A stretch of 64,000 nt of DNA from positions 124,001-188,000 of the forward strand of contig RSEE01000060.1 of the NCBI GenBank assembly GCA_003971905.1. The letters are read 5' to 3'. This DNA is from Moniliella sp. 'wahieum' (Eukaryota; Basidiomycota; Moniliellomycetes; Moniliellales; Moniliellaceae). Below are positions 1 through 64,000 of this stretch, piece after piece. Made by a program: the position numbers and the translations under genes. The notes beneath the pieces are model-generated. The model was not told the DNA's origin, did not search any database, and saw only the letters and a program-made list of their open reading frames with translations. Position 1 is the first letter of the stretch. Every line of letters begins with the position of its first letter.

Positions 1-287
1 GCACACGCACAGGGGGTGCGCGGTTGCGGCGGTCAACACGCGAGCGAACACGCACCGTCTTCGAGTGAATGGCGCAGGAAACGCAGTAGTGGACCTTGTT
101 GTACAGCTTGGGCAAGGTGTACTCGGCGTACACCGAAGCCTCGCTCATGTCACGCACAGCGGCGGCCTCCACCACGTTACGGACGGTGAAGCGCTTGATC
201 GCCTTGTCCTTAGGAACGGCGCGGGAGCAGTTCGAGCAGCGAACAAAGTTGACATGGCCACGGCCGTGCTTGTTGCGGCCACCGTTC
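1..287 (-). CDS. RPS26: 40S ribosomal protein eS26 (RPS26), partial
   Basis: Reading the minus strand from 287 gives the conserved eS26 protein from its [12 protein letters not shown] segment onwards. It includes the zinc-binding pairs RCSNC and CVSC, the [10 protein letters not shown] stretch, and the basic end RRNRAPP. eS26 is a small-subunit protein at the mRNA exit channel and takes part in start-codon context reading. A 3' splice site (CTAACGCAG in sense) ends at 288, so 287 begins an internal exon. The short first exon, which should encode roughly Met-Thr-Lys-Lys-Arg-Arg, lies at higher coordinates. I searched to about 1600 and could not place it convincingly. The C-terminus runs off the left edge. 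No frameshift is visible. Identity is firm; the 5' structure is not. Confidence 0.93.
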
Positions 288-844
288 CTGCGTTAGTCGT
301 CACTGGCAAAGGGGAAATCAATCAGTACACAGGACAAAAAACAGCCCGACACATCGTGACGGGAAGAACATTGCACTTGAAGGACGCAGCAGGCGGCGGG
401 ATACGCCCATTGCGAATAGGAGAGCATCCTCACGCGCACAGGCACACATTGTCACCCCATCAAGAGGAAGGCGGGACTCACTCTGGGCAAAGAGGATCAA
501 CTTGCTGTTGGCGAGCTAGCAGATGGGACGAACGCGGCTGTGTAGGGCAGCGCCCTGGTTTCCGATGGACGCCTGGGGCAACAATAGGGTTGGCGCAGGG
601 TTGGCGCAATAAAATGTCCTTCGTACCAGTGTTAGGTAATCCACACTCCCCCATCGCTTCAGGGGTTGTTTTAAAAAAAAACCTCGCTCGATGACCGCAG
701 CACCTGCGAGGGGCGGAATGGAAAAGGCCAGCCATTCGCTTGCTCCACCTTCTCCATGGCGAACACGGTGTTTATGTTGCACGTAACACACACTGAGGGG
801 TAGAACAAATCAGTATCCCATATCCCAGCGTCGAAACAAAAAAA
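288..844 (-). other. eS26 intron/leader region
   Basis: The stretch between the first visible eS26 exon and the tRNA should hold the eS26 first intron, its start exon and its promoter. Possible donors in sense are GTGAGT near 480 and GTGAGG near 433, but neither is preceded by a recognisable eS26 start. No other gene is seen. Confidence 0.4.
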
Positions 845-941
845 TGCTTCAAAGGGGAATCGAACCCCTGTCACATCGATGTCATACGAAGGCTGGCCCC
901 GTGCTTGGCAACGATGTAGTATACCACTAACCCATTGAAGC
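845..941 (-). tRNA. tRNA-Gly(GCC) with a 25-nt intron
   Basis: In sense the acceptor GCTTCAA (941-935) pairs with TTGAAGC (852-846), followed by discriminator A at 845. The T arm is AGGGG-TTCGATT-CCCCT. The anticodon arm is CATCG, loop TTGCCAA (anticodon GCC at 908-906), then a 25-nt intron at 904-880, then the closing T and CGATG. Removing the intron leaves a normal 72-nt tRNA. The intron sits after position 37, the usual nuclear tRNA site cut by the Sen endonuclease. Confidence 0.93.
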
Positions 942-1857
942 TTGTGCTATTCTTTTGAACGCACCAGTTTCGCACATGCGTGCAAACGTACAAATTATCT
1001 TAGCTGCGCACTACAAAGCTCACACCCCCAAAGCCGACACTCAGTACTCAGTCTAGATCACAACGCTCAAGCTCAACCCTCTCATTCTCCGTCAAACGTG
1101 ATGATCGAGATCAGTATATGCCCCTCTGTGGTCATCCCGCCATATCTCAGCAGGGCTTACATTCGCAGTTTCTTCAATCGGCATCCACTGGCACTGCCTT
1201 TCTTGCTTTCCTCCTCCGGGTAGTCTATGTGGTTGTGTATCGTCGTTCCTCGCCTTTCGGCGGCTTCTTAATCTCCTCTGTCGCCTCTTCAATTTATAAG
1301 CCTTCTCCTCCATCGCACTTTTGCAACTCTACACAATCTCTAAAATTATCAACAATGCCACCCCCTGTTGCACCTCTCGTGTCCCATCAGCTCACGTCTT
1401 GTGCTTCTCTATGATTTCTCGTTTTCTTTAACAGAGTAAAACAACTCCATCGCGTTAGCGCACGTCATAAAGAAAAGGAGAACGATGACAAGTTCTTGAC
1501 ATTGAGTGGTCTCCTTCTTCTCACCCTTCCCCTCCTTCAATTTCACGGGCCAGGGGGGAGATAAGTCTACCACTGTCAGCACAAACCGGGGCTCACATCG
1601 GCGCTGAAGCGCTGAAGTCTCGTCAACACTTGAGACCCCCCGTCATCTCCGTAAGCAGAAAGCAGATGACATGCAGTGGATGCAATGAGAGAGGGGGGAG
1701 AACCGATGTGCAAATACAATAAGCACCCCGAACGTACCCAGAACGAGCACAGGATGATGTAGCGAACTACGGCACGTCTGTAACGGGGTGGCTGGCTTCC
1801 CAGGCGGAGACCTTCCCTGCCCATCGGAGAAAAGACTCACGGAGGACTGAACGCGTT
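942..1857. other. Intergenic, no gene recognised
   Basis: Pyrimidine-rich stretches and short chance ORFs on both strands. Nothing conserved was recognised. Part may be the upstream region of eS26 and the 3' region of the small ORF ending at 1858. Confidence 0.4.
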
Positions 1858-2112
1858 TCAGATCCAAAGTCCAAGGCTCATTGGAGTGAACGTAGGAGGG
1901 TCGAGAGTGATGCTTTGCTGTGCGTCGAGCAAAGCCTGAACAGCGGTCTGCGAGCAGAGGTTGCGTGTGTAGGGGCTGGACGCGAAAGCGGGGAGCTCCG
2001 ATATGGGCGAGGGAGGGCGAGCGAGCTGATCGAAAGGTGTTCCTTCTAAAAGTGGAGTGCCTAGAAGAAGGGTGAAGGGGAAAGAATGGTCGGCGGCTTC
2101 GGCCATCATCAT
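1858..2112 (-). CDS. Small hypothetical protein (84 aa)
   Basis: A single-exon minus-strand ORF starts at an ATG triplet (Met-Met-Met-Ala-Glu at 2112) and ends at a TGA at 1858. I do not recognise a family. The product is proline-, serine- and leucine-rich (TPLLEG, RPPSPISELP) with no signal peptide or membrane segment. A TATAAAA lies 21 bp upstream of the ATG and the preceding 150 bases are a pyrimidine-rich leader-like stretch in sense. That makes it more credible than neighbouring ORFs. It could still be chance. Confidence 0.35.
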   Translation of the reverse strand: MMMAEAADHSFPFTLLLGTPLLEGTPFDQLARPPSPISELPAFASSPYTRNLCSQTAVQALLDAQQSITLDPPTFTPMSLGLWI

Positions 2113-2132
2113 TGGATCTAAGAACAAGCTGG

Positions 2133-2139
2133 TTTTATA
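2133..2139 (-). promoter_or_regulatory. TATA box of the small ORF
   Basis: TATAAAA in sense, 21 bp before the ATG at 2112. If used, the mRNA leader would be very short or the start would be one of the later ATGs of the triplet. Confidence 0.3.
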
Positions 2140-3500
2140 GAAGAGAAGGGGAACAAGGGAAGACCAAGAGGTCTACAGTGTAAAAGGGGAAACGAGTCAA
2201 AGGGAAGAAAGGGGACCAAGCGCGAGAGGGACGAGGAAGAGACGAGACGAGGGTCAAGGGCAAAGTGGACCCGAGGTGAGAAACGAGACGAGAAACCGAG
2301 TGGAAAACAATTGTGTGGTGTTTTGGATTTTAGACGAGGGCGAGCGGAGAAACGATGATTGTTGTGGGTTTTGTAGATAGAAAGAGTCCGAGTCACGATA
2401 GGGAAAGAAGCCGAGAAGCCACAGCGACGATAAGGAAGCGGAGGCGGCTGTGCAAGGGAGCTCAGTCGTCGCCCCGTGACAACGTCCATCCACGGAACGT
2501 CTTTATGGGACCTCTGTCGCCGCTGCCCTATGACTCCTTTTGCTTGATGCCAATAAAAGGAGTGGGTGTTTGGAACGCAAAAAACACCATACACTACGGA
2601 CGTCCAAAACGTTCCACATTCGACATTTGGTGATTGGCCTGTTGTGTAACTCGCGTTTAGTGCATTGCATGGAAAATGTATACACGATATGGGGCGTGAC
2701 TTTCATTTCTCTAATGTTACAGAGTCGCTGTTGTCCCAGTTGTGTGTTAAGGCGAAGGTTAGACGGAAAAGATTATGCGGTTTGTAACTAGGGTCCATCA
2801 ATTACTATGTCCCACAGAAGGATTACCGCTTGGAGAGAAGTCTATGGTGTTGGAGTGTGTATATATGATCATAAAGAAGAGGGCACCGATCACAGTCCAG
2901 TCCTAGATCGGCGTCCACAAATTCTTCTCTACACTTTCTTCCCTCTGAGTGTGATTGAAGTTCCACACCCCCTCTCTCCACCACCACATTCGACCTGTTG
3001 TTGGCTATACGTTTAGTGTGTGTACACAGAAGGCTGGCCATTACCGGGAAACGCAAAAGTGTGTACTTACGTGTGCATGTGTACTGTGTGAAGAGGTTGG
3101 GAAGCATCAAACATGACACGATAATAGTGTCAAAGTCATATCTTATGCTAGGGGGCTCCCTTCGCCCGTTATAAGCCTGTGTCGGTTCAAATAACCTACT
3201 AGGAAACGAGAGTGACAGTATAAACGCAACACGGAACTGACTGTGGAGAAGCGCGAGAGAGACCTGTTTTTTATTCATATCATTTTTACACAGCTTAAGC
3301 CTGGGACAAAGAAACGCCGAGTCTATCAAGGTTCACTCACCCGGCGTGTGCTGCTTCTGTTCATTCCAACCCAATTAGGAGTCAGTGGAGAAGAGTCGCT
3401 ATAGCAGGCCGAAATCCTGTGACTGCCAATCCGGATGTATGTGTAGAGTCATGAATGCGAATGTGTGTGGTTTATATATGTGTGCGATGATCTATTATGA
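2140..3500. other. Intergenic, no gene recognised
   Basis: Lower GC than the flanks. It holds only unrelated short ORFs, including a 168-codon minus ORF at 2823-3329 with no recognisable motif and poor codon choice. A purine-rich sense-strand block lies at 2140-2330. Confidence 0.4.
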
Positions 3501-3529
3501 GGCTTGAAGTTAGATGGCTTGAGGCAGCT

Positions 3530-3775
3530 TCAATGAGACTCCACTATGTGAATCAAGGCTTTTCCAGCACTCAAACGTGTTCTTTTTTTGACCGTCTTGG
3601 TATGGCAGTACCCGGGCGTGGTCAGACCAGGGGGAAGAATGACTCTCCTCTTCTTGAGCGCTTTCATGTGGGTCTTCACATTCCGCTTGTTCCAACAGTA
3701 GATGCACGCAGCTCCTTCTCGCTCTGTTCCGCAGACGTTTTGCGGTTGCCTTTTGTGTATACCACCTTCCGTCGG
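3530..3775 (-). pseudogene. Possible transposase-tail relic (Cys/His-rich fragment)
   Basis: The minus strand encodes an uninterrupted fragment with a C-x7-C-x2-C cluster followed by WNKRNVKTHMKALKKRR, then TTPGYCHT, before a stop at 3530. A basic tail with paired cysteines is reminiscent of the zinc-finger C-termini of PiggyBac-type (DDE_Tnp_1_7) transposases. I see no DDE core upstream on the same strand and the fragment starts without an ATG. It may be a relic, or an exon of an unrelated zinc-binding protein. Confidence 0.2.
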
Positions 3776-4600
3776 TACGCAGCAGCCATATTATGCATGA
3801 CCTCCTTCTTTGAAACCGAATCCCTCTCAAAGCGTGTGGTCCACATTCATTCCGGATCCTCCAAACGCCCCTGGGCCCATCATGTACAACTCACAGTGGT
3901 CTTGTGCGGACGGGCACGGGCGCCCGAGTGATTCCTCCGGGTTCCGTTCCCAGTCCGGCGCGTTCCGCTTTCTCTTCTTGTCATCCATCTGTTTACACCT
4001 CTGTCTGTCTGCGCTGCACCAGCACAATTAAAGTCTATAGTACGGTCGGTATTCCGGCCTTCCTCACACGCTGCGTCTTGTCCTTTCTCCTTTCCATCTA
4101 CAGCTGCGGCACGCTGAGAACACGTGTGGGGTCCCGGACGGATCGCAGGAGCTGGAGGATATGGTCCGTCACACACTACCCTCGGGGAACGCACGAAGAA
4201 TTGGATTGAGGGGGGTGCTAATGCGATAATGCCAAGATGTGCTCAATCGATAGCATCGATAACATCAGACCACACTTGCACTTGTTGCGCGAAGAACGGC
4301 ACGGAGGGTATACGCTGGCGTACGACGGAGCTGGAGAGGCCAATCTGAATCAGTTTCCCTTGTCGGTGATGGGCTGGCTTGTGACACTTGATGGCTGCTG
4401 TGGCATTGAAGAGGGAAGCCAATAGTAGTTGAACCTATTGCCTCTCAACAACCGTATTGCGACCATCCGCCTCGTACAAACGGTTATACGTGCCGTTCTT
4501 AGGAGGCCGCCATTTAATGACAAGGTATCGGCGGTGTGGTAGCGCCTGAGGATGTCATCGATTGCCATCGTGTCTTCTGATGTCATCGTCAGACACTCTG
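3776..4600. other. Intergenic, possibly degenerate coding remains
   Basis: Short ORFs on both strands with no recognisable domain. A purine/pyrimidine mix unlike the repeat zone that follows. It may be the remainder of the relic at 3530-3775. Confidence 0.25.
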
Positions 4601-4689
4601 CGTTGCAAGTTACATGTTACACGTCAGCGGTACACGTCACACGTCCCATCCCCAGAATGTCACACGCACTGTCTGGGTCCGGTGAGAAA

Positions 4690-4717
4690 GATGCATGATG
4701 TATGATGCATGATGCCA
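4690..4717. repeat. Heptamer array (GATGCAT type, 4 units)
   Basis: Units at 4690, 4697, 4704 and 4711 read GATGCAT, GATGTAT, GATGCAT and GATGCCA. The core palindrome is ATGCAT. Confidence 0.85.
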
Positions 4718-4884
4718 TTGTATCCAACAGGCAACTGGAGTGGCTACTGCGTCGGCCGTTGACGCGTTGACGTTTGAAATTTGACGCGTGACGCCCTTGA
4801 CGCTCTGTGCCGATGGGTGTGGCTGAGGAAGCCAGGGTCGTCAGGGACACGAGTGCCGGTCTGGGCCGGCGTACCGCGACCAAT

Positions 4885-4905
4885 GATTATCGATTATCGA
4901 TTATC
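4885..4905. repeat. Heptamer array (GATTATC, 3 units)
   Basis: Three perfect GATTATC units. Each junction recreates the ATCGAT palindrome. The next 40 bases hold GAGCATGT and GAGCGCT units in loose tandem. Confidence 0.85.
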
Positions 4906-5302
4906 AATGACCCGGGTGCCATGTGAGCATGTGAGCGCTGAGCATGTGAGCGTGCCTGTACGCAGGACTTGCCAGGAGAAACGAGCGAGCCGCGCTGAGG
5001 TGGCGCAGCGCGTTCAACCTGGGCAGCGCCCAGGCGCTCGGAGTGTTGGTTCAGTACGTTGAGCGTTGAACTTGGGCCGGCTTGAGCACGTTGAACACGT
5101 TGATGCGTTGACGCAGTTGGTGGTGCGTTGGCGTTGAACGTTGATATATGATAGCTAGTACGTGCTGGTCTGTCTTCCGACGGGATATCCGATACTCGAT
5201 CTCAACAGATCTCTACGTCAATAACGTTCAGCTCGATCTGAGATTTAGACGTTGAACCCATCCCAGATCTCAACGATCTCAATTTCTCTCTCAACCCACC
5301 GT

Positions 5303-5359
5303 AGCTTGAAGCTTGAAGCTTGACCGGTGACCGGCTTGACGCGTGACGCGTGACGCGCG
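5303..5359. repeat. Compound heptamer array: AGCTTGA, CCGGTGA, CGCGTGA
   Basis: Consecutive units AGCTTGA (5303, 5310, 5317), CCGGTGA (5324), CCGGCTTGA (5331), CGCGTGA (5340, 5347) and CGCGCG. The TGA portion stays fixed while the palindromic core switches from AAGCTT to ACCGGT to ACGCGT. All units are 7 bp except one 9-bp unit. Confidence 0.85.
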
Positions 5360-5759
5360 CCGTGAGACGGCGTGACAACGTGACAGCATAACGGCGTGAT
5401 CGGGTGATCGGTCGATGACCAGTGCCGTTGGCCAGGAACGACGGGCAAGCATACCGCACACCTCGAACTGTCGCGTGTGCGCCATGTTTCGTTCTTATTT
5501 TGCCGGGCAACACGGTGAACTAGGCAAGCCAGGATGTGCCAGTGCAGGCCAGCGCCTGAGGCTTGAAGCCTCCCCAAATGTGGAATCTGGGTAGGGTGTG
5601 CGTCTGGTGCCGCATATGGTGGATGGCGTTTGGCGTTTCTCTCAGCCGCTCAGCGTCACGCGTTACCGGCTCAGCTTAGCGCTTAACCAAATTAATCAAT
5701 GGCGGATACAGGTGGTCACCGGTCAGAGGTCAAATATCGATCTATCGGCGAGAGATATT

Positions 5760-5787
5760 CGTTGAACGTTGAATGTGGAACGTGGAA
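5760..5787. repeat. Heptamer array (CGTTGAA/CGTGGAA)
   Basis: Units CGTTGAA, CGTTGAA, TGTGGAA and CGTGGAA in phase at 5760, 5767, 5774 and 5781, followed by the palindrome TTAATTAA. Confidence 0.8.
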
Positions 5788-6153
5788 CTAATTAATTCGA
5801 TGCAGGCGCGCGTGGCCCTGTGGGGCTACGCCGTGCTACGCCCCCCGGCGCCACATGCCCAATCTGGATAGTAGCGGGTCAGCGGCTGAGCGCTGAGCCT
5901 GAGCGTGCAAGCAGAGCAGATGCAAGCGCCAAGCCGAAACAGAGCCCGGGGCGGATGCTGCGCGCTGGAATCTGGAATCGCATGTGAGTGAGATGGTGAC
6001 ATCTAAGACCAAGGTCTGACATATCACTGTGACATGTGCCGCTCTAGACGCTCCAAGCCGAACCTGCCGCCCCCATGTTCACCGGTCACCCGCTCACGCG
6101 TTCGCCTGCTCACGCTCACGCTGCTGAACAGCGACTAGCGACCAGTGCCGCAT

Positions 6154-6188
6154 TGCATGATGCATGATGCATGATGGATGGTGCATGG
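6154..6188. repeat. Heptamer array (TGCATGA type, 5 units)
   Basis: TGCATGA at 6154, 6161 and 6168, then TGGATGG and TGCATGG in the same phase. The core palindrome is ATGCAT. The same unit recurs near 7112-7131, 8940 and 42252. Confidence 0.85.
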
Positions 6189-6246
6189 TGTGATACCACG
6201 CCGTTGTATATTCCTAACTTGGGACCTGCGACAGGTAAAGCTGTAA

Positions 6247-6345
6247 ATGTAAAGCTTGTAAAGCTTGAAGCTTGAAGGCTTGAAGCTTCACTTGAAGGGT
6301 TACCGGTTACTGGTTACCTTACCGGTTGGGCCGATGATCGAAGAT
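6247..6345. repeat. Mixed AAGCTT / ACCGGT / ATCGAT repeat cluster
   Basis: Tandem GTAAAGCTT and GAAGCTT units are followed by TTACCGG, TTACTGG, TTACC and TTACCGG units and then GATCGA-type units. It is another cluster in which one palindromic core gives way to the next. Confidence 0.7.
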
Positions 6346-6431
6346 CGATGACTAGGATGCCTAGCATCTAACAACTCGCATACCACAATCTCCCATGCCA
6401 CCGGCCCCACCAGGCTACCAAGGTTACCCGC

Positions 6432-6459
6432 GTCACACGTCACATGTCACATGTCACAG
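6432..6459. repeat. Heptamer array (GTCACAT, 4 units)
   Basis: GTCACAC, GTCACAT, GTCACAT and GTCACAG at 6432, 6439, 6446 and 6453. The core palindrome across junctions is ACATGT. Confidence 0.85.
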
Positions 6460-6662
6460 GCCGTGAAGGGTATATCACGCTCGTAGCACACTCTCGCACA
6501 CTCCCTCACTGCGTTTGAACTGGCATGGCCACCACTCTCGCGCCCTTTGCCCGGCTGGCGAATGCATTCCCAGAAGTGCGACACTGCTCTCCACCTGTCA
6601 CATGCTATGTCACACTCACACGTCATCCGTCCCATATTCCCGGTTCCCTGTATAGGTCACTG

Positions 6663-6697
6663 CTTAGTACTTAGTACTTAGTATTTACTAGTCACTG
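6663..6697. repeat. Heptamer array (CTTAGTA, then TTTACTA, GTCACTG)
   Basis: Three perfect CTTAGTA units, then TTTACTA and GTCACTG, all at 7-bp spacing. The core palindrome across junctions is AGTACT. Confidence 0.85.
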
Positions 6698-6740
6698 GGT
6701 CAGGCCGGTCTCTGGCCGCCGCCTGCTGCCGCTCGCCTCA

Positions 6741-6774
6741 AGCTTCAAGCTTCAAGTGCGGTCACCGGTCACCG
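6741..6774. repeat. Compound heptamer array (AGCTTCA, GTCACCG)
   Basis: AGCTTCA twice, a 6-bp remnant, then GTCACCG twice. The cores are AAGCTT and GGTCACC/ACCGGT. A TCTCAGATCT-type run follows at 6781-6815. Confidence 0.85.
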
Positions 6775-6790
6775 TTTGCTTCTCAGAATC

Positions 6791-7354
6791 TCAGATCTCT
6801 CGGATCTGAGATTCGAGAGCACACGCTCCATCGCAGCCTGGTGGGGCAGGCTGACGCGCAGCCGAGGGCAATGCGGGTTAAGGAACGTTCCTGGCTGGCG
6901 GCTGCTGCCTGCTGCGGGCTCCCCGCCCCCGGGCAGGGTTCAGTGTTCGGCTTGCCCAGCGAGGCGGCAGGCACCAGGCAAGCATCATGCACCGCACGTC
7001 AGGTATCCGTGCATCAGCCACAGACGCACCCGGGCAGCCGAACCCATGCGCGCACTGGGCTACTGCGCCTGCCGGGCCGCCTGTGGATTGCCGGGCGCAT
7101 GTGCTTGTCCGTGCATGATGCATGATGCATGTCAGCCGCTCAGCGCTCAGGCTGAGCCTCACGCTCCCGCATCGCCGCCCGCAGTGCGCTCCAGTGCCGC
7201 TCAAGCCGCGCCCTGCCCTGCCTTTTCACCCATCCTGCCGCGCTTCCCACGGGCTCAGCCAGGCCCAGGCCCAGGCCCAGCTGCCCAGCTTAACCACCGC
7301 TGCGCCTCGCTCCCTCTTGTCGTGCCCACCGCCACCTCCCCCGCTGCTGCTGCC
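6791..7354. other. Intergenic / leader region, no gene recognised
   Basis: GC-rich. Contains a further heptamer patch at 7112-7160 (TGCATGA, CTCAGCG and CTCAGGC units) and a CAGGCC repeat near 7260. The long reading frames here are proline-rich and probably open only through base composition. Confidence 0.35.
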
Positions 7355-7737
7355 ATGGTTGCCACCTCCCACCCCGCCCCACACGCCCTTCCCTCCGCCG
7401 CCGCCTCACCCACCCCACCTCAGCCTCAGCCTCCGCCTCCGCCTCCAGCTCCTCGGCTCGCGTGCGCAGCTCCACCACCACCGCCGCCTCCGTGCCCCTT
7501 CTGGCACCTGTCCCCCGTCGGGCCTCCTTCATCCACCGCCCCAAGGTCATGCGTTCCCATGCCGCCTCCGTTCCCTCCAGGCCCACCACCCCGTGCACCC
7601 AACTGGCTGCCTCGCTCCAGAATGTGAGCTTGCACGCCCCCCTCCCGGCTCCACCGGTCGTACGCCCATCAGCGCCCCTTCGCCCACTGCCCCCCCGCCG
7701 CCCGTCGTTGGAATCCGCTTCGCTTCCTTCGTTTTGA
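7355..7737 (+). CDS. Possible Ser/Pro/Ala-rich protein, one frameshift
   Basis: An ATG at 7355 opens MVATSHPAPHALPSAAASP. After about 20 codons the strongly G/C-third-position frame is the next one, reading [18 protein letters not shown], then RRASFIHRPKVMRSHAASV and on to a TGA at 7735. One extra C in the run near 7400 would join them into a protein of about 127 residues. No domain is recognised. The arginine- and serine-rich pattern could be a transit peptide or a disordered regulator. Low confidence because GC-rich leaders here produce long chance frames. Confidence 0.28.
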
Positions 7738-9058
7738 TTGACTGCGATGGCCACGGACCTACCCCACCCCGGACGCCGAGGCATCGTTCCAGCCTGTGGT
7801 CTGCCTGTCCCCTACACTGCTTCACCCATCCCAACTCTCCGCTCTCCCGTTTTTCCCCCCCGCTCATACCTACCTGTACCATCAGCGCTTGCCTACCCCA
7901 CCGCCACGCCCCCTGCCAAGGACTCCTCCCCGCTCCCCCATTCCTCGCTCCTGCACACGAAACCCATTGGCAGCAGCCTTTTCCGCACCACGGTCCACCA
8001 CGCCTGTTCCTGGGCAAGTACTGGGCTTGGAACTGGGCTGCCCTGCCCCCTGGGCGCACCTCGACGTACGTGCTTGATGGTCTTCCCGCTTTTCCACATA
8101 CAGAAGTGATCCCAAGCCCTGGGCCGGGCCATCCTGCTCCTTACCACGTACAAACGACGGGAGGACACAAGACACAAGGACCATTCTCCTTATCCTCCTT
8201 TGCCCGTTCGTTTCTCGTTCGTCGGGGCATCTACCCCTGCTTTTTGTTTACGACTTCTTCCTCTATTCCCTTCCCCCCCCCTCCCCTTCACCTCTGTGCC
8301 CACGAGCCACCCACTGTCTGTACAACTGTTTTTTTGCCTTGGTAGTGGCCTTGACTTGGCCCTACCTGCTGTACAACTCATACCATGCGTGCCCTATCCG
8401 GCTCAATGACTGCTTTCCTAGCCTCTTCTTTCGGCTCTCAGTGCATATAGATGGCATCGACCTAGGATTGATTGGCTAACGAGGGCAGGGGAGGGGAGAG
8501 TGCGCTACGCACTATGTCCGTTATGGCGACCGATAGGCACGAGTGGTAGGTATGACAGACGGTGACCGGTGAGGCCCTAATGAGAGAAAGGAAAGAGGGC
8601 GAGGATTATGGGAGAATGATGCATTTCTGAATCGATTCGTGCACAATTAGTAGGTAGAGGGAGTTCCTGGTTGTGCCTACCAATTGGTGCATTGGCTGAG
8701 CAAGGGCGTAGTGGGGGACGAGCGCGGCTGGTGCAGCTGATGAAATGAGGAAGTCCCTTTGAGCAGGGTGCGAACCGCATGGTCCCAAGAAACGAGAGAG
8801 AGCGACAGGTGGTGCTGATTGCCGTGCGGAAGCAGTCGGCAGCGACAGAGCGGCCGTCGTAACATGACAGGGGGACGGGAGGACACCCAATGTGATGAAC
8901 CTTTCAAAGCCTAAACGGGGGTCACGTGCCGCGGGTTCTGATGCATGATGAATGAGCATGAGCGGAAGTCGCTCTTCGGCGGGGTTCCGCCGATTTTCCA
9001 TTTTAGTCGCCGAGCGCGGACGCGACGACCGGTCGCGACCAACCCCCACCACCACCAC
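7738..9058. other. Unresolved GC-rich stretch before U2AF35
   Basis: Long open frames continue to 8345 with proline/histidine-rich translations and no domain. A GTACGT...ACAG intron-like segment lies at about 8068-8107. From 8400 to 9058 there is a heptamer patch at 8940-8960 (GATGCAT, GATGAAT) and no convincing gene. This includes the U2AF35 promoter. Confidence 0.3.
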
Positions 9059-9102
9059 TCCCGCCACTCCCGCCACTCCCGCCACTCCCGCCATCCCGCC
9101 AC
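9059..9102 (+). repeat. 9-bp tandem repeat (CCGCCACTC) in U2AF35 leader
   Basis: Three perfect CCGCCACTC units from 9061 plus flanking degenerate units, about 35-75 bp upstream of the U2AF35 ATG. Confidence 0.75.
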
Positions 9103-9135
9103 TGCCAACCACTCTTGTCGCTGTTGTTTGTCGTC

Positions 9136-10191
9136 ATGGCTACCTACCTGCCAGCATCTACGGCACGGAGCAGGACCGCGCCAACTGCTCTTTCCACCAG
9201 AAGATCGGTGCTTGCCGCCATGGGGCGCGGTGTGGGCGCAAACACATTCGTCCGCTCTTTAGCCCTACGGTGCTCATCTCCAACGCATACCGCAACCCGC
9301 GTTACGCCACCACCTTTCCCCAGGGCGGCCCGGCGAGTGGCAAAGACCTTCAGGAACGCTTCGACCAGTTCTATGCCGATTGGTATGTTGAGCTCTCCAA
9401 GTACGGACGCTTACTCGAGCTACACGTTTGCGACAATGTCGAGGACCATCTGTTGGGCAATTTGTATGCCCGTTTTGAGTGGGAAGACGAGGCGCAACAC
9501 GCTTTGGAGGCCATCAATGGTCGCTGGTACGATGGTACGTTCTATGCTTCAGACTTCTCTTTTCTGTATTCTGTGGTCTCTGTTGTGTTGTGTTCTGGTT
9601 CAGGGGTGGGAGAGCAACAGGTACTGACCGATTTTTTGCTTTGGTCGGTCTAGGTCGTCCCATCTTTGCCGAACTGCTCCGGTAACTGACTTTCGCGAGG
9701 CGTGTTGCCGGTCGTACGAGATGGGCAACTGCTCGCGCGCTCGCCAGTGCAACTTTCTTCACTTGATGCGCCCTTCGGCGGGAGTGGAACGGACGCTGCG
9801 AATGGAAGCGGCGCAAGAGGCGTACGAGCGACAGAAGGACGATGCGCGGTTGGATCAGGCGTTGCGCACGGCTGCGTCGCCGTCGCCTCGCAAGCACGAG
9901 CAAGACGCCTCTTCCGCCACAGATCGGCATTGGCATCGGCATCGGCTCCACTGGATGGAAAGAACGGATCGAACGCTTGTCTGGCCCACGGCAAGCCGAA
10001 GAACCGGACCAGCCGTTTGCCCCGTTACCCCAAGACGCACTGTGGCGCCAAGGCCCTTCTGGCGGCGACTGGCGCTTGCCGTGTCCGCGTCCGCGTCCGC
10101 GCCAGCGTCAGCGCCTACACCTGCGCCTGCGCCTGCGCCTTCTTCTGCCTCTCCACTGCCCCCTGCCCCTGTTGCTGCGTCGGTAGCATGA
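9136..10191 (+). CDS. U2AF1: U2AF small subunit (U2AF35/U2AF1)
   Basis: Recognises the AG at 3' splice sites with U2AF65. Domains in order: first CCCH zinc finger (NCSF-x2-KIGACRHGARCGRKH), the UHM-type RRM with CDNVEDHLLGNLYARF and HALEAINGRWYDG, and second CCCH finger (EACCRSYEMGNCSRARQCNFLH). The usual Arg/Ser tail is replaced by an Ala/Ser/Pro-rich tail. One intron at 9535-9653 (donor GTACGT, branch-like TACTGAC, end CTAG) splits Asp-Gly. Two single-base losses break the frame: a G near 9150 (restoring MATYLASIYGTE) and one base near 9678 (before VTDFREACC). The tail frame after about 9900 is uncertain. Confidence 0.92.
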
Positions 10192-11193
10192 TGCGTTGGT
10201 TGTTGACATTGGATTGGGATTGAATCGTGGCGAGAGAGGCTGCTGGAACTGTGGGTGGGGAGTTGGAGCGATAGAGGGAAAGCAAGGGCGAAGCAGGAGA
10301 TTCAGGTGCAGGACGTAGTAGAACAGGTTGGAACGACTTCTGGAACAGCTGTCCAATAGCGTTTTGAGAAGCGGGCTTGGTATTCCTTGGTTAGACCTCA
10401 GTCGGACTGGTTCCCATAGTCTACCGGTTGCATGTATTGCACGACTGCTGCCCCATCGGATGTTGACCCCTCCGTCACTGGGTTTCCTGGATCCTGAAGA
10501 ATGGAATGGAATGGGCTGGTTCCGTCTGATATGATTAAGCGTTGGATTTCGACGTATGCCCTCAGGTTCTCTTCCCTAGTCTTGAATGAGAGGGGAAGGA
10601 GAGGGAGGGTAGAGCTGAGGCGAACATGAATGTTCTTGTTCGTCGATGAGAGCGTTGGGCTCCCGTCAGCTGCCTGGGTGGACCACAATCGTTGGCTTTT
10701 TTCGCATACTCAGCTTGGTTGCCTTTGGCTTAATTGTCTTAGCTCTTGGTCGAGTTCAGAGCCGGGCGAAAGGGAGGGGGGGGGGGGGACCTAAGTAGCC
10801 AAGTTTGATGGGCTTCTTATCCTCTCGCTTTATCCTGAGATGGACTGGCAGAAACGTCCACACGAGGGGGCTATATAGGTCTGTCCCTTGCGACTTCTAC
10901 AATCGTTTCTCAGCCCGCTCTCCCGCTTACCAAAATCACCACCCCAAAGACGTGTCTCGAAAACGTGTAGAAGCACTAGGATTACTAAATAGGATTAAAC
11001 ACTAGGATTGACAAAGCTTCTCTATACAGGATCTACTGTTGCGGACATACAGTGTAGACGCACATCAAGGGAGAAACGAAACGTGCGGTATACAATCGTA
11101 AGACGCCCCAGCGCTTTGGCGGGATGGGGGGGGGTGCAACAAACAAAGCACCTAGCCTCACAGCCACACAGAAGGGCGCCAGTAAGAATCCGC
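10192..11193. other. Convergent intergenic region
   Basis: Lies between the 3' ends of U2AF35 (plus) and fumarate reductase (minus). It includes a G13-14 run near 10776-10789 and a GGGATGGGGGGGG run near 11123. No gene recognised; likely 3' UTRs. Confidence 0.45.
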
Positions 11194-13149
11194 TTATTCC
11201 TTGAGGGTGCCAATGACCGTGTACGGCGCATACTTCTCAATCACCGAAGGGTCTGCAGCATCAAGAACGGCTCCGTAGCATCAGTGCCGGCATATTTCAT
11301 CACCGCCGTCGTTCCCCCCGGGTGGTCCGGAAGGAACTTGGTCACATCCAGTACCTTGCCCTGCACCACGACCCAGACATCGTCTTCCGTCTTGTGCTTG
11401 GCCACCTCGTCCAACGTGTACACAGCCGCCTTCACGGGCTGTTCGGGCGCTGGAGTCTCAGTCGCAGGAGCCGGGGTCGAAGTGGGCCCCGGAGCAGGCG
11501 CCGTTGCACTTGGCGTCGACGTTGGAGCGGCGGCCCAACCTTGCCCGTCCCAGTGGAACGACAGGCTGACCGACTTGTCCAGCGGGTTGACCTTGATGCG
11601 CGTCTCGAGCTGGTTCGCCAGCTGATCAATCCGTCCCGCTGCCACCTGGCCCTGGGACAAGCCTTCCAACAGGTACGCCGCCGCGCTGTCCCCGGCCACC
11701 CGGCCGTACACGACACAGCCCAACAGCGACGAGCCACCCAATCGGTTCGCGCCGTGCACGCCGCCGGCAATCTCTCCCGCCGCAAACAGGCCCGGAATGG
11801 GCTCGCCCGTGCCCTGGTGCAAAATCTGCGCCTCGGGACTGATTTCCACCCCGCCCATCGTGTAGTGCAAGACGGGCGACATAAGACTGCTGTAGTACGG
11901 GCCTTGGCGCATGTGGAAGTTGCGATGGAACTTTTTGCCAAAGGGATCGGCAATCTTGCCGTCCGACGAAGCAATCTTTTCGTACGCATCAAACGTGGCC
12001 AACAACTTGGTCGTGGGAATGCCCATGTCCTTGGCCAGATCGTCGTACGTCTCAAACCGCTTCATCAAACCGCGCGCCGCATAGTGCTTGCAGTGCCACT
12101 CAATCTCCGCGCTCGCCTCGCCATTGAGCACCAGCCGAATGGGGAACTTATCGTGCTTCCACATGGCCGCCGTCACCACCGCCCGCTTCTCCAGCTCATC
12201 GACGAACCGGTCGCCATCGCGGTCGAGCAGCAGGCCACCCACCCCACGCAGCGCCTCAGCTGCCAAAAACTTCACCTTGGCATCGGGCTCGGCCGGGTCA
12301 ATCAGGCCCGTCGGGTGCACCTGCACCTTCTCCATGTCAATCAACGATCCGCCAATCGCCCGCACCAATTTTGACCGTCGCCCGTGCAGTGCGCGCCATT
12401 CGTCGTGGGCAAATTCATCCACTCGGGCTTAAACTCCTTCAAGAGCGAGTCGGACGAAAAATCAGCAGCGTAGCCGCCCGTCGCCAAGACCACAGGTCCA
12501 CTAGCCCGGTGCGTCGTGCCTTCATACTCGTATTCCACCCCTACCACCGCCCCCTTCTCATACAGCAACTTGGTCACGCGCGCCTTTTTGTGAATCGTCA
12601 GTCGCTCCGGCTCGGACGCCGCAATGTCCTCCGCCTTGTCCATCAACGCCATGGTAATTTCCATCCCGGGAAACTGCGCCGCACCACGGTGCGTACGCGG
12701 TTGCGAGTGACCGCCCAACCGCGCCACGCGCGTCAAGTCCAACCCAAACTTATCTTCCAGCCAGTCCACTGCTGCCCCGGACTTGTACGTCAACACGCGG
12801 ATCAACGGGTCCCGCGCCAACTCGGCCGCCGACTTTTTCGTATCGTCAAAAAGATCTTGGGCGTGTCGTGAATGTGCTGGGCCGCCTGGGACGCCGTTCC
12901 GGCCCCATTGATGCCCGAGGTGGCCTGCGCGCAGCGAGGGATGGGTTAGTTCAGTGGTCTTGAGGGAAAGGGCGAGGGCGAGAGAACGAGGGCGAGAACG
13001 AGGGAGGGGGGTAGGCGTACCTTGGTGGAGTTGCCACCGAAAAAGGCATTCTTGTCGAGCAGAGTGACGTTGGCGCCGCGCTCGAGGAGGGAGTGGGTGG
13101 CGGACAGACCGGCGAGGCCGCCGCCAACGACGATTGCGCGAGGAGCCAT
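11194..13149 (-). CDS. Soluble fumarate reductase (Osm1/Frd1 type) with C-terminal cytochrome b5
   Basis: Flavoprotein that reduces fumarate to succinate and reoxidises FADH2/NADH. The N-terminus starts with a Rossmann dinucleotide-binding motif, VVGGGLAGLSATHSLLERG, then GGNSTKATSGINGAG. Later come the HPTGLIDP and EALRGVGGLLLDRDG substrate-site segments and GANRLGGSSLLGCVVYGR near the FAD site. A cytochrome b5-like domain ends the protein, with heme-site FLPDHPGG. One intron, 12925-13020 (GTACGC donor), follows exon 1 (13021-13149). Three single-base losses break the frame: T/A runs near 12850 and 12370, and a C near 11270. The true C-terminus (YAPYTVIGTLKE) ends at the stop at 11194. No clear targeting sequence, so location is open. 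Confidence 0.92.
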
Positions 13150-13792
13150 GAGGGGGAAAGAAGAGGAGGGTGGGGGGAAAGAGCAGCGGGAAAGAGGCGA
13201 GAGGATAGGCTTTAAAAGCAGGCTGGGTCCGTCCGTTTCACATGGCGCCTGAGGCCGGTTGGCTGGCGCAGTTCGACACGTGTGGACTGAGCCTAGTTGC
13301 CTGAGCGCAGAGACCCACAGCGTACGGTCCTGGGCCACCGGCCACCCTCGGCGCACACACGGCAGAAGCCAAGGAGGAGGGAGGAGGGTACAGTGCTCCG
13401 GACTCAGCCCAGTCTGCCCCACAGCCACATGCTCCGCTGCCCCCGTGCGGCCACGCCTGCCGCCCTGGCGCCTGGTATAACATCTGCCCCGTTGGAGGGG
13501 CCCGTGCACCCCGTCCCCACCCCACTGCGCGACACTGGCGCTGCGCCCGTGCGTATTTTCTCCTGCTTTACCCCGCACTACCGCCTAAGGCTCCCGCTAA
13601 CCCCGGCTGGCGCTGACCAACGCTGACCAATCCGCCCGCCCACGTCACCCCACCTTAACCCCGCTGCGCCTCCTGCACCGGTCTGTCACGTGCCTGCGTT
13701 TGCACCGCGGCCATCACGTGTCGCCAGTTGCACCGACACTCCGCGTGCCCTCCTCTCCGCTGGACCTTCGCCTTCCCTCCCGCCGGCCACCG
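13150..13792. promoter_or_regulatory. Divergent promoter region (fumarate reductase / LYR-like gene)
   Basis: 643 bp between the two start codons. It holds a 10-bp duplication (CGCTGACCAA) near 13610-13630 and GC-rich leaders. No individual site is assigned. Confidence 0.45.
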
Positions 13793-15443
13793 ATGGGCAC
13801 AAGCGAGGCGCACGTGTACCGCGACGTGCTGCGGGCGCTGCGGGCGGCGGCCCACTGGCGCCCCGAGCACGCCAAGTCGCTCGCCCGCCTCTTCCGCACC
13901 CACTTCCGCGCCCACCTCCACCAGCACCCCGCCCTCCCGCCCGCCTGGCACCACACCCTCCTCTTCCTCGCCAGCGCCGCCCACAGCCCCCGCGCCTCCC
14001 GCGCCGACATGGACGCCTGGCGCGCCGTCGCCCAGCCGCTCCTCGCCGCCCGCGCCGACGCCATCATCGCACGCGGCAAGTCCCAGTCCCAGCTGGCTGC
14101 CGTGCGCGACGCCCAGGCGGCCGCGCGGCGTCGCTCGCCTCCCAGGGCCAGCTCGAGCTGCAGGAACAGGCCAAGAGGCTCTTCGCCCAGGCCCAGCGCA
14201 AGGCCGGCGCTGCGGCCCTCGTCCAGATGGGCGTGCGCGATGCTGCGCGGCCCCCTCCCCGGGCGAGGTGGACAAACTGGTGCAACGCGCCATTCAACTC
14301 AATGACCGCGCCAGTGGCTTGGCTCGCTCCGCCAACCTGCGCACCCCGCACGAGCGCGCGCGTGCCCTGCGCTTGGCCCAGGCGCGCTTGGGCAACTCGG
14401 ACCCCGTTCCGTCCGAGCAGATGGTGGGCTTGGCTTCCTATGCCAGCGCCAAGCAAGCCGCCCCGGCCTGCCGGCCAACATGGACATGGACGTGGACGCG
14501 GATGCTGCGCCGCCCCCGGCGCCCGGGGTCAAAACGCTGGCTCACCAGGTCGTCGAGACCCTGTCGGCCCTTACGTACCGTTACCTATCGCAGACCACGC
14601 TCTTGTCCCGAAGGCGAGGTGGCGGGACGGACTTGACGCAAGTTCCCGTCTTTCGGTCGCACCACCTTGGCGTGATGAAAGAAGACCGCGCCGCGCTTGG
14701 CGATGGGGAGGGGGATGATCTGGAAACGTTCATTTCAGACGAGATGGGCGTGGACGAAACGATGCGACAACACTTGCCGATGCTGGTGGTACCGGCACGA
14801 ATGTACGTGGGTCCTGCGCGGGACTCGCGTGCTATTCCCACCGCACGGGGACCTCGACCGATTCGGACGTGGGACGGGCAAAAGTTGAGGGCACCCGCTC
14901 CGTTGCCTTCGCCGCGACAACTGGCCCAAGAACGCGCTAAGATCGACAGGGTGGCGCGCACGTTGGCCCAACGTGCCTTTTTGTTCCGCGAAGCCAACCA
15001 TATCGTCAAAGCGCGGGCGAACGTGGCGCGTGGCCAGCACGAAACGGCCTCCGGACTGGCATGGGACGACAAGGCAGGTCCGTTTGAGTGGGAACGACCC
15101 GAATTGGACTGGCGCGCGCTCGGGTGGGATGCCGCACGTCGGACACAAGAAGAAACCAATATTCGTTCGGAACTCTTGGCCTTATCCCCGATCCGCCTCC
15201 AACACGAACGCGACCAGTTGGAAGACGAGTATCATCAAGTGCGTCGGGTCCATAGCCGACTCGTTGGCTCGTTCCAAGGCAGGTCCTTCCTTGCTGCGGT
15301 TACCCAGGCACCCAAATCGGCTTTGCTCGGCTTGCTGCGCGATGCGGAGCGGGAGAATGGGCTGGTGTTGGGGTCCGAGCGGTTTGCGCGTGTTTGCCGA
15401 ACAACCGGTGGAGCCTTAGCTGCTTTAGCGGCCAAGGGGGTAG
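13793..15443 (+). CDS. LYR-like N-terminus, otherwise unknown protein
   Basis: The start MGTSEAHVYRDVLRALRAA followed by basic helices (SLARLFRTHFRAH) resembles Complex1_LYR proteins, small mitochondrial assembly factors. The chain continues through three frames joined by single-base indels: LASQGQLELQEQAKRLF, then VDKLVQRAIQLNDRASGLA, then VKTLAHQVVETLSALTYRYL and a long charged region to about 15440. Assembled length would be about 540 residues, far longer than a simple LYR protein. I do not recognise the C-terminal two thirds. Breaks are near 14130, 14265 and 14465. The end is approximate: the frame runs on into AT-richer DNA past a G5 run at 15436, so the stop is placed by context. Divergent from fumarate reductase. 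Confidence 0.5.
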
Positions 15444-15628
15444 GTATAATAATAGGCCCGCCAAAATGTACTTGCCCCCCGTTCTTCTATGTTTGGCCGA
15501 CACCAACCCCTCCCCCCCTCCCCCAACTCCAAACTCTATATTCATATCCATCGACCATTTGTCCCACACACCCCTTACCAGACCCAGATACAATTACAGG
15601 CACAGCGTGGCCCTGCCCGGCCTCTTCC

Positions 15629-17828
15629 TTACTCTTTTGGCTTGGAGCGGAACGCCAACAAGCACTCGAGCTCCGATACGGGACACGCCAATTTAACAAA
15701 GTCGTGGTGCAGCAGTTGTTGGGCCGTAGCGCGGAACTTGACATTGACACAGAGGCAGACGGTCAAAAAACTTTTCAGTTCGTGCGACCAGGCTTCCGGG
15801 TGCTTGAGGGTCGGGGTGCCATTGGTAGCAATCAAGTAGAGCGCCTTGAGCGGTTCTTCGTCCAAGTACGGCGGGTTCCGATTCCAGTAGTTCGATCAGC
15901 AGAATGCCCAAACTCCATATGTCCACTTTTTCCCCATACTCCTCTTGCTTGACCACCTCGGGTGCCATCCAGTACGGCGTGCCGACCAAAGTGGCCCGCT
16001 TGGATCGTTGGTCGGTCAGTTGGGCACAGAACCCAAAGTCGGTGATTTTGACGTGGCCCCGATTGAGGAGGATGTTGTCGGACTTGATGTCGCGGTGGAT
16101 GATGGAGTGGGCATGGAGGTGTTGCAATCCTTTGCACGTCTCGCCCAAGATGGCGGCGATCTGGGGCTCGGTGAGGGTATTGTGATCAATCACTTCGGTC
16201 AAGGCACCACCTTCCATGTACTCCATAATCACCCACACCTCCGTCTCCTTTTTGACCAAGAACGAACCGAGAAAGTTGACCAGGTTCGGGTGCTGGGTCT
16301 GCTGCAGAACCAGAATCTCATTGACAAGCAACTCTTTCCGCGACTGATGCGCCAACTCCATCGTCTTGATTGCTACCCGTTCCCCCGTAGCCAACCTCCT
16401 GCCCACATACACCGACCCACTCGCTCCTTGCCCCACCTTTTTGATCTTGGAATACAGCGTCGCAGGGTCTTGCCCCGACACGACCGTCCGCAGCTTGGCA
16501 ACTAGTTGCGCGTCCGTCATGATATTCCTCCGCTTCTCCCCTGGCCTGCCCGCTTCTTTCCCAGACCTGCCCGCCGCACGCGGCTGGGGCGAAGCTGGGG
16601 CGGCAAGCTTGGGAGACGGAGCCGGACGGGGATGGGAATGGGGATCAGGATGGGGATGGGGATGAGCTTGAGGTTGCGGTTGTGGTTGAGGCTTGGACCG
16701 AGCGGGCGCCCCCCTAGCCAGCGCATATGTCGACGCAGACGCAGACCCAGACACAGACGTAGATGTAGACGCAGACGCAGATGAAGATGCAGATGCCGAC
16801 CTTGCCGCTGCCGCGGCTTGCGTCCGAACTGAAAGGGAAGCAGCGGCCTTGTTAGCCAACTGCGCATCCTGGGTCATTGCCCCTCGCGAACCAATGACGG
16901 GAGACGGCGTCCTGCTTATGGACCGGGTTAGAGGGGCAGGACGTAGTCCCTGGGTAGGCACCGGCTTGAAGGGCGTCTGGGCCGCTGGGCTTTCGTACCT
17001 GGAGCGCGTGCCTATAGCCACGGTGCTAGTGGCTGCGGGTCGGGTTGTTTGGGGCACCACGACACGGGGGTTGGGGGAGGCAGAAGCGATGGGATGGCCC
17101 AAGCGCGCCTGTTGGTCGCGGGTTTGAAGGCGAGTGTAAAACTCGAGCACGTCCAAGACGGCTGGGGGTTTTTGACATAATCTTCCTTGGTGATGGCCGA
17201 GGTGGTGAGCAGCCGGGTCCATTGTTCCGGCAGGCCAGTGAATCCGCCTGTGACCGGATCAAAGCCGACGTGCACTTGGTGCTGGAACCCCGTTGGCGCC
17301 GACACGCCCAGCTTGGGCGCCCGACTGTAAATCTCGTCCATCCAACTGTAGAGTTCGAAATCGGATTTGAATTGGACCCAGTACGATTTGCCCTTGGCCT
17401 CGAGCTCGAGGCAGTAGGGCTTGACATCGGACCGCGCCACCGAGGTTAGGTCTTGCAAAAACAACAACAGCCACGGTTGGTATGTCGTTTCTGTCTTGTG
17501 CAGCGTCAACGTCTGTTCCCGCAGCGCCATCCACCGCTTGCTCCACATCCACGACCGCAGCCCGTCCTCCTTGACGGACACGTACCCGGACCGCACCACG
17601 GCGGTCGCGTCGAGCGCGGCCGAGGCGGCGGTAGAGCTCAGTCCATACGCACCGATGCCGGCGGCAGGGGTGCCGGCAATGGGCCGCAGCGGGCCCGTGA
17701 AGGGCAAGACGGACTGAGAGGCTTTTTTGACGACGGATGAACCGGCGGCGCTGGGAGCGGGCGGGGCGGCGGCGGGAGGGAGTGAGGGAACGGGCGAAGG
17801 GGTCGGGGGGCGTCGCAACGTAGCTCAT
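15629..17828 (-). CDS. CLA4: p21-activated kinase, Cla4 type (PH + CRIB + kinase)
   Basis: Cdc42/Rac-activated Ser/Thr kinase of polarity and septin control. The start MSYVATPP leads to a proline-rich segment, then a PH domain ([15 protein letters not shown] through [13 protein letters not shown]), a CRIB motif ([16 protein letters not shown]) and a long low-complexity linker of Ser-Ala, Gln-Pro and His-Pro repeats. The kinase domain has [36 protein letters not shown] and GTPYWMAPE. The end ([16 protein letters not shown]) stops at 15629. The PH domain separates Cla4 from Ste20. Three single-base indels: a C run near 17808 and a C run near 17166 (losses), and one extra C near 15874. No intron seen. 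Confidence 0.95.
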
Positions 17829-18553
17829 ACCGTCGAGGGAGACCACCCAAGGGGGGGGGGGGGGGCAGGACGAATCTATACGAGGGCTTTCACAGCAGAC
17901 GGAATAGTGTTTGTCGCGATATATAGCCAGAATCCAAAATGGATCCAAAATTCCCTCGGCCATCCCACGACGCGTTTTTTACGCGTCACGCCATCACCCA
18001 CCCATCAGCCATCTGCCCCGCCGCGCCGATTCCTTGCAATCTCTCTGACCATGCCACACGCCCCATACCACACCCGCACCGCCCGGTTGCACCCATCGCA
18101 CTTGGCTGCCCTGCTGATCGACCTGATCAGCGGTGCGATCCGGTACTACTTGCTGCCTGCGAGTGGTGCGATGGCCAGGACAGACCCCTTGCCCTCGGGC
18201 CTAACCCCCCCCACACACGCTGCCTGCGCCACTGCCTGCCACCGCAACGCAGCATCCGTAGGGCCAAACGCCTGTCACACGCCCGTCCTCGCCACCACTC
18301 CCTCCGCAGCCGGAGGCCTGAGGGTCTGAGCAGCGGCACTGCACACACGACGCCCATGTCAGCTCCGCCCGGACTGCACACACACACATAGTCCTAGTCG
18401 CACGCGTTTCTCAGATCTCAGATCTCACGCTGCTCTAGCGTGTCCACACCACCCACAACACGCAACACCAAAATCAAATCCGATCCAGCCACGTGTCCTC
18501 CTGCGCCTCCTGGACCCTCCCTCCGGCCGGCGAACGTGATGTGGATTTTCTCG
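17829..18553. other. Intergenic with Cla4 promoter
   Basis: Includes the C-tract at 17851-17865 and an AGATCT heptamer pair (CAGATCT twice at 18412-18425). The other frames here look like chance. Confidence 0.4.
17851..17865 (-). promoter_or_regulatory. Poly(C) tract in Cla4 leader
   Basis: G15 on the plus strand, C15 in sense, 23 bp upstream of the Cla4 ATG at 17828. Similar C runs precede RPC34, the giant coiled-coil gene and IDH1. Confidence 0.6.
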
Positions 18554-19065
18554 TCACGGAACCGGCTCAGGCCCAGGCCCAGGATGGCTTGGCGCTTCGG
18601 CCGCTCCAGGCCCGAAACGGGGCGGAGGACGGACGGGAGCGGGATGCTGTGCCTGCGTGTCGGACGCGGGGTGGCCATCGATCATCGCGACCTGGGCCTC
18701 GTGGCTGGTCTGGATCGACGGGACGCGGCGCGGAGGTGCTGGGGGTGGCGCCAGCGGGGTGCGAGGATGGCGGAGAAGCAGGATCGAATGTTGAGCTCAA
18801 CTTAGCCCGCCAGAGTGGGATGGTGGCTGGTGGGGCGGGTGGGGCAGCGGGGGGCATTCCGCCCCAGCGCGGAACAGGGGGTTGAACATTGCAAGCGGGC
18901 GGCTGCCTGGCCCTGCGTCGCTCGCCCCACACTGGCCAGCGGCTTGGGCGCGGACACAGGCAGCTCGTCGTCTGCCTCGGCTTTGGCCGTCGTCGTCGTC
19001 GTCGTTGCCGCCGCCGCCGCCGCCGCTGCTGTCGCCGTGCTTGGGCCCGGCGAGGCCGACTCCAT
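18554..19065 (-). CDS. Hypothetical protein, frameshifted
   Basis: An ATG at 19065 opens MESASPGPSTATAAAA, a Thr/Ala run, then DDELPVSAPKPLASVGR. Coding-like codon use then moves between frames and ends with IQTSHEAQVAMIDGHPASD and a proline-rich tail stopping at 18554. No family recognised. At least two indels are needed. Its start lies only 36 bp from the ATG proposed for the plus-strand exonuclease gene, so one of the two starts is probably wrong. It could be spurious. Confidence 0.3.
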
Positions 19066-19101
19066 GGCCCGCACCCGCCTCGCGCCCTCGACCCGCCCGC
19101 C

Positions 19102-21453
19102 ATGGCCGTCCCTGCGCCGCTCGAACGGCGGGGGTCGCTGCGCCGCAACCACCTCAGCCCCAGTCTGAGCCCCAGCCCCAGCCCCAGCCCCAGCCCCAGC
19201 CCCGCCCCCAGCCCCTCTCCCCCTCCACTCCCCGCTCCTCCACCCGCATGCGCCGCCCTGGACGCCCACGCGTGCCCGCCACGCCGCCCAGAGGGGCATC
19301 GCCTTCTCCTCCCTCGACCGCCGCCATCCCAGCAGCCCCACTGTCAAGCCGCCGCCTCCGTTGCGCCCCAGCGTCACCAGTGACAGCTGGCGTGCTCGGT
19401 CCGCGCCGTCACCTGCGCCTCCCGCTCCAGCTCCCGCGCTCCCTCTGCATCTGTGTCGCTGCACATGCCCATGCTTGCTCCGCCTTCCTCTTCCCCCTCG
19501 GCTGGCATGTCCGGGCGCCGGCCGAGGCCGAGCCCACGCGCTAATTCCCGTCCCGCGCCTACGCTTCCGCTACGGCGCACCATCCTGCCCCGCCCTGGTG
19601 CTCTTGCCAACGGCGCCGCTCCCTCGCCCGACCCACTCGCCTCGTTCCTCGCGCTGGATTGTGAAATGGTAGGTGTGGGGCCGGATCGCACGAGTGCCTT
19701 GGCCCGGGTCAGTCTGGTGGACACACGGGGGAAGGTGGTGTACGATAGCTTTGTCCAGCCGCCGGGCGGGTACAGGGTGGTGACGGATTACCGTACGTGG
19801 GTGTCGGAGTGACCGAGGCCGACTTGCAGGCGGCGCCGCTGTTTGAACAGGCTCAAGCGACGGTTGCTGCGCTGATCCAGGATCGGGTGGTGGTGGGGCA
19901 TGCACTGTACAATGATTTTGCGGCGCTGCGCTTGCCCCATCCACCGCACCTGACCCGCGACACGGCATGTAACCTGTGGCTGCGACTGTTGGGCCAGATG
20001 GACACGTTTCAGCGCTTTACGCCGCCGCCGCCGCGCCCAGGCCAAGGCAGGAGCGAACCATTGCACGACCCCAAACCGACGGTAGCTCAGCCCCCCTACC
20101 CGCCCTTTGGTCCTTGGTTGCCCTTCAGCCCAGCATCGCTCAAGGTGTGGATCAAGACGGCGCACGGCAAAGTGCCCGACAGTTACCAAGCGATCCAGGT
20201 CCCGTCGCTCAAACGTCTGGCTCGCATCGTGCTTGGCAAAGCTGTCCAGACCGACGGATCCCACTCTTCCATTGACGACGCACGCGCTACCATGGACATT
20301 TTCTTAGCTACCCGCGGCCTCTGGGACGAAGACCCCACCCCTGCCAACGTCAAGTGGCACCTTGCTTGGTTCTACCCCACTCGTACCGACTCTTCGGGCC
20401 CAGGTCCGGGCCCGGGCCCTGCCTCTTCATCTTCCCCTTTCCGTCCCCGTTCCTACCCCCACTCCCGCTCCCGCTCCCGCTCCCGCTCCCGCTCCCGCTC
20501 CCGCTCCCGCCCCGCTCCCGCTCCCGCCTCCGTCCCCACCCCCGCTTCCGTTCCCGTTCCCGCAGCTGTCCCCACCGCCGCGTCCGCTTCCGCACCCGCA
20601 CCCGCACCTGCACCTGCACCTGCACCCACCGCCGCCTCTCCATCGACGCCGGCACCGACAGGACCGGCCCGTACTCTACCACAGAGTGCACCCATCACGC
20701 CAGAGCACACACACCCAGATCAAAGCGTGGGCAGCTCAACAAGCGCGCACGGTCCGTCAACGTTTCCCTCCCCGCAGTGCTGCCAAGTACAAGCATCGTC
20801 GACGCAAGATTCACAAGGTGCTTGTGCTCGTGGACCGGGTGGCACAAACGTTGTTGTTGGAACTTGCCAACGCTACCGCCGACTCTACCGCGAACGCGAA
20901 CGCGAACGCGAATGTGAACGCGTCCTACGGCGGGGTGCAGCAGGAGTGGCAAACGGTGGTGCGCATGTTTGAGGAAGTGGGCGGCTCGGCTTCCGGGTTG
21001 GTCCCCCCACCTGGCCTTGACGTACCCCTCCCCCTCGGAATTCTACCGTGCCTTCCTCTCCGCGCTAGCATCGTCTTCTTCCCGTACCATCGCTTTCCCT
21101 TCGGCCCAGCCTTCGGTTTCTGTCGCCGTCTCGGCTTCGGCTTCGGCTTCGGCTTCGGCTTCGGCTTCGGACCCCCTGCCCTCTGACTCTGTGCCCTCCG
21201 AAGATGCTGCGCCTTCTGATGCTGCTCCATCCGATACTGCGTCGTCCGATGCTGCACCTTCCGACCCCCTCTCTGTGCTACTCTCGGACTTTCTTACCAC
21301 CTCCGACACCCCTTCCAATTTGCCCTGGCCTTCTTCGCAGCGGCGGAGAAGAGAGTCGATGCCTTGCTTGGCTTCCCCGCTTCTCACCCCGCGCCTGCGC
21401 GAGAGACGACACCCATTCGGGTCCGGTGCATTGCACCGAGGGGCCGCTTCTGA
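19102..21453 (+). CDS. REX4: REXO4/ISG20-type 3'-5' RNA exonuclease with long C-terminal extension
   Basis: DEDDh exonuclease of the Rex4 group (rRNA processing in yeast). The catalytic core is [12 protein letters not shown] (DxE), [19 protein letters not shown] (third Asp), [13 protein letters not shown]-like [13 protein letters not shown], and [11 protein letters not shown] (His and last Asp). The N-terminal 190 residues are a proline/serine-rich stretch reached through indels near 19250 and 19430. ATG 19102 is the best upstream start and ATG 19465 is an alternative. One G is missing near 19804. After WHLAWFYPT come Ser-Arg and Ala-Pro hexanucleotide repeats. Then, in other frames, comes an unrecognised block ([50 protein letters not shown]) ending at 21453. 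That block may belong to this protein or to a separate gene, as no ATG introduces it. Confidence 0.72.
20462..20520 (+). repeat. Hexanucleotide repeat (CCCGCT)n coding Ser-Arg
   Basis: About nine 6-bp units, read as alternating Ser-Arg in the exonuclease frame. (GCACCY)n follows at about 20588-20630, (GCGAAC)n at 20889-20920 and (CGGCTT)n at 21129-21170. All are 6-bp and keep the frame. Confidence 0.8.
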
Positions 21454-21726
21454 CTGCCGCGTCCCTTTGGTTGCCCTATGACGCCAATCCAGGTCGACCT
21501 GGTACGCAGCACGACCGGCACCCTTTTTCGCCCCCATCCTCCCAGCTGGGGAGGTGGAACGAACGAGATAATTGCGTTCGTATCTATTTCATAACCTCCT
21601 CACTCTCGGGGGGAAGAGCTATCACATCGGATTCCAATCTTGGTCGGTAGTGCTCGTGCTAGGTAGACTAGGCAGGCAAAGTGGGCTAGAAACGCATGAT
21701 ACCAACCAGTACCTCCACCCACAGGC
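21454..21726. other. Short convergent intergenic region
   Basis: Between the exonuclease gene and the proteasome gene, which point at each other. No gene seen. Confidence 0.4.
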
Positions 21727-22713
21727 TTATTGAGTTTGGGGTCCGTACCCCCTCAAGCCCTCGGCAAAGCCCCACTCAGTCTCGTTCGACTTGGGCACCT
21801 CGTCAATCTCGACGCCTTCCTTGGTGGCCTTGGCAAAGATGAACCGGTTGATTGAGCGGGCATCGCGGTAAAACAGGATCCGGAGACAATCTTGCAGGAT
21901 CTGTTTCGCCTCGGCTTCGGTCAATTCGGTTTCACGTCCTACCACGCTCTTGCGCAACAAGGGGATGGCAATGTGCAATCCAAACCCAGTCGCAATCACC
22001 GACGAGGTGTACGTCGTGCCGAGCAAATCAACAAACCCAAGGAACGACTCTCCTGTCGTTTGGTCCACCCCACCCAAGACATAGGCGTTCCAGAGCGGGT
22101 TCATCTTGGACCGTCGTTGGTACATCACCCGGGATAGGTAGGCGTACACTTGGTCTGGCGACAACGGCTGGTCGTCCTCATTCGACTCTTTGATCCTACA
22201 ATGCGAACAAGGGGAAGGGGAGGAAAGAGGAGAGGAGAGCAGAGGAGAGGGAGGAGAGGAGAGGAGAGGAGAGGAGAGGAGAGGAGAGGAGAGGAGAGGA
22301 GAGAGAGATAAGAGAGGTCAGTACGTTGCAACTCCACTTCTCCCTTGACAACCAAAGGAGGAGAAAAGGGGACGGGACGTACATGAGCTTCTCAGCATGG
22401 TTGGGTGTATGAAAGTCGGACATGTCCCCGCTCGCACCGAGGATGGTGTTGGCGCCCACATTGACAATCCGGCGAATGTCCATGAACCGAGCCAGGGAGC
22501 CATACGAAGCAAGGGGTGTCGGCCGCAAGCAAAACGCCGTCCTTGTACTTGATGCCAAGCACCGACGTGCCCGTCACGATCGGTTGTGAGTATGCTGCAC
22601 GCTTCGGCAAAGCTGTCCTTGGCACCGGCGCGCGCATAGTCAGGACCAGCGACGGTGCGGGGGGTGGAGGACCAGGCCTGGCCAGGGAAGTGCGAGGGGG
22701 TGGTGAACTGCAT
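21727..22713 (-). CDS. PRE4: 20S proteasome subunit beta type-7 (Pre4/PSMB4)
   Basis: A non-catalytic beta subunit of the core particle. The N-terminal propeptide-like stretch (MQFTTPSHFPGQAWSS) leads to QPIVTGTSVLGIKYKDGVLLAAD, then ASYGSLARFMDIRRIV. After the intron come NPLWNAYVLGGVDQ, GESFLGFVDLLGTTY, CLRILFYRDARSINRF and KEGVEIDEVP, all typical of PSMB4. Exon 1 is 22383-22713 and exon 2 is 21727-22195. The 187-nt intron (donor GTACGT, end TGTAG) carries a long GGAGA repeat on the plus strand, a CTCTCC polypyrimidine tract in sense. Indels: one extra C near 22514 and one near 22590. Start 22713 is the first ATG compatible with homologs. Confidence 0.93.
22246..22310. repeat. Pentanucleotide (GGAGA)n inside the PRE4 intron
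   Basis: About twelve nearly perfect GGAGA units on the plus strand. In the transcript it is a CTCTCC tract near the 3' half of the intron. Confidence 0.85.
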
Positions 22714-23750
22714 GTGGTGGCAGTGGCGAGTGGTGGTGGGGCTGGGCCTGAACACTTGGCCGCACTTGGCCCAACAGCCACACGCGTCGTCACCAGCCGA
22801 GCGGAATTAAGTCGGCTAGGGCGGGGCCACCCACACAGGTCACATGACCTGAGCGATGCGACTGGCCAATGAAATCATTAATCATCGATCTCATCGACCA
22901 TCCCGCCCAGCTGCAATTTCAGTTGAACGTTGAACGTTGATGCGTATTTCAACGGCTGGAGATCAGGTCCAGGCAAGGGCAGGGGCTAACGGCAAAACCA
23001 GCAACGCACACGTCCCTTTCCCCACCGTGTGGGCGCAGCCGCTCGTCACCGCCAATAGCCGTCCAGTGAAGGCATCTGGGCGGCCATGCTGGCCTCCAGG
23101 CACGCCTCCTCGCTCCGCGCTCCCATCCATGGCCCACACCGCAGACGGCAGTTGTGGTGGACGTAGGACACACACCCCGAGAGCCGACGGAGTATTTGAT
23201 GTGCATACTTAACCCACGTCAGCCGACATGCGCCCACCGCGCCTCCCTGCTGGCGGTGCGAGCGAAAGCGGCCTGACATGCATGAGGGTCTCGCTCAACA
23301 CCACGCCCGTTGGCATCTCTCCCGGTATGTATCCCCCCCACTGGTATATAACATCGGCGCTGCTCCCTCTCGCTTCTGTCGCACAATTGCTCCCCTCCTA
23401 GCTCCAACCCTGTGTGTGGTCTTCCGCTGTTCCATCGACCCTCCGCTCGCCAAATGACCCCGATGGCGTTGTACTTTACCGTGCAAGCGAGCGTGCTTTT
23501 CGTCGCAGCAGGTGCGCCTCGCTCTGCGACATGTGCCCTTGCTCCGTCCCAGCGTAGCCGTGACGCCCCGGACCGTTGTGCGCGCTCCGTCCCGACCAAG
23601 CACTTTTGCTCCTATTCCACCGCACCTTCTTCCCCGATTCCCCGATTCCTCCCTCGCCCCACTCGGCAGGCATGCCTTACCCCCTCGTCTCTTGGCTCGT
23701 TTGCCACGCAGGCCATAGCCTACCTGATCCGCGGGAAAAGGACCTTGCCA
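22714..23750. other. Promoter/leader region between PRE4 and the alcohol dehydrogenase
   Basis: Holds a heptamer array at 22922-22944 (TTGAACG twice, TTGATGCG), a TATATAAC near 23345 and pyrimidine-rich leader sequence. A small first exon of the dehydrogenase may lie here (ATGs at 23454, 23463 and 23672) but is not proven. Confidence 0.35.
22921..22944. repeat. Heptamer array (TTGAACG)
   Basis: TTGAACG repeated with core palindrome AACGTT. The same unit recurs at 44669. Confidence 0.8.
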
Positions 23751-24860
23751 TCCCCAGGACGGCAGTCAAGGCCGTCTTTGACAAGAAGGGCGGGCCGTGT
23801 CGCATGGGACCTACGACCCCCCCAGACCAACTCAACCGGCCAAGTCTTGGTCCACATCACCTACACCGGGTCTGCCACACGTGCGTTTTCCTTCTCGTCC
23901 TTCGAAAACAGATAAGTATTGAGTACCTATAAAAAACAGGGACTTGCACGCATGTTGGGCGATGGCCGCTGCCACCAAAGTGGAGGAGACGACAGGCGAG
24001 CCACTGGTGGGGGGCCACGAAGGCGCAGGGGTGGTGGTCAAGATAGCTGAGGGCGCGGACGCACATGTCGCGCTGGGTGACGGGTGGGGATCAAGTGGGT
24101 GGCAAGTGCGTGTTGAACTGCGACGAGTGCCGTGTGGGCCACGAATCGACCTGCACCGAGATCCAAAACTCGGGGTACCATGTCGATGGTACCTTCCAAC
24201 AGTACGTGTTGCCCCAGCCAACTATGTGACGCCCATCCCGGATGCATTGCGCTTGCAGGACGCTGCGCCCATCCTCTGTGCTGGCGTGACGATTTACCGT
24301 GCGCTGCTCGAAGCTCAGCTGCAGCCAGGCCAGTGGGTCGTCCTTCCCGGGGCAGGTGGTGGACTGGGGCATTGGGGGTGCAGTATGCCACTGCGTTTGG
24401 GTACCGTGTTCTTGCCATTGACACGGGCGAAGAGAAGAGGCGCTCATCAAGCAGCTCGGGGCAGAAGCATGGATCGACTTTAACCAGTCCAAGGACCTTG
24501 TGCCGACGTGAAGGCTATCACGGGCGGGGCAGGCGCCCATGCGTCCGTGGTGGCTGCCGCTTCGCCTCAGCGTATGAACAAGCTTTGGCTTACCTCCGTC
24601 CCATGGCACCCTTGTTTCGGTAGGTATGCCCCCTGACACCACATCCAGGCCGACGTGTTTGACACCACTGTCAGCGCAAAGCGGATCGTTGGTTCGATTG
24701 TGGGCAATCGACAAGACGCGATTGAGGCTCTGCGTATTGCCGCACTGGGAAAAGTGAAGGTCATTTACCACACCAGGGGTCTAACCGAACTGAATCAAGT
24801 CTATAAGGCCATGCAAGAGGGAAAGTTGGCCGGTCGCATCGTTCTCGACGTCGACAATAA
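23751..24860 (+). CDS. Zinc alcohol dehydrogenase (Adh1 family), heavily frameshifted
   Basis: Interconverts alcohols and aldehydes with NAD. Visible in order: TAVKAVFDKKGGP, QVLVHITYTG then CHTDLHA (catalytic zinc Cys), GEPLVGGHEGAGVV (zinc His), CDECRVGHESTC (structural zinc cysteines), NSGYHVDGTFQQYV, DAAPILCAGVTIYRA, QWVVLPGAGGGLGH (NAD-binding), AWIDFNQSKDLV, VGNRQDAIEAL and GKLAGRIVLDVD. A 59-nt intron, 23881-23939, splits the CHT-D codon. About eleven single-base indels fall in 1.1 kb, more than in any neighbour, so a real pseudogene is possible. Each can be repaired by one base, most often a lost G or C. The 5' end is unresolved: no ATG opens the frame, so a short upstream exon is likely. 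Confidence 0.85.
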
Positions 24861-25230
24861 AGTTATATCTTGCACACAAAAAAACGCGCTGCACCTATTT
24901 CTGTTTTTCTTGTTTTGGTCTGAGAAAGACCTCTCACCTTCTCTTCTGCACACTTTATCCACAGGACCTGCTATCCCACGATTCGAGAAATGACTAACGA
25001 TTAACCAATCCAGAGTCCCAGGGCGTGTTGACTTTGTCAGGTGTTCTGAAGTAGAGGGGGGGCGGATAAGTGCGACCGTCAGAGGACCACACGTTTCGAC
25101 CTTTGTTTGACTGGGGATGACATGGTTGATGAGCCCCACGACACAAACCACAAAAAAGCGAGGTTGTATCTGCATCGTGTGCTGGTTAGTGTTACGATCC
25201 CTCCTGTGCCGTAGTATGATCACCAGTCCC
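24861..25230. other. Intergenic, no gene recognised
   Basis: AT-richer 3' flank of the dehydrogenase with a possible TTATATCTTG 3' UTR. No gene seen. Confidence 0.35.
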
Positions 25231-25234
25231 GCAG

Positions 25235-25860
25235 TCGGTTCATTTTGGTACATTTGAAGCGCAGGAAAAGGCTGCCGCTGCTCGCAAAGTGGCTGAGTTG
25301 GACCAAACCAAAGCAGGCCTGGCCAGTCGAATTCGCATCGCCAAAAGTTGAGCAAACTCTTAACCAGCTTCTCTTGTCACCTGACAAAATATTCCTGCCG
25401 AGGACCACGACATTCGTTCGAAACATAAGTCGACCGTCAAGCTGATTCTACAGCTTCAAGAACGAGTTGGTATTGCGTGTGGGCCCAGGCCCAGGGCGTG
25501 GACATAATCCTTAGCATGTAAGGGCTGTACATATGAGCGTGCTTTTCTCTTTTCTGCTTCCAAAGACACAAACTCGTACCTTTACGTTCCGTCATGTAGC
25601 TCCAATGTTACTGCTGTTCTTCTTTCAGTCTTGAGACCTTCCACAATTGACGTTGGATGTCTCAACCCCTCATCGCTAAATATGCATTGGGGAACTATGA
25701 TCGACTGTTGGATACTTTGGCCGCGCTGGTGCTGACGACGGAGGCGACGGCTGCGCCTCAAAAAACGCGTTGCTGGCCAAAACATCTTTTTGCTTCAACC
25801 CGTTGCTCTTGCCGGCTGTGGAGGATTATGGGGGTTGCACACACACCAACCTTTTGGCGA
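25235..25860 (+). other. Unresolved coding fragments (coiled-coil-like)
   Basis: A reading frame from 25235 gives EAQEKAAAARKVAELDQ and SRIRIAK, continues one frame over as VEQTLNQLLLSPDKIF, then as DIRSKHKSTVKLILQLQE up to about 25470. A separate ATG frame at 25657 reads MSQPLIAKYALGNYDRLLD and TLAALVLTTEATAAPQK. The heptad-like pattern suggests exons of a helical protein broken by indels or introns. I cannot identify the family or join the parts. Confidence 0.3.
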
Positions 25861-26195
25861 TCGAGTGCCCAGTTCATTCATCTCAGCCGTGTTCTCGCCC
25901 CCTCTGCGCTTTCATTGTGTTACCTCTCTTCTGCGTCCCCTCTGTCTCACTCTGCCACGCTCCAAAAAAAAACAAGCGTTGCCCACATCGCGTCTATATG
26001 TACATGACATCAGGTCACAAGGAAGAAGTGGATATAAGCAGGGCCACGGATTCACGGTGCCGTCCGATACACAGCATGCGCGCTGGCAAGCGAACAATAA
26101 CTATCGCACAAAAGGCAAGAAGCAAACACGCCAAGAACAAAACACAGCAAACAAGTGCATGGGAGTGATAGGGGGCTAGAAAGGATGACAAGGCC
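25861..26195. other. Intergenic before the ABC transporter 3' end
   Basis: No gene recognised. Confidence 0.35.
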
Positions 26196-28394
26196 TTAGG
26201 CGGCCACGGCCGCAGGAGCGACCTGCTCGAACAGATGAGGCTCCGCTGCCGCAGCTCCTCCAGCCTCTGTTCCCACTTGGGGACGAGCAACAGCTCATGC
26301 TCCAGCCCGCTGCTTCTCTTCCTGCAGCGCCAAGCGACGCTCGGCATCCAGCTCCGTGAAGACATAGTGTCCCTGTCCGTCAAACTGGAGGACGACCTTG
26401 TGGTACTTCCACAACGAGGGGCGGTGCGAGACAGTCATCATGGTGATGCCCAACTGCGTCGCATACTCGTACATGGCCCGTTCCACGTCAAACGACACTG
26501 CCGATGTGCACTCCAGGATGGCGTACTTGGGTGCATGGTAGAACAGACGCGCCATGGCAATCCGCTGCTTGTCCCCGCCCGACAGACCGGCGTTCCAGTC
26601 CTGCAAACTGTCCACACCCACCCTCGCGTCAACGAGGTGGTCCACATCCACCACCTTGAGTGCCGTGCGCAGGTCGTCGTCGGTCACCCCCTTCTTGCGC
26701 ATCCTCAGCCTCCGTGTCCGGGTAGATGACTTGGTCGCGCAGCGTACCGTGACAGAGGTAGGGGCGTTGGGGAATGTAGGTAAACTCGGAGCTGGGCGGC
26801 TTGGAAACTGTGCCACCATAGACGGGCCAAAGGCCACCCAAGATACGGAAGAGGGAGGACTTACCGCACCCGTTGGGCCCGACAATGAGCAAGTGCTGAC
26901 CTGGCTGCACCTCGAATGACAGCTTGGACAACCAACACGTCACCATTGGGTGACACGATGGGCACATCGGTGAACTTGACCGACTCGCCCAACGTGATCG
27001 TGCCGCGCTGGGAGAGAATCTTGCGGTGGTCTTCCAATGCGCCGTGGTCGGAGGAGACGAGGGCCTTGACATAATGTCCCTTGCGTACATCCTCCACCAC
27101 ATCCAGCAAGTCGGATACCCGCGCCGTGTACCCAGCCAGCTCCGAAAGGTTTTTGTACGACTGCATAAACCGGCCAAACGCATCCGAGTTGCTCAGCAGC
27201 AGACGGCGGTTGGTCACAAACGATTCGGTCCGATCTCCCAGGTTGGCCTTCTACTGCCCCATACCCGGCAGGGGGATCTTGGCAAACACAGGTATGCGCA
27301 TACCACCAACCCGATCGAACCCCAGAGCCATTTGATGATACCTTCTTCCACCATGCCTGGCCTACGCGAACGCGGTAGATGCGGTTGACGTGCTTGATCA
27401 GTGCAAAGTACGCCCGCTCAATCACGTTCTTCTCGGCAAACTCGCCCCGGAGCAAAGCAATCTCTTCGGCGTTGTCGATGATGCGCGCATGGGCAAATCG
27501 GAAGTCGCCTTCCAGAGCTTGCTCTTCCGCTGCATACGCACCAAAGGGGGGCGTAAGCTTGCGCAGGAGGAACGCCGAGCGGTTGACGAGGAAGGTCATT
27601 GCCACCAAGGCCTCACCTCCGACCGTATGGGAGAGCTGGTACGAGTAGAGGCACACATCCAGCACTGGCTTGGCCACGTTTCCCCACATCTCGGCCAAGC
27701 TCGCGAGAACTTGGCAATGTCGACGGTGATGAGCTGATCAGCGTTGCGCACACGGTCGTCCAGGTTGCCAAGCTGGTAGAAAGCACGGGTCTTGTCGTCC
27801 AGATAGGCCTCTTGCACCTTGGTGGTCAGCGCCGTGCGGTAGGCCAAGGCCAAGCTCGACTGGAGATAGTCGATCATCGAGTTGGTGTACGTTGCCGGCA
27901 CAGCGACCGCAAGCCAGGCGGCAATGCCCATGAGGAACTGTTTGGGCTTGCGCCGCACCAGCGCCGCCACGATACGGCCGTCAAGCTCGGCGACATAGAG
28001 ACTGAGCATGGTGCGGAACACAAGGAAGGCCGAGTGGAGCATGAGCAGGATGGCCGCGCGCGACTTGAGGCCGGGGAGCACAATGCGCAGAATGCGGCCG
28101 AGACGCTCAAAGAAGACATCGTCCACGGCCACGCGGGGGCGCGGGAGGGCGTAGCGGGCTTGGCAGGGGGGCAGCGACGTCGGACGAGGCGGCGCGGCGG
28201 GACGCTTGCGGCGGGCCTTGGGGGGCTTGAAGGTGAAGTAGGTGCCGATGAGGATGAAGGCGATGTAGCCGCCCCCCAGCGCGGCGGATGGCGGTCTGGT
28301 GGGTGGCGTACCACATGCCAAAGCGCAGGGCGCGGGACAGGGCGCGGTCCCGGGCGCCGGCGCCCCAGGCAGCGAGCGTGCTCTGGACAGCCAT
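26196..28394 (-). CDS. Peroxisomal ABC half-transporter, ABCD family (Pxa type)
   Basis: Imports long-chain acyl-CoA into peroxisomes as a dimer. The start [13 protein letters not shown] leads to a first membrane helix ([16 protein letters not shown]), the TM domain ([36 protein letters not shown]) and the ABCD loop [17 protein letters not shown]. The ATPase domain has [20 protein letters not shown] (Walker A), [17 protein letters not shown] (Q loop), [15 protein letters not shown] (signature), [10 protein letters not shown] (Walker B region) and [12 protein letters not shown] (switch His). Relative to the family's AILDECTS, one codon (Asp) is missing at 26513/26514 without changing frame. 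Several single-base indels occur, for example near 28283, 27700, 27250, 26930 and 26700. The tail [16 protein letters not shown] ends at 26196 after another indel. Confidence 0.93.
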
Positions 28395-28649
28395 CGGGGG
28401 AGAACGCCAGCAAAAAGCGACGAGGGGAGGTGTGGGTGGCCGCGCTAAGCGCTGACCATCCACGGCCCACACCGGCCCGGCTGCATTCACGCTGGCAGCC
28501 GGGCGTGCAACTTTCAACTCCCGCCTTCCCCCGGTCACGTGCCCCCGCGGCGCCCTTCCGCTTCCGCCCTGGCCTTCGCATTTTTCCAGCCACGCCCAGC
28601 GGGCTGCCCTCTGGTCCACTAGTAGAACCCCCCCCCCCCCCGCCGCACA
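28395..28649. promoter_or_regulatory. Divergent promoter (ABCD transporter / RPC34), 255 bp
   Basis: Shared upstream region of two divergent genes. It contains a GCGCTAAGCGCTGACC palindromic patch near 28443 and the poly(C) run at 28628-28641. Confidence 0.5.
28628..28641 (+). promoter_or_regulatory. Poly(C) tract in RPC34 leader
   Basis: C14 ending 8 bp before the RPC34 ATG at 28650. Confidence 0.6.
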
Positions 28650-30350
28650 ATGTCCCGCGCCCGCCCCGCCAAGGCCGCCGCCCCGGACGACGGCCTGAGC
28701 GACCAGGAGCGGCAGGTGTACGACACCATCGCCGCCCGCCCCGGCGGCGCCATCACCTCCGCCGAGCTCGCCCCGTCTTCAGCTCGCTCAAGGGCGAGGA
28801 GCGCGTGCAGCTGATCAACAAGCTCTCCCGCAAACATCTGCTCACCGCCGAACGGCTCCAGTCCGGCGTGCGCTGGACGGTGGTCGACAAGAACGAGGCT
28901 CTGCTCGTTGGCTCTCTCTCGGCCGACGAGCGGATGATTTTCTCCGTCATCCGCGACGCTGGCAACGAGGGCATCTGGTCCCGCCATGTCAAGGACCGCA
29001 CAGGCCTCCACACCACCATCGTGACCAAAGTGCTGAAGAACTTGGAGAACCAGCGCTATGTCAAGATTGTCAAATCGGTCAAATTTCCCACCAGAAAGAT
29101 CTACATGCTGGCGTCTCTGCAGCCGTCGGCCGAGTTGTCGGGGGGGACCGTGGTACTCCGACACGGAGCTGGACGTTGAGTTCATCACCACCCTCTCCAA
29201 GTTGTGTGAGGGCTTTATTGCCTCGTGCACCTTCCCTCCGCCCTCTTCCGATGGCCAGCTGTTCCCCGCCGGATGGATGGAGAAGAAGCTGCCCACCGCG
29301 GAGGAAATCCACCAACACATCAAACAATCCCGTGTGGTCAATACCCAGATTGGGGTGGAGCACATTACCCAAATCCTCAACACACTGGTGTACGATGGCA
29401 AGGTCGAACGTTTCCCCTCGATGTTTGGCCGGCCTACGCGTTCCGGATCGAGGAACGATGAGAGTGAGTATGAGTCCGAGTCTGAATCTGGGTCCGGGTC
29501 TGGGTCCGGGTCCGAGTCGACCTCCCACTCTGAATCTGAAACTGCCTCCGAATCACACTCAAGCTCCGAGACGGAAGGACGGAAGCGCAAGCGCACCAGT
29601 AACAAGTTGCGCGCCCGCAGCAGCAGGAGTAGGAGTCGAAGTAAATCCCGCTCGAAGCGACACAGGTCGTCCCGCTCTCGCTCCAAGCGGAAAGATGCGG
29701 ACGAGTCGGGATCCGAGGCAAGCTCTGCGTCCGAATCCGAGTCGGACAGCAACCGTCGTGCTCGCTCCCGCTCCCGGTCCTCGTCCAAGTCGAAAAAGTC
29801 TAGTTCCAAACGAAAAGCCCGCCCGATTTCGGACGACTCGGAGGAGGAAGTGGAGGCGCAACCGCCCCCCGGGGCTGACTTGTACGTCTACCGCACTCTG
29901 CGGCAGTGGAAAGGATCCGCGTCCTCCACGGTGCTACAAGAAGGAACCGGGTACGCGCTTTATACACTGGGGCTTGGCCTAGAGGAGGAAGTGGTGGATG
30001 AGCTGGAGACCGAGGTTAAGGCTTCCCTGGCCCAGCCCGACTCGACTGGTTTGGCTGTCAGCCAGATTCCTTGTGGTTCCTCTTCTGCTGGGGAGTTTTG
30101 CTCCCAGGGTGGAACCACGACCGCGGAGGAGTGTCCCCACTTTGCCTCCTGGCTGGAAGCGGGGTGGAAAGCACGGGTGTCACGGATTTCCAAGGCCAAG
30201 GCAACGGTGCGGGAACGGACAATGCCGACCAGTGTGGTGCCAGAAGAAAATGGCGATGGCGACGCCGATGCGGAGGCCGAGGGCCTCGAGGATGGGGGGG
30301 AGCAGGAGCAGGAGGACTACGAGATGCAGGAGGATGCGGGGTACGAGTGA
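28650..30350 (+). CDS. RPC34: RNA polymerase III subunit C34 (RPC34/POLR3F) with Glu/Ser- and Arg/Ser-rich insertion
   Basis: A winged-helix subunit needed for Pol III initiation. N-terminal winged helices: GLSDQERQVYDTIAARPGG and VQLINKLSRKHLL, then VIRDAGNEGIWSRHVK and LKNLENQRYVKIVKSVKFP. Next come GGPWYSDTELDVEF and HITQILNTLVYDGKVE, as in POLR3F. About 145 residues follow that the family lacks: an acidic Glu-Ser/Gly-Ser part, then Lys/Arg-Ser repeats (SRSRSRSKSRSK). The family frame resumes at LYVYRTL. The end keeps the Fe-S region QIPCGSSSAGEFCSQGG and EECPHFASWL, but one expected cysteine reads Ser. An acidic tail ends at 30350. Two indels: a lost C near 28772 and an extra G in a G7 run at 29140. 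No intron. Codon use is continuous through the insertion. Confidence 0.93.
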
Positions 30351-30801
30351 GTCGAGCAAAAGAATGTGATACCAGACTTGGGATGTAGGCACAAACGGGA
30401 GGGGTAGCCTGCGCTGGGGCTGAACGTTGATTGATGGGTAGGGCTGCTGCTACACGGGGCGGATCGGCACGTGGTGTGGGACCCAGAATGTTCAAAAAGG
30501 GGTGGCGCACCAGACACCCCCGAGGGTTCGAACACCCGCACACTGGCGCTGCGCCTGCGCCCATCTCGCATAGGCACAGCCGATGGGCGCTCTCTGACAC
30601 ACCGCACTGGCCCAGTGTGCGCTGGGCGCCTGCAACCCTATGCCGATCAGAGGCAGTGCACAGCACTCGGTCGTCAGATCTCAGATGCTCTGTTTCGGCC
30701 CCCCCACCTCGCCGATCGCGGCCCCCAAGAGAGGCGGACCACCACCACCACCGCCCCTTCTTCGCCTTTGCCCCCGTCCCTGCGCCAGCCATCGCCCAAC
30801 G
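30351..30801. other. Intergenic and leader
   Basis: A GAACGTTGA repeat remnant at 30423. A TTCGAACACC near 30529 is not part of a tRNA. The leader of the next gene is C-rich. Confidence 0.4.
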
Positions 30802-31866
30802 ATGCGCATCCCTCCCTCCCTCCTCTCGTCCCTTGGCGTCGCCTTGGCCTTCGTGCTGCAGGTGCATGCCAGTGCCGCATCCCAAGCAACCCCACCCGAC
30901 ACCACCCCTGCGTTTTGCTCCGTATCCAACAACCGTCTGTCCGCCGACCAGAACGCCTTTGTGTCGGCCTGCGACAACCTCCACTACTGTGGCACCGACA
31001 ACAAGTGTCATCCGAATGGGTGCAGGAAAGACGAGTATCCGTTTGGCTATGCGCGCAAATCCGACTGGCCTCCCCTCTGCCCTTCCAACACCTTCTGTCC
31101 CGACGAGCTCGACTCGTGCAAGCCCCTCGTTCCTCTCGGCGGTAGCTGCCAGCTGAACCGGGATGACGAGTGTCAGCCCCTCCTGAATCGCTTGCCGCGC
31201 AGGGCGTCAAGTCCATCTGTCTCGAGTTCAAGTGCCAGTACCAGAACCACACTGGAGGCGACAAGTGCACCAATGAGAACACAGTCTACACGGTCTATGA
31301 AACGCCTACCCTCACCTACGGCGACATTATTTCGCGCGACAACTGCCATCCTCGGTTCTACTGCGACGCCCCAACCTTGACCTGCATGCTCAAGAAGAAC
31401 CTGGGGCAACATTGTGCGGCCGACAAGGAATGTCGCTCCTTCCACTGCGTCGACCACTCGGGTGCGTCCGGATCGCAGCTGTACAACAACGACGCGACGG
31501 GCGTGTGCAAGGAGCCACCCAACATCCCGTCCAAAACGGGAGCTTGGGTGTATGTGCTGGTAGCACTGGGCCTTGTGGCAGGTGGGATTGTACTCTGTTT
31601 GGCCCTGCTCTACTTGCACACCAACTCGCGCCGGACCCGCAACCGGGAAATCAAGTCTTACTACCAACTCCAGACCCAACTGGGACGACATCCAAGAGAT
31701 GTATGAGGCAGCTAAGCAAACGGTGGCCCAACACACAGCGCCCAACTCACGTGTCCAGAGCCAGTACCACCTCCGCTCCCCCGCCGGCAGCGCCGCCAAC
31801 TTGCCCGCCCGTTCGTCCCAGATTGGTCTGACGGGACCCACGTCGCCTCCTGTGCGACGGTACTAA
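30802..31866 (+). CDS. Cys-rich type I membrane protein, function unknown
   Basis: A signal peptide is visible at the start (MRIPPSLLSSLGVALAFVLQ, then VHASA). A lumenal or extracellular region of about 230 residues follows with roughly 18 cysteines in spaced pairs (YCGTDNKCHPNGC, CPSNTFCPDELDSC, CHPRFYCDAPTLTC, CAADKECRSFHC). One transmembrane helix (WVYVLVALGLVAGGIVLCLA) comes next, followed by a basic stop-transfer TNSRRTRNREIK. The cytosolic tail is WDDIQEMYEAAKQTV and QYHLRSPAGS, ending PPVRRY. Proteins of this layout are common in basidiomycete cell-surface or vacuolar membranes, but I cannot assign a role. Two indels: one C lost near 31180 and one extra C near 31676. Start chosen for the signal peptide. 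Confidence 0.8.
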
Positions 31867-33025
31867 CGCAAGCCGTCCATCATCCACTTTTTCTTCTTAT
31901 TAGCTAGTCCTCCTCCCCTCCCCTCCCCTCCCCTCTCTGGATGCCTCTCCTTCCTTTTCCCCCCTGTCCTCTCGCTTCTCGCATCAGCATGTTTTGCACC
32001 CGTTTATTCCCCTCGGGTCGTCATGGTCGTTGTCCTTGTGCGAAACATGTGTCCCTGTTGGTCTCGCTCTCTCAAAGGCGCTCTCTATACGTGGAAAATG
32101 GGAAGGATGTATAGGCGGGACGCGGCCGATAGGTTCTGGCTGGCGGGCACGGCCATGGACCGTAGGATTGTCCCCATTAGGCTCGGGGCCCCACCCAGTG
32201 GTCAACCTGATAGAAAACCAACTGCCACACGTGCTGCTGACGCCATCCATCCTCGCTAACCGCATGTGGCTTTGTTGATCTTAGTATCGGATGCATAGTT
32301 GGACTTCAAGGGGAGGACGTTACCGAATAGCGAGGGACCCAGTAACCAAGAAAGGTGCACCGAGGCGTGAACCTTGCTGATAACCTCCGCCTTCAATTCG
32401 TTAACCGGTGTGTTGATACGAGGCGAAGGACCACAGTTTGCCACAACTGAAGAGGTTGAGGAGGGAAGGACGGAACACAGAGGGGTCATTAGGAGTTATA
32501 AGACGTTTCTCTTCCCCGCAGGCCACAAGTGCATGTGGGCGTCAATGACCCGTAGCATTTTGGATGGGGTCGAGCCTGACGGCCAATGATGAGGCGAAAT
32601 TGCTCAAAAGACGGGCAACGTTTTGTTTTGGACGAGGTGAGCTGGAATGAGAACCTACTAGTCAAAAGAAGTCGAACAACGCGTTTGTTGCCAACACCAG
32701 GATCCGTTACGGGGGTCGCGAGCGGGGTGACAGGCGGCGCCAACTGAGGGTGGGCTCGGCTGGCTGATGCTGCACGCAGCATGGCGAGTGAAGTCCTTGC
32801 TAGATCGCTGGGTCCCACCGATCCCACAGTGGCCTTGCCGTGCAATCGATACTCGATATCTAAGTGATAATCGTGCTCTGGCCTCCCAGGCAAGGCAGCT
32901 GGGCGAGTTGGGCGAGTCTATCTGGTTACGTCAGCGGCCGCAGCCCCCCCTGCCAGCCGCTGCCACCTCCGCCACCGCCGCCCCGCCACCGCTCCCCCGC
33001 CGCTGCCCCCCCGCCGTCGGCCGCC
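31867..33025. other. Intergenic, no gene recognised
   Basis: A CTCCC pentamer run at about 31912-31936. Short ORFs only. The Syn8 leader at 32940-33025 is C-rich (CCGCC-type). Confidence 0.4.
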
Positions 33026-34104
33026 ATGTCCACCGGCAGCGCTGAGCGCGCCGCGCGCTTCTCCTCGCTGCACGCCGCCACGCTCCAACTTGTGCAAGAG
33101 CGCCAGCGTGCGCGCGGCCTCAACCTACCCGTTGCCGCCGTGGCGCCGACCGAGGCTTTGATCGAGACCAACTTGGTCCAGCTCGTCGACGCCGCCCAGG
33201 GCATGGCCGAGGAGTTGCGCGACACGGACCAGGCCGCTCGTAATGGACGCGTGGCGCTGGCCGAGGTGCGACAGGCAGAAGACGATTTGGCGGAAGCCAA
33301 GTCCAACCTCACCTCCTTGCTTACCATGCTTGGCACCGACCCTTGGGCCACCGCGTTGCGCACCACTACCAAGGCTTCGTACGTTTCCCCCTCTGCTTTC
33401 CTCTTGCCTTGCTGAAGATGCGAGTGGGCTGACCAAGGTGTAGATCTGCCCTGCTCAACCCGCCTCCTACCGAGCCCGCTGCGCTTCCCGTGGAAGGCAC
33501 ACCCTCCACCCCCACGTCAAGCGGGCCGACGCAGGCCAAAGCGCAACGACCAGACTACTACCATGACGACATTGAGGATGACGTGGAGGCCAGTGCAGCG
33601 TTGCTCCAAAGCCAACAACTGCAGATGGACACTCAAGATGCCCACCTGGACTTGCTTGGACAGAGCATTCAACGGCAACAGCACCTCAGCCTGCAGATGA
33701 ACGAGGAATTGGGCCGACAGTACGTCCCCCCCCCCCTTCCCTGCTCTCTGCTCCCTCCTCCTCGGTACGATGACGATGGGATGCTAACATTCTAACGTTT
33801 CCTCCCCCCCGCGCCCCCATTAGCTCGGAACTGTTGGACAGCTTGGACAGCGCAGTGGACAATACCGCCTCAGGGTTGAGTTCGGCCCACCGGAGGTTAG
33901 ATACGTTCCGCCGCGCTTCGCGAGAACATGGTACGTCCTCTCCTCTTCCCTTTCCCTTCTCTTCCCTTGCCTGCCTTTCCTTTCCCTTGCCATGGGCCGC
34001 TGGCTGGGGTGCGACGAGGAAACTGATTGTGTCGGACCAGGAACAAGTTTTACGATTGTTGGGCTGATTATTCTGCTCATTTTGATAATTGCACTGGTCA
34101 AGTG
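33026..34104 (+). CDS. SYN8: Qc-SNARE, Syntaxin-8/Syn8-like
   Basis: An endosomal membrane-fusion SNARE. Four exons: 33026-33378, 33444-33719, 33824-33930 and 34041-34104, with introns of 65, 104 and 110 nt that all have GTACGT donors. The N-terminal helical region (LHAATLQLVQERQRA, IETNLVQLVDAAQGM) leads to a flexible stretch, then the SNARE motif (LDLLGQSIQRQQHLSLQMNE, LLDSLDSAVDNTASGL, HRRLDTFRRA). The last exon encodes a C-terminal anchor, TIVGLIILLILIIALVK. The Gln at the zero layer fits Qc. No frameshift is found, so this gene is a good internal control for splice-site and sequence quality. Confidence 0.9.
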
Positions 34105-34434
34105 AGGGAGGGAGAGGGGGTTCCAACGGTTTGTCGATCTGTACGATGTCCCGGTACCATTCCCCCCCGCGCCCTTCTTTGGGGGGTTGAGGGGGGGGGG
34201 TATTGTGATGAATCCAAAGCGTGTTTAGAATACATTTTTGCCTTGCCAAGTCTAGGACACGGTGTGTCCACCAAGAGAGGAGAGGGTGGGTGAGAGAGAC
34301 AGGGTGGGTAGGGGGCATCGAAGCGAGGGTGAGATGTGGTGGTAAGGAGGGGAGAGGAACGGGAAGGAGGGGAGAGGACGGAAAGGAGAGGATGGGAAGG
34401 GTAGGGTAGGGAAGGGCAGATGAAAAACGCGAGT
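34105..34434. other. Convergent intergenic region
   Basis: Purine-rich on the plus strand (GGGAAGG/GGAGAGG runs at 34310-34420). 3' UTRs of Syn8 and of the coiled-coil gene; no gene. Confidence 0.5.
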
Positions 34435-37400
34435 TCAAGTGGTGCGCGAAGCCACATCGAGCGTCAAGGGGCGCAGGGCCAACTTGCGCGAGGACTGGGC
34501 CTGATGATTGGGTAGACTGGTGGTAGCGGTGGGAGTGGGAGTGGTCTCGGTAGGTTCTTGCGAGGGGGGCGTTAGGCCATCGGTTTCGACCGAGATGGAG
34601 GTAGGGGCACTGTGTTCGCATGAGGAAGACGGGTCGCGGGGTGGGGTGGAAGAAGTGGAGCCGGGTAACTTGAGCCCACTCAAATCGGCCTTGGTGGTGG
34701 TATGCATCTCATTGTACGCTTCGCTCAACGCTTCTTGCAACGCACGAATTTGCGATTGCGCCTGCCGCTTCTCCGCTTCCAACGTCACCACCGTATCGTC
34801 CAGATCGCGTACTCGCAACGACAGTTGCCGGCCATCCATTCCCAGCGTCATGGTCCGCAACGACGAGGGCTTGCTCCGGTGTCCCAGCGCGGGCTGCGAC
34901 CGCGTACTGGCCTGCGATGAGGGACGAGAGAGACTGGGTGCATGGCCGGCAGTAAGCCCAGTAGGCAACGAAGGTACCGGTGGCACATCCCCGGCTTCCG
35001 ACGACGGTGGCTCAAAGATTCGCGCAACGGGCGGCACGGGCTGCAACTTGAACGATTTCCGTCCGCCCGACCGTTGTCGGTCTGCCCGACTCGCCGCCCT
35101 GGATTGCGAAAAGGATGCAGAAGAGCTAGAGGGCACCCGGTTGGGAATGCGGTGTGGGGTCCAAGTATGCGTCCGGGCCGCCGCTGAGGGCGCCGAGGTG
35201 GACGATAGCGACGGCGAAGGAATTTCCCGCGCATGTACGCGCGCAAGCGCCTCGTCCAGCATGGCACCCGGCGCACTGGTCATTGGGAGTCTGGTATAAC
35301 GGGAGGGGGGGAAGTTAGAATGTACTCTAAGAAACGAGGAAGCAAGGAAGAGAGGGAGGGAGGAAAGAAACAAAGTAAAAGGGAGGGAAGGAAGGACATA
35401 CCCAAGCTCGCTATGGGCAGGCGTGTTGACTGTCGACACTGCCTCGATCGACTTGTCCAGCAAGCCGCGCATACCAGTAAGGAACCGCTCCAAACGTGCC
35501 TTCTCCTGGTGGCTCGCCATGACTTGCGTCCGGAGGGCGTGGATCAAGCTCCGCATCTCCTTGACCTCACCCACCACCCTTGTCCAATCCAACGGGGCCT
35601 GCTTGCCCGTCGAAGCGAGGCCGAGCGTGGGCGGGGTGGAACCGGCGCGGCTGATGGGCGTGACGGGCGTCGGAAGCGACATGGCCAAGTGACCGGGAGT
35701 ACTTTGCGGCGTTCCACGCTCCAAGACGGGCGAGGAGGGATTGGTACTGCGCTGCTCAAAGCGCGAACGCAGACTGCTCACGTCCACCTTGCCCGAACCG
35801 AACCGGAGGAGGTGGTAGAACGGTGACACCGGGACTGCGAGAGCGGATGACAGGCGAAGGCCACGTCCCAGCCAACCGGTTCTTGGGCAGAGGAGGAACT
35901 TCGTCGGTGCCCATGCTGGCCGTGACGCTGGGCGTCGTGCCTCCCCCCAAGGAAGCCTGGGGGAAGAGCGAAACAAGCTCGGCCAACTCGGTTGCAGAAG
36001 GACCCGGCTGGGTCGAGGAGGAAGCAAGCAGTGGTTTGGCCCCGATCGCCTTTGCCCGTGCCGAATCGAGCTCGACCCGCATCGCTGCCGCATCCCGCGC
36101 CAGTTGCTCGTTCTCGGCTCGCAAATGGTCATACTGCTCATGCAGCGCAGCGAATTGGACGCGCAGACGAGCATGTTCCTCGCCCAAGCGGCGTGACGAG
36201 CCAAGTGCGACCGATCCTCCTCGCTCCGGGGGGAAGAGGAGGGGGACATGGGCGCGAGCGTACGGAGTGAGACGCCGGCATCGCCTTCATCGTCGGCAAT
36301 GTCCGTGTGAGCATCGGTGTACTCGCTGGAGGGAATGGGCGACGAAGGTTCCACTTCCCTTATCACCACGGGCACAGGCGCGAGCATCTCCATCTCATCC
36401 GGCTCGGAGCTGAGGATTTCCGACGTGATGGGCGGCGCCAACGATCGCGCGCCACCGAAGGGTAGGGAGGCTGGTACAGCAGGGGCGTGGGATACGGCCT
36501 CGAGCTCTTTTGCAAGACGCGCACGCTCAGCTTCCAATCGCTGGCACTCGGTCCGCAGCACCGTCGTCTCGGCGGTCAATTCGGCCGTGGCATGCTGTGC
36601 TTCCAACGCGGCCCGCTCTGCCATGTCCAAACGTCCAGCCAGACCAGGCAACTCGGGGTGGTCCAAAGAAGACACGGACCCCGTCTTGTCCGCCCGCAGG
36701 GCCGAAACCAACCGCGTTTCCAGCTCGGCGACACGGGTGCGCGAAGCGGCCAACTCGGGCTCCAGCGATGCGACGGTGCGCTGGAGAGCACGTGTCTTGG
36801 CCTCCAACGCGGCTAGCTTGGTGCCATCGACCACAGGCTGGTCCTGCTTGGCTGCCATCGCACTGCTATGCGCCTTGGCCAGTTCTTCCTCCAACAACGT
36901 CACCTGCACCGCCTTGTCTTGGGTCTGCTGCCGTGCCTCATCCAGCGCCTTGCGCGCCCTGCCACAGTTTGCTCCAATGCAGACCGGTCCACCTCCACCG
37001 ACTGCAGCTTGACTTCAGCGTCCCGGGTCAGCTTGGTCTGCTCGGTCAGCTCCAGCTCGTAGCGTGATACGGTGCTGAGCATTTCCTCCAGCTGCCGCGC
37101 CAGCCCGCCGTTTCGCCCGAGTGGGAACGACGAGCAAGATCAGCACTGCGGGGACCGCCATCTCTCGTGGCTTCCGTCCCGATCGCCCGCTCCGTCTCCG
37201 TCTCTGTCTCCGTCTCTGTCCCTTCGTCCTCCGTCTCCAACCCCAGGGTTCGGGACTCGTTCGGACGCCGGTGCACCCGCCCGCCGCGCCGTTCCAGCTC
37301 ATCAAACGCGTCGGTAATGTGTTCCGAGATGGACGAGATGAGGGAATCAATGTTCTGACCTGCCGTTTCACGTTGCCGAGGCACCGAGACGCCCTTGATT

Positions 37401-40400
37401 TGCAACAAGAGGTTGTCCATCTCTTCCCGTCCATCCACCTTGCCCAACATCTCAGCACACCTCCGATCCTCTTCGCGCAACCTTGCTTCGGCCGACTCGA
37501 GGCGGCGCTCAAATGCGGAAAAGAGGCCTTCGCGCTCGGCCAAAATCCTTCGTTCGGCCGCAACAGCCAACTCGAGCTGCCGCAGCCCTCGCTCCGCCTC
37601 GTCTGCCCGTCGTACAGCCTCGTCCCGTTCGTCCCGCTGCTCCTGGACCAGCCGATCGGCATGCGTCCGGAACGCACGCAACTCGCCAACATGCTTTTCT
37701 TGCTCTGCCATCTCTTGCTCCCGTTGGGCCAAGGCGGCCTCCAACTCGGTTCGGACCGCTTCGTGCTGCGCCGTAGCCAAGGCCAGGTCCTCCCTTGCCT
37801 CCTCGGCCGCCCGCTGCGCCGCACGTAGATCCGCCTCGACCTCTGCAAGCCGATGCAACGAACCCACGTCCGACGCTGCTTGCTCTTGCGCAGCCACAAG
37901 CGCCTGATGAGCTTTTTGCTCCGCTTGGCGCGCCGCGACCAACGCCCTGCTCGTCTCGAGCGACTCGGCACGCAACGCATGGTGCGTATCGAGTAACTCG
38001 CGATGCGCATGACGCAGTTCGTCCAATTTGCCCTCGGCCAACTGCGCACGGAGGTGCGCCGGCGCGCCCGCCGTACCGTCGTTCGACCCATCTTGCCCAG
38101 AAGCCGAGCCGGGCACCAAAGGTGGCGAAACCATCTGCCACTCCCCCTGGGTCCCCGTCGACTCGCTGTGCACCGGTCCGACCTCGCGCGTCAAAGGTCG
38201 AGATGGGTCGGAGGAGTCGGAGGGGGCGGAGGGGTCGGCAGTAGACAGGCCGCGGAGCGTAGCCCCATGTTCCGCTTGCCCGTCTAGCACCGATTGCCTC
38301 CACCGCTCGGCCTCGGCTTTGGCGTGGGCCGCCTCGGCCCGAGCTGCCTCCAGTTCCTCCGTGAGCGAGGCGAGCGTCGTGGCAGTCGTGGCAGTCGTGC
38401 CCGTGGGCGCAGCAGGAGAAGGGGGACGGACCGCACGGGAAGCTGGACAACCGCCTCCAACCGGTTCGCGAGCGAATTGAGCTGGTCCTCAGCCTGGTCG
38501 GCAGCGCGTTGCAGCGTGTCTCGCATCTGCCTCTCGGCCTTCTCGGCTGCTTCGGCACGGGCTGTGGCTTGAGCCAGCGCAGCGGCGTCTCCGGCGTCTT
38601 CCGCGTCCAAGGTGGAACGAGAAAGAGAACGGGTGGGAGAAGGAGGATTGGGAGAGGCGGCAAGCTGCTGTTGCAATGCCTCTTTGGTAGATACGAGTTG
38701 GTCCCGCTCTTGCTCCCATGCCAAAGCACGTTGGGCCAGCTGAGCATGGTCCGCTTTGTCCTGGTCCCACGAAGCTTGCCCTTCCTCCCTTTTGCGCTCG
38801 GCCTCTGCTACTGCCTCCTCCAGCTCCTGCACGCGACGGCGTAACGTCTCCCTCTCGGCGGACAGGTCGGACTGGGCGGCTTGCAGAGTAGCATGGGTGG
38901 AAAGTAGATCGGTATGTTGCTGTGCCATCTCCTCGTGGGTGTCCGTGAGCGCACGGTGGGACTGTTCCAGGTCCTGGTGTTGCTCCAGCAGCGCTGCATG
39001 CATCTCCTTGGCCACGTCCCGTTCGCCTTGGAGATGCGTCTGGGTCTCGAGGAGAGTCTGGTGAGCCTGCGTCAGCTCCTCGTGCTTCGTGCGCCAGGCA
39101 TCTCGTTCCTCTACGACCGAAGCATGCTCGGCTTGCAACTGATCCCGCGCGTGCGTGAGTTGGGCCAGGTCGCGTGCCAGCGCGTCAACTTGGGCTTGAG
39201 CTTGGTCCTGCGCCTCCCGCAACGCCTGTGTCCACCGCTGTTCCTCTTGCTCAGCACGAAGCAGGTGCTGTCGATTTGCCTCGGCATGGTCTGCGTCGCG
39301 TTGAGCCAGCTCCGTCTGGTGTGCCTTCTGCGCCCGTTCGTTCGCCTCCACTTGGGCAGCGTGCTCGGCTTGCCAGTGCGCCACTTGCTGTTCGAACGCC
39401 GTGCGTTCGGCCAAATGCTGCGCGACCAACGTCGCATTTTCGGTCGCCGCCTTGCGCGCTCGGTCCAGCTCGCTCTCCATGCTCCCAGCACGCAACGCAA
39501 TGATCTGCATCGCCTTGGCGAACGAAATGGACTCCGAATCACTCGAACTGGGCGGCGAAGCCAACGCCGCAGCCGTAGCGGCAGCCATCAACGTGTCGGC
39601 CCCTGCGTCCGTACCTGCCGTGGCCAAAGTCGAACATGCCTCGGGCTCTGCCTTGGACGGTACCTGGGGCACGATCTCAGGCTGCAAGGAACTGGGCATG
39701 TCGGGCCCGTTGGCCCCGCCTGCCTCGCCGGCAGGACCAGGAGAAAGGGAGGAGGGCAAGCGTGCCAGTTGGCGGGAGCGGGCAGCTGAGTGGTGTGCGA
39801 CCAACGCTTTGCGCAGCCCGGCAGCCTTGTCCGTCAAGGCCGCAGCTTGGTCGGTAGCTTGGGCAGCCTGAGCCGCGGCCAACTTAGTTTGGGCATCGGC
39901 CAATTCGGCGCGCAACAGCGCCATCCGACTTTCTGTCCGATCCGCCCCGGGCGAGGTACTGCTGCAGCTCGACCTGGGACGGGCAGCAGGCAAAGAAAGG
40001 GAGAGAGAGCCCGTGGAAGCGTACCCGGCCGACGGCGAGGCCGACGAGAAGGAGTGATCGGGTTCGGCCTCCTCTGGGTCCGTAAGCTCTTCCACATGGT
40101 CCGGGTCGGCTGGTAAGGCCAAGGTGGACCCGGGAGGGACGAGAGCCAGCGGGGGAGGCGGAGCGCGCGCAATCGGGCAAGGTACCTTGGCGAACAAGGG
40201 GTGTAGCACCCGGGGTGGTGCCGGGGGACAAGCCTTCGGTTGAAGGGACCGGCGGCGGTGGACCAGGGGTGGGACCGGCACGCAGACTGGGCAAGGGCGC
40301 CATGCCAAATGGATCGTCAAGTACGTCCAGGTGCATGGGCAGGAGCGGATGCAAGCCCCTTGGTCCCTCTTCGGCTTCGGGGCCATCGTCGGTATCGGTC

Positions 40401-41237
40401 GGGTGGGCTTCGCTGTCGCTCTCCTGGAGTGGGTGCTGCCACCAGCCTGGTTCGGCTGAGCTGGAACGCGAAGCGGGGGCGGACGAGGCAGAGGGGCTGT
40501 CGACGTCGGCGTCCCCGTCGGCGTCGGCATCGGCAGGGTGGGAGTAGATGTCGAGCGCAGCGTCCAGCAGCGACGCACGCGACGGTCGCCAGGGAGATGG
40601 GGCGGAGAGGGGGGGGGAAGGGGTGGTACTGCTGGCGCCGATGGCCGAGCCGGCCAGCACGTCAAGGGCCGTGTAGTGGGCGGGGGGGACGCAGCCCGTC
40701 GGACGCACTGAAGCTCGAGGGGCGCACGGTGGGTGTGGAGAGGGACCCGGTGCGTTGCTCTGTTGCCTGGGTCGGGCTCACCTGGCTCAGGCTCAGGCCC
40801 AGGCCCAGGCCGAGACCGAGGCCCACGGGGGCGGGCTGGGGTCAGCGTCGAGGGCGAGGGCGGGCGCAAGCGCGGGCAGGGGCGGCAGGTCGAGGGGCCC
40901 GCGGGGCAGAGGCGGTGGGTCCGAGTCGCGTGCACGCGCCTGGAGTTCGTGGAAGCTGAGCAGACGTGCGCGGGAGGGGCGGGCTATGCGGGACTGTCGG
41001 ACGGCGTGGACGATGGCGTGGGCGTGCTCGTCGTCGTCGTCGATCGTCGTCGTCGTCGTCGTCGTCGTCGTTGCCGCTGGCGTCGTCGGGGGTGGGGGAG
41101 GAGTGGCGGTCGGGGGAGGGGGTGTGCTGCAGGGGCTCGTCGGCAGCGCGGGGGATGGGGCTGATGGAGGAGGAGGAGGAGGGGGACGAGCGTGGCGGGA
41201 AGACAAAGGTGGCCATGGAGTCCAGCGCGCGTGCCAT
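34435..41237 (-). CDS. Giant coiled-coil protein (about 2,200 aa), family unresolved
   Basis: The start MARALDSMATFVFPPRSSP leads to an Asp run and RARLLSFHELQARARD. Then come a Ser/Pro/Asp-rich N-terminal third and about 1,300 residues of nearly unbroken coiled coil rich in Glu, Gln, Ala and Arg (HQDLEQSHRALTDTHEEMAQ, ARLREEDRRCAEMLGKVDG, VAELETRLVSALRADK). The C-terminal part is disordered (RKSFKLQPVPPVARIFEP) with a last helix (LSLRVRDLDDTVVTLEAEKR). One intron, 35291-35401 (donor GTATGT, end ACCAG). At least six frame changes by single-base indels, for example near 41050, 40790, 38290, 37020, 36200 and 35800. Length and layout suggest a golgin, spindle-pole or nuclear-migration scaffold. 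I see no GRIP, PH or motor domain. Confidence 0.75.
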
Positions 41238-41245
41238 GTTGCAGC

Positions 41246-41262
41246 GGGGGGGGGGGGGGGGG
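41246..41262 (-). promoter_or_regulatory. Poly(C) tract in coiled-coil gene leader
   Basis: G17 on the plus strand, C17 in sense, ending 9 bp before the ATG at 41237. Confidence 0.6.
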
Positions 41263-42705
41263 CGCACACGACCAGGGCCAAGGGAGCGGACGCGGCGGAG
41301 GGGATGGAGGGGGGTGGGGTGGAGGTGGTGGGGGTGCCGGCGCGACGGGAAGGGACGGACGCAGGGCGTGCGTGCTGGAGCGAGGCGCAGTGGCTGGTGA
41401 CTGGGAGTGCATGTTAGCTGGGTGCGGGATGCATGAATGCGGTGCGCTGTGCCTGCCTGGGCGCATGCCACGTGCCAGCCGCAGGAAGCGCCCGCACAGC
41501 GCCAGTGTGCCGCGTGCGATCGGCAGCCCGGCCGGTGGGCCTGCGGTGGACACGCGTAGGGTTGCGGCGCGCACACTGCCCGCCTGCCGCCGCCCGCGCC
41601 GCGGCGCCGCGGTGGAGCACGCCGGAGCACACACGCCCGCTTGTGCGCCCTGGTGCGCACGACGCGCCGGGTGGGTGCTGCGGGTGTGCGCTGCGCCCCC
41701 TGGCCCGCGCCTCTGCAACAGCGGGCTCGTGTGGCCAGGGTCCGCTGCGTGTCTGCTGTGGCTCGGCCTGCTGGCTGCACTGCACGCCGCCCACACGCTG
41801 GCTCAGCACTGCTCCTCAGCCCCCCCATCCGCCCTCCGGCTTCTCCCGCCTCCACTCTCCATCCCCACCCGCTCCCACTCCCATCCCTCCATGGTGCCCA
41901 CCCTCCCCATCCACCTTCCCCAGTATGCAGTGCCTCCTTTTCTCTGTGTCCGCTCGCCATCCGTCGTTTAGCGTTCAGCCTGAACGTGAGTCAGCCTTGA
42001 AGCTTCACGTTCAACTTGAACGTCAACGTCAACGTCATGTCGTCAACGCGTCACGCGTCAACCCGCAACGGGAACGTCACGGCTAGTCATTACTGTACTC
42101 ATAATCATTAAGCTTCGCCCCCCCTTTTCTGATAGCGGCGTAACGCGTATTACGCGTAAACGCATAAGCGAGATAAGCGCACCGCGTTTAGCCCAAATGC
42201 GCTACGCGTTACGCGTTCCAACGCCCCCACTTGCCACTGGCCACTGGCCAAGCATCATGCATCATGCCACTAAGCACATCAGCGCATCCCCCTGCACTCT
42301 CCTCGTCCTAATCCACACCTGGCAAATTCGCATCTCTCGGCTGCCATCGCCACCCCATCTACCCCACACGCGTCTTCATAACGTCGTCCAACCTTACCGG
42401 TTACCGGTTAGGCCGTCGATCATCGCCGCCAGCGTCACCTGCATTGCAGACGAACACCCCCCTTCCGTCCGATCCCCACACAGGTCATCATCAGCTCGAG
42501 CGGCCGAAACCTACTCTGATCTACATGTGCCGACATCACATCACGAATGATGTGATGTGATGCCACCAAGAATCCGAGAGTCCTGCTGGAATCTCTGTTG
42601 AGAGTTGCCGTACATGCCACATGCACTGTGTGCAAAAGCACAATCCTTAATCCTCTCTCTGTAAGGTTACCCACCCCTCCTCTTCCTATCTCCCTTTTCC
42701 ATGCA
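41263..42705. other. Intergenic: GC-rich promoter then heptamer repeats
   Basis: 41263-41940 is very GC-rich with long chance frames on both strands. From 41960 the heptamer repeats begin. No gene recognised. Confidence 0.45.
41985..42265. repeat. Cluster of palindromic short repeats (AACGTT, ACGCGT, CCACTGG, GCATCAT)
   Basis: ACGTCA-type units near 42010-42035, CACGCGTCA at 42045, TAACGCG/TTACGCG units at 42140-42165 and 42203-42216, CCACTGG twice at 42234 and 42241, and GCATCAT twice at 42252 and 42259. A TTACCGG pair lies further on at about 42397-42411. Confidence 0.8.
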
Positions 42706-42792
42706 TCCTCGATGGTCCAACGGCTATGATGTGACGCTCTCACTGCACTTGCAGCAACCGTCAAGACCCGGGTTCGACTCCCGGTCGGGGAA
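42706..42792 (+). tRNA. tRNA-Glu(CTC) with a 15-nt intron
   Basis: The acceptor TCCTCGA pairs with TCGGGGA, with discriminator A at 42792. The T arm is CCGGG-TTCGACT-CCCGG. The anticodon stem is TGACG/CGTCA with loop CTCTCAC and anticodon CTC at 42739-42741. Between position 37 and 38 lies a 15-nt intron (42743-42757) containing CTGCACTTGCAG. A T5 Pol III terminator follows at 42795. Confidence 0.93.
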
Positions 42793-43255
42793 TCTTTTTC
42801 ATGGAACGCCTCAGTCTTCGTTTGTGAGCGGTCACGGCATAGACCATCCACAAAGCTCTCATCGCCTTTGGCCAAGCCGTCATTCATATTTTTTCAATGA
42901 CGAAAAGTGACACTGCACTCCAAAAAAGCACCATTGGAAAACGAAGCAGCTGGCGTAAACGAAACATCTGCCTTTGATCTGTGGTATCCGTATCGTCCGA
43001 CCTCTCTGGAGGTGCGAAGATGAGAACGGAGAACTGGGGAGAAACGATAGACGAAAAGTACGCTGTGTGGTGCCCCACAGAATACACATGATATACTACC
43101 TCTTTCGATGCCATCCACTCAATTGCCTTGGGAGAGACTTTCATCGGCTCCCACTTCGGAGAAACACGCCTACATACTGGCCTTAGGCTAAGCGCTGCTG
43201 AGGGCTGAGGCGATGAGGAGGGATTGAGAGGACGTTGGCCAAATCATTAATCACA

Positions 43256-43345
43256 GAAGCCACCCACGGTGGCTCAGCGCTGCTCAGCCTGAGCGCTGAG
43301 GCTCAGCGCTAAACGCTCAACGCTCTCTCAACGTTCACCTAAGCC
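43256..43345. repeat. Decayed AGCGCT repeat cluster
   Basis: Repeated GCTCAGC, CTGAGCG and GCTCAGCGCT units, on both orientations, then CAACGCT/CAACGTT units. Confidence 0.75.
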
Positions 43346-43907
43346 TCAGCGAACAACTTTGAGGCTCAGCACCCCCCTCCATCATATTGCACTTGTTCGG
43401 CACATCCTCCCCTCCTCCCCCACACACACTAAGCCATAAGCGATCTATCTACCGCCCTTGCACCTTGCCCTCTCGTTGTAAGTACAACTCACGCGTTGCT
43501 GAAAAAAAGAGTACATCATGCCATGGTCCACCTCTCCCGCGTTTCCTCTATTGTTCTTTTTCCACAGACGGCTCTCAAGAGATCTGAGAGCATGGGCGTC
43601 CCAGATAGAGAACCCACACATTGAAGCTTTTGGATCGGTTCCCGCACGGCCTTGTGCAACGCGCGCACCACCCGCTCGGATCGGTTTTTGGGTGTCGGAT
43701 AATCCAAATGCCAAACCACACCACACACGAAGAATTCCAAGATGTAAGATGTGGCCTCAATCGCATAATATCGCAAACTGTATATATACTGGGCCCAGGA
43801 GTCAAAGATGGCAGTTGCACGACTTGGAGGCAGGAATGAAGATAAGGTTGTAATCCCTGGAGATCTGAAAAGAGTATAGCAGGCAACCTGTCATAGTTAG
43901 GCTGATC

Positions 43908-43935
43908 GATCTGAGATCTGAGATCTGAGATCTGA
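43908..43935. repeat. Heptamer array (GATCTGA, 4 perfect units)
   Basis: Perfect units at 43908, 43915, 43922 and 43929. The core palindrome is AGATCT. Confidence 0.9.
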
Positions 43936-44668
43936 TCTCGCTCTCAGCATTTCCAATTTCTTCGTCCCGAACGTCTCTCGCACTTTCTCTGTCTTTCCTC
44001 CGCTTCGCACCATGTCCTCTGCTCTTGCCTCTTCCCCCCACGAACGATTGCTACATACCTGCACCTGGTCTTGACTATGGTCTCATTCGCCCTTAGCGCC
44101 GACTTGTGGCAACCAAAGCCCTTCTTCGTCATTCTCTGCATCTTGCCGTTGTCGCAGCATCATGTAGTCGTTGCGGCCAGTGCCAGTGATGGCCACGTAA
44201 AAAGGGTTTTCAACGATTAAGCGTAAGGTTGAACTTCAACGTTCAAATTTCAAACGAACAGCGGATGCGTGTGTGGGGCATCTCTGAGATCTGCAGCCCT
44301 GCACGGCCAGCACCCAGTCAGAAAATTACGCCACGACGGTACGTGTGGCCACTACGGCGTACGGAGAAGACAGAGTGTGCGGTGGTGAGCAACAGCACGA
44401 GTAACTGAGTACTGGGTACTGATGTGGCATACCTTCTACCGAGTGCTACTGGGGCTGATGCACTGGCGCATGATGGTATTGTGGTTCGCTGCTGTAGTGA
44501 TGCTAGTGATGGGGGTGGATGGATATTGTGGGTGCTCATGGCGCTCATGCACTCATGGTGCATGACTAACACAACTCATCGTTTTGAATGTGTTTCGCGT
44601 TGCCGCGCAGGTGTTGGACAATGTTGACGCGTTGACGACGTTTGCCACAGTTTGCCACAATAAGGCCA

Positions 44669-44748
44669 TTGAACGTTGAACGTTGAGTTGAATGTTGACC
44701 CACAACGGTTACCGGGTACCGGTTATCAGCTTGAAGCTTGAAGCTTTC
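44669..44748. repeat. Two adjacent heptamer arrays with unit switching
   Basis: TTGAACG twice at 44669 and 44676, then TTGAG, TTGAATG, TTGACC. Then from 44707, six units in strict 7-bp phase: GGTTACC, GGGTACC, GGTTATC, AGCTTGA, AGCTTGA, AGCTTTC. Confidence 0.88.
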
Positions 44749-45236
44749 CTATTACTTGCGGTTACCGCGGTTATAATATACCCTCAGCCAGGGGTCGTTA
44801 TCATGCAGATCATGTGAATCAACCCAAGTTAAGTACTACTCCGGCATAACAACTACTACCGTTGCATCCGGGTAGAACTGAAGCTCAGGCCTGACACAGT
44901 GGCAGCTTGACTAATAGAACAGATTCACGATGCAATGGTCTCCTGGGAACTTGAAGCTCTCTCCTGAGAGCGCCTGTGCCATGTACCATGGGATATGGAC
45001 CTCGTGCCCATGTCATGCCGCCGGCCACAGAGAATTGCGCCCTAATACTACTACTACATCATCATATAGGCGCAGCCACAACAGCAGCGCCGCACCCGAA
45101 GAGAAGAGAGCGCCCAACCCCCCGTGAGGCCGTGAGGCCTCAGCCTGAAGCCTGAGGCACAGCAGGGGCAAAACAGCGAGTCGCACAGCAGCACACACGC
45201 CTTCTGCCTATAACCCACGAGGATCGGGTGGGAAAA

Positions 45237-45278
45237 CTGAGTACTGAAGCTTGAAGCTTGAAGCTTGAAGCGCGATTA
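45237..45278. repeat. Heptamer array (CTGAGTA, CTGAAGC, TTGAAGC x3, GCGATTA)
   Basis: Six consecutive 7-bp units from 45237. The palindrome at the junctions changes from AGTACT to AAGCTT. Confidence 0.88.
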
Positions 45279-45737
45279 AGCTAACCCACAACACGCCCTG
45301 CCGCAGCAGCTGGAAGCACACAAGTAAATAGACAAACTACACTGTGTGCTCTTCGGCTCTCTGTGGTGCTGGTAGCACAGCTATACCACTATTAGGATCA
45401 CTTTCATTCTCGCGGTCCCACATGTCACAGCTCCATAACCCCTCTTTTTCACCAATTCCATCTCCCGCCGCCCCCCCTCCTCTCCCTCCTCTCCTCCCTC
45501 CTCATCTCTTGTTGCCATCAATAGTTGTCCTGCTCCCTGTTGTTGGCTCAGTGTCTCGCCCATCGGCGCTCACGACACTCCCCTCACCGGCTTCACCCAT
45601 CCATCCTCGCCCTCTCCGTCTGCAATACCACCAGTGGCTTATGCAGTTGAGCACACGTCTCTCTCCCCCACTACTCTCTTCGCCGCCCGTGCTCCGCCAT
45701 ATGCCTGACGCCCAACTGCGCCTACTCCCCCCCTAAG

Positions 45738-46393
45738 TTGCTATCCTGCCCTCTCCCCGACACCGAATCGAGCCCCGAAAACCTGTCCGTCTCCACACCC
45801 CATACCGACGTGTACCGGGCGGGCTCCGAGGGCAAAAACCACTGCTGGCAGCATTGCTGGCATTCCACCCCGTTCTCCATTCCTTCCTGCTCGCCATGCG
45901 CGCTTGACAAACTGGAAGCTCTTCTCGATCGAATGGAGCACATGCCCTCTCCGCTTCTCCCGCCCTATTTTTGCCTTGCACCTTCCCCCACACGCCCCCG
46001 CTCGAGTTCGCGGGAACCAAACGAGGGCCATCAGGGCTCCCTGGGGCGACCTTGGTACTTTCGTCCCGTCGACGGAACAGATCGAGATCCACGCTCAAAT
46101 TGGAACGGGCAAGTCCACCCGCCGGCTCGGCGTCGCAACTCTCGCCAGCTTTGTGCTGGGCCCCCACTCACCTCTCTCCACCCCGCCATTCCCTTGCCCC
46201 TCGATCCGGGCACGGCACCGTCGTTCGCCTTCTCGTGCCGCACCCCATGATGGAAACCAAGACCAATCCCAATGCCACGACCAATCCAATCCCAATCCCA
46301 AGATGTTCTTCATTCTCCAATGGCGTACGGACGTCTTCCTCAGCACTTCCCGATGCGGCGCCTCCTAACTATAACATTGGCCCTCTCTCCTAA
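45738..46393 (+). CDS. Possible gene, frame unresolved
   Basis: Coding-like composition on the plus strand, with plausible stretches in two frames: SVSTPHTDVYRAGSEGKN and ALDKLEALLDRMEHMP in one, ERASPPAGSASQLSPALC and SSSALPDAAPPNYNIGPLS (stop 46391-46393) in another. A single indel could join them. No family recognised. The minus-strand frame through the same DNA is also long, so strand is uncertain. Confidence 0.25.
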
Positions 46394-46780
46394 TAGCTTA
46401 TGCTCTGACTTTGCTGTTGCTCTCTATAAGTTTTTGTGTTGCCCTGTGCATTTGCATCCTGTGAATATACCCATATCACGTTATCTACACGTCCCTTCTG
46501 TTATGTACCTTTTCTTCCGTCTCTTCTCGCCCTTCGTTTCATCCCACATGCTCATATTCCACTGAGTTGCACGGGATATAGTACAATCTGTCTTTCATTT
46601 CCAGCACAGCGGTCCCTATTCCCAAACGGTGACAACCATATGTATGCGCATGCCTTATGCCTCTTCTCTATCCCTCTCCCTTCTCTCTTTTTATTATACG
46701 CGAGGAGACACCGGGCTAGGCGGGCCGGTCAGCTGGGGATTCGCCCCAGCTTGGTGCTGCTCACCACCGTCGCACCGCAC
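46394..46780. other. Intergenic, AT-richer
   Basis: No gene recognised. It reads as a 3' UTR or promoter-like region. Confidence 0.35.
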
Positions 46781-46782
46781 AC

Positions 46783-46836
46783 CACATCGCCACCGTCACC
46801 ACCATCGCCACCGTAGCCACCGTCGCCACCGTTCCC
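46783..46836. repeat. ACC/GTC-rich triplet repeat
   Basis: Imperfect GCCACCGTC/ACCACCATC units, about six copies, all multiples of 3 bp. Confidence 0.7.
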
Positions 46837-47560
46837 CCGAGATAATGTCACGAACGCTGGTGTAGGTGCGCAAAAAGGGATTGCAGCATATATGCCGGGG
46901 GATGTTCATGATGGACGCCGGGATGATGTATTGAGTGATTGACCCAGGGTAGTTGGGCCATTTGAGGCTTGGGCTTCGGGATCCATGAGCCAGAGCTGCG
47001 CATAGCGAGGTCCATTCCAGTGTTGTTCCGGCGGTGCGGGTCCGGGTTGCGGTCATGGTACGTGGCAGGATAAATTAAGGGTCCAACTGCAGTATAAGTG
47101 GTGCCATGAAGGACCAAAGAATACACTCTCCAACAGTGTTTGCCAAGGGATGTCGTATTTGGCAATCCATGAGGTGAGAAGGCCATCAACGTTCCATTGT
47201 ACATACGTTTTTGGACAACTCTTCTGTGGCTCGACGGAAGCCGTAACGGATGCGTCCAAAAAGTTTGGACAGGGGCGGGCATGGCTTAGGATTGGGAATG
47301 TTCACCTTGCCTACATGCTGAGCGTTAGAAGAGCAGGGCAGAAAAGAGGAAGATGAACACACCTTGGCTGCAGCGTAGAAAGAACGGGGATTTGATTGGG
47401 ACGAATTATAAACACGTTCTTCTGCAAACATGTAAGCGTTGGAGTAACGGCATATATGATCTTCCCAATGACAATTTGAGCGTGTTGGAAGTTCTCACCC
47501 ACAATAGGAATAACGCATCGGCCTCGATCCACAGGCTGGATAATTGACGGCCACACCGAA
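46815..47560 (-). pseudogene. Possible broken gene of lower GC, unidentified
   Basis: On the minus strand, protein-like segments succeed one another in different frames: QHAQIVIGKIIYAVTPTL, CPKTYVQWNVDGLLTSWIAK, YDIPWQTLLESVFFGPSWHH, TTLEWTSLCAALAHGS and YPGSITQYIIPASIMNIPR. Codon use is less G/C-biased than in the neighbours. I do not recognise the family. It could be a decayed gene, a transferred sequence or a multi-exon gene broken by indels. Confidence 0.25.
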
Positions 47561-47629
47561 AGGCATGACGGCCCAGGGCACAACCCAATGCATGGCCATT
47601 GGAGACACAATTGGGATAGTGTCTCCCTC

Positions 47630-47800
47630 AGAGAGAGACCTGGACCCTGGTCCTCACGAGCCAGCCTGCCCTTTGGTGCTTCCCAAAGAGCGAGATACTT
47701 GCGCACAAGCTTCGTTAGTCAACGTACTGCCGAGCTGTTAGTCAATGTACCGACCAGCCTGCTCTCTGGTGCTTCCCTCAGAGAGACTCTTGCAGCCTTT
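47630..47800. repeat. Imperfect direct repeats of about 40 bp
   Basis: A block starting CCAGCCTG and ending ACTTGC at 47661-47703 recurs at about 47755-47795 as CCAGCCTG...CTCTTGC. CCCTCAGAGAGA occurs at 47627 and again at 47776. GTTAGTCAACGTAC (47716) recurs as GTTAGTCAATGTAC (47739). Confidence 0.6.
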
Positions 47801-49437
47801 CCTCATGCGTGGTTTGAACGAGTCGCTTTTTTAGGCGTAGCTTTTCCCTGTCCCAGCCTTAAGCTCTGTGAATGATATGGATGCAGTATGGAGATGTAGC
47901 TGTATTGATACAAACGCCTTGAGGATAATTCAATCCCATCTTTCCCCTTTGCCAAATGAATCCATCTGGCATACTATACCGGTCTGTTCAACAACAGGGT
48001 TTGATTCTTGCCTTCCTTTTTCTCCTTGGATCGATGAGGGAAAACAGGTCAGAAGAGGGGGGAGAATGATCCAAACATACATAGAGCGCGATGAGTCAAT
48101 GACAGAGGGTGGTGCGGATGGTGCACGGTAGGACTGATGCTCGATCAAGTACCCTGCCGACTGACGTGGCGCAACAGCGGGTGACGCCATCAGCAAACCG
48201 TATCCAACGGCGAAGGGAGCTGCACATGGGGCAATGAGACCGTCACCGCCCCCGGCCTTGGCCGCGGTTCAGGTCCTGGTCCTGTTCCTGGTTCTGGCTC
48301 CGTCCCGGCTCCCCCACAGTAGTACCTAACAAGAGGCCGTCCCCCCGCGACTCACCCACTCACCCACCTCGCCACCACCTCATTCGCCCCCATCTTCACC
48401 GCGCCCCAGGCAGCTTGGGCTTTGAGTCCTTCCCCCCCCCCGGCTGGAAAGAGTTGAGGTCAATGAGATACGCCTGTAGCTACCAGAAAGTCAACAGCGG
48501 GGTCCAACGAAAGTACCGTGACCGACATGATGCAAGAGCCCTTGACCGTGCTTCCGAATGGGACGACACGAACGCACTTGCTTTCTTCGCCCCGCCTTCT
48601 TCACCTGGAGATGTCCCTCTGGCGCGGTAATACTACACTCACAACATCATCATATGCCAGTGGATGAGGCCGAGGGCGGAACGTGGGATGAGGGTGGGCG
48701 TCCAAGTAGATGCACGGTACCTTTTGGTACAAGAACCCATAGTACTCATGCGAAAGCGACCGAAACTACTCCAAGCAGGGGCGACTCTGTACCCGGGTAT
48801 GCGCCAACGACTTGGTGGGAGGCAGTAAGAAAAGCGGTGTAAGCGCCGGGTATGACGCATAACGCGTCCTGAGATTCAACGGAATAGACAGTTCAATGCA
48901 ATGCATTCTGTTGCCACGTTACCCACCGGTGCCTTGCCTGATTCGTAGATGTGAAAGCTAGACCTTAGAGTTGCAGCGCACAGACCAGCAGGCCACGTGT
49001 TCACTCCTGTCCCACTGCTCGTTCTGTCCTCTTCGCCATCACTCTCCTTCCCCCCCTTCCCCTTCTAGTTCTTGCTCACCTCGTTACTTGATTATTACTC
49101 GCTGATCGTCTGTGGTTTAGAGACTAGGTGTCTCCAGTCAGAGCCTTCACGCGTCCCTACAATTCCCTGGTATATTTCAGTCACTAGTCGCAGCCGCCTG
49201 TTTTGGCCTTGGAGCCAGCCAGTACCGTTGAGCCAACATGAGCTCACCCGCTGTACCACTTACTCCTGACTCTGTGACGCCTGAAGACCTGATTAATGGG
49301 ATTCCAATCGCTAGCCGTGGTCTACCTTGGGCTCCACCGCCGCTACTTTCCTCGTGTTAGAGCCAACGCACAGTTTGGTTGTCTCCCCGTTCCCTCCCCC
49401 AAGTCATTATATTGTCGGCATAGCAACGCGCGCCTGC
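47801..49437. other. Intergenic, no gene recognised
   Basis: Short unrelated ORFs only. 48270-48300 has a small CCTGGTCCTGTTCCTGG repeat. Nothing conserved seen up to the IDH1 stop. Confidence 0.4.
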
Positions 49438-50617
49438 TCAAAAGTTCTTGATGACCGCGTCGGTGAATTGCTGCGTGGTGGCTGTGCCGCCCATGTCGGG
49501 CGTGCCAATGCGGTTCTCCGAGATGACCTTGTACAGCGAGTTGGCAATCGAGTTGGCCTGGGCGTTGAGACCAAGGTGGCGCAGCATCATCGTCGACGAA
49601 AGCAGCATCGCCGTCGGGTTGGCCTTGCCTGTGCCCTCAATGTCCTTGGCCACGTGCCGGCAGCCCGGCTCGTATAGCGCGTATTCCCGCCCAATGTTGG
49701 CGCCTGGGATCACACCGGGCCCGCCTACCAGCGCAGCACCAATGTTGGAAACAATGTTGCCGTACAAGTTGGGGGTGACGACCACGTCAAACTGCTGCGG
49801 GTTGCTGACCAGCTGCATGGACGTGTTGTCGACAATCATCGCGTTGTGCGTAATGCCAGCGTGGGTGTACTCCTTGGCCACGTCGTTAAAGGTACGAGGA
49901 AGAGACCGTCACCGAGCTTCATAATGTTGGCCTTGTGCACGCACGTCACCTTTTTGCGGCCGTTGCGCACAGCAAAGTCAAATGCGAAGCGGGCATCCGC
50001 TCAGCCTTGGCGCGCGTCGAGACCTTGAGCGACTCGACGACACCAGGGTAGGACTGGTGCTCAAGCCCCGAGTACTCGCCCTCGGTGTTCTCGCGAATAA
50101 TGACAAAGTCCACGTTGGGTGGCGCGTGGGGTGGCCGGGCAGGTCTTGCAAATGACCATGGAGGCGTAAATGTCGAGCTGCTGGCGCAAGGCCACGTTCC
50201 ACGAGTTGTGGCTGCCGGCCTCGATGGGGGTGTAGAAGATGCCTGGGGATGGGGTTAGTACGGCAGGGGCAGGCGCTGCAGTGCAGGGGGGAGGCGTACC
50301 CTTGAGGCCGACCTTGTTGCGCTGGAGCGACTGCATGGCATCCTGGAACAGGGCCTCGCTGCCGTGGGTCTCGCCCGAGACGTCGAACTCCTCCCACTCG
50401 ACGGGGACGTTGATGGACTCGAAGACCTGCTTGACAGAGTGGGTGACCTCCTTGCCAATGCCGTCGCCGGGCAGAGGGTGACGACGGACGCCGCCGTACT
50501 TCTTGGGAGGGCGGCGACGTCGTCGAGGCTGAGGGTGGACATGGCGCGGGCCGCGAGGCGCGGGGCGGGGGCGGCGCGGAGGGCGCGGGCAAGACCGAGG
50601 CTGCGCGGGAGGGCCAT
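49438..50617 (-). CDS. IDH1: NAD-isocitrate dehydrogenase subunit 1 (regulatory)
   Basis: Forms the mitochondrial IDH hetero-octamer with IDH2 and binds AMP and citrate allosterically. The start [20 protein letters not shown] is an arginine-rich, acid-free mitochondrial presequence. Then come [85 protein letters not shown] and [20 protein letters not shown], which match IDH1 and not IDH2. It ends [13 protein letters not shown] at 49438. One 57-nt intron, 50243-50299 (GTACGC donor, CTAAC branch). Indels near 50505, 50475, 50140, 49990 and 49895. Divergent from IDH2 with a 527-bp gap. Confidence 0.95.
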
Positions 50618-51144
50618 GGCGGGGGGGGGGGGGTGGAGGGAGGGGAAGGAGAAGCGCAGTGCGGGTGTGTTTTGATTTGTTTTTGGGATTGGATTTGGCC
50701 AGGCGTCGTCGGGGGGGCTGCTGGCTCTGCTGGCTGGGCTGCCGTCGTCGGGCTGGGCCGGGAAGACGGGGGGGACGCCTGCATCGAACTCAGTGCGTGC
50801 CAGCGCAGCAGGCAGCGCGCCAGTGTTGCCTGGTCTGCCAGGAGGCAACCCTAGCGCTGTGCTGCATGCTGGCGGTGCGCCCCGCTTGGATGGCAGCGCT
50901 GGCGCCGTGCGAGCGTTGGGGTCAGTGCAGCGGTGCATCTGGGCAGTATGCCTGCCTTCTGCTGGCCAGCTGTCCTTCGTTTCTAACCCCCCGACAGCAA
51001 CCCATTTTAACCCAGCCCAGGCAGCCCAGGCCAGTCACCACCCGCTGCCCAAGGCCACAGCCCCAGCCCCACTCTGCCCTCTTTCCGGCCTGCCGCGCCT
51101 CTCTCTTCCTGTCCTGCTGCCCCACCACCCCCTGCTCTAGCCCC
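50618..51144. promoter_or_regulatory. Shared IDH1/IDH2 promoter region
   Basis: 527 bp between divergent start codons. No TATA box is seen near either start. It contains the IDH1 poly(C) run, CTGCTGGCTCTGCTGGCTGG at 50719 and several CAG/CTG-rich patches. Any regulator serving both genes would bind here. Confidence 0.55.
50621..50633 (-). promoter_or_regulatory. Poly(C) tract in IDH1 leader
   Basis: G13 on the plus strand, C13 in sense, ending 3 bp before the IDH1 ATG at 50617. Confidence 0.6.
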
Positions 51145-52289
51145 ATGCTTGCCCTCCCCGCCCTCCGCACGGGCCTCGGCGCCGCCTCCCTCCGCCCTGC
51201 CCTCGCCCGCGCCGCCGCCCCCACCCTCGCCCGTGGCCTGCAAACCCCCGCCGGCGGCGTCACCACCGCGTACGCCAAGCAGCCCGAGGCCGACGGCAAG
51301 TACCTCGTCACCCTTGTTCCTGGCGACGGCATTGGCCCGAGGTCGCCGACGCCGTCAAGAACATCTACCACGCCGCCGACGTGCCCATCAAGTGGGAGGA
51401 GGGAGGTGACGCCCTACATCAACGAGCACGGCAAGTCCACCATCCCTGCCGACGCTGTCAAGAGCATTCGTCAAAACACCGTCGCCCTCAAGGGCCCGCT
51501 CGCCACGCCCATCGGCAAGGGCCACGTCTCGCTCAACCTGACGCTGCGCCGGACGTTCAAGTTGTATGCCAATGTGCGTCCGTGCCGCTCGATCGAGGGC
51601 TTCAAGACGGCCTACGACAATGTCAACACGGTTCTCATTCGGGAAAAACCGAGGGCGAGTACTCGGGCATTGAGCACGAGATTGTGGATGGGGTGGTGCA
51701 GTCCATCAAGCTGATCACACTCGAGGCGTCGGAACGTGTGGCCGGTACGCGTTCCACCATGCGCAGCAGAGCGGGCGGAAGCGGGTGACGGCAGTGCACA
51801 AGGCCAACATTATGCGCATGTCGACGGCATGTTCCTCCACGCCTGCCGCTCCGTCGCCAAGGAGTACCCAGACATTGCGTACGACGAGGACCTGCTGGAC
51901 CGCGCCTGCTTGCGGATCGTGCAGGACCCGGCACCCTACTCGGACCGCGTGATGGTGATGCCCAACCTGTACGGTGACATTTTGTCCGACATGTGCGCCG
52001 GTCTGATTGGTGGCCTGGGGCTCACGCCCTCGGGCAACATTGGGTACGATGCCAGCATCTTTGAAGCGGTGCATGGCTCGGCCCCGGACATCCAGGGCAT
52101 GGACAGGCCAACCCGACGGCGCTGCTGCTGTCGTCGATTATGATGCTGCGTCACATGAGCCTCTTCGACAAGGCCGACAAGATCGAGGCCGCTGTCTTCA
52201 AGGCCATTGCCGAGGGCCAACGCACCGGCGACTTGGGCGGCAAGCTTGGCACGCGTGCCTTTACCGACGAGATCATCAAGCGCCTCTAA
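51145..52289 (+). CDS. IDH2: NAD-isocitrate dehydrogenase subunit 2 (catalytic)
   Basis: Oxidises isocitrate to 2-oxoglutarate in the TCA cycle. A mitochondrial presequence ([20 protein letters not shown]) is followed by [39 protein letters not shown] (isocitrate-binding Ser/Asn), [43 protein letters not shown] (metal-binding Asp residues), [19 protein letters not shown] and [10 protein letters not shown], ending TDEIIKRL at 52289. These are IDH2 signatures. About six single-base indels occur, for example near 51340, 51405, 51655, 51745, 51822 and 52101. One of them loses a C from the codons for RENTEGEY. No intron. Confidence 0.95.
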
Positions 52290-53006
52290 GAGGACAGTCT
52301 CGTGATTCTGTGCTTTGTAGACCAAGCGGAACGCTATGAAAACGATTCGATCGGCAAGCCGGCTGGTATGCTATCTATCCCACGTCCCTTCCCTGGTGGC
52401 TAAAAGTGTGATAGATATAATTAGGGCATGAAGCCATGAAAAGATGCCGGGATGTGGTTTGGTGGTAGTAGCGGAGACGACGGAGGGAGCTATGATGGTT
52501 CTGGCCACGGACCTGACACATTTCTCTGTTTGGTTGCGTAGTTGCAGATGGTGTGTCGCAGTCATTCAGCCTCCCTGGGGCGTCCAACGTGGTGACGGGT
52601 GGGCCAACGACGTTGTTCTGCTCAAGCTCGTGGTTGGAGAGCAAGCGACGCGAGGTGGTCGCTGGGGAGGCGTCCGAGGCAGTGGCAGCGCATCAACCAT
52701 CGGTGGATCTGCCTCAGCCGGGCTGGCCTGCCTGCCTTCTACTACTATACACAGAGCAGGCAGGACGCATTCAGCATCATTGTCATGCATGTTCCTCCGG
52801 GGCCGCACGGGGACTGTCCTGCCGTCCCCCACGTCGGAGCGGACACTGCCCCCGGCGTGCATGCTAGCACACGATCATCCATCAGTCCTCCGTAACACTC
52901 AATCCTAGGCGCGGGGGTCTACTTTGCGTCCCTATAACGAACACCTGAGCTACGCCTCGCCCTCCTGCCACCCGCCTCGCCTCCTGCACCCCCGCCATCC
53001 CCGCCC
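52290..53006. other. Intergenic, no gene recognised
   Basis: 3' flank of IDH2 and promoter of the next gene, with a pyrimidine-rich leader at 52945-53006. Nothing else supported. Confidence 0.4.
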
Positions 53007-56000
53007 ATGTCCACCCCCAAGGGGAAGCTGTATGCACAACAACTCAACCAGGCGCGGATGCGCGGAGATGGGTATTATGACGCCGACCAAGACCGCTCCA
53101 GCACCCCTCTACCCCCCTCATCCGCGCCTGCCTCGTCCGATCAAGGCAACGGCTGGTGGGTCGAAAGAGGACCGGTTGGGCCGCTTCGCCAGCGGGACAG
53201 TTCCTGAGCTGGTACGCAAGTACGCCAAGCACAATCCCTGCGACACTGTTGTGGCGCAAGTGGCGGTGGCCGAGTACGAGCTACGGAGTTTCCTACGTGT
53301 CTACTGGGCCAGCCAGCATGGGATGGCCCACAGCCACGCAGGGATGGTGGCTGACGGTGCGCGTACCGACGGTCGTACACCTACCCCTGCTGTTTCTCTC
53401 CCACTGTGCCCCCCACGGGATCGGGGCTCGGGTGGGACGCGAAGCAGTACGCATGTATCGTAACCAACCTCGAGTGGTTGCACAAGAGGACCGTGGGTAC
53501 GACGCAGCACTACCCACCACAGCGCTGTTGGCCTATGCGTATCTGAATGCCGGTCGGGACGAGGCGGTGGTGAGGGTGGTGCACGATGCACAGCTGATCG
53601 AGGCAGCGGAGTTGACGGACCCGTCTTATACGCGGTCCATGCCGAAGAAGATTACGATGTGGTGCTTCTCCTGTTTGGCTTTGTAGTCTATGGCCAAGCC
53701 AACGAACGCATGCACCTCCGTCACCCCTCGGTGGGATACCGTCCATTCTGCTTGGCTGGGTACACAAGGCGATTGAGTTGTACACCCGTGTGCGTCGTAC
53801 CGACTGTCATCGAGCCCGGTGGACGAGTTGGACCGGTGGGCCGAGGTGGCGCTGTACCGGACCGCGCTCCTGACCGTGGCGAAGCACCGACGACGGAGGA
53901 CGTGCAACTGGGGCTCAATGCACTGCGAGCTTACCAGGCCAAAGCGACCTCTTGGCCCATCACTTTCCGTCCCACCCAGCGCGCCATCATCTACCGCACC
54001 TACCTCGACGTTCTTAATCGTACCGTCGTGCAGCACTCTTATCTCTCGCCCCCCCTGCCCCCGGAACCTGGACAACACGACCCCCGCTCACTACTCTACC
54101 AGATCAACGTGATCCACACCCTTGCGGCAAGCGTACCGTTGCGGGCGAACAGCGCAGCCAGCAGTTACGGCCGGGATGAGGCACCAACGCTCTCGCTTGG
54201 TTGTATGGGACCAACTGCTCATACCGTGGTCAGTCGCACCGTTTCGACTCGCAGGCCCCACCCCTACCGCACCCTACGTCCTGCCCTGCCCGTGTGGACT
54301 GAAGAGATCTACGCAGTGATCCATGTTCTTCCTCTCGTCCTTGAGCATGTCAAGAGCTTCCCATTGGCGGGGGAGACCAACGTGCTTGCTCTTGAGCTGG
54401 CCAAAGCGATGATGGTCTCGTGGAAGCTCAGTGGACAAAAAGGTGACGCGGTAGCAGACACTGTGGTAAAGGTACCGTACTATCACCCCCCCCGCCACAT
54501 ACACAGCTGAAATCACAAAGACTTCGTACTGATCCGTGGTGTCTAGGCCCTCTATGCCTTGACGTGCCTCACATTTGGCTCGCACTTGGTCGCCCGCAGT
54601 CTGGTTGAGGCCTTGATGGTAGCAGAGCAATACGAAGAGGCAGAGCGAGCGTTGCGCTTGTACGTCGAGCTGGTGGACAAGGCTCGGGAACAGGTCAAGG
54701 CCGAAACCAAAGATGGCATGGCGGCAAGAAGGAGATTGGGCAATATGTGGAACCCCAGGAGAGCCCACTGAGGGAGCGACATGCATTGTCGACGATCGGG
54801 ATGACAGCGCGACGTATGCCCGTATGCTGATCTACGGCGCGCGGCTGCTGGGAAGTATCGGCGCAAGCACCGCGATGCAGACCAGTTGGCGCGTCGAGCT
54901 GTAGAAGTAGTACTCGTACCGTCCGATGATGGGATGATGATACCTGCGTTTCCCAACCGAGTGAAACGGAGGAGGTGCAGCTGAGCTGTGCCCAGCTCGT
55001 GGGTTTGGTCAAGCGTGGAGCCGGAATTGCCCGGCTGGCTCTCGCCACCACACTTGCCCAGCCCTCTGGGCGTGAAAGGCTGCAACAGGAAGCATTGGTG
55101 TTGCTCCTGGAATCGAGCCAAGCCGACCCACAAGCTGCCGAGACGTTCTACCATCTGGCATGGCTACAAACTCAATTGCACGACGTTCCTCGTGCCACAG
55201 CCTCGGTGCGCAAGGCAATCGAGTTGGAGCCGGCGTCAATAGAGTCTTGGCACCTTCTCGTGCTTCTGCTCTCCAGCACGAAGAACTATAAGGATGCTCT
55301 TCGGATCGCCATGGGTGCGCTGAAAGAGGCGGAAAAGGACGCGGAGCATGATCGGGAAGTGGCCCCTCGTCGTGGTGACCCGGGCTCTTCCTGGTGCTGA
55401 AGCGAACCTGGAAGAGGCGTACAACTACAACTACGGTCCGGAAGAAGTGGTGGAACTGCGTACCGAATTGTTGTCCTACGACTTCCCCCCTACCCGTCGG
55501 GACCATTCCGAATCCATGGTTCAACTGCACATCACCTGCAACGTCCTGCAAGAGCTTGTGGCGGGACCAGCAGCAGCGTTGGAAGGGCAAAAGGCGATGT
55601 TTGGTACTTCGGTACCCATGTATCCAGCCATGCCACTGATCAGCCGATGAAGGAGAGGGGCCACAACGGCCTCCCGCCGGCCAATACCCAGACCAATGTT
55701 TCCCCCCAATTGATTCCACCGCCCATCCATCTCTTGGGCACGTTCCTCCTGGTTCACACTTTCTTCGCTTCTCCATGGCAGAGTTGGCTTGGAAGCGGGT
55801 CCGTACCGTACCCGAACTGGTCTGGGACTGAGCGGAGTAAACATTGCTGCTCCCACGAGCGCCAGACTTGGACTTGCAAGGATTGGGAAGGAGATTGCCG
55901 CTGTTGCATCATCTCCCCCCCCTCCACCGGCTACTATTGTTAAGATGAAACGGACAAGGTAGCACAACAGGCCGAGAGCTGGCTCCCCCACGCAGGTGGC

Positions 56001-56730
56001 TCAGCTTGGGCTACAGTTCGTCGAACCCAGTATGCACAATGGGAATCTGGACTGCTGGCGCGTCTCTGGCTCCGGAGCGCAGTGACCTTCCGTCGGCCGG
56101 GCAGCTTGCCGAGTGTCGTGCGGCGATTCAGGAAGCCGAACGGGCCATGCCGGACTTGGCAGCGGTCTGGATCGAGTTGGGACTGTACCATGTAATGCAG
56201 AACAATCAGTGCACTCCAGCGATCCAATGTTTGTACAAGGCTTTAGCGTGTGACCGTGACTCGGTACCAGCCCGCGTCCATCTAGCTCGCTTGCACCTTT
56301 CTTTTCCCGAGGACAATGCCCCAAGCACGGCGGCAGATGCAACGCTCAAAGACTGGAAAGCGACTGTACCAGTCCGTTCCCTTGGGTCTTCGCTGCAAGA
56401 ACAGCAAGAACCCGTGCGGGGAGAGACGAGGAAAAGGTGATGAAACACGAGTCGACCATGCCAACCCTGCTGTCAGGCCCGAGTGTAGTAGGTTCTGTTT
56501 CGACCGAGAAAGAGAATCCGGGGTACACAACGTCGCTTTCGGTAGCTGAGGGCCTGCTCACGTGCACCACTGACGGGATGGGATGGGACGTACCCGAAGC
56601 CTGGCTTTACCTTGGCCATGTGGCCCGCCAAACCCGTCGTTCCGAACGTGCTGTCCAGTACCTCCAATATGCACTGTGGCTCGAACAGAGTACGCCTGTG
56701 CGCTGCCTGAACGAGCGGTGCCTTGTTCTC
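53007..56730 (+). CDS. YPP1: TPR protein Ypp1/TTC7 (PI4-kinase complex), frameshifted
   Basis: A scaffold that, with Efr3, holds the Stt4 PI4-kinase at the plasma membrane. The start MSTPKGKLYAQQLNQARMRG leads to VPELVRKYAKHNPCDTVVAQ, DAALPTTALLAYAYLNAG, VDELDRWAEVALYRTALL, WPITFRPTQRAIIYRTYLD and EEIYAVIHVLPLVLEHVKSF. The C-terminal TPR region reads TFYHLAWLQTQLHDVPRA, IELEPASIESWHLLVLLLSS, MPDLAAVWIELGLYHVMQN, AIQCLYKALACDRDSVPAR and AWLYLGHVARQTRRSERAVQ. One clear intron is 54472-54546. More introns or indels lie around 53330-53450, 53650-53820, 54770 and 55370-56010. Many frame breaks. The end near 56730 is approximate. Convergent with the complex I gene. Confidence 0.82.
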
Positions 56731-57393
56731 CATTTGATCGCGCTTTCTCTCTGCTATACGCGTATCTCTCGACACACAATCAGCGTGTACAATGGATCTC
56801 ACCTTAGAATGCTTGCCCTTATAATTACTGCCCCCTACTGGTTCACCGTGTCAATCGCTCGCACGATGCCATTTCCATGCGCACTCCCCTCGCTGTCCGC
56901 TTTTTTACCTGCGTCTATAGCCGACTACGGCTGACCTGTCTTTCTCTTCAAGCTTCAAGCAATGGAATTCTTTGTAGTAGAGACACTATGACAACCGCGG
57001 GGCGGGAAGAACCTGTCTGCAGTGCTCAAAACGTCTGTCACCTGCAAATTAAGCGTGGCATCTTACTCTGTATGTGGAGAGGGAGAAAAGACCATTCGGG
57101 CCTCAAGGAAGATAGCCTACAATCATAGACTTCCTTGGAGCCTTCCTTCGATTGTGCTCCCGCGATTGGGGGATGAGGGGGACGAAAGTGCTCAACACGA
57201 CTATAGTATACCTCAGTGTCTTCCAGAGTATCCTATCTCGTTTTCTCTAAGCCCGGCGATAGACGTATTCTGCTGCATATGCAGCTTCTAATAGCTATAT
57301 CCTTCCTCTTTCCCCTTCCCTGCCTGCAAACTGGCGGTACCCGTGGAACACGCATAGATTCAAGGGACACGTATCCGAGGACGAGCGGTAGCG
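56731..57393. other. Convergent intergenic region
   Basis: 3' flanks of Ypp1 and of the complex I gene. TTCAAGC occurs twice at about 56944-56957, a heptamer remnant. No gene. Confidence 0.4.
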
Positions 57394-58889
57394 TTAGCGG
57401 TCCACCTCGCCGAACACCAAGTCCATGGTGCCAATGATGGCGACCATGTCTGCCACATCGTGGTGGCGGGCGATCATGTCGGCGCCGGCGAGATGGAGGA
57501 ATCCTGGGGCACGGATGCGGCACCGGTACGGCCGGTTGGTGCCGTCCGAGACAAGGTAGACACCCATCTCGCCCTTGGGCGCCTCGATCGCCGCATACGT
57601 TTCACCGGGCGGGACATTGAAGTTTTGGGAAAAGAACTTAAAGTGGTGGATCAGGCTCTCCATGCTTTCCTTCATGTTGGCCCGGGGGGGCGCGGTGAGC
57701 TTGTGGTCGTCGACCTTGACTTGGCCAGGTGGCATTTTGTTGATGCACTGTTCGATGATCCGCAGCGACTGCCGCATCTCCTCCACCCGGCACAGTATCG
57801 GTCAAAGCAATCGCCATTCTTCCCCACCGGCACCTCGAATTCCACCTCGCCAAACTTTTCGTATGGCTGGCTCTTGCGCAAGTCCCATGGGATCCCACTT
57901 CCGCGTAACATCGGTCCGCTAAAGCCATAGTTCAGTGCCTGGTCCGCGGTTACCCGACCAATGCCCACCGTCCGCAGCTGCCAGATCCGGTTGCCCGTCA
58001 CCACTTCTTCCACCTCGTCCAGGCGCGAGCTAAACTGGGACGCCCAGACATGAATGTCATCCAGCAAGCCGACCGGAAGGTCAAGGCGACGCCGCCTGGG
58101 CGGAAGTAAGCGGCGTGCAAGCGCGCGCCACAGACGCGCTCATAGAATTCCATGAGCTTCTCGCGTTCCTCAAACCCCACAAGAAGGGCGTGAGACCACC
58201 AACGTCCATCACATGGGACAGGACCGCCATCAAGTGATTGTTGAGGCGGGAAATTTCCGAGTAAGGGTCCGGATCCACTGCGCCCGCTCTGGCACCTCAA
58301 TGTTCAGTAGCTTCTCCACCGCCCGGACGTAGCACAGCTCATTGGTCATGGCCGAGGAGTAATCCAGACGATCAAAGTAAGGCATGGCTTGAGTATAGTT
58401 CTTGTACTCGATCAACTTCTCCGTGCCGCGGTGCAAGAGCCCAACGTGCGGGTCGGCACGCAGGATCTCCTCGCCATTGAGTTCGAGGATGAGACGCAAT
58501 ACGCCATGCGCAGCCGGGTGTTGAGGACCAAAGTTGATGGTAAAGTGGCGCATGTTGGCTTCCTTGCGCGAACTGGCCTCCTTGTAGATCGCGTTCGACA
58601 TTTCGATCGAGGCACGGAGAACAATGCGGTCGCCATATGGGTCATGGTCCACAGTGGTCGGGGTGGTGATGACAGGAATACGTTTATCGAAAAACCCATG
58701 CTCCAGACGATGCGGGTTGGCGCTCCCGGGCGGCACCTCGTATTTCGGCAGGGCTTCTTCGTCATTGGCCGCCCGGGCGGACGACGCGAGGCGGCGGACA
58801 GGAACGGCAGCGCGCCGCACCACGCTCGACCACGAAGGCGACGCGCACGCATGTGCACGCAGTGCGCTGGAGAAGAGCGAAGAGCGCAT
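57394..58889 (-). CDS. NADH:ubiquinone oxidoreductase 49-kDa subunit (NDUFS2/NUO-49)
   Basis: Complex I core subunit that lines the quinone site. The start [20 protein letters not shown] is a mitochondrial presequence. Then come [109 protein letters not shown] and [20 protein letters not shown], ending [12 protein letters not shown] at 57394. Family landmarks ([17 protein letters not shown]) are intact. About five single-base losses break the frame, for example near 58263, 58173, 58078 and 57800. No intron found. Confidence 0.95.
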
Positions 58890-59687
58890 GGTCAGCAGCG
58901 GGGAACAGGAGACGCTGCAGAGACCGCTGGGCTCGGCGTCGCCGTCGTCGTCGTGGAGGAGAGCGGCGACGGGATGGGATGGGCGAGGAGGATGGACAGG
59001 TGAAATGTGCACTGCTCAGGCTGAGCGCTGACCGATCGATGATCCTCCCCGGCGCCTTCTGGCTTATTAATTCGGCCTGGGCCAGACAGGCCGCATGGCG
59101 CCAGTGCGGTGACGTGTGGGGTATATTGCTCCCCATCGACCATCCGTCGGCTGTGCGCACGTATATGGATTTAGGAGCGGTGGTATATAGTGTCTGCCCA
59201 TGATACACACGGCCAGCGGAGGCGTACTCGCTCGCATGTTGCCTGCACCCATGCTCTCATCTACCGGAGAACGATCCACGTCACACACGCGACTGCCGCA
59301 AGGCCGCATTCAAATTCAGAGGATATCCCATGATGTGCAAAGCGAGTCTAAAACATACAGGTTGGGCTAGGACCTTGTGTCAGCAGGCCTCTGCCAAAGA
59401 GTCCGTACAATAGCTGCCCGAGGTATACGCCAGAAGTTGGCAGGAGCAGCATGGAAAAGGCTATGGGAGCAGGTGAACCGCCAGGCTTGCCTCTCCCATC
59501 GCATCGGGCGCTAGAGGCGCGTTGGCCCACGTGCTTGATCGGGCGAGAAAAGGGTGTGTGTGTGTGCGGGGAGGTTACCTCGGACTGGGAGGAGGCAGCC
59601 AAGGAGAAGGGGATAGCGGACCAGCCGGGATGGGGGAAGGGACCAAGGGAGAAGGAGGAATGGGCGAGGCGGATGTCCTTCTTCCTC
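58890..59687. other. Intergenic
   Basis: Complex I promoter (GCTGAGCGCTGACCG palindromic patch at 59019-59036) and 3' flank of the NIPA gene. No gene recognised. Confidence 0.4.
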
Positions 59688-62422
59688 TCAGACTGGGTGG
59701 AGCTGAATCCGCATATCCATAAGCATCCACCACCCCTTCTTCGGCATAGACACATTCATCCCCCTCCAGGGGCGTAAGGGGGGTCCGGGGGGGATTGACT
59801 CCCCCATTGGGGGGGCGCTGTTCCGGCTCATCAGGCCAATCGAAGGGGGTGGGACGAGGGAGAGGGCACTTGCCCTGGGCGGCGAGGAGGCTCCGCTGGC
59901 GTACCTACCCGATGGGGTTCGGGTAAACGATGAGGGGGCCAGTGCCAGGCCAACACTACCCTCCGACCCACCGGAAGGCCAGGCCTCGTCATAGTAGAAT
60001 GCGGGCAGAGCAGTGTCGCGGTACGATGCATTCGGCTGTTCGCCCGTGTCATTTTCCCAAGGGGGCTCAGCGCCCCGAGCAGCCACGCTCACCTTGTCAT
60101 CAGCCGGTTCGGGAGCGGGGAAACGCTTGGAATCAGGATCCAACTCTTCCTTGTCATCCAAGCCTTCCTCCTTGTCCCCCTCCTGACCTGCCGAGTTCCA
60201 CCCCTTGTCGGGATGGGACGTGGTGGGTTGCAACAACATGAGCGAAGTCACCGAGTTTTGACCCGGGACATGGGTGTGGTATCCGTACCCCCAATCGTCA
60301 CTAACGTCCCCCTTATTTGATCTTCCATCTCCTTGTCCACCACGGGAGGCTGGGAACGTCGTGAATTCGCTCCAGAACGAAGTCTAGGGGAGAGAAGGGT
60401 TCTCCAACTGGGACGGCCAGCGTCTCCAGAATTGTCGACCGAAGTATCGGACGATTCTCCGGGAAGGCTAAAGCTTCCTGCTCGGGCCGCGTGGAGCGGC
60501 CAGAGGGGGCACGGTAAACTTGAGGGGAATCAGAGGGCTTCTCGCTGAGTGGGTCATCGGACGCAGCAGCACCGCGATAAAAGCTGCCTGCGGAAGCTGT
60601 GGTTGACCGAGCTGAGTTTTTGCGGTTTGTACCTGCAGCAGCAGTCGACTGAGCCGAAAGAGAGTGCTCCAGTGCTGCACGGCTGAAGGTGACTCTGCGT
60701 TCAGGTCCTTCGGAAGAGGTCTGGGACCGAGAGGAAGGGAACCCAGCCGTGCCGGGAACTGTGAGGTGGGTCCCTGACGGTGGAGGGGCCACTTCATCTT
60801 CCTGTACACTGGCCAAAATGGGATGAACCCGGACCGGGTCGTCATACAGCTGATATCGAGCACATCCATCCGGCCCTGGCATGGCCGTCAGAGCGTCGGT
60901 GCTCCGGTCCCCGGGGAACGCATTGGAATGTCCGCTAGAAGAGGAGCGATGCGAGGTCCGCCGACTGCGTGCCACGCTGCGCGCACGAATGATGCTTCCC
61001 ACTATACCAAGTCCCCCGCGTACGGTCTCTGGACCAGGGTCAAGGGCCGCATCGTCGTCGTCCTCTTGGTTGCCTCGCTCCACGTCGGAAAGGTAGGATG
61101 GATCGGGGGGTGGACTGCCAGGCCGGACCATTGCCTTTTCCTCCTCCCGATCACGGCGAACGTAGGACCGGCTGGCACGGAGTAGAAGGGTGGTCCTCCG
61201 GTCCACACCAGGCTGCTTGGCTAAGTCCTTGGGGTCCAACTTGCTCAGCTGGAGAATGGTGATCCCAATGCAGATGGTGAGGAAGGCACAGACAATACTT
61301 GCAATTCCTGAAGCGGGTGCGCCCAGACCCTTGTCCAGGATGATGGTGCTGACCAAGCTGCTAAACGTAAAAAGAACATAATAGGTCGCTGTTGGCATGG
61401 TCAGTGTTAGAATCCAAAAAAGGAAGAAGGACGTACGAGTGACCATGGCGGTATTGAACAGTTCCAGCGCCTTGTTCAGGAAGATGACCTCGGTGACAAG
61501 GGTAACCGCGACAAAGACAAGGAGGAAGTAAACAAACCAATGTTTCATCTGGTTGTGTCCTTGGATGGAGAGAAGAAGAGCGCCCCCCAAACCAGTTGTG
61601 ACGCTGACGCTTAGACCGCCAATGATGGAGCAAATGGAGATGTGGACCAGCATGTGGTCTTGCCCCACCGGGGTACAGCAAAGATGATAAGCAAGATGGT
61701 AGCCACCACACTGAGCCCAACCCAAACCAGAAACCCAGGGGCAATGAACTGGTGCATGAACTCCTCGATCCGGCCTGCTGGTGTGGGAAGGGGCGTTGAG
61801 AGCGATGGTGGTAGAGCCAAGGATGCAGAGTGCACAGCCCAGCCAGCCAAAGAGGGAAAGCTTTTCCTTCAAGATGAGAGAAGACAGGATGGCGCTGATC
61901 ACGACGCTCAGTGCGCCCATGGGGGTAACAATCACCGCGTCTGCAAACGAGTACGCTCCCAGATTACACAGCTCGCCCAGGATCATCAATGTCATTCCGC
62001 ACCACCATCGGGCCGACTTGAGATAGGACATGCCTTCGCCCGGGGTGGTCTGGTACTTTTTCTGTGCGGCGAGCAGCCGAGTTTTTTGATAACAAACGAG
62101 AAGCCAATGAGCACGCCACTTGAGATGGCCAGCACCAGGCCGACATACTGGAACCAGGAGGGGTTGGCGGCGCCATTCGAGTTGGCAGGCTGGCCCTGGG
62201 CGACGTTGGTCGCGACGCGCTGGGCGGAGGACAAGGCGCTGCTGGCGGAGCGCATGGCTGACGAGGCGGAGAGCTGGGCGGCGCTGGCGGAGGACAGGGC
62301 GCTGGCCGAGGAGGCCGAGAGCTCGGCGGCGCTGCTGGCGGCGCGGGCGACATGCTGCCGGGCATGGCTTGCCGCCGTGGCGAGGGGGTGCTAGGGGGCA
62401 GAGGCAAGGGCAAGACGGCCAT
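59688..62422 (-). CDS. NIPA-type magnesium transporter (DUF803) with long cytosolic tail
   Basis: A multi-pass carrier of the drug/metabolite transporter superfamily. The start MAVLPLPLPPSTP leads to a Ser/Ala-rich stretch (ELSASSASALSSASAAQLSA), then helices: WFQYVGLVLAISSGVLIGFS, WWCGMTLMILGELCNLGAYS, VIVTPMGALSVVISAILSSL, IEEFMHQFIAPGFLVWVGLS, SICSIIGGLSVSVTTGLGGA, KHWFVYFLLVFVAVTLVTEV and TYYVLFTFSSLVSTIILDKG. The tail of about 350 residues is acidic and Ser-rich, continuing into DDWGYGYHTHVPGQNS to about 59688. One 48-nt intron, 61389-61436 (GTACGT donor), is in frame and stop-free. Indels near 62375, 62075, 61790, 61668 and 60300. The C-terminal stop is approximate. Confidence 0.9.
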
Positions 62423-63013
62423 CGCACCCGCAGGTCCATGCAGCACCAGCGTGGGGGGGTGGGGGTGGGGGCGAGGGGGGCGAGGGGGCGAGGTGGGGGC
62501 GAGGGCGTGGCGGAGGGGGGGGTGCTGGAGTGGGTGCTGGCTGGGCCATGCCATCGTGCTGGGCACGCGGCGAGCAGGAGGGCGTGGGTGTCTCGGGCGC
62601 TGGGCGGGACACTGCGCTGGTGCGCTTGTTGCACCACCTTCCACATAGAGCGCTGGGCCAGCACTGCCCCCGTGCGGCAGCGGCCCACGCCGGCAGTTTT
62701 GCGGTTGTGTTTTGCTGTGCTCTCGGGCGAGGCATCACGCGGACATCACATGTCACACATCACCCGCTGCTCACGCTTGCACCGATCGCCAGCACCGCCC
62801 ATCGATATGTCGCTCCCGCCCTGTCCGTGGACGCACCAGGCGAAGGCACCGCCACTCCTCTCCCTTCGATGTCGGCAGCAGGCCAGACGGCACCCTTGCC
62901 TACCACACCTTTCCTACCACCATCCTTACCACCATCGTTACCATCTTCCCTACCACCTTCCCCCTCCCACCGTCCTTGCGCCAGCCTCACACATGCATCC
63001 CATTCACTCCACA
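62423..63013. other. Intergenic between NIPA and SF3B1
   Basis: NIPA promoter and SF3B1 3' flank. G-rich block at 62450-62520. No gene recognised. Confidence 0.45.
62898..62975. repeat. Imperfect TACCACC/TACCATC repeat
   Basis: About seven copies of CCTACCACC, TTACCACC or TTACCATC spaced 10-13 bp, in the SF3B1 3' flank. Confidence 0.65.
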
Positions 63014-64000
63014 CTACAACAGCGCCTGCAGCTCGTGCCGGCCATAGTCGTTCCGCTCGTCCGACAGCTCCTGCATGTTGGGGTAAAACGGCACCAGTGC
63101 CGCCTGGGCGCCGAGGTAGTTGGTGTTGTAGGTGCGGACATAGATGCTGCGCACCTTGCGTGCCGGATGGAACAGGCCCTGGAGCGTGTAGTTGAGCAGC
63201 ACCCCGGGTCCCAGTGCCACCCGCATCGCCTCGACCGCTTCCATCACCGCCCCAATCACATGCGGCGACAGTTCAAAGATGTTGGGCCAGACGAGGTTGA
63301 GCAGATGCTGCATCGAGTCCTCTTGCCCTAGCCCAGCCACGCCCAAGGCCAAGTGCTTGACAATCGACGCTGCCGTCTGGCGGTGCACGTGGTCCCGGTC
63401 CGTCAACGCATCCTCCAACGCACCCAGCACCGAGTAGACATAGTCCTTGCCCATCTCCCCAATGTACTCAAACACGAACGACAGCGCCTTCAGCACCCCG
63501 GTCCGGACGTTCAGCTCCGGTTGACGGTACTCGTTGAGCAGGTACGGAATCGTGATAAACGGTCCTGTCGTCTCGGCTACAATCGCAATCGCCACCGTTG
63601 AGCACACGCGCGACTGACGTTCCTGAACCCGCAAGTTGGTAAGCAACACTTGTAGTACGTCTTGCGGGCCGATCGCCTTGGCAATGTACCCAAAACTGTT
63701 GACCGCCGCCCGACGAATGGCTTGTTTGTGGGCCTTGAGCAGATCCAGCAGCTCAAAGCAAATCCGCATCCATTCCCGCGCCGCCACGTACTCTGCACCC
63801 CGATCCGCAATCCGACCAATCAACTGGATCGAGGCCTCCTGCACCTTTTCGTGTCGATTGCGCAGAATCGGGGTCATACTTGGCAACAGATCCTTGATTG
63901 GCGGCTTCATCTCCGTCATGCCCAACACATTGGAGATAGCAGTAATGGCAGTGATGATCGACGCGAGCGCTTCGGGGAACTCTTCTCCAATCTCCTCAAA
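63014..64000 (-). CDS. SF3B1: Splicing factor 3B subunit 1 (SF3B1/Hsh155), C-terminal part
   Basis: A U2 snRNP HEAT-repeat protein that clamps the branch-site helix. 329 codons are visible, running off the right edge, with near-human conservation: [140 protein letters not shown] and [20 protein letters not shown], ending at the TAG at 63014. This is the C-terminal HEAT region. No frameshift or intron in this part. Confidence 0.97.

Follow-up and report, generated by a model that had tools for sequence, protein, structure and literature searches.

Short intergenic repeats in a Moniliella genome look like the product of one precise kind of 7-base insertion beside TNA

Several known processes leave short repeats or palindromes comparable to those considered here. 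Target duplications of 3 bp (TNA or TWA) are typical of Tc4/Tc5, PIF/Harbinger and IS1031 elements, and excision footprints of cut-and-paste transposons resemble our units in having a short palindrome bracketed by TNA. A terminal-inverted-repeat footprint carries one constant palindrome derived from the element, whereas the palindrome described below is set by the host flank. P nucleotides are known from end processing by RAG, hAT and Artemis, and the joins they leave are usually of uneven length and accompanied by deletions. Heptanucleotide microsatellites share tandem 7-bp units and a variable copy number with the present arrays, in which, however, a flank rule constrains the unit, single units exist and two cores can share one phase. 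In the portion of PMC7454005 used here, polymerase-theta (POLQ) joining is described as producing short insertions of 2-35 bp, copied directly or inverted from beside the break. The present inserts are likewise short and copied from their neighbourhood, but their length and motif are fixed and the rule iterates, while POLQ inserts vary in length and position. Trapped topoisomerase II in yeast top2 mutants (signature ID17) generates short duplications without a prior repeat by staggered breakage, overhang fill-in and end joining, according to the consulted sections of PMC11477040. A similar process is proposed here, although that signature consists of plain 2-4 bp duplications from a 4-nt overhang, and ours of 7-bp insertions (5+2) that need TNA and hold an inverted filler of two bases. 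The topoisomerase signature also depends on an NHEJ ligase and a Pol4-type polymerase. A search by title of the literature other than subscription papers and preprints found no earlier description of palindromic heptad arrays, nor, within the same scope, one in the work on footprints; on TNA target duplications it found no paper. The word "heptanucleotide" is absent from the consulted portion of a review that covers short tandem repeats throughout the tree of life (PMC12699852).

The window, a 64,000-nt stretch of a Moniliella sp. 'wahieum' contig, contains 17 exact period-7 runs of at least 17 bp. All 17 hold a 6-bp palindrome in some rotation, and eight start inside 4600-6790 (at 4885, 5303, 5337, 6154, 6261, 6439, 6663 and 6738). 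A preliminary description of this DNA had reported such arrays and suspected an excess of palindromic cores; the arrays are indeed real and genome-wide, and stricter than was seen there. It gave the core as nearly always a palindrome of the form A....T, which 16 of the 17 window arrays obey, the sole exception being a TGGCCAC array at 42233-42250. AGCGCT, listed there among the array cores, occurs in the window as single units; no array of it there reaches 17 bp. Outside the window, in 20 unselected 10-kb stretches taken at round coordinates from contigs C1-C14, 21 of 42 period-7 runs of at least 17 bp have a palindromic core, against an expectation of 10.4%, the fraction of all primitive heptamers that would hold one. 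The other 21 lack a palindrome, and include the two longest (L013 9014-9123 and L030 5257-5357). In the whole genome, (TGACGCG)x3 with at most three mismatches has 1043+1079 matches versus 27+15 for the pattern read backward.

Table 1. Array-rich domains, arrays, chains and single units in the window (L037 and L044, second copies of loci)
Feature	Position	Strand	Remarks
Array-rich intergenic domain A	4610..7149		36/76 window TNA-pal4-TNA units; upstream of + ORF 7122-8345, in which a Pfam search finds no domain
Array-rich intergenic domain B	41998..45268		24/76 window units; adjoins - ORF 40842-41960
ATCGATT array	4885..4905		Period-7 run; one 7-bp copy shorter in L037
AAGCTTG array	5303..5323		Period-7 run; L037 longer by 21 bp (3 copies)
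ACGCGTG array	5337..5357		Period-7 run
ATGCATG array	6154..6176		Period-7 run
AAGCTTG array	6261..6277		Period-7 run
ACATGTC array	6439..6458		Period-7 run
AGTACTT array	6663..6683		Period-7 run
AAGCTTC array	6738..6756		Period-7 run
AGATCTG array	43908..43935		Period-7 run; shorter in L044
Two-core chain TGA.AATT.TGA.CGCG.TGA	4775..4791	+	Left TT, right CG: both fit the rule
Two-core chain TGA.ACGT.TGA.TATA.TGA	5135..5151	+	Flanks GT, TA: both fit the rule
Two-core chain TGA.AGCT.TGA.AGCT.TGA.CCGG.TGA	5307..5330	+	Flanks CT, CC: both fit the rule
Two-core chain TCA.ACGT.TCA.AATT.TCA	44236..44252	+	Right flank fits the rule, left flank does not
Two-core chain TGA.GTAC.TGA.(AGCT.TGA)x3	45238..45268	+	Flanks AC, AG fit the rule; L044 lacks most of the chain
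Single unit GCTTA-GC-GCTTA	5674..5685	+	Second copy has GCTTA alone (clean 7-bp indel)
Single unit AATCA-TT-AATCA	43242..43253	+	Second copy without the unit; flanks altered too, not a clean event

The fixed element is T-N-A on each side of a 4-bp palindrome (TNA-pal4-TNA), N not being limited to G or C. The TGA/TCA junctions noticed at the outset are correctly placed, but are better written TNA, since TTA and TAA occur too. In the window and sample together (264 kb), 197 of the 360 pairs of TNA with equal N around 4 bp enclose a palindrome, against 1.8-7.7% for nine other flank types (e.g. ANT 3/167, CNG 32/466, GNC 27/567). There are 243 TNA-pal4-TNA units in all, of which 197 have the same N on both sides, while 20 local first-order shuffles average 28.1 and never exceed 36. 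Many units stand single, outside arrays. Extrapolated to the 69.5-Mb assembly, this density, if typical, would correspond to about 64,000 units. When 400-bp bins are ranked by a self-trained coding model, which is weak and served only for this ranking, the least coding-like bins contain 57-58 units per 1,000 TNA and the most coding-like 3.3.

A single rewrite rule accounts for the arrays, converting a seed xy-TNA-zw into either xyTNA-y'x'-xyTNA (left form) or TNAzw-w'z'-TNAzw (right form). Its net effect is a gain of 7 bp: a stretch of five bases appears twice, separated by a two-base filler in inverted orientation, and the core is therefore dictated by the flanking dinucleotide. Since each product contains an additional TNA in phase with the heptads, the rule can act again; within an array it would yield the same core, and on an outer flank a second one. 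Either form fits 91 of the 115 single units with equal N (about 12% by chance), the remaining 24 fitting neither side. Among the 11 two-core chains of the window and sample, each with a single switch of core, the first core fits the left flank in 10 and the last core the right flank in 10 (both in nine), with 0/11 and 0/11 for swapped controls. Eight further chains come from other loci, and two of these repeat sample chains as their second copies; six fit on the left, seven on the right and five on both sides, again with none in either swapped control. The pattern TCTSANNNNTSANNNNTSACC is found at 135 places genome-wide versus 18 for the backward pattern. Among 80 of its matches listed with their letters, GATC occurs at place 1 alone 13 times and never at place 2 alone, and CCGG 15 times at place 2 alone versus four at place 1 alone. 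A three-core chain, GATC.CATG.CCGG (C22:115701-115728), breaks the one-switch pattern.

The same dimensions emerge when TNA is not imposed. A scan that paired every repeat length from 4 to 9 with every filler length from 1 to 6 (36 combinations), and counted fillers inverse to the start of the repeat, gave its clearest excess at 5+2 (86/635, or 13.5%, where 6.25% is expected); in these 86 cases the repeat reads NNTNA, with T in 56 and A in 60. Small departures appeared at 4+3 (42/1726, 27 expected) and 5+5 (6/503, 0.5 expected). Exact 7-bp tandem duplications have TNA at their centre in 13 of 68 cases (2.4 expected; other offsets, 2-5). We had taken these 13 as strong support for a 7-nt stagger, a point that is weakened by five of them being palindromic themselves, which leaves eight versus 2.4 expected. 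Repeats of 6 bp with one free base are also frequent at distance 7 (180, against 65-108 at most nearby distances). They were considered as a second kind of insertion and dropped: 86 of the 180 carry the signature of an array altered by point mutation, and 50 show extended periodicity (6.5 expected), so that they are mostly, though not wholly, decayed arrays.

Several loci have a second copy, 2-7% divergent, and the alignments between copies cover about 20 kb. Units are present or absent there as clean indels, and are not conserved. Clean indels of 5, 6, 7, 8 and 9 bp number 6, 3, 9, 4 and 5, respectively. The other copy holds the sequence minus exactly 7 bp for 15 of 188 units, 106 of these being unclassed as their flanks differ, versus 69 of 18,628 control places. 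Five clean single events were recognised (GCTTA, the GCGTCA site, TTACT, TAAAC and GCTCA). The dinucleotide is self-inverse in three (GC, CG, GC) and TAAAC may be a plain 7-bp duplication, so TTACT-AG-TTACT alone displays the inverted filler unambiguously. Longer inserts between copies form mosaics assembled from neighbouring sequence in direct and inverted orientation.

We give about an even chance to the view that the rule reflects a recurrent mutational event, and not selection: nicks or breaks staggered around TNA would be filled in, with a template switch between TNA-bearing strands. A putative enzyme would cut one strand, or both, at a distance of two bases on the 5' side of TNA; a cut in both would leave a 7-nt 5' overhang NNTNANN. 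While the ends are being filled in, the growing 3' end (...TNA) would detach from its template and pair, through T-A, an N.N mismatch and A-T, with the TNA that the other overhang or flap carries in the same sense. It would then copy two bases to the 5' end of that strand and be joined there. Such template-switched fill-in would make the filler exactly two bases long and inverted, require TNA and keep N. The direction of change is presumably gain rather than loss, although a 7-bp deletion between two 5-bp repeats would look alike. The cut might be made by a dedicated activity specific for TNA (a domesticated transposase, a homing-type nuclease or a topoisomerase), which would introduce a 7-nt 5' stagger and build palindromic heptads by template-switched fill-in. 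Its rule would be self-propagating, each product having one more in-phase TNA, and thus autocatalytic without a mobile element, and would have left many thousands of units in non-coding DNA; this more specific proposal is tentative, and we doubt it more than we favour it. We think that the units mostly have no function for the cell. If the fill-in scheme is true, a two-line mutational rule would make its own new substrates, in a rare case of intergenic sequence largely predictable from mechanism. Palindromic heptad arrays would be explained without selection, with a caution against reading them as regulatory motifs, and would provide a natural, countable reporter for staggered-break repair in this fungal lineage.

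Other origins must be weighed against this fill-in scheme. It had been suggested that the arrays matter as half-sites presented on both strands every 7 bp, that is, as selected transcription-factor sites, and the position of units in non-coding DNA, clustered beside genes, agrees with this. Conservation above that of the flanks is absent, however: between the two copies, substitutions affect 60 of 877 columns in units versus 295 of 5662 in 60-bp flanks, gaps 29.5% versus 9.4% of columns, and only 49 of 134 units are common to both. A binding site does not predict many cores, each fixed by the adjacent dinucleotide, either; we dropped conserved regulatory sites and consider selection for factor binding extremely improbable. 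Hairpin-assisted replication slippage, by which heptamers with palindromic cores would fold on single strands and expand more than others, would account for the whole-copy differences between copies (three copies, 21 bp, of AAGCTTG; one, 7 bp, of ATCGATT), as known from ordinary microsatellites, and for an insert in inverted orientation adjoining a TGATGCA array in L037. Slippage, however, copies its neighbours directly and cannot produce an inverted filler. The flank rule already holds in most single units and on both sides of nine of the 11 chains, which, as the preliminary description surmised, sets these arrays apart from ordinary microsatellites, whose unit is unconstrained by flanks. Moreover, ANT-pal4-ANT, an equally good palindrome, is not enriched. 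Plain hairpin slippage was accordingly dropped as the origin of the units and seems unlikely to us, though it may still alter the copy number of finished arrays.

The remaining alternatives concern how ends are processed. A transposase or nuclease might close one broken end into a hairpin that is then nicked two bases away from its tip, giving P nucleotides, with end joining yielding L-xyTNA + y'x'-xyTNA-R. Letter for letter this product equals that of the rule: 5 bp are duplicated, and one end contributes two inverted bases. Yet only two inverted bases stand out here, unlike in the usual P-nucleotide joins, and the many cores follow the flank, where the classical footprint of a terminal-inverted-repeat element would show a single constant core. 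Within the roughly 20 kb of aligned second copies, no insertion between TNA repeats could be recognised, and an exon-by-exon genome search for the PIF/Harbinger transposase superfamily (PF13359) gave 0 matches, for which reason PIF/Harbinger footprints were dropped. A hairpin intermediate is improbable in our judgement. Another candidate is general templated insertion of the polymerase-theta type at random breaks, TNA being a favoured microhomology. In the consulted part of PMC7454005, POLQ joining is characterised by templated and snapback insertions, and both the mosaic inserts between copies and a filler that is the inverse of the adjacent dinucleotide conform to it. Its inserts vary in length (2-35 bp as quoted there), whereas the clear excess here is at 5+2 only, and random breaks do not predict a fixed 5+2 at TNA, which makes this reading quite improbable.

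Perfect 10-bp palindromes of the form TGA-pal4-TCA are also above chance (10/42). From this excess, the inverted pieces in longer inserts and the only partly explained 6-bp repeats with one free base, processes besides the rewrite rule are also at work. Acanthamoeba was considered as the source, its actin being the best solved match in one search, and was dropped, since in a second search, made with one exon, that actin ties with those of animals and is clearly different in the alignment. A fungal source is likely: at least 16 places elsewhere in the genome match Chitin_synth_2 (E<1e-40), and the closest solved RPB1 to that of this genome is fission yeast RPB1 (structure 3h0g).

Exact period-7 runs of at least 17 bp were collected from the window and from 20 sampled stretches of 10 kb (L013-L032, contigs C1-C14), whose round coordinates were fixed before reading. 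These runs number 59; 38 of them hold a 6-bp palindrome in at least one rotation, and in 37 it has the form A....T. Outside the window the palindromic share is 21/42; the share expected from all primitive heptamers is 10.4%. When every one of the 64 x 64 possible trinucleotide pairs around 4-bp cores was scored, with nothing presupposed, the top flanks were TGA..TGA (83 of 143 cores palindromic), TCA..TCA (83/158), TTA..TTA (20/34) and TAA..TAA (11/25), at a base rate of 5.8%. The class TNA with equal N on both sides reaches 197/360 (a palindromic 4-bp core between two TNA, whatever the N, is hereafter a "unit"), and nine other XNY classes range from 3/167 (ANT) up to 31/403 (TNG). The palindrome between TNA flanks must be 4 bp long: with equal N, palindromic fillers number 197 at 4 bp (22.5 expected), 32/106 at 2 bp (26.5 expected), 8/246 at 6 bp (3.8), 1/136 at 8 bp (0.5) and 0/125 at 10 bp (0.1). 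A search of the genome for (TGACGCG)x3, allowing 3 mismatches at most, gave 2,122 matches, versus 42 for the backward pattern. The perfect 10-bp palindromes TGA-pal4-TCA and TCA-pal4-TGA are also above chance sample-wide (TGA..TCA 10/42 vs the base rate) and may come from NNTNA being simply duplicated in inverted orientation.

The core is related to the bases beside the unit. A seed xy-TNA-zw becomes xyTNA-y'x'-xyTNA (left form) or TNAzw-w'z'-TNAzw (right form), y'x' being the inverse complement of xy. A left fit thus means that the dinucleotide before the first TNA equals the second half of the core, and a right fit that the dinucleotide after the last TNA equals its first half. Among 115 single units with equal N, 42 fit on the left only, 34 on the right only, 15 on both sides and 24 on neither (46, 37, 11 and 25 under an alternative definition of "single", n=119). 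Since the dinucleotide beside TNA repeats half of the core, the basic product measures 12 bp and reads xyTNA-y'x'-xyTNA or the mirror of this. A scan that did not presuppose TNA, with repeat lengths of 4-9 and filler lengths of 1-6 bases, found fillers equal to the inverse of the repeat start in excess chiefly at 5+2 (86/635), the class from which the NNTNA consensus emerges unprompted; lesser excesses occur at 4+3 (42/1726, 27 expected) and 5+5 (6/503, 0.5 expected).

The rule predicts beyond the data used to build it. As TNA has a dinucleotide on either side, an in-phase chain of units may hold two cores, the first set by the left flank and the last by the right. All 11 multi-core chains of the window and sample have exactly one core switch; ten fit on the left, ten on the right and nine on both sides, and exchanging the first and last cores leaves no fit on either side. 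Eight further chains from other loci, including L037 and L046 (second copies of sample loci), gave 6 left, 7 right and 5 double fits, again with 0 and 0 in the swapped control. The pattern TCTSANNNNTSANNNNTSACC has 69+66 matches genome-wide versus 6+12 for the backward pattern. Core order was counted in 80 matches with letters among 100 listed (60 distinct; some overlap within one array and one place falls in L023). Among these 80, GATC, the core called for by the left TC, occurs in place 1 alone 13 times and never in place 2 alone; CCGG, called for by the right CC, occurs in place 2 alone 15 times and in place 1 alone 4 times; the order GATC to CCGG is seen twice and the reverse never. Of the listed matches with two palindromes (n=25), 15 are the predicted pairs, 6 have one core as predicted in place and 4 have neither.

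Several loci are present in a second copy. Window 4000-8400 has a collinear counterpart on contig C58 (89% with gaps), that of window 40068-47630 was located by collinearity, and L014, L023, L030 and L032 likewise have copies, at 84-93% over most of their length. Without gaps, the identity of aligned bases in seven pairs is 93.3-98.2%. DNA comparison indicates that RPB1 and one actin gene are also doubled. On these sequence comparisons, we read the doubled loci as uncollapsed haplotypes or as subgenomes of a hybrid. Much of the assembly (69.5 Mb, 223 contigs) is seemingly twofold at a few per cent divergence, as in the contig pairs C58/C60, C41/C42, C4/C16, C6/C83 and C12/C101.

Between copies (19,748 aligned columns, about 20 kb, the source of the allele evidence), units are indel hot spots without conservation. 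Only 49 of 134 units are common to both copies; gapped columns make up 29.5% in units versus 9.4% in the 60-bp flanks, and substitutions per column are 60/877 and 295/5662, respectively. The other copy equals the sequence minus exactly the 7 bp at 15 of 188 units versus 69 of 18,628 control places, 67 units being intact in the other copy and 106 unclassifiable. Five of the 15 are single-unit events (GCTTA, CGTCA, TTACT, TAAAC, GCTCA), and both direct filler and plain duplication are ruled out only for TTACT-AG-TTACT. Clean indels of 5, 6, 7, 8 and 9 bp number 6, 3, 9, 4 and 5. Three of the nine 7-bp indels make a palindromic unit from a unit-less site (see table); a fourth (GAATCAT) is a plain duplication, four others alter the copy number of existing repeats and the last fits nothing. 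Other differences are bigger mosaics containing inverted pieces.

We infer that the arrays arise by a mutational process, and infer the direction of change likewise. A nick 2 bases 5' of TNA, or a nick pair leaving a 7-nt 5' overhang NNTNANN, would give a strand starting 5'-xyTNA. The upstream 3' end, filled in to ...xyTNA, could pair its TNA with the one on that strand, TNA being self-complementary except at N; it would then copy y'x' and halt, because the template ends. Joining would give L-xyTNA-y'x'-xyTNA-R, and a mirror event the right form. The same 7-nt stagger without switching would yield plain 7-bp duplications centred on TNA, which show a weak excess (13/68, 2.4 expected; 8 of the 13 non-palindromic). 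The main rival, a hairpin-opening model, yields the same product letters as the rule. The nearest described processes are topoisomerase II duplications (PMC11477040) and POLQ templated insertions (PMC7454005); the 5+2 geometry at TNA is absent from the parts of these descriptions consulted. As the mechanism is a proposed one, we place the case within templated-insertion mutagenesis and not in a separate category.

Units per 1,000 TNA fall from 58 in the least to 3.3 in the most coding-like 400-bp bins. They are clustered among the non-coding bins (variance 2.8, mean 0.96), 121 of 192 being empty where 73.6 are expected, and 60 of the 76 window units lie in two domains. By its sequence matches the window DNA (C60:124001-188000) is eukaryotic: a tRNA-Ala, the only tRNA listed by ARAGORN, a PAK-type kinase, Rpc34, a NIPA transporter and actin-family matches (69 rows) were found. 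Chitin_synth_2 matched at at least 16 places (E < 1e-40), some of which may be the two copies of one gene. The source is probably a fungus. A tRNA-like segment of our own calling is almost the same in both copies, though its surroundings diverge.

Coordinates of individual features in the window, sampled stretches and contigs
Location	Feature	Remark
window 845-941	tRNA-Ala	anticodon AGC
window 4610-7149	unit domain	
window 41998-45268	unit domain	
window 5676	7-bp indel making a unit	
L023 1871	7-bp indel making a unit	
L032 3549	7-bp indel making a unit	
C22:115701-115728	three-core chain	GATC, CATG, CCGG
L013 9014-9123	AAGCACC period-7 array, 110 bp	non-palindromic, outside the rule
L030 5257-5357	ACACAGG period-7 array, 101 bp	non-palindromic, outside the rule
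L023 ~6480-6960	repeat, ~480 bp	five more genome copies (86-90% identity) besides the second copy
L032 near 3613	~306 bp extra in one copy (L047, its second copy, vs L032)	adjoins AACGTTC and ATCGATG units; no element recognised in it
window 22226-22307	AGAGG tandem array	~17 copies
window 42706-42794	tRNA-like segment	perhaps tRNA-Glu with intron; absent from ARAGORN list
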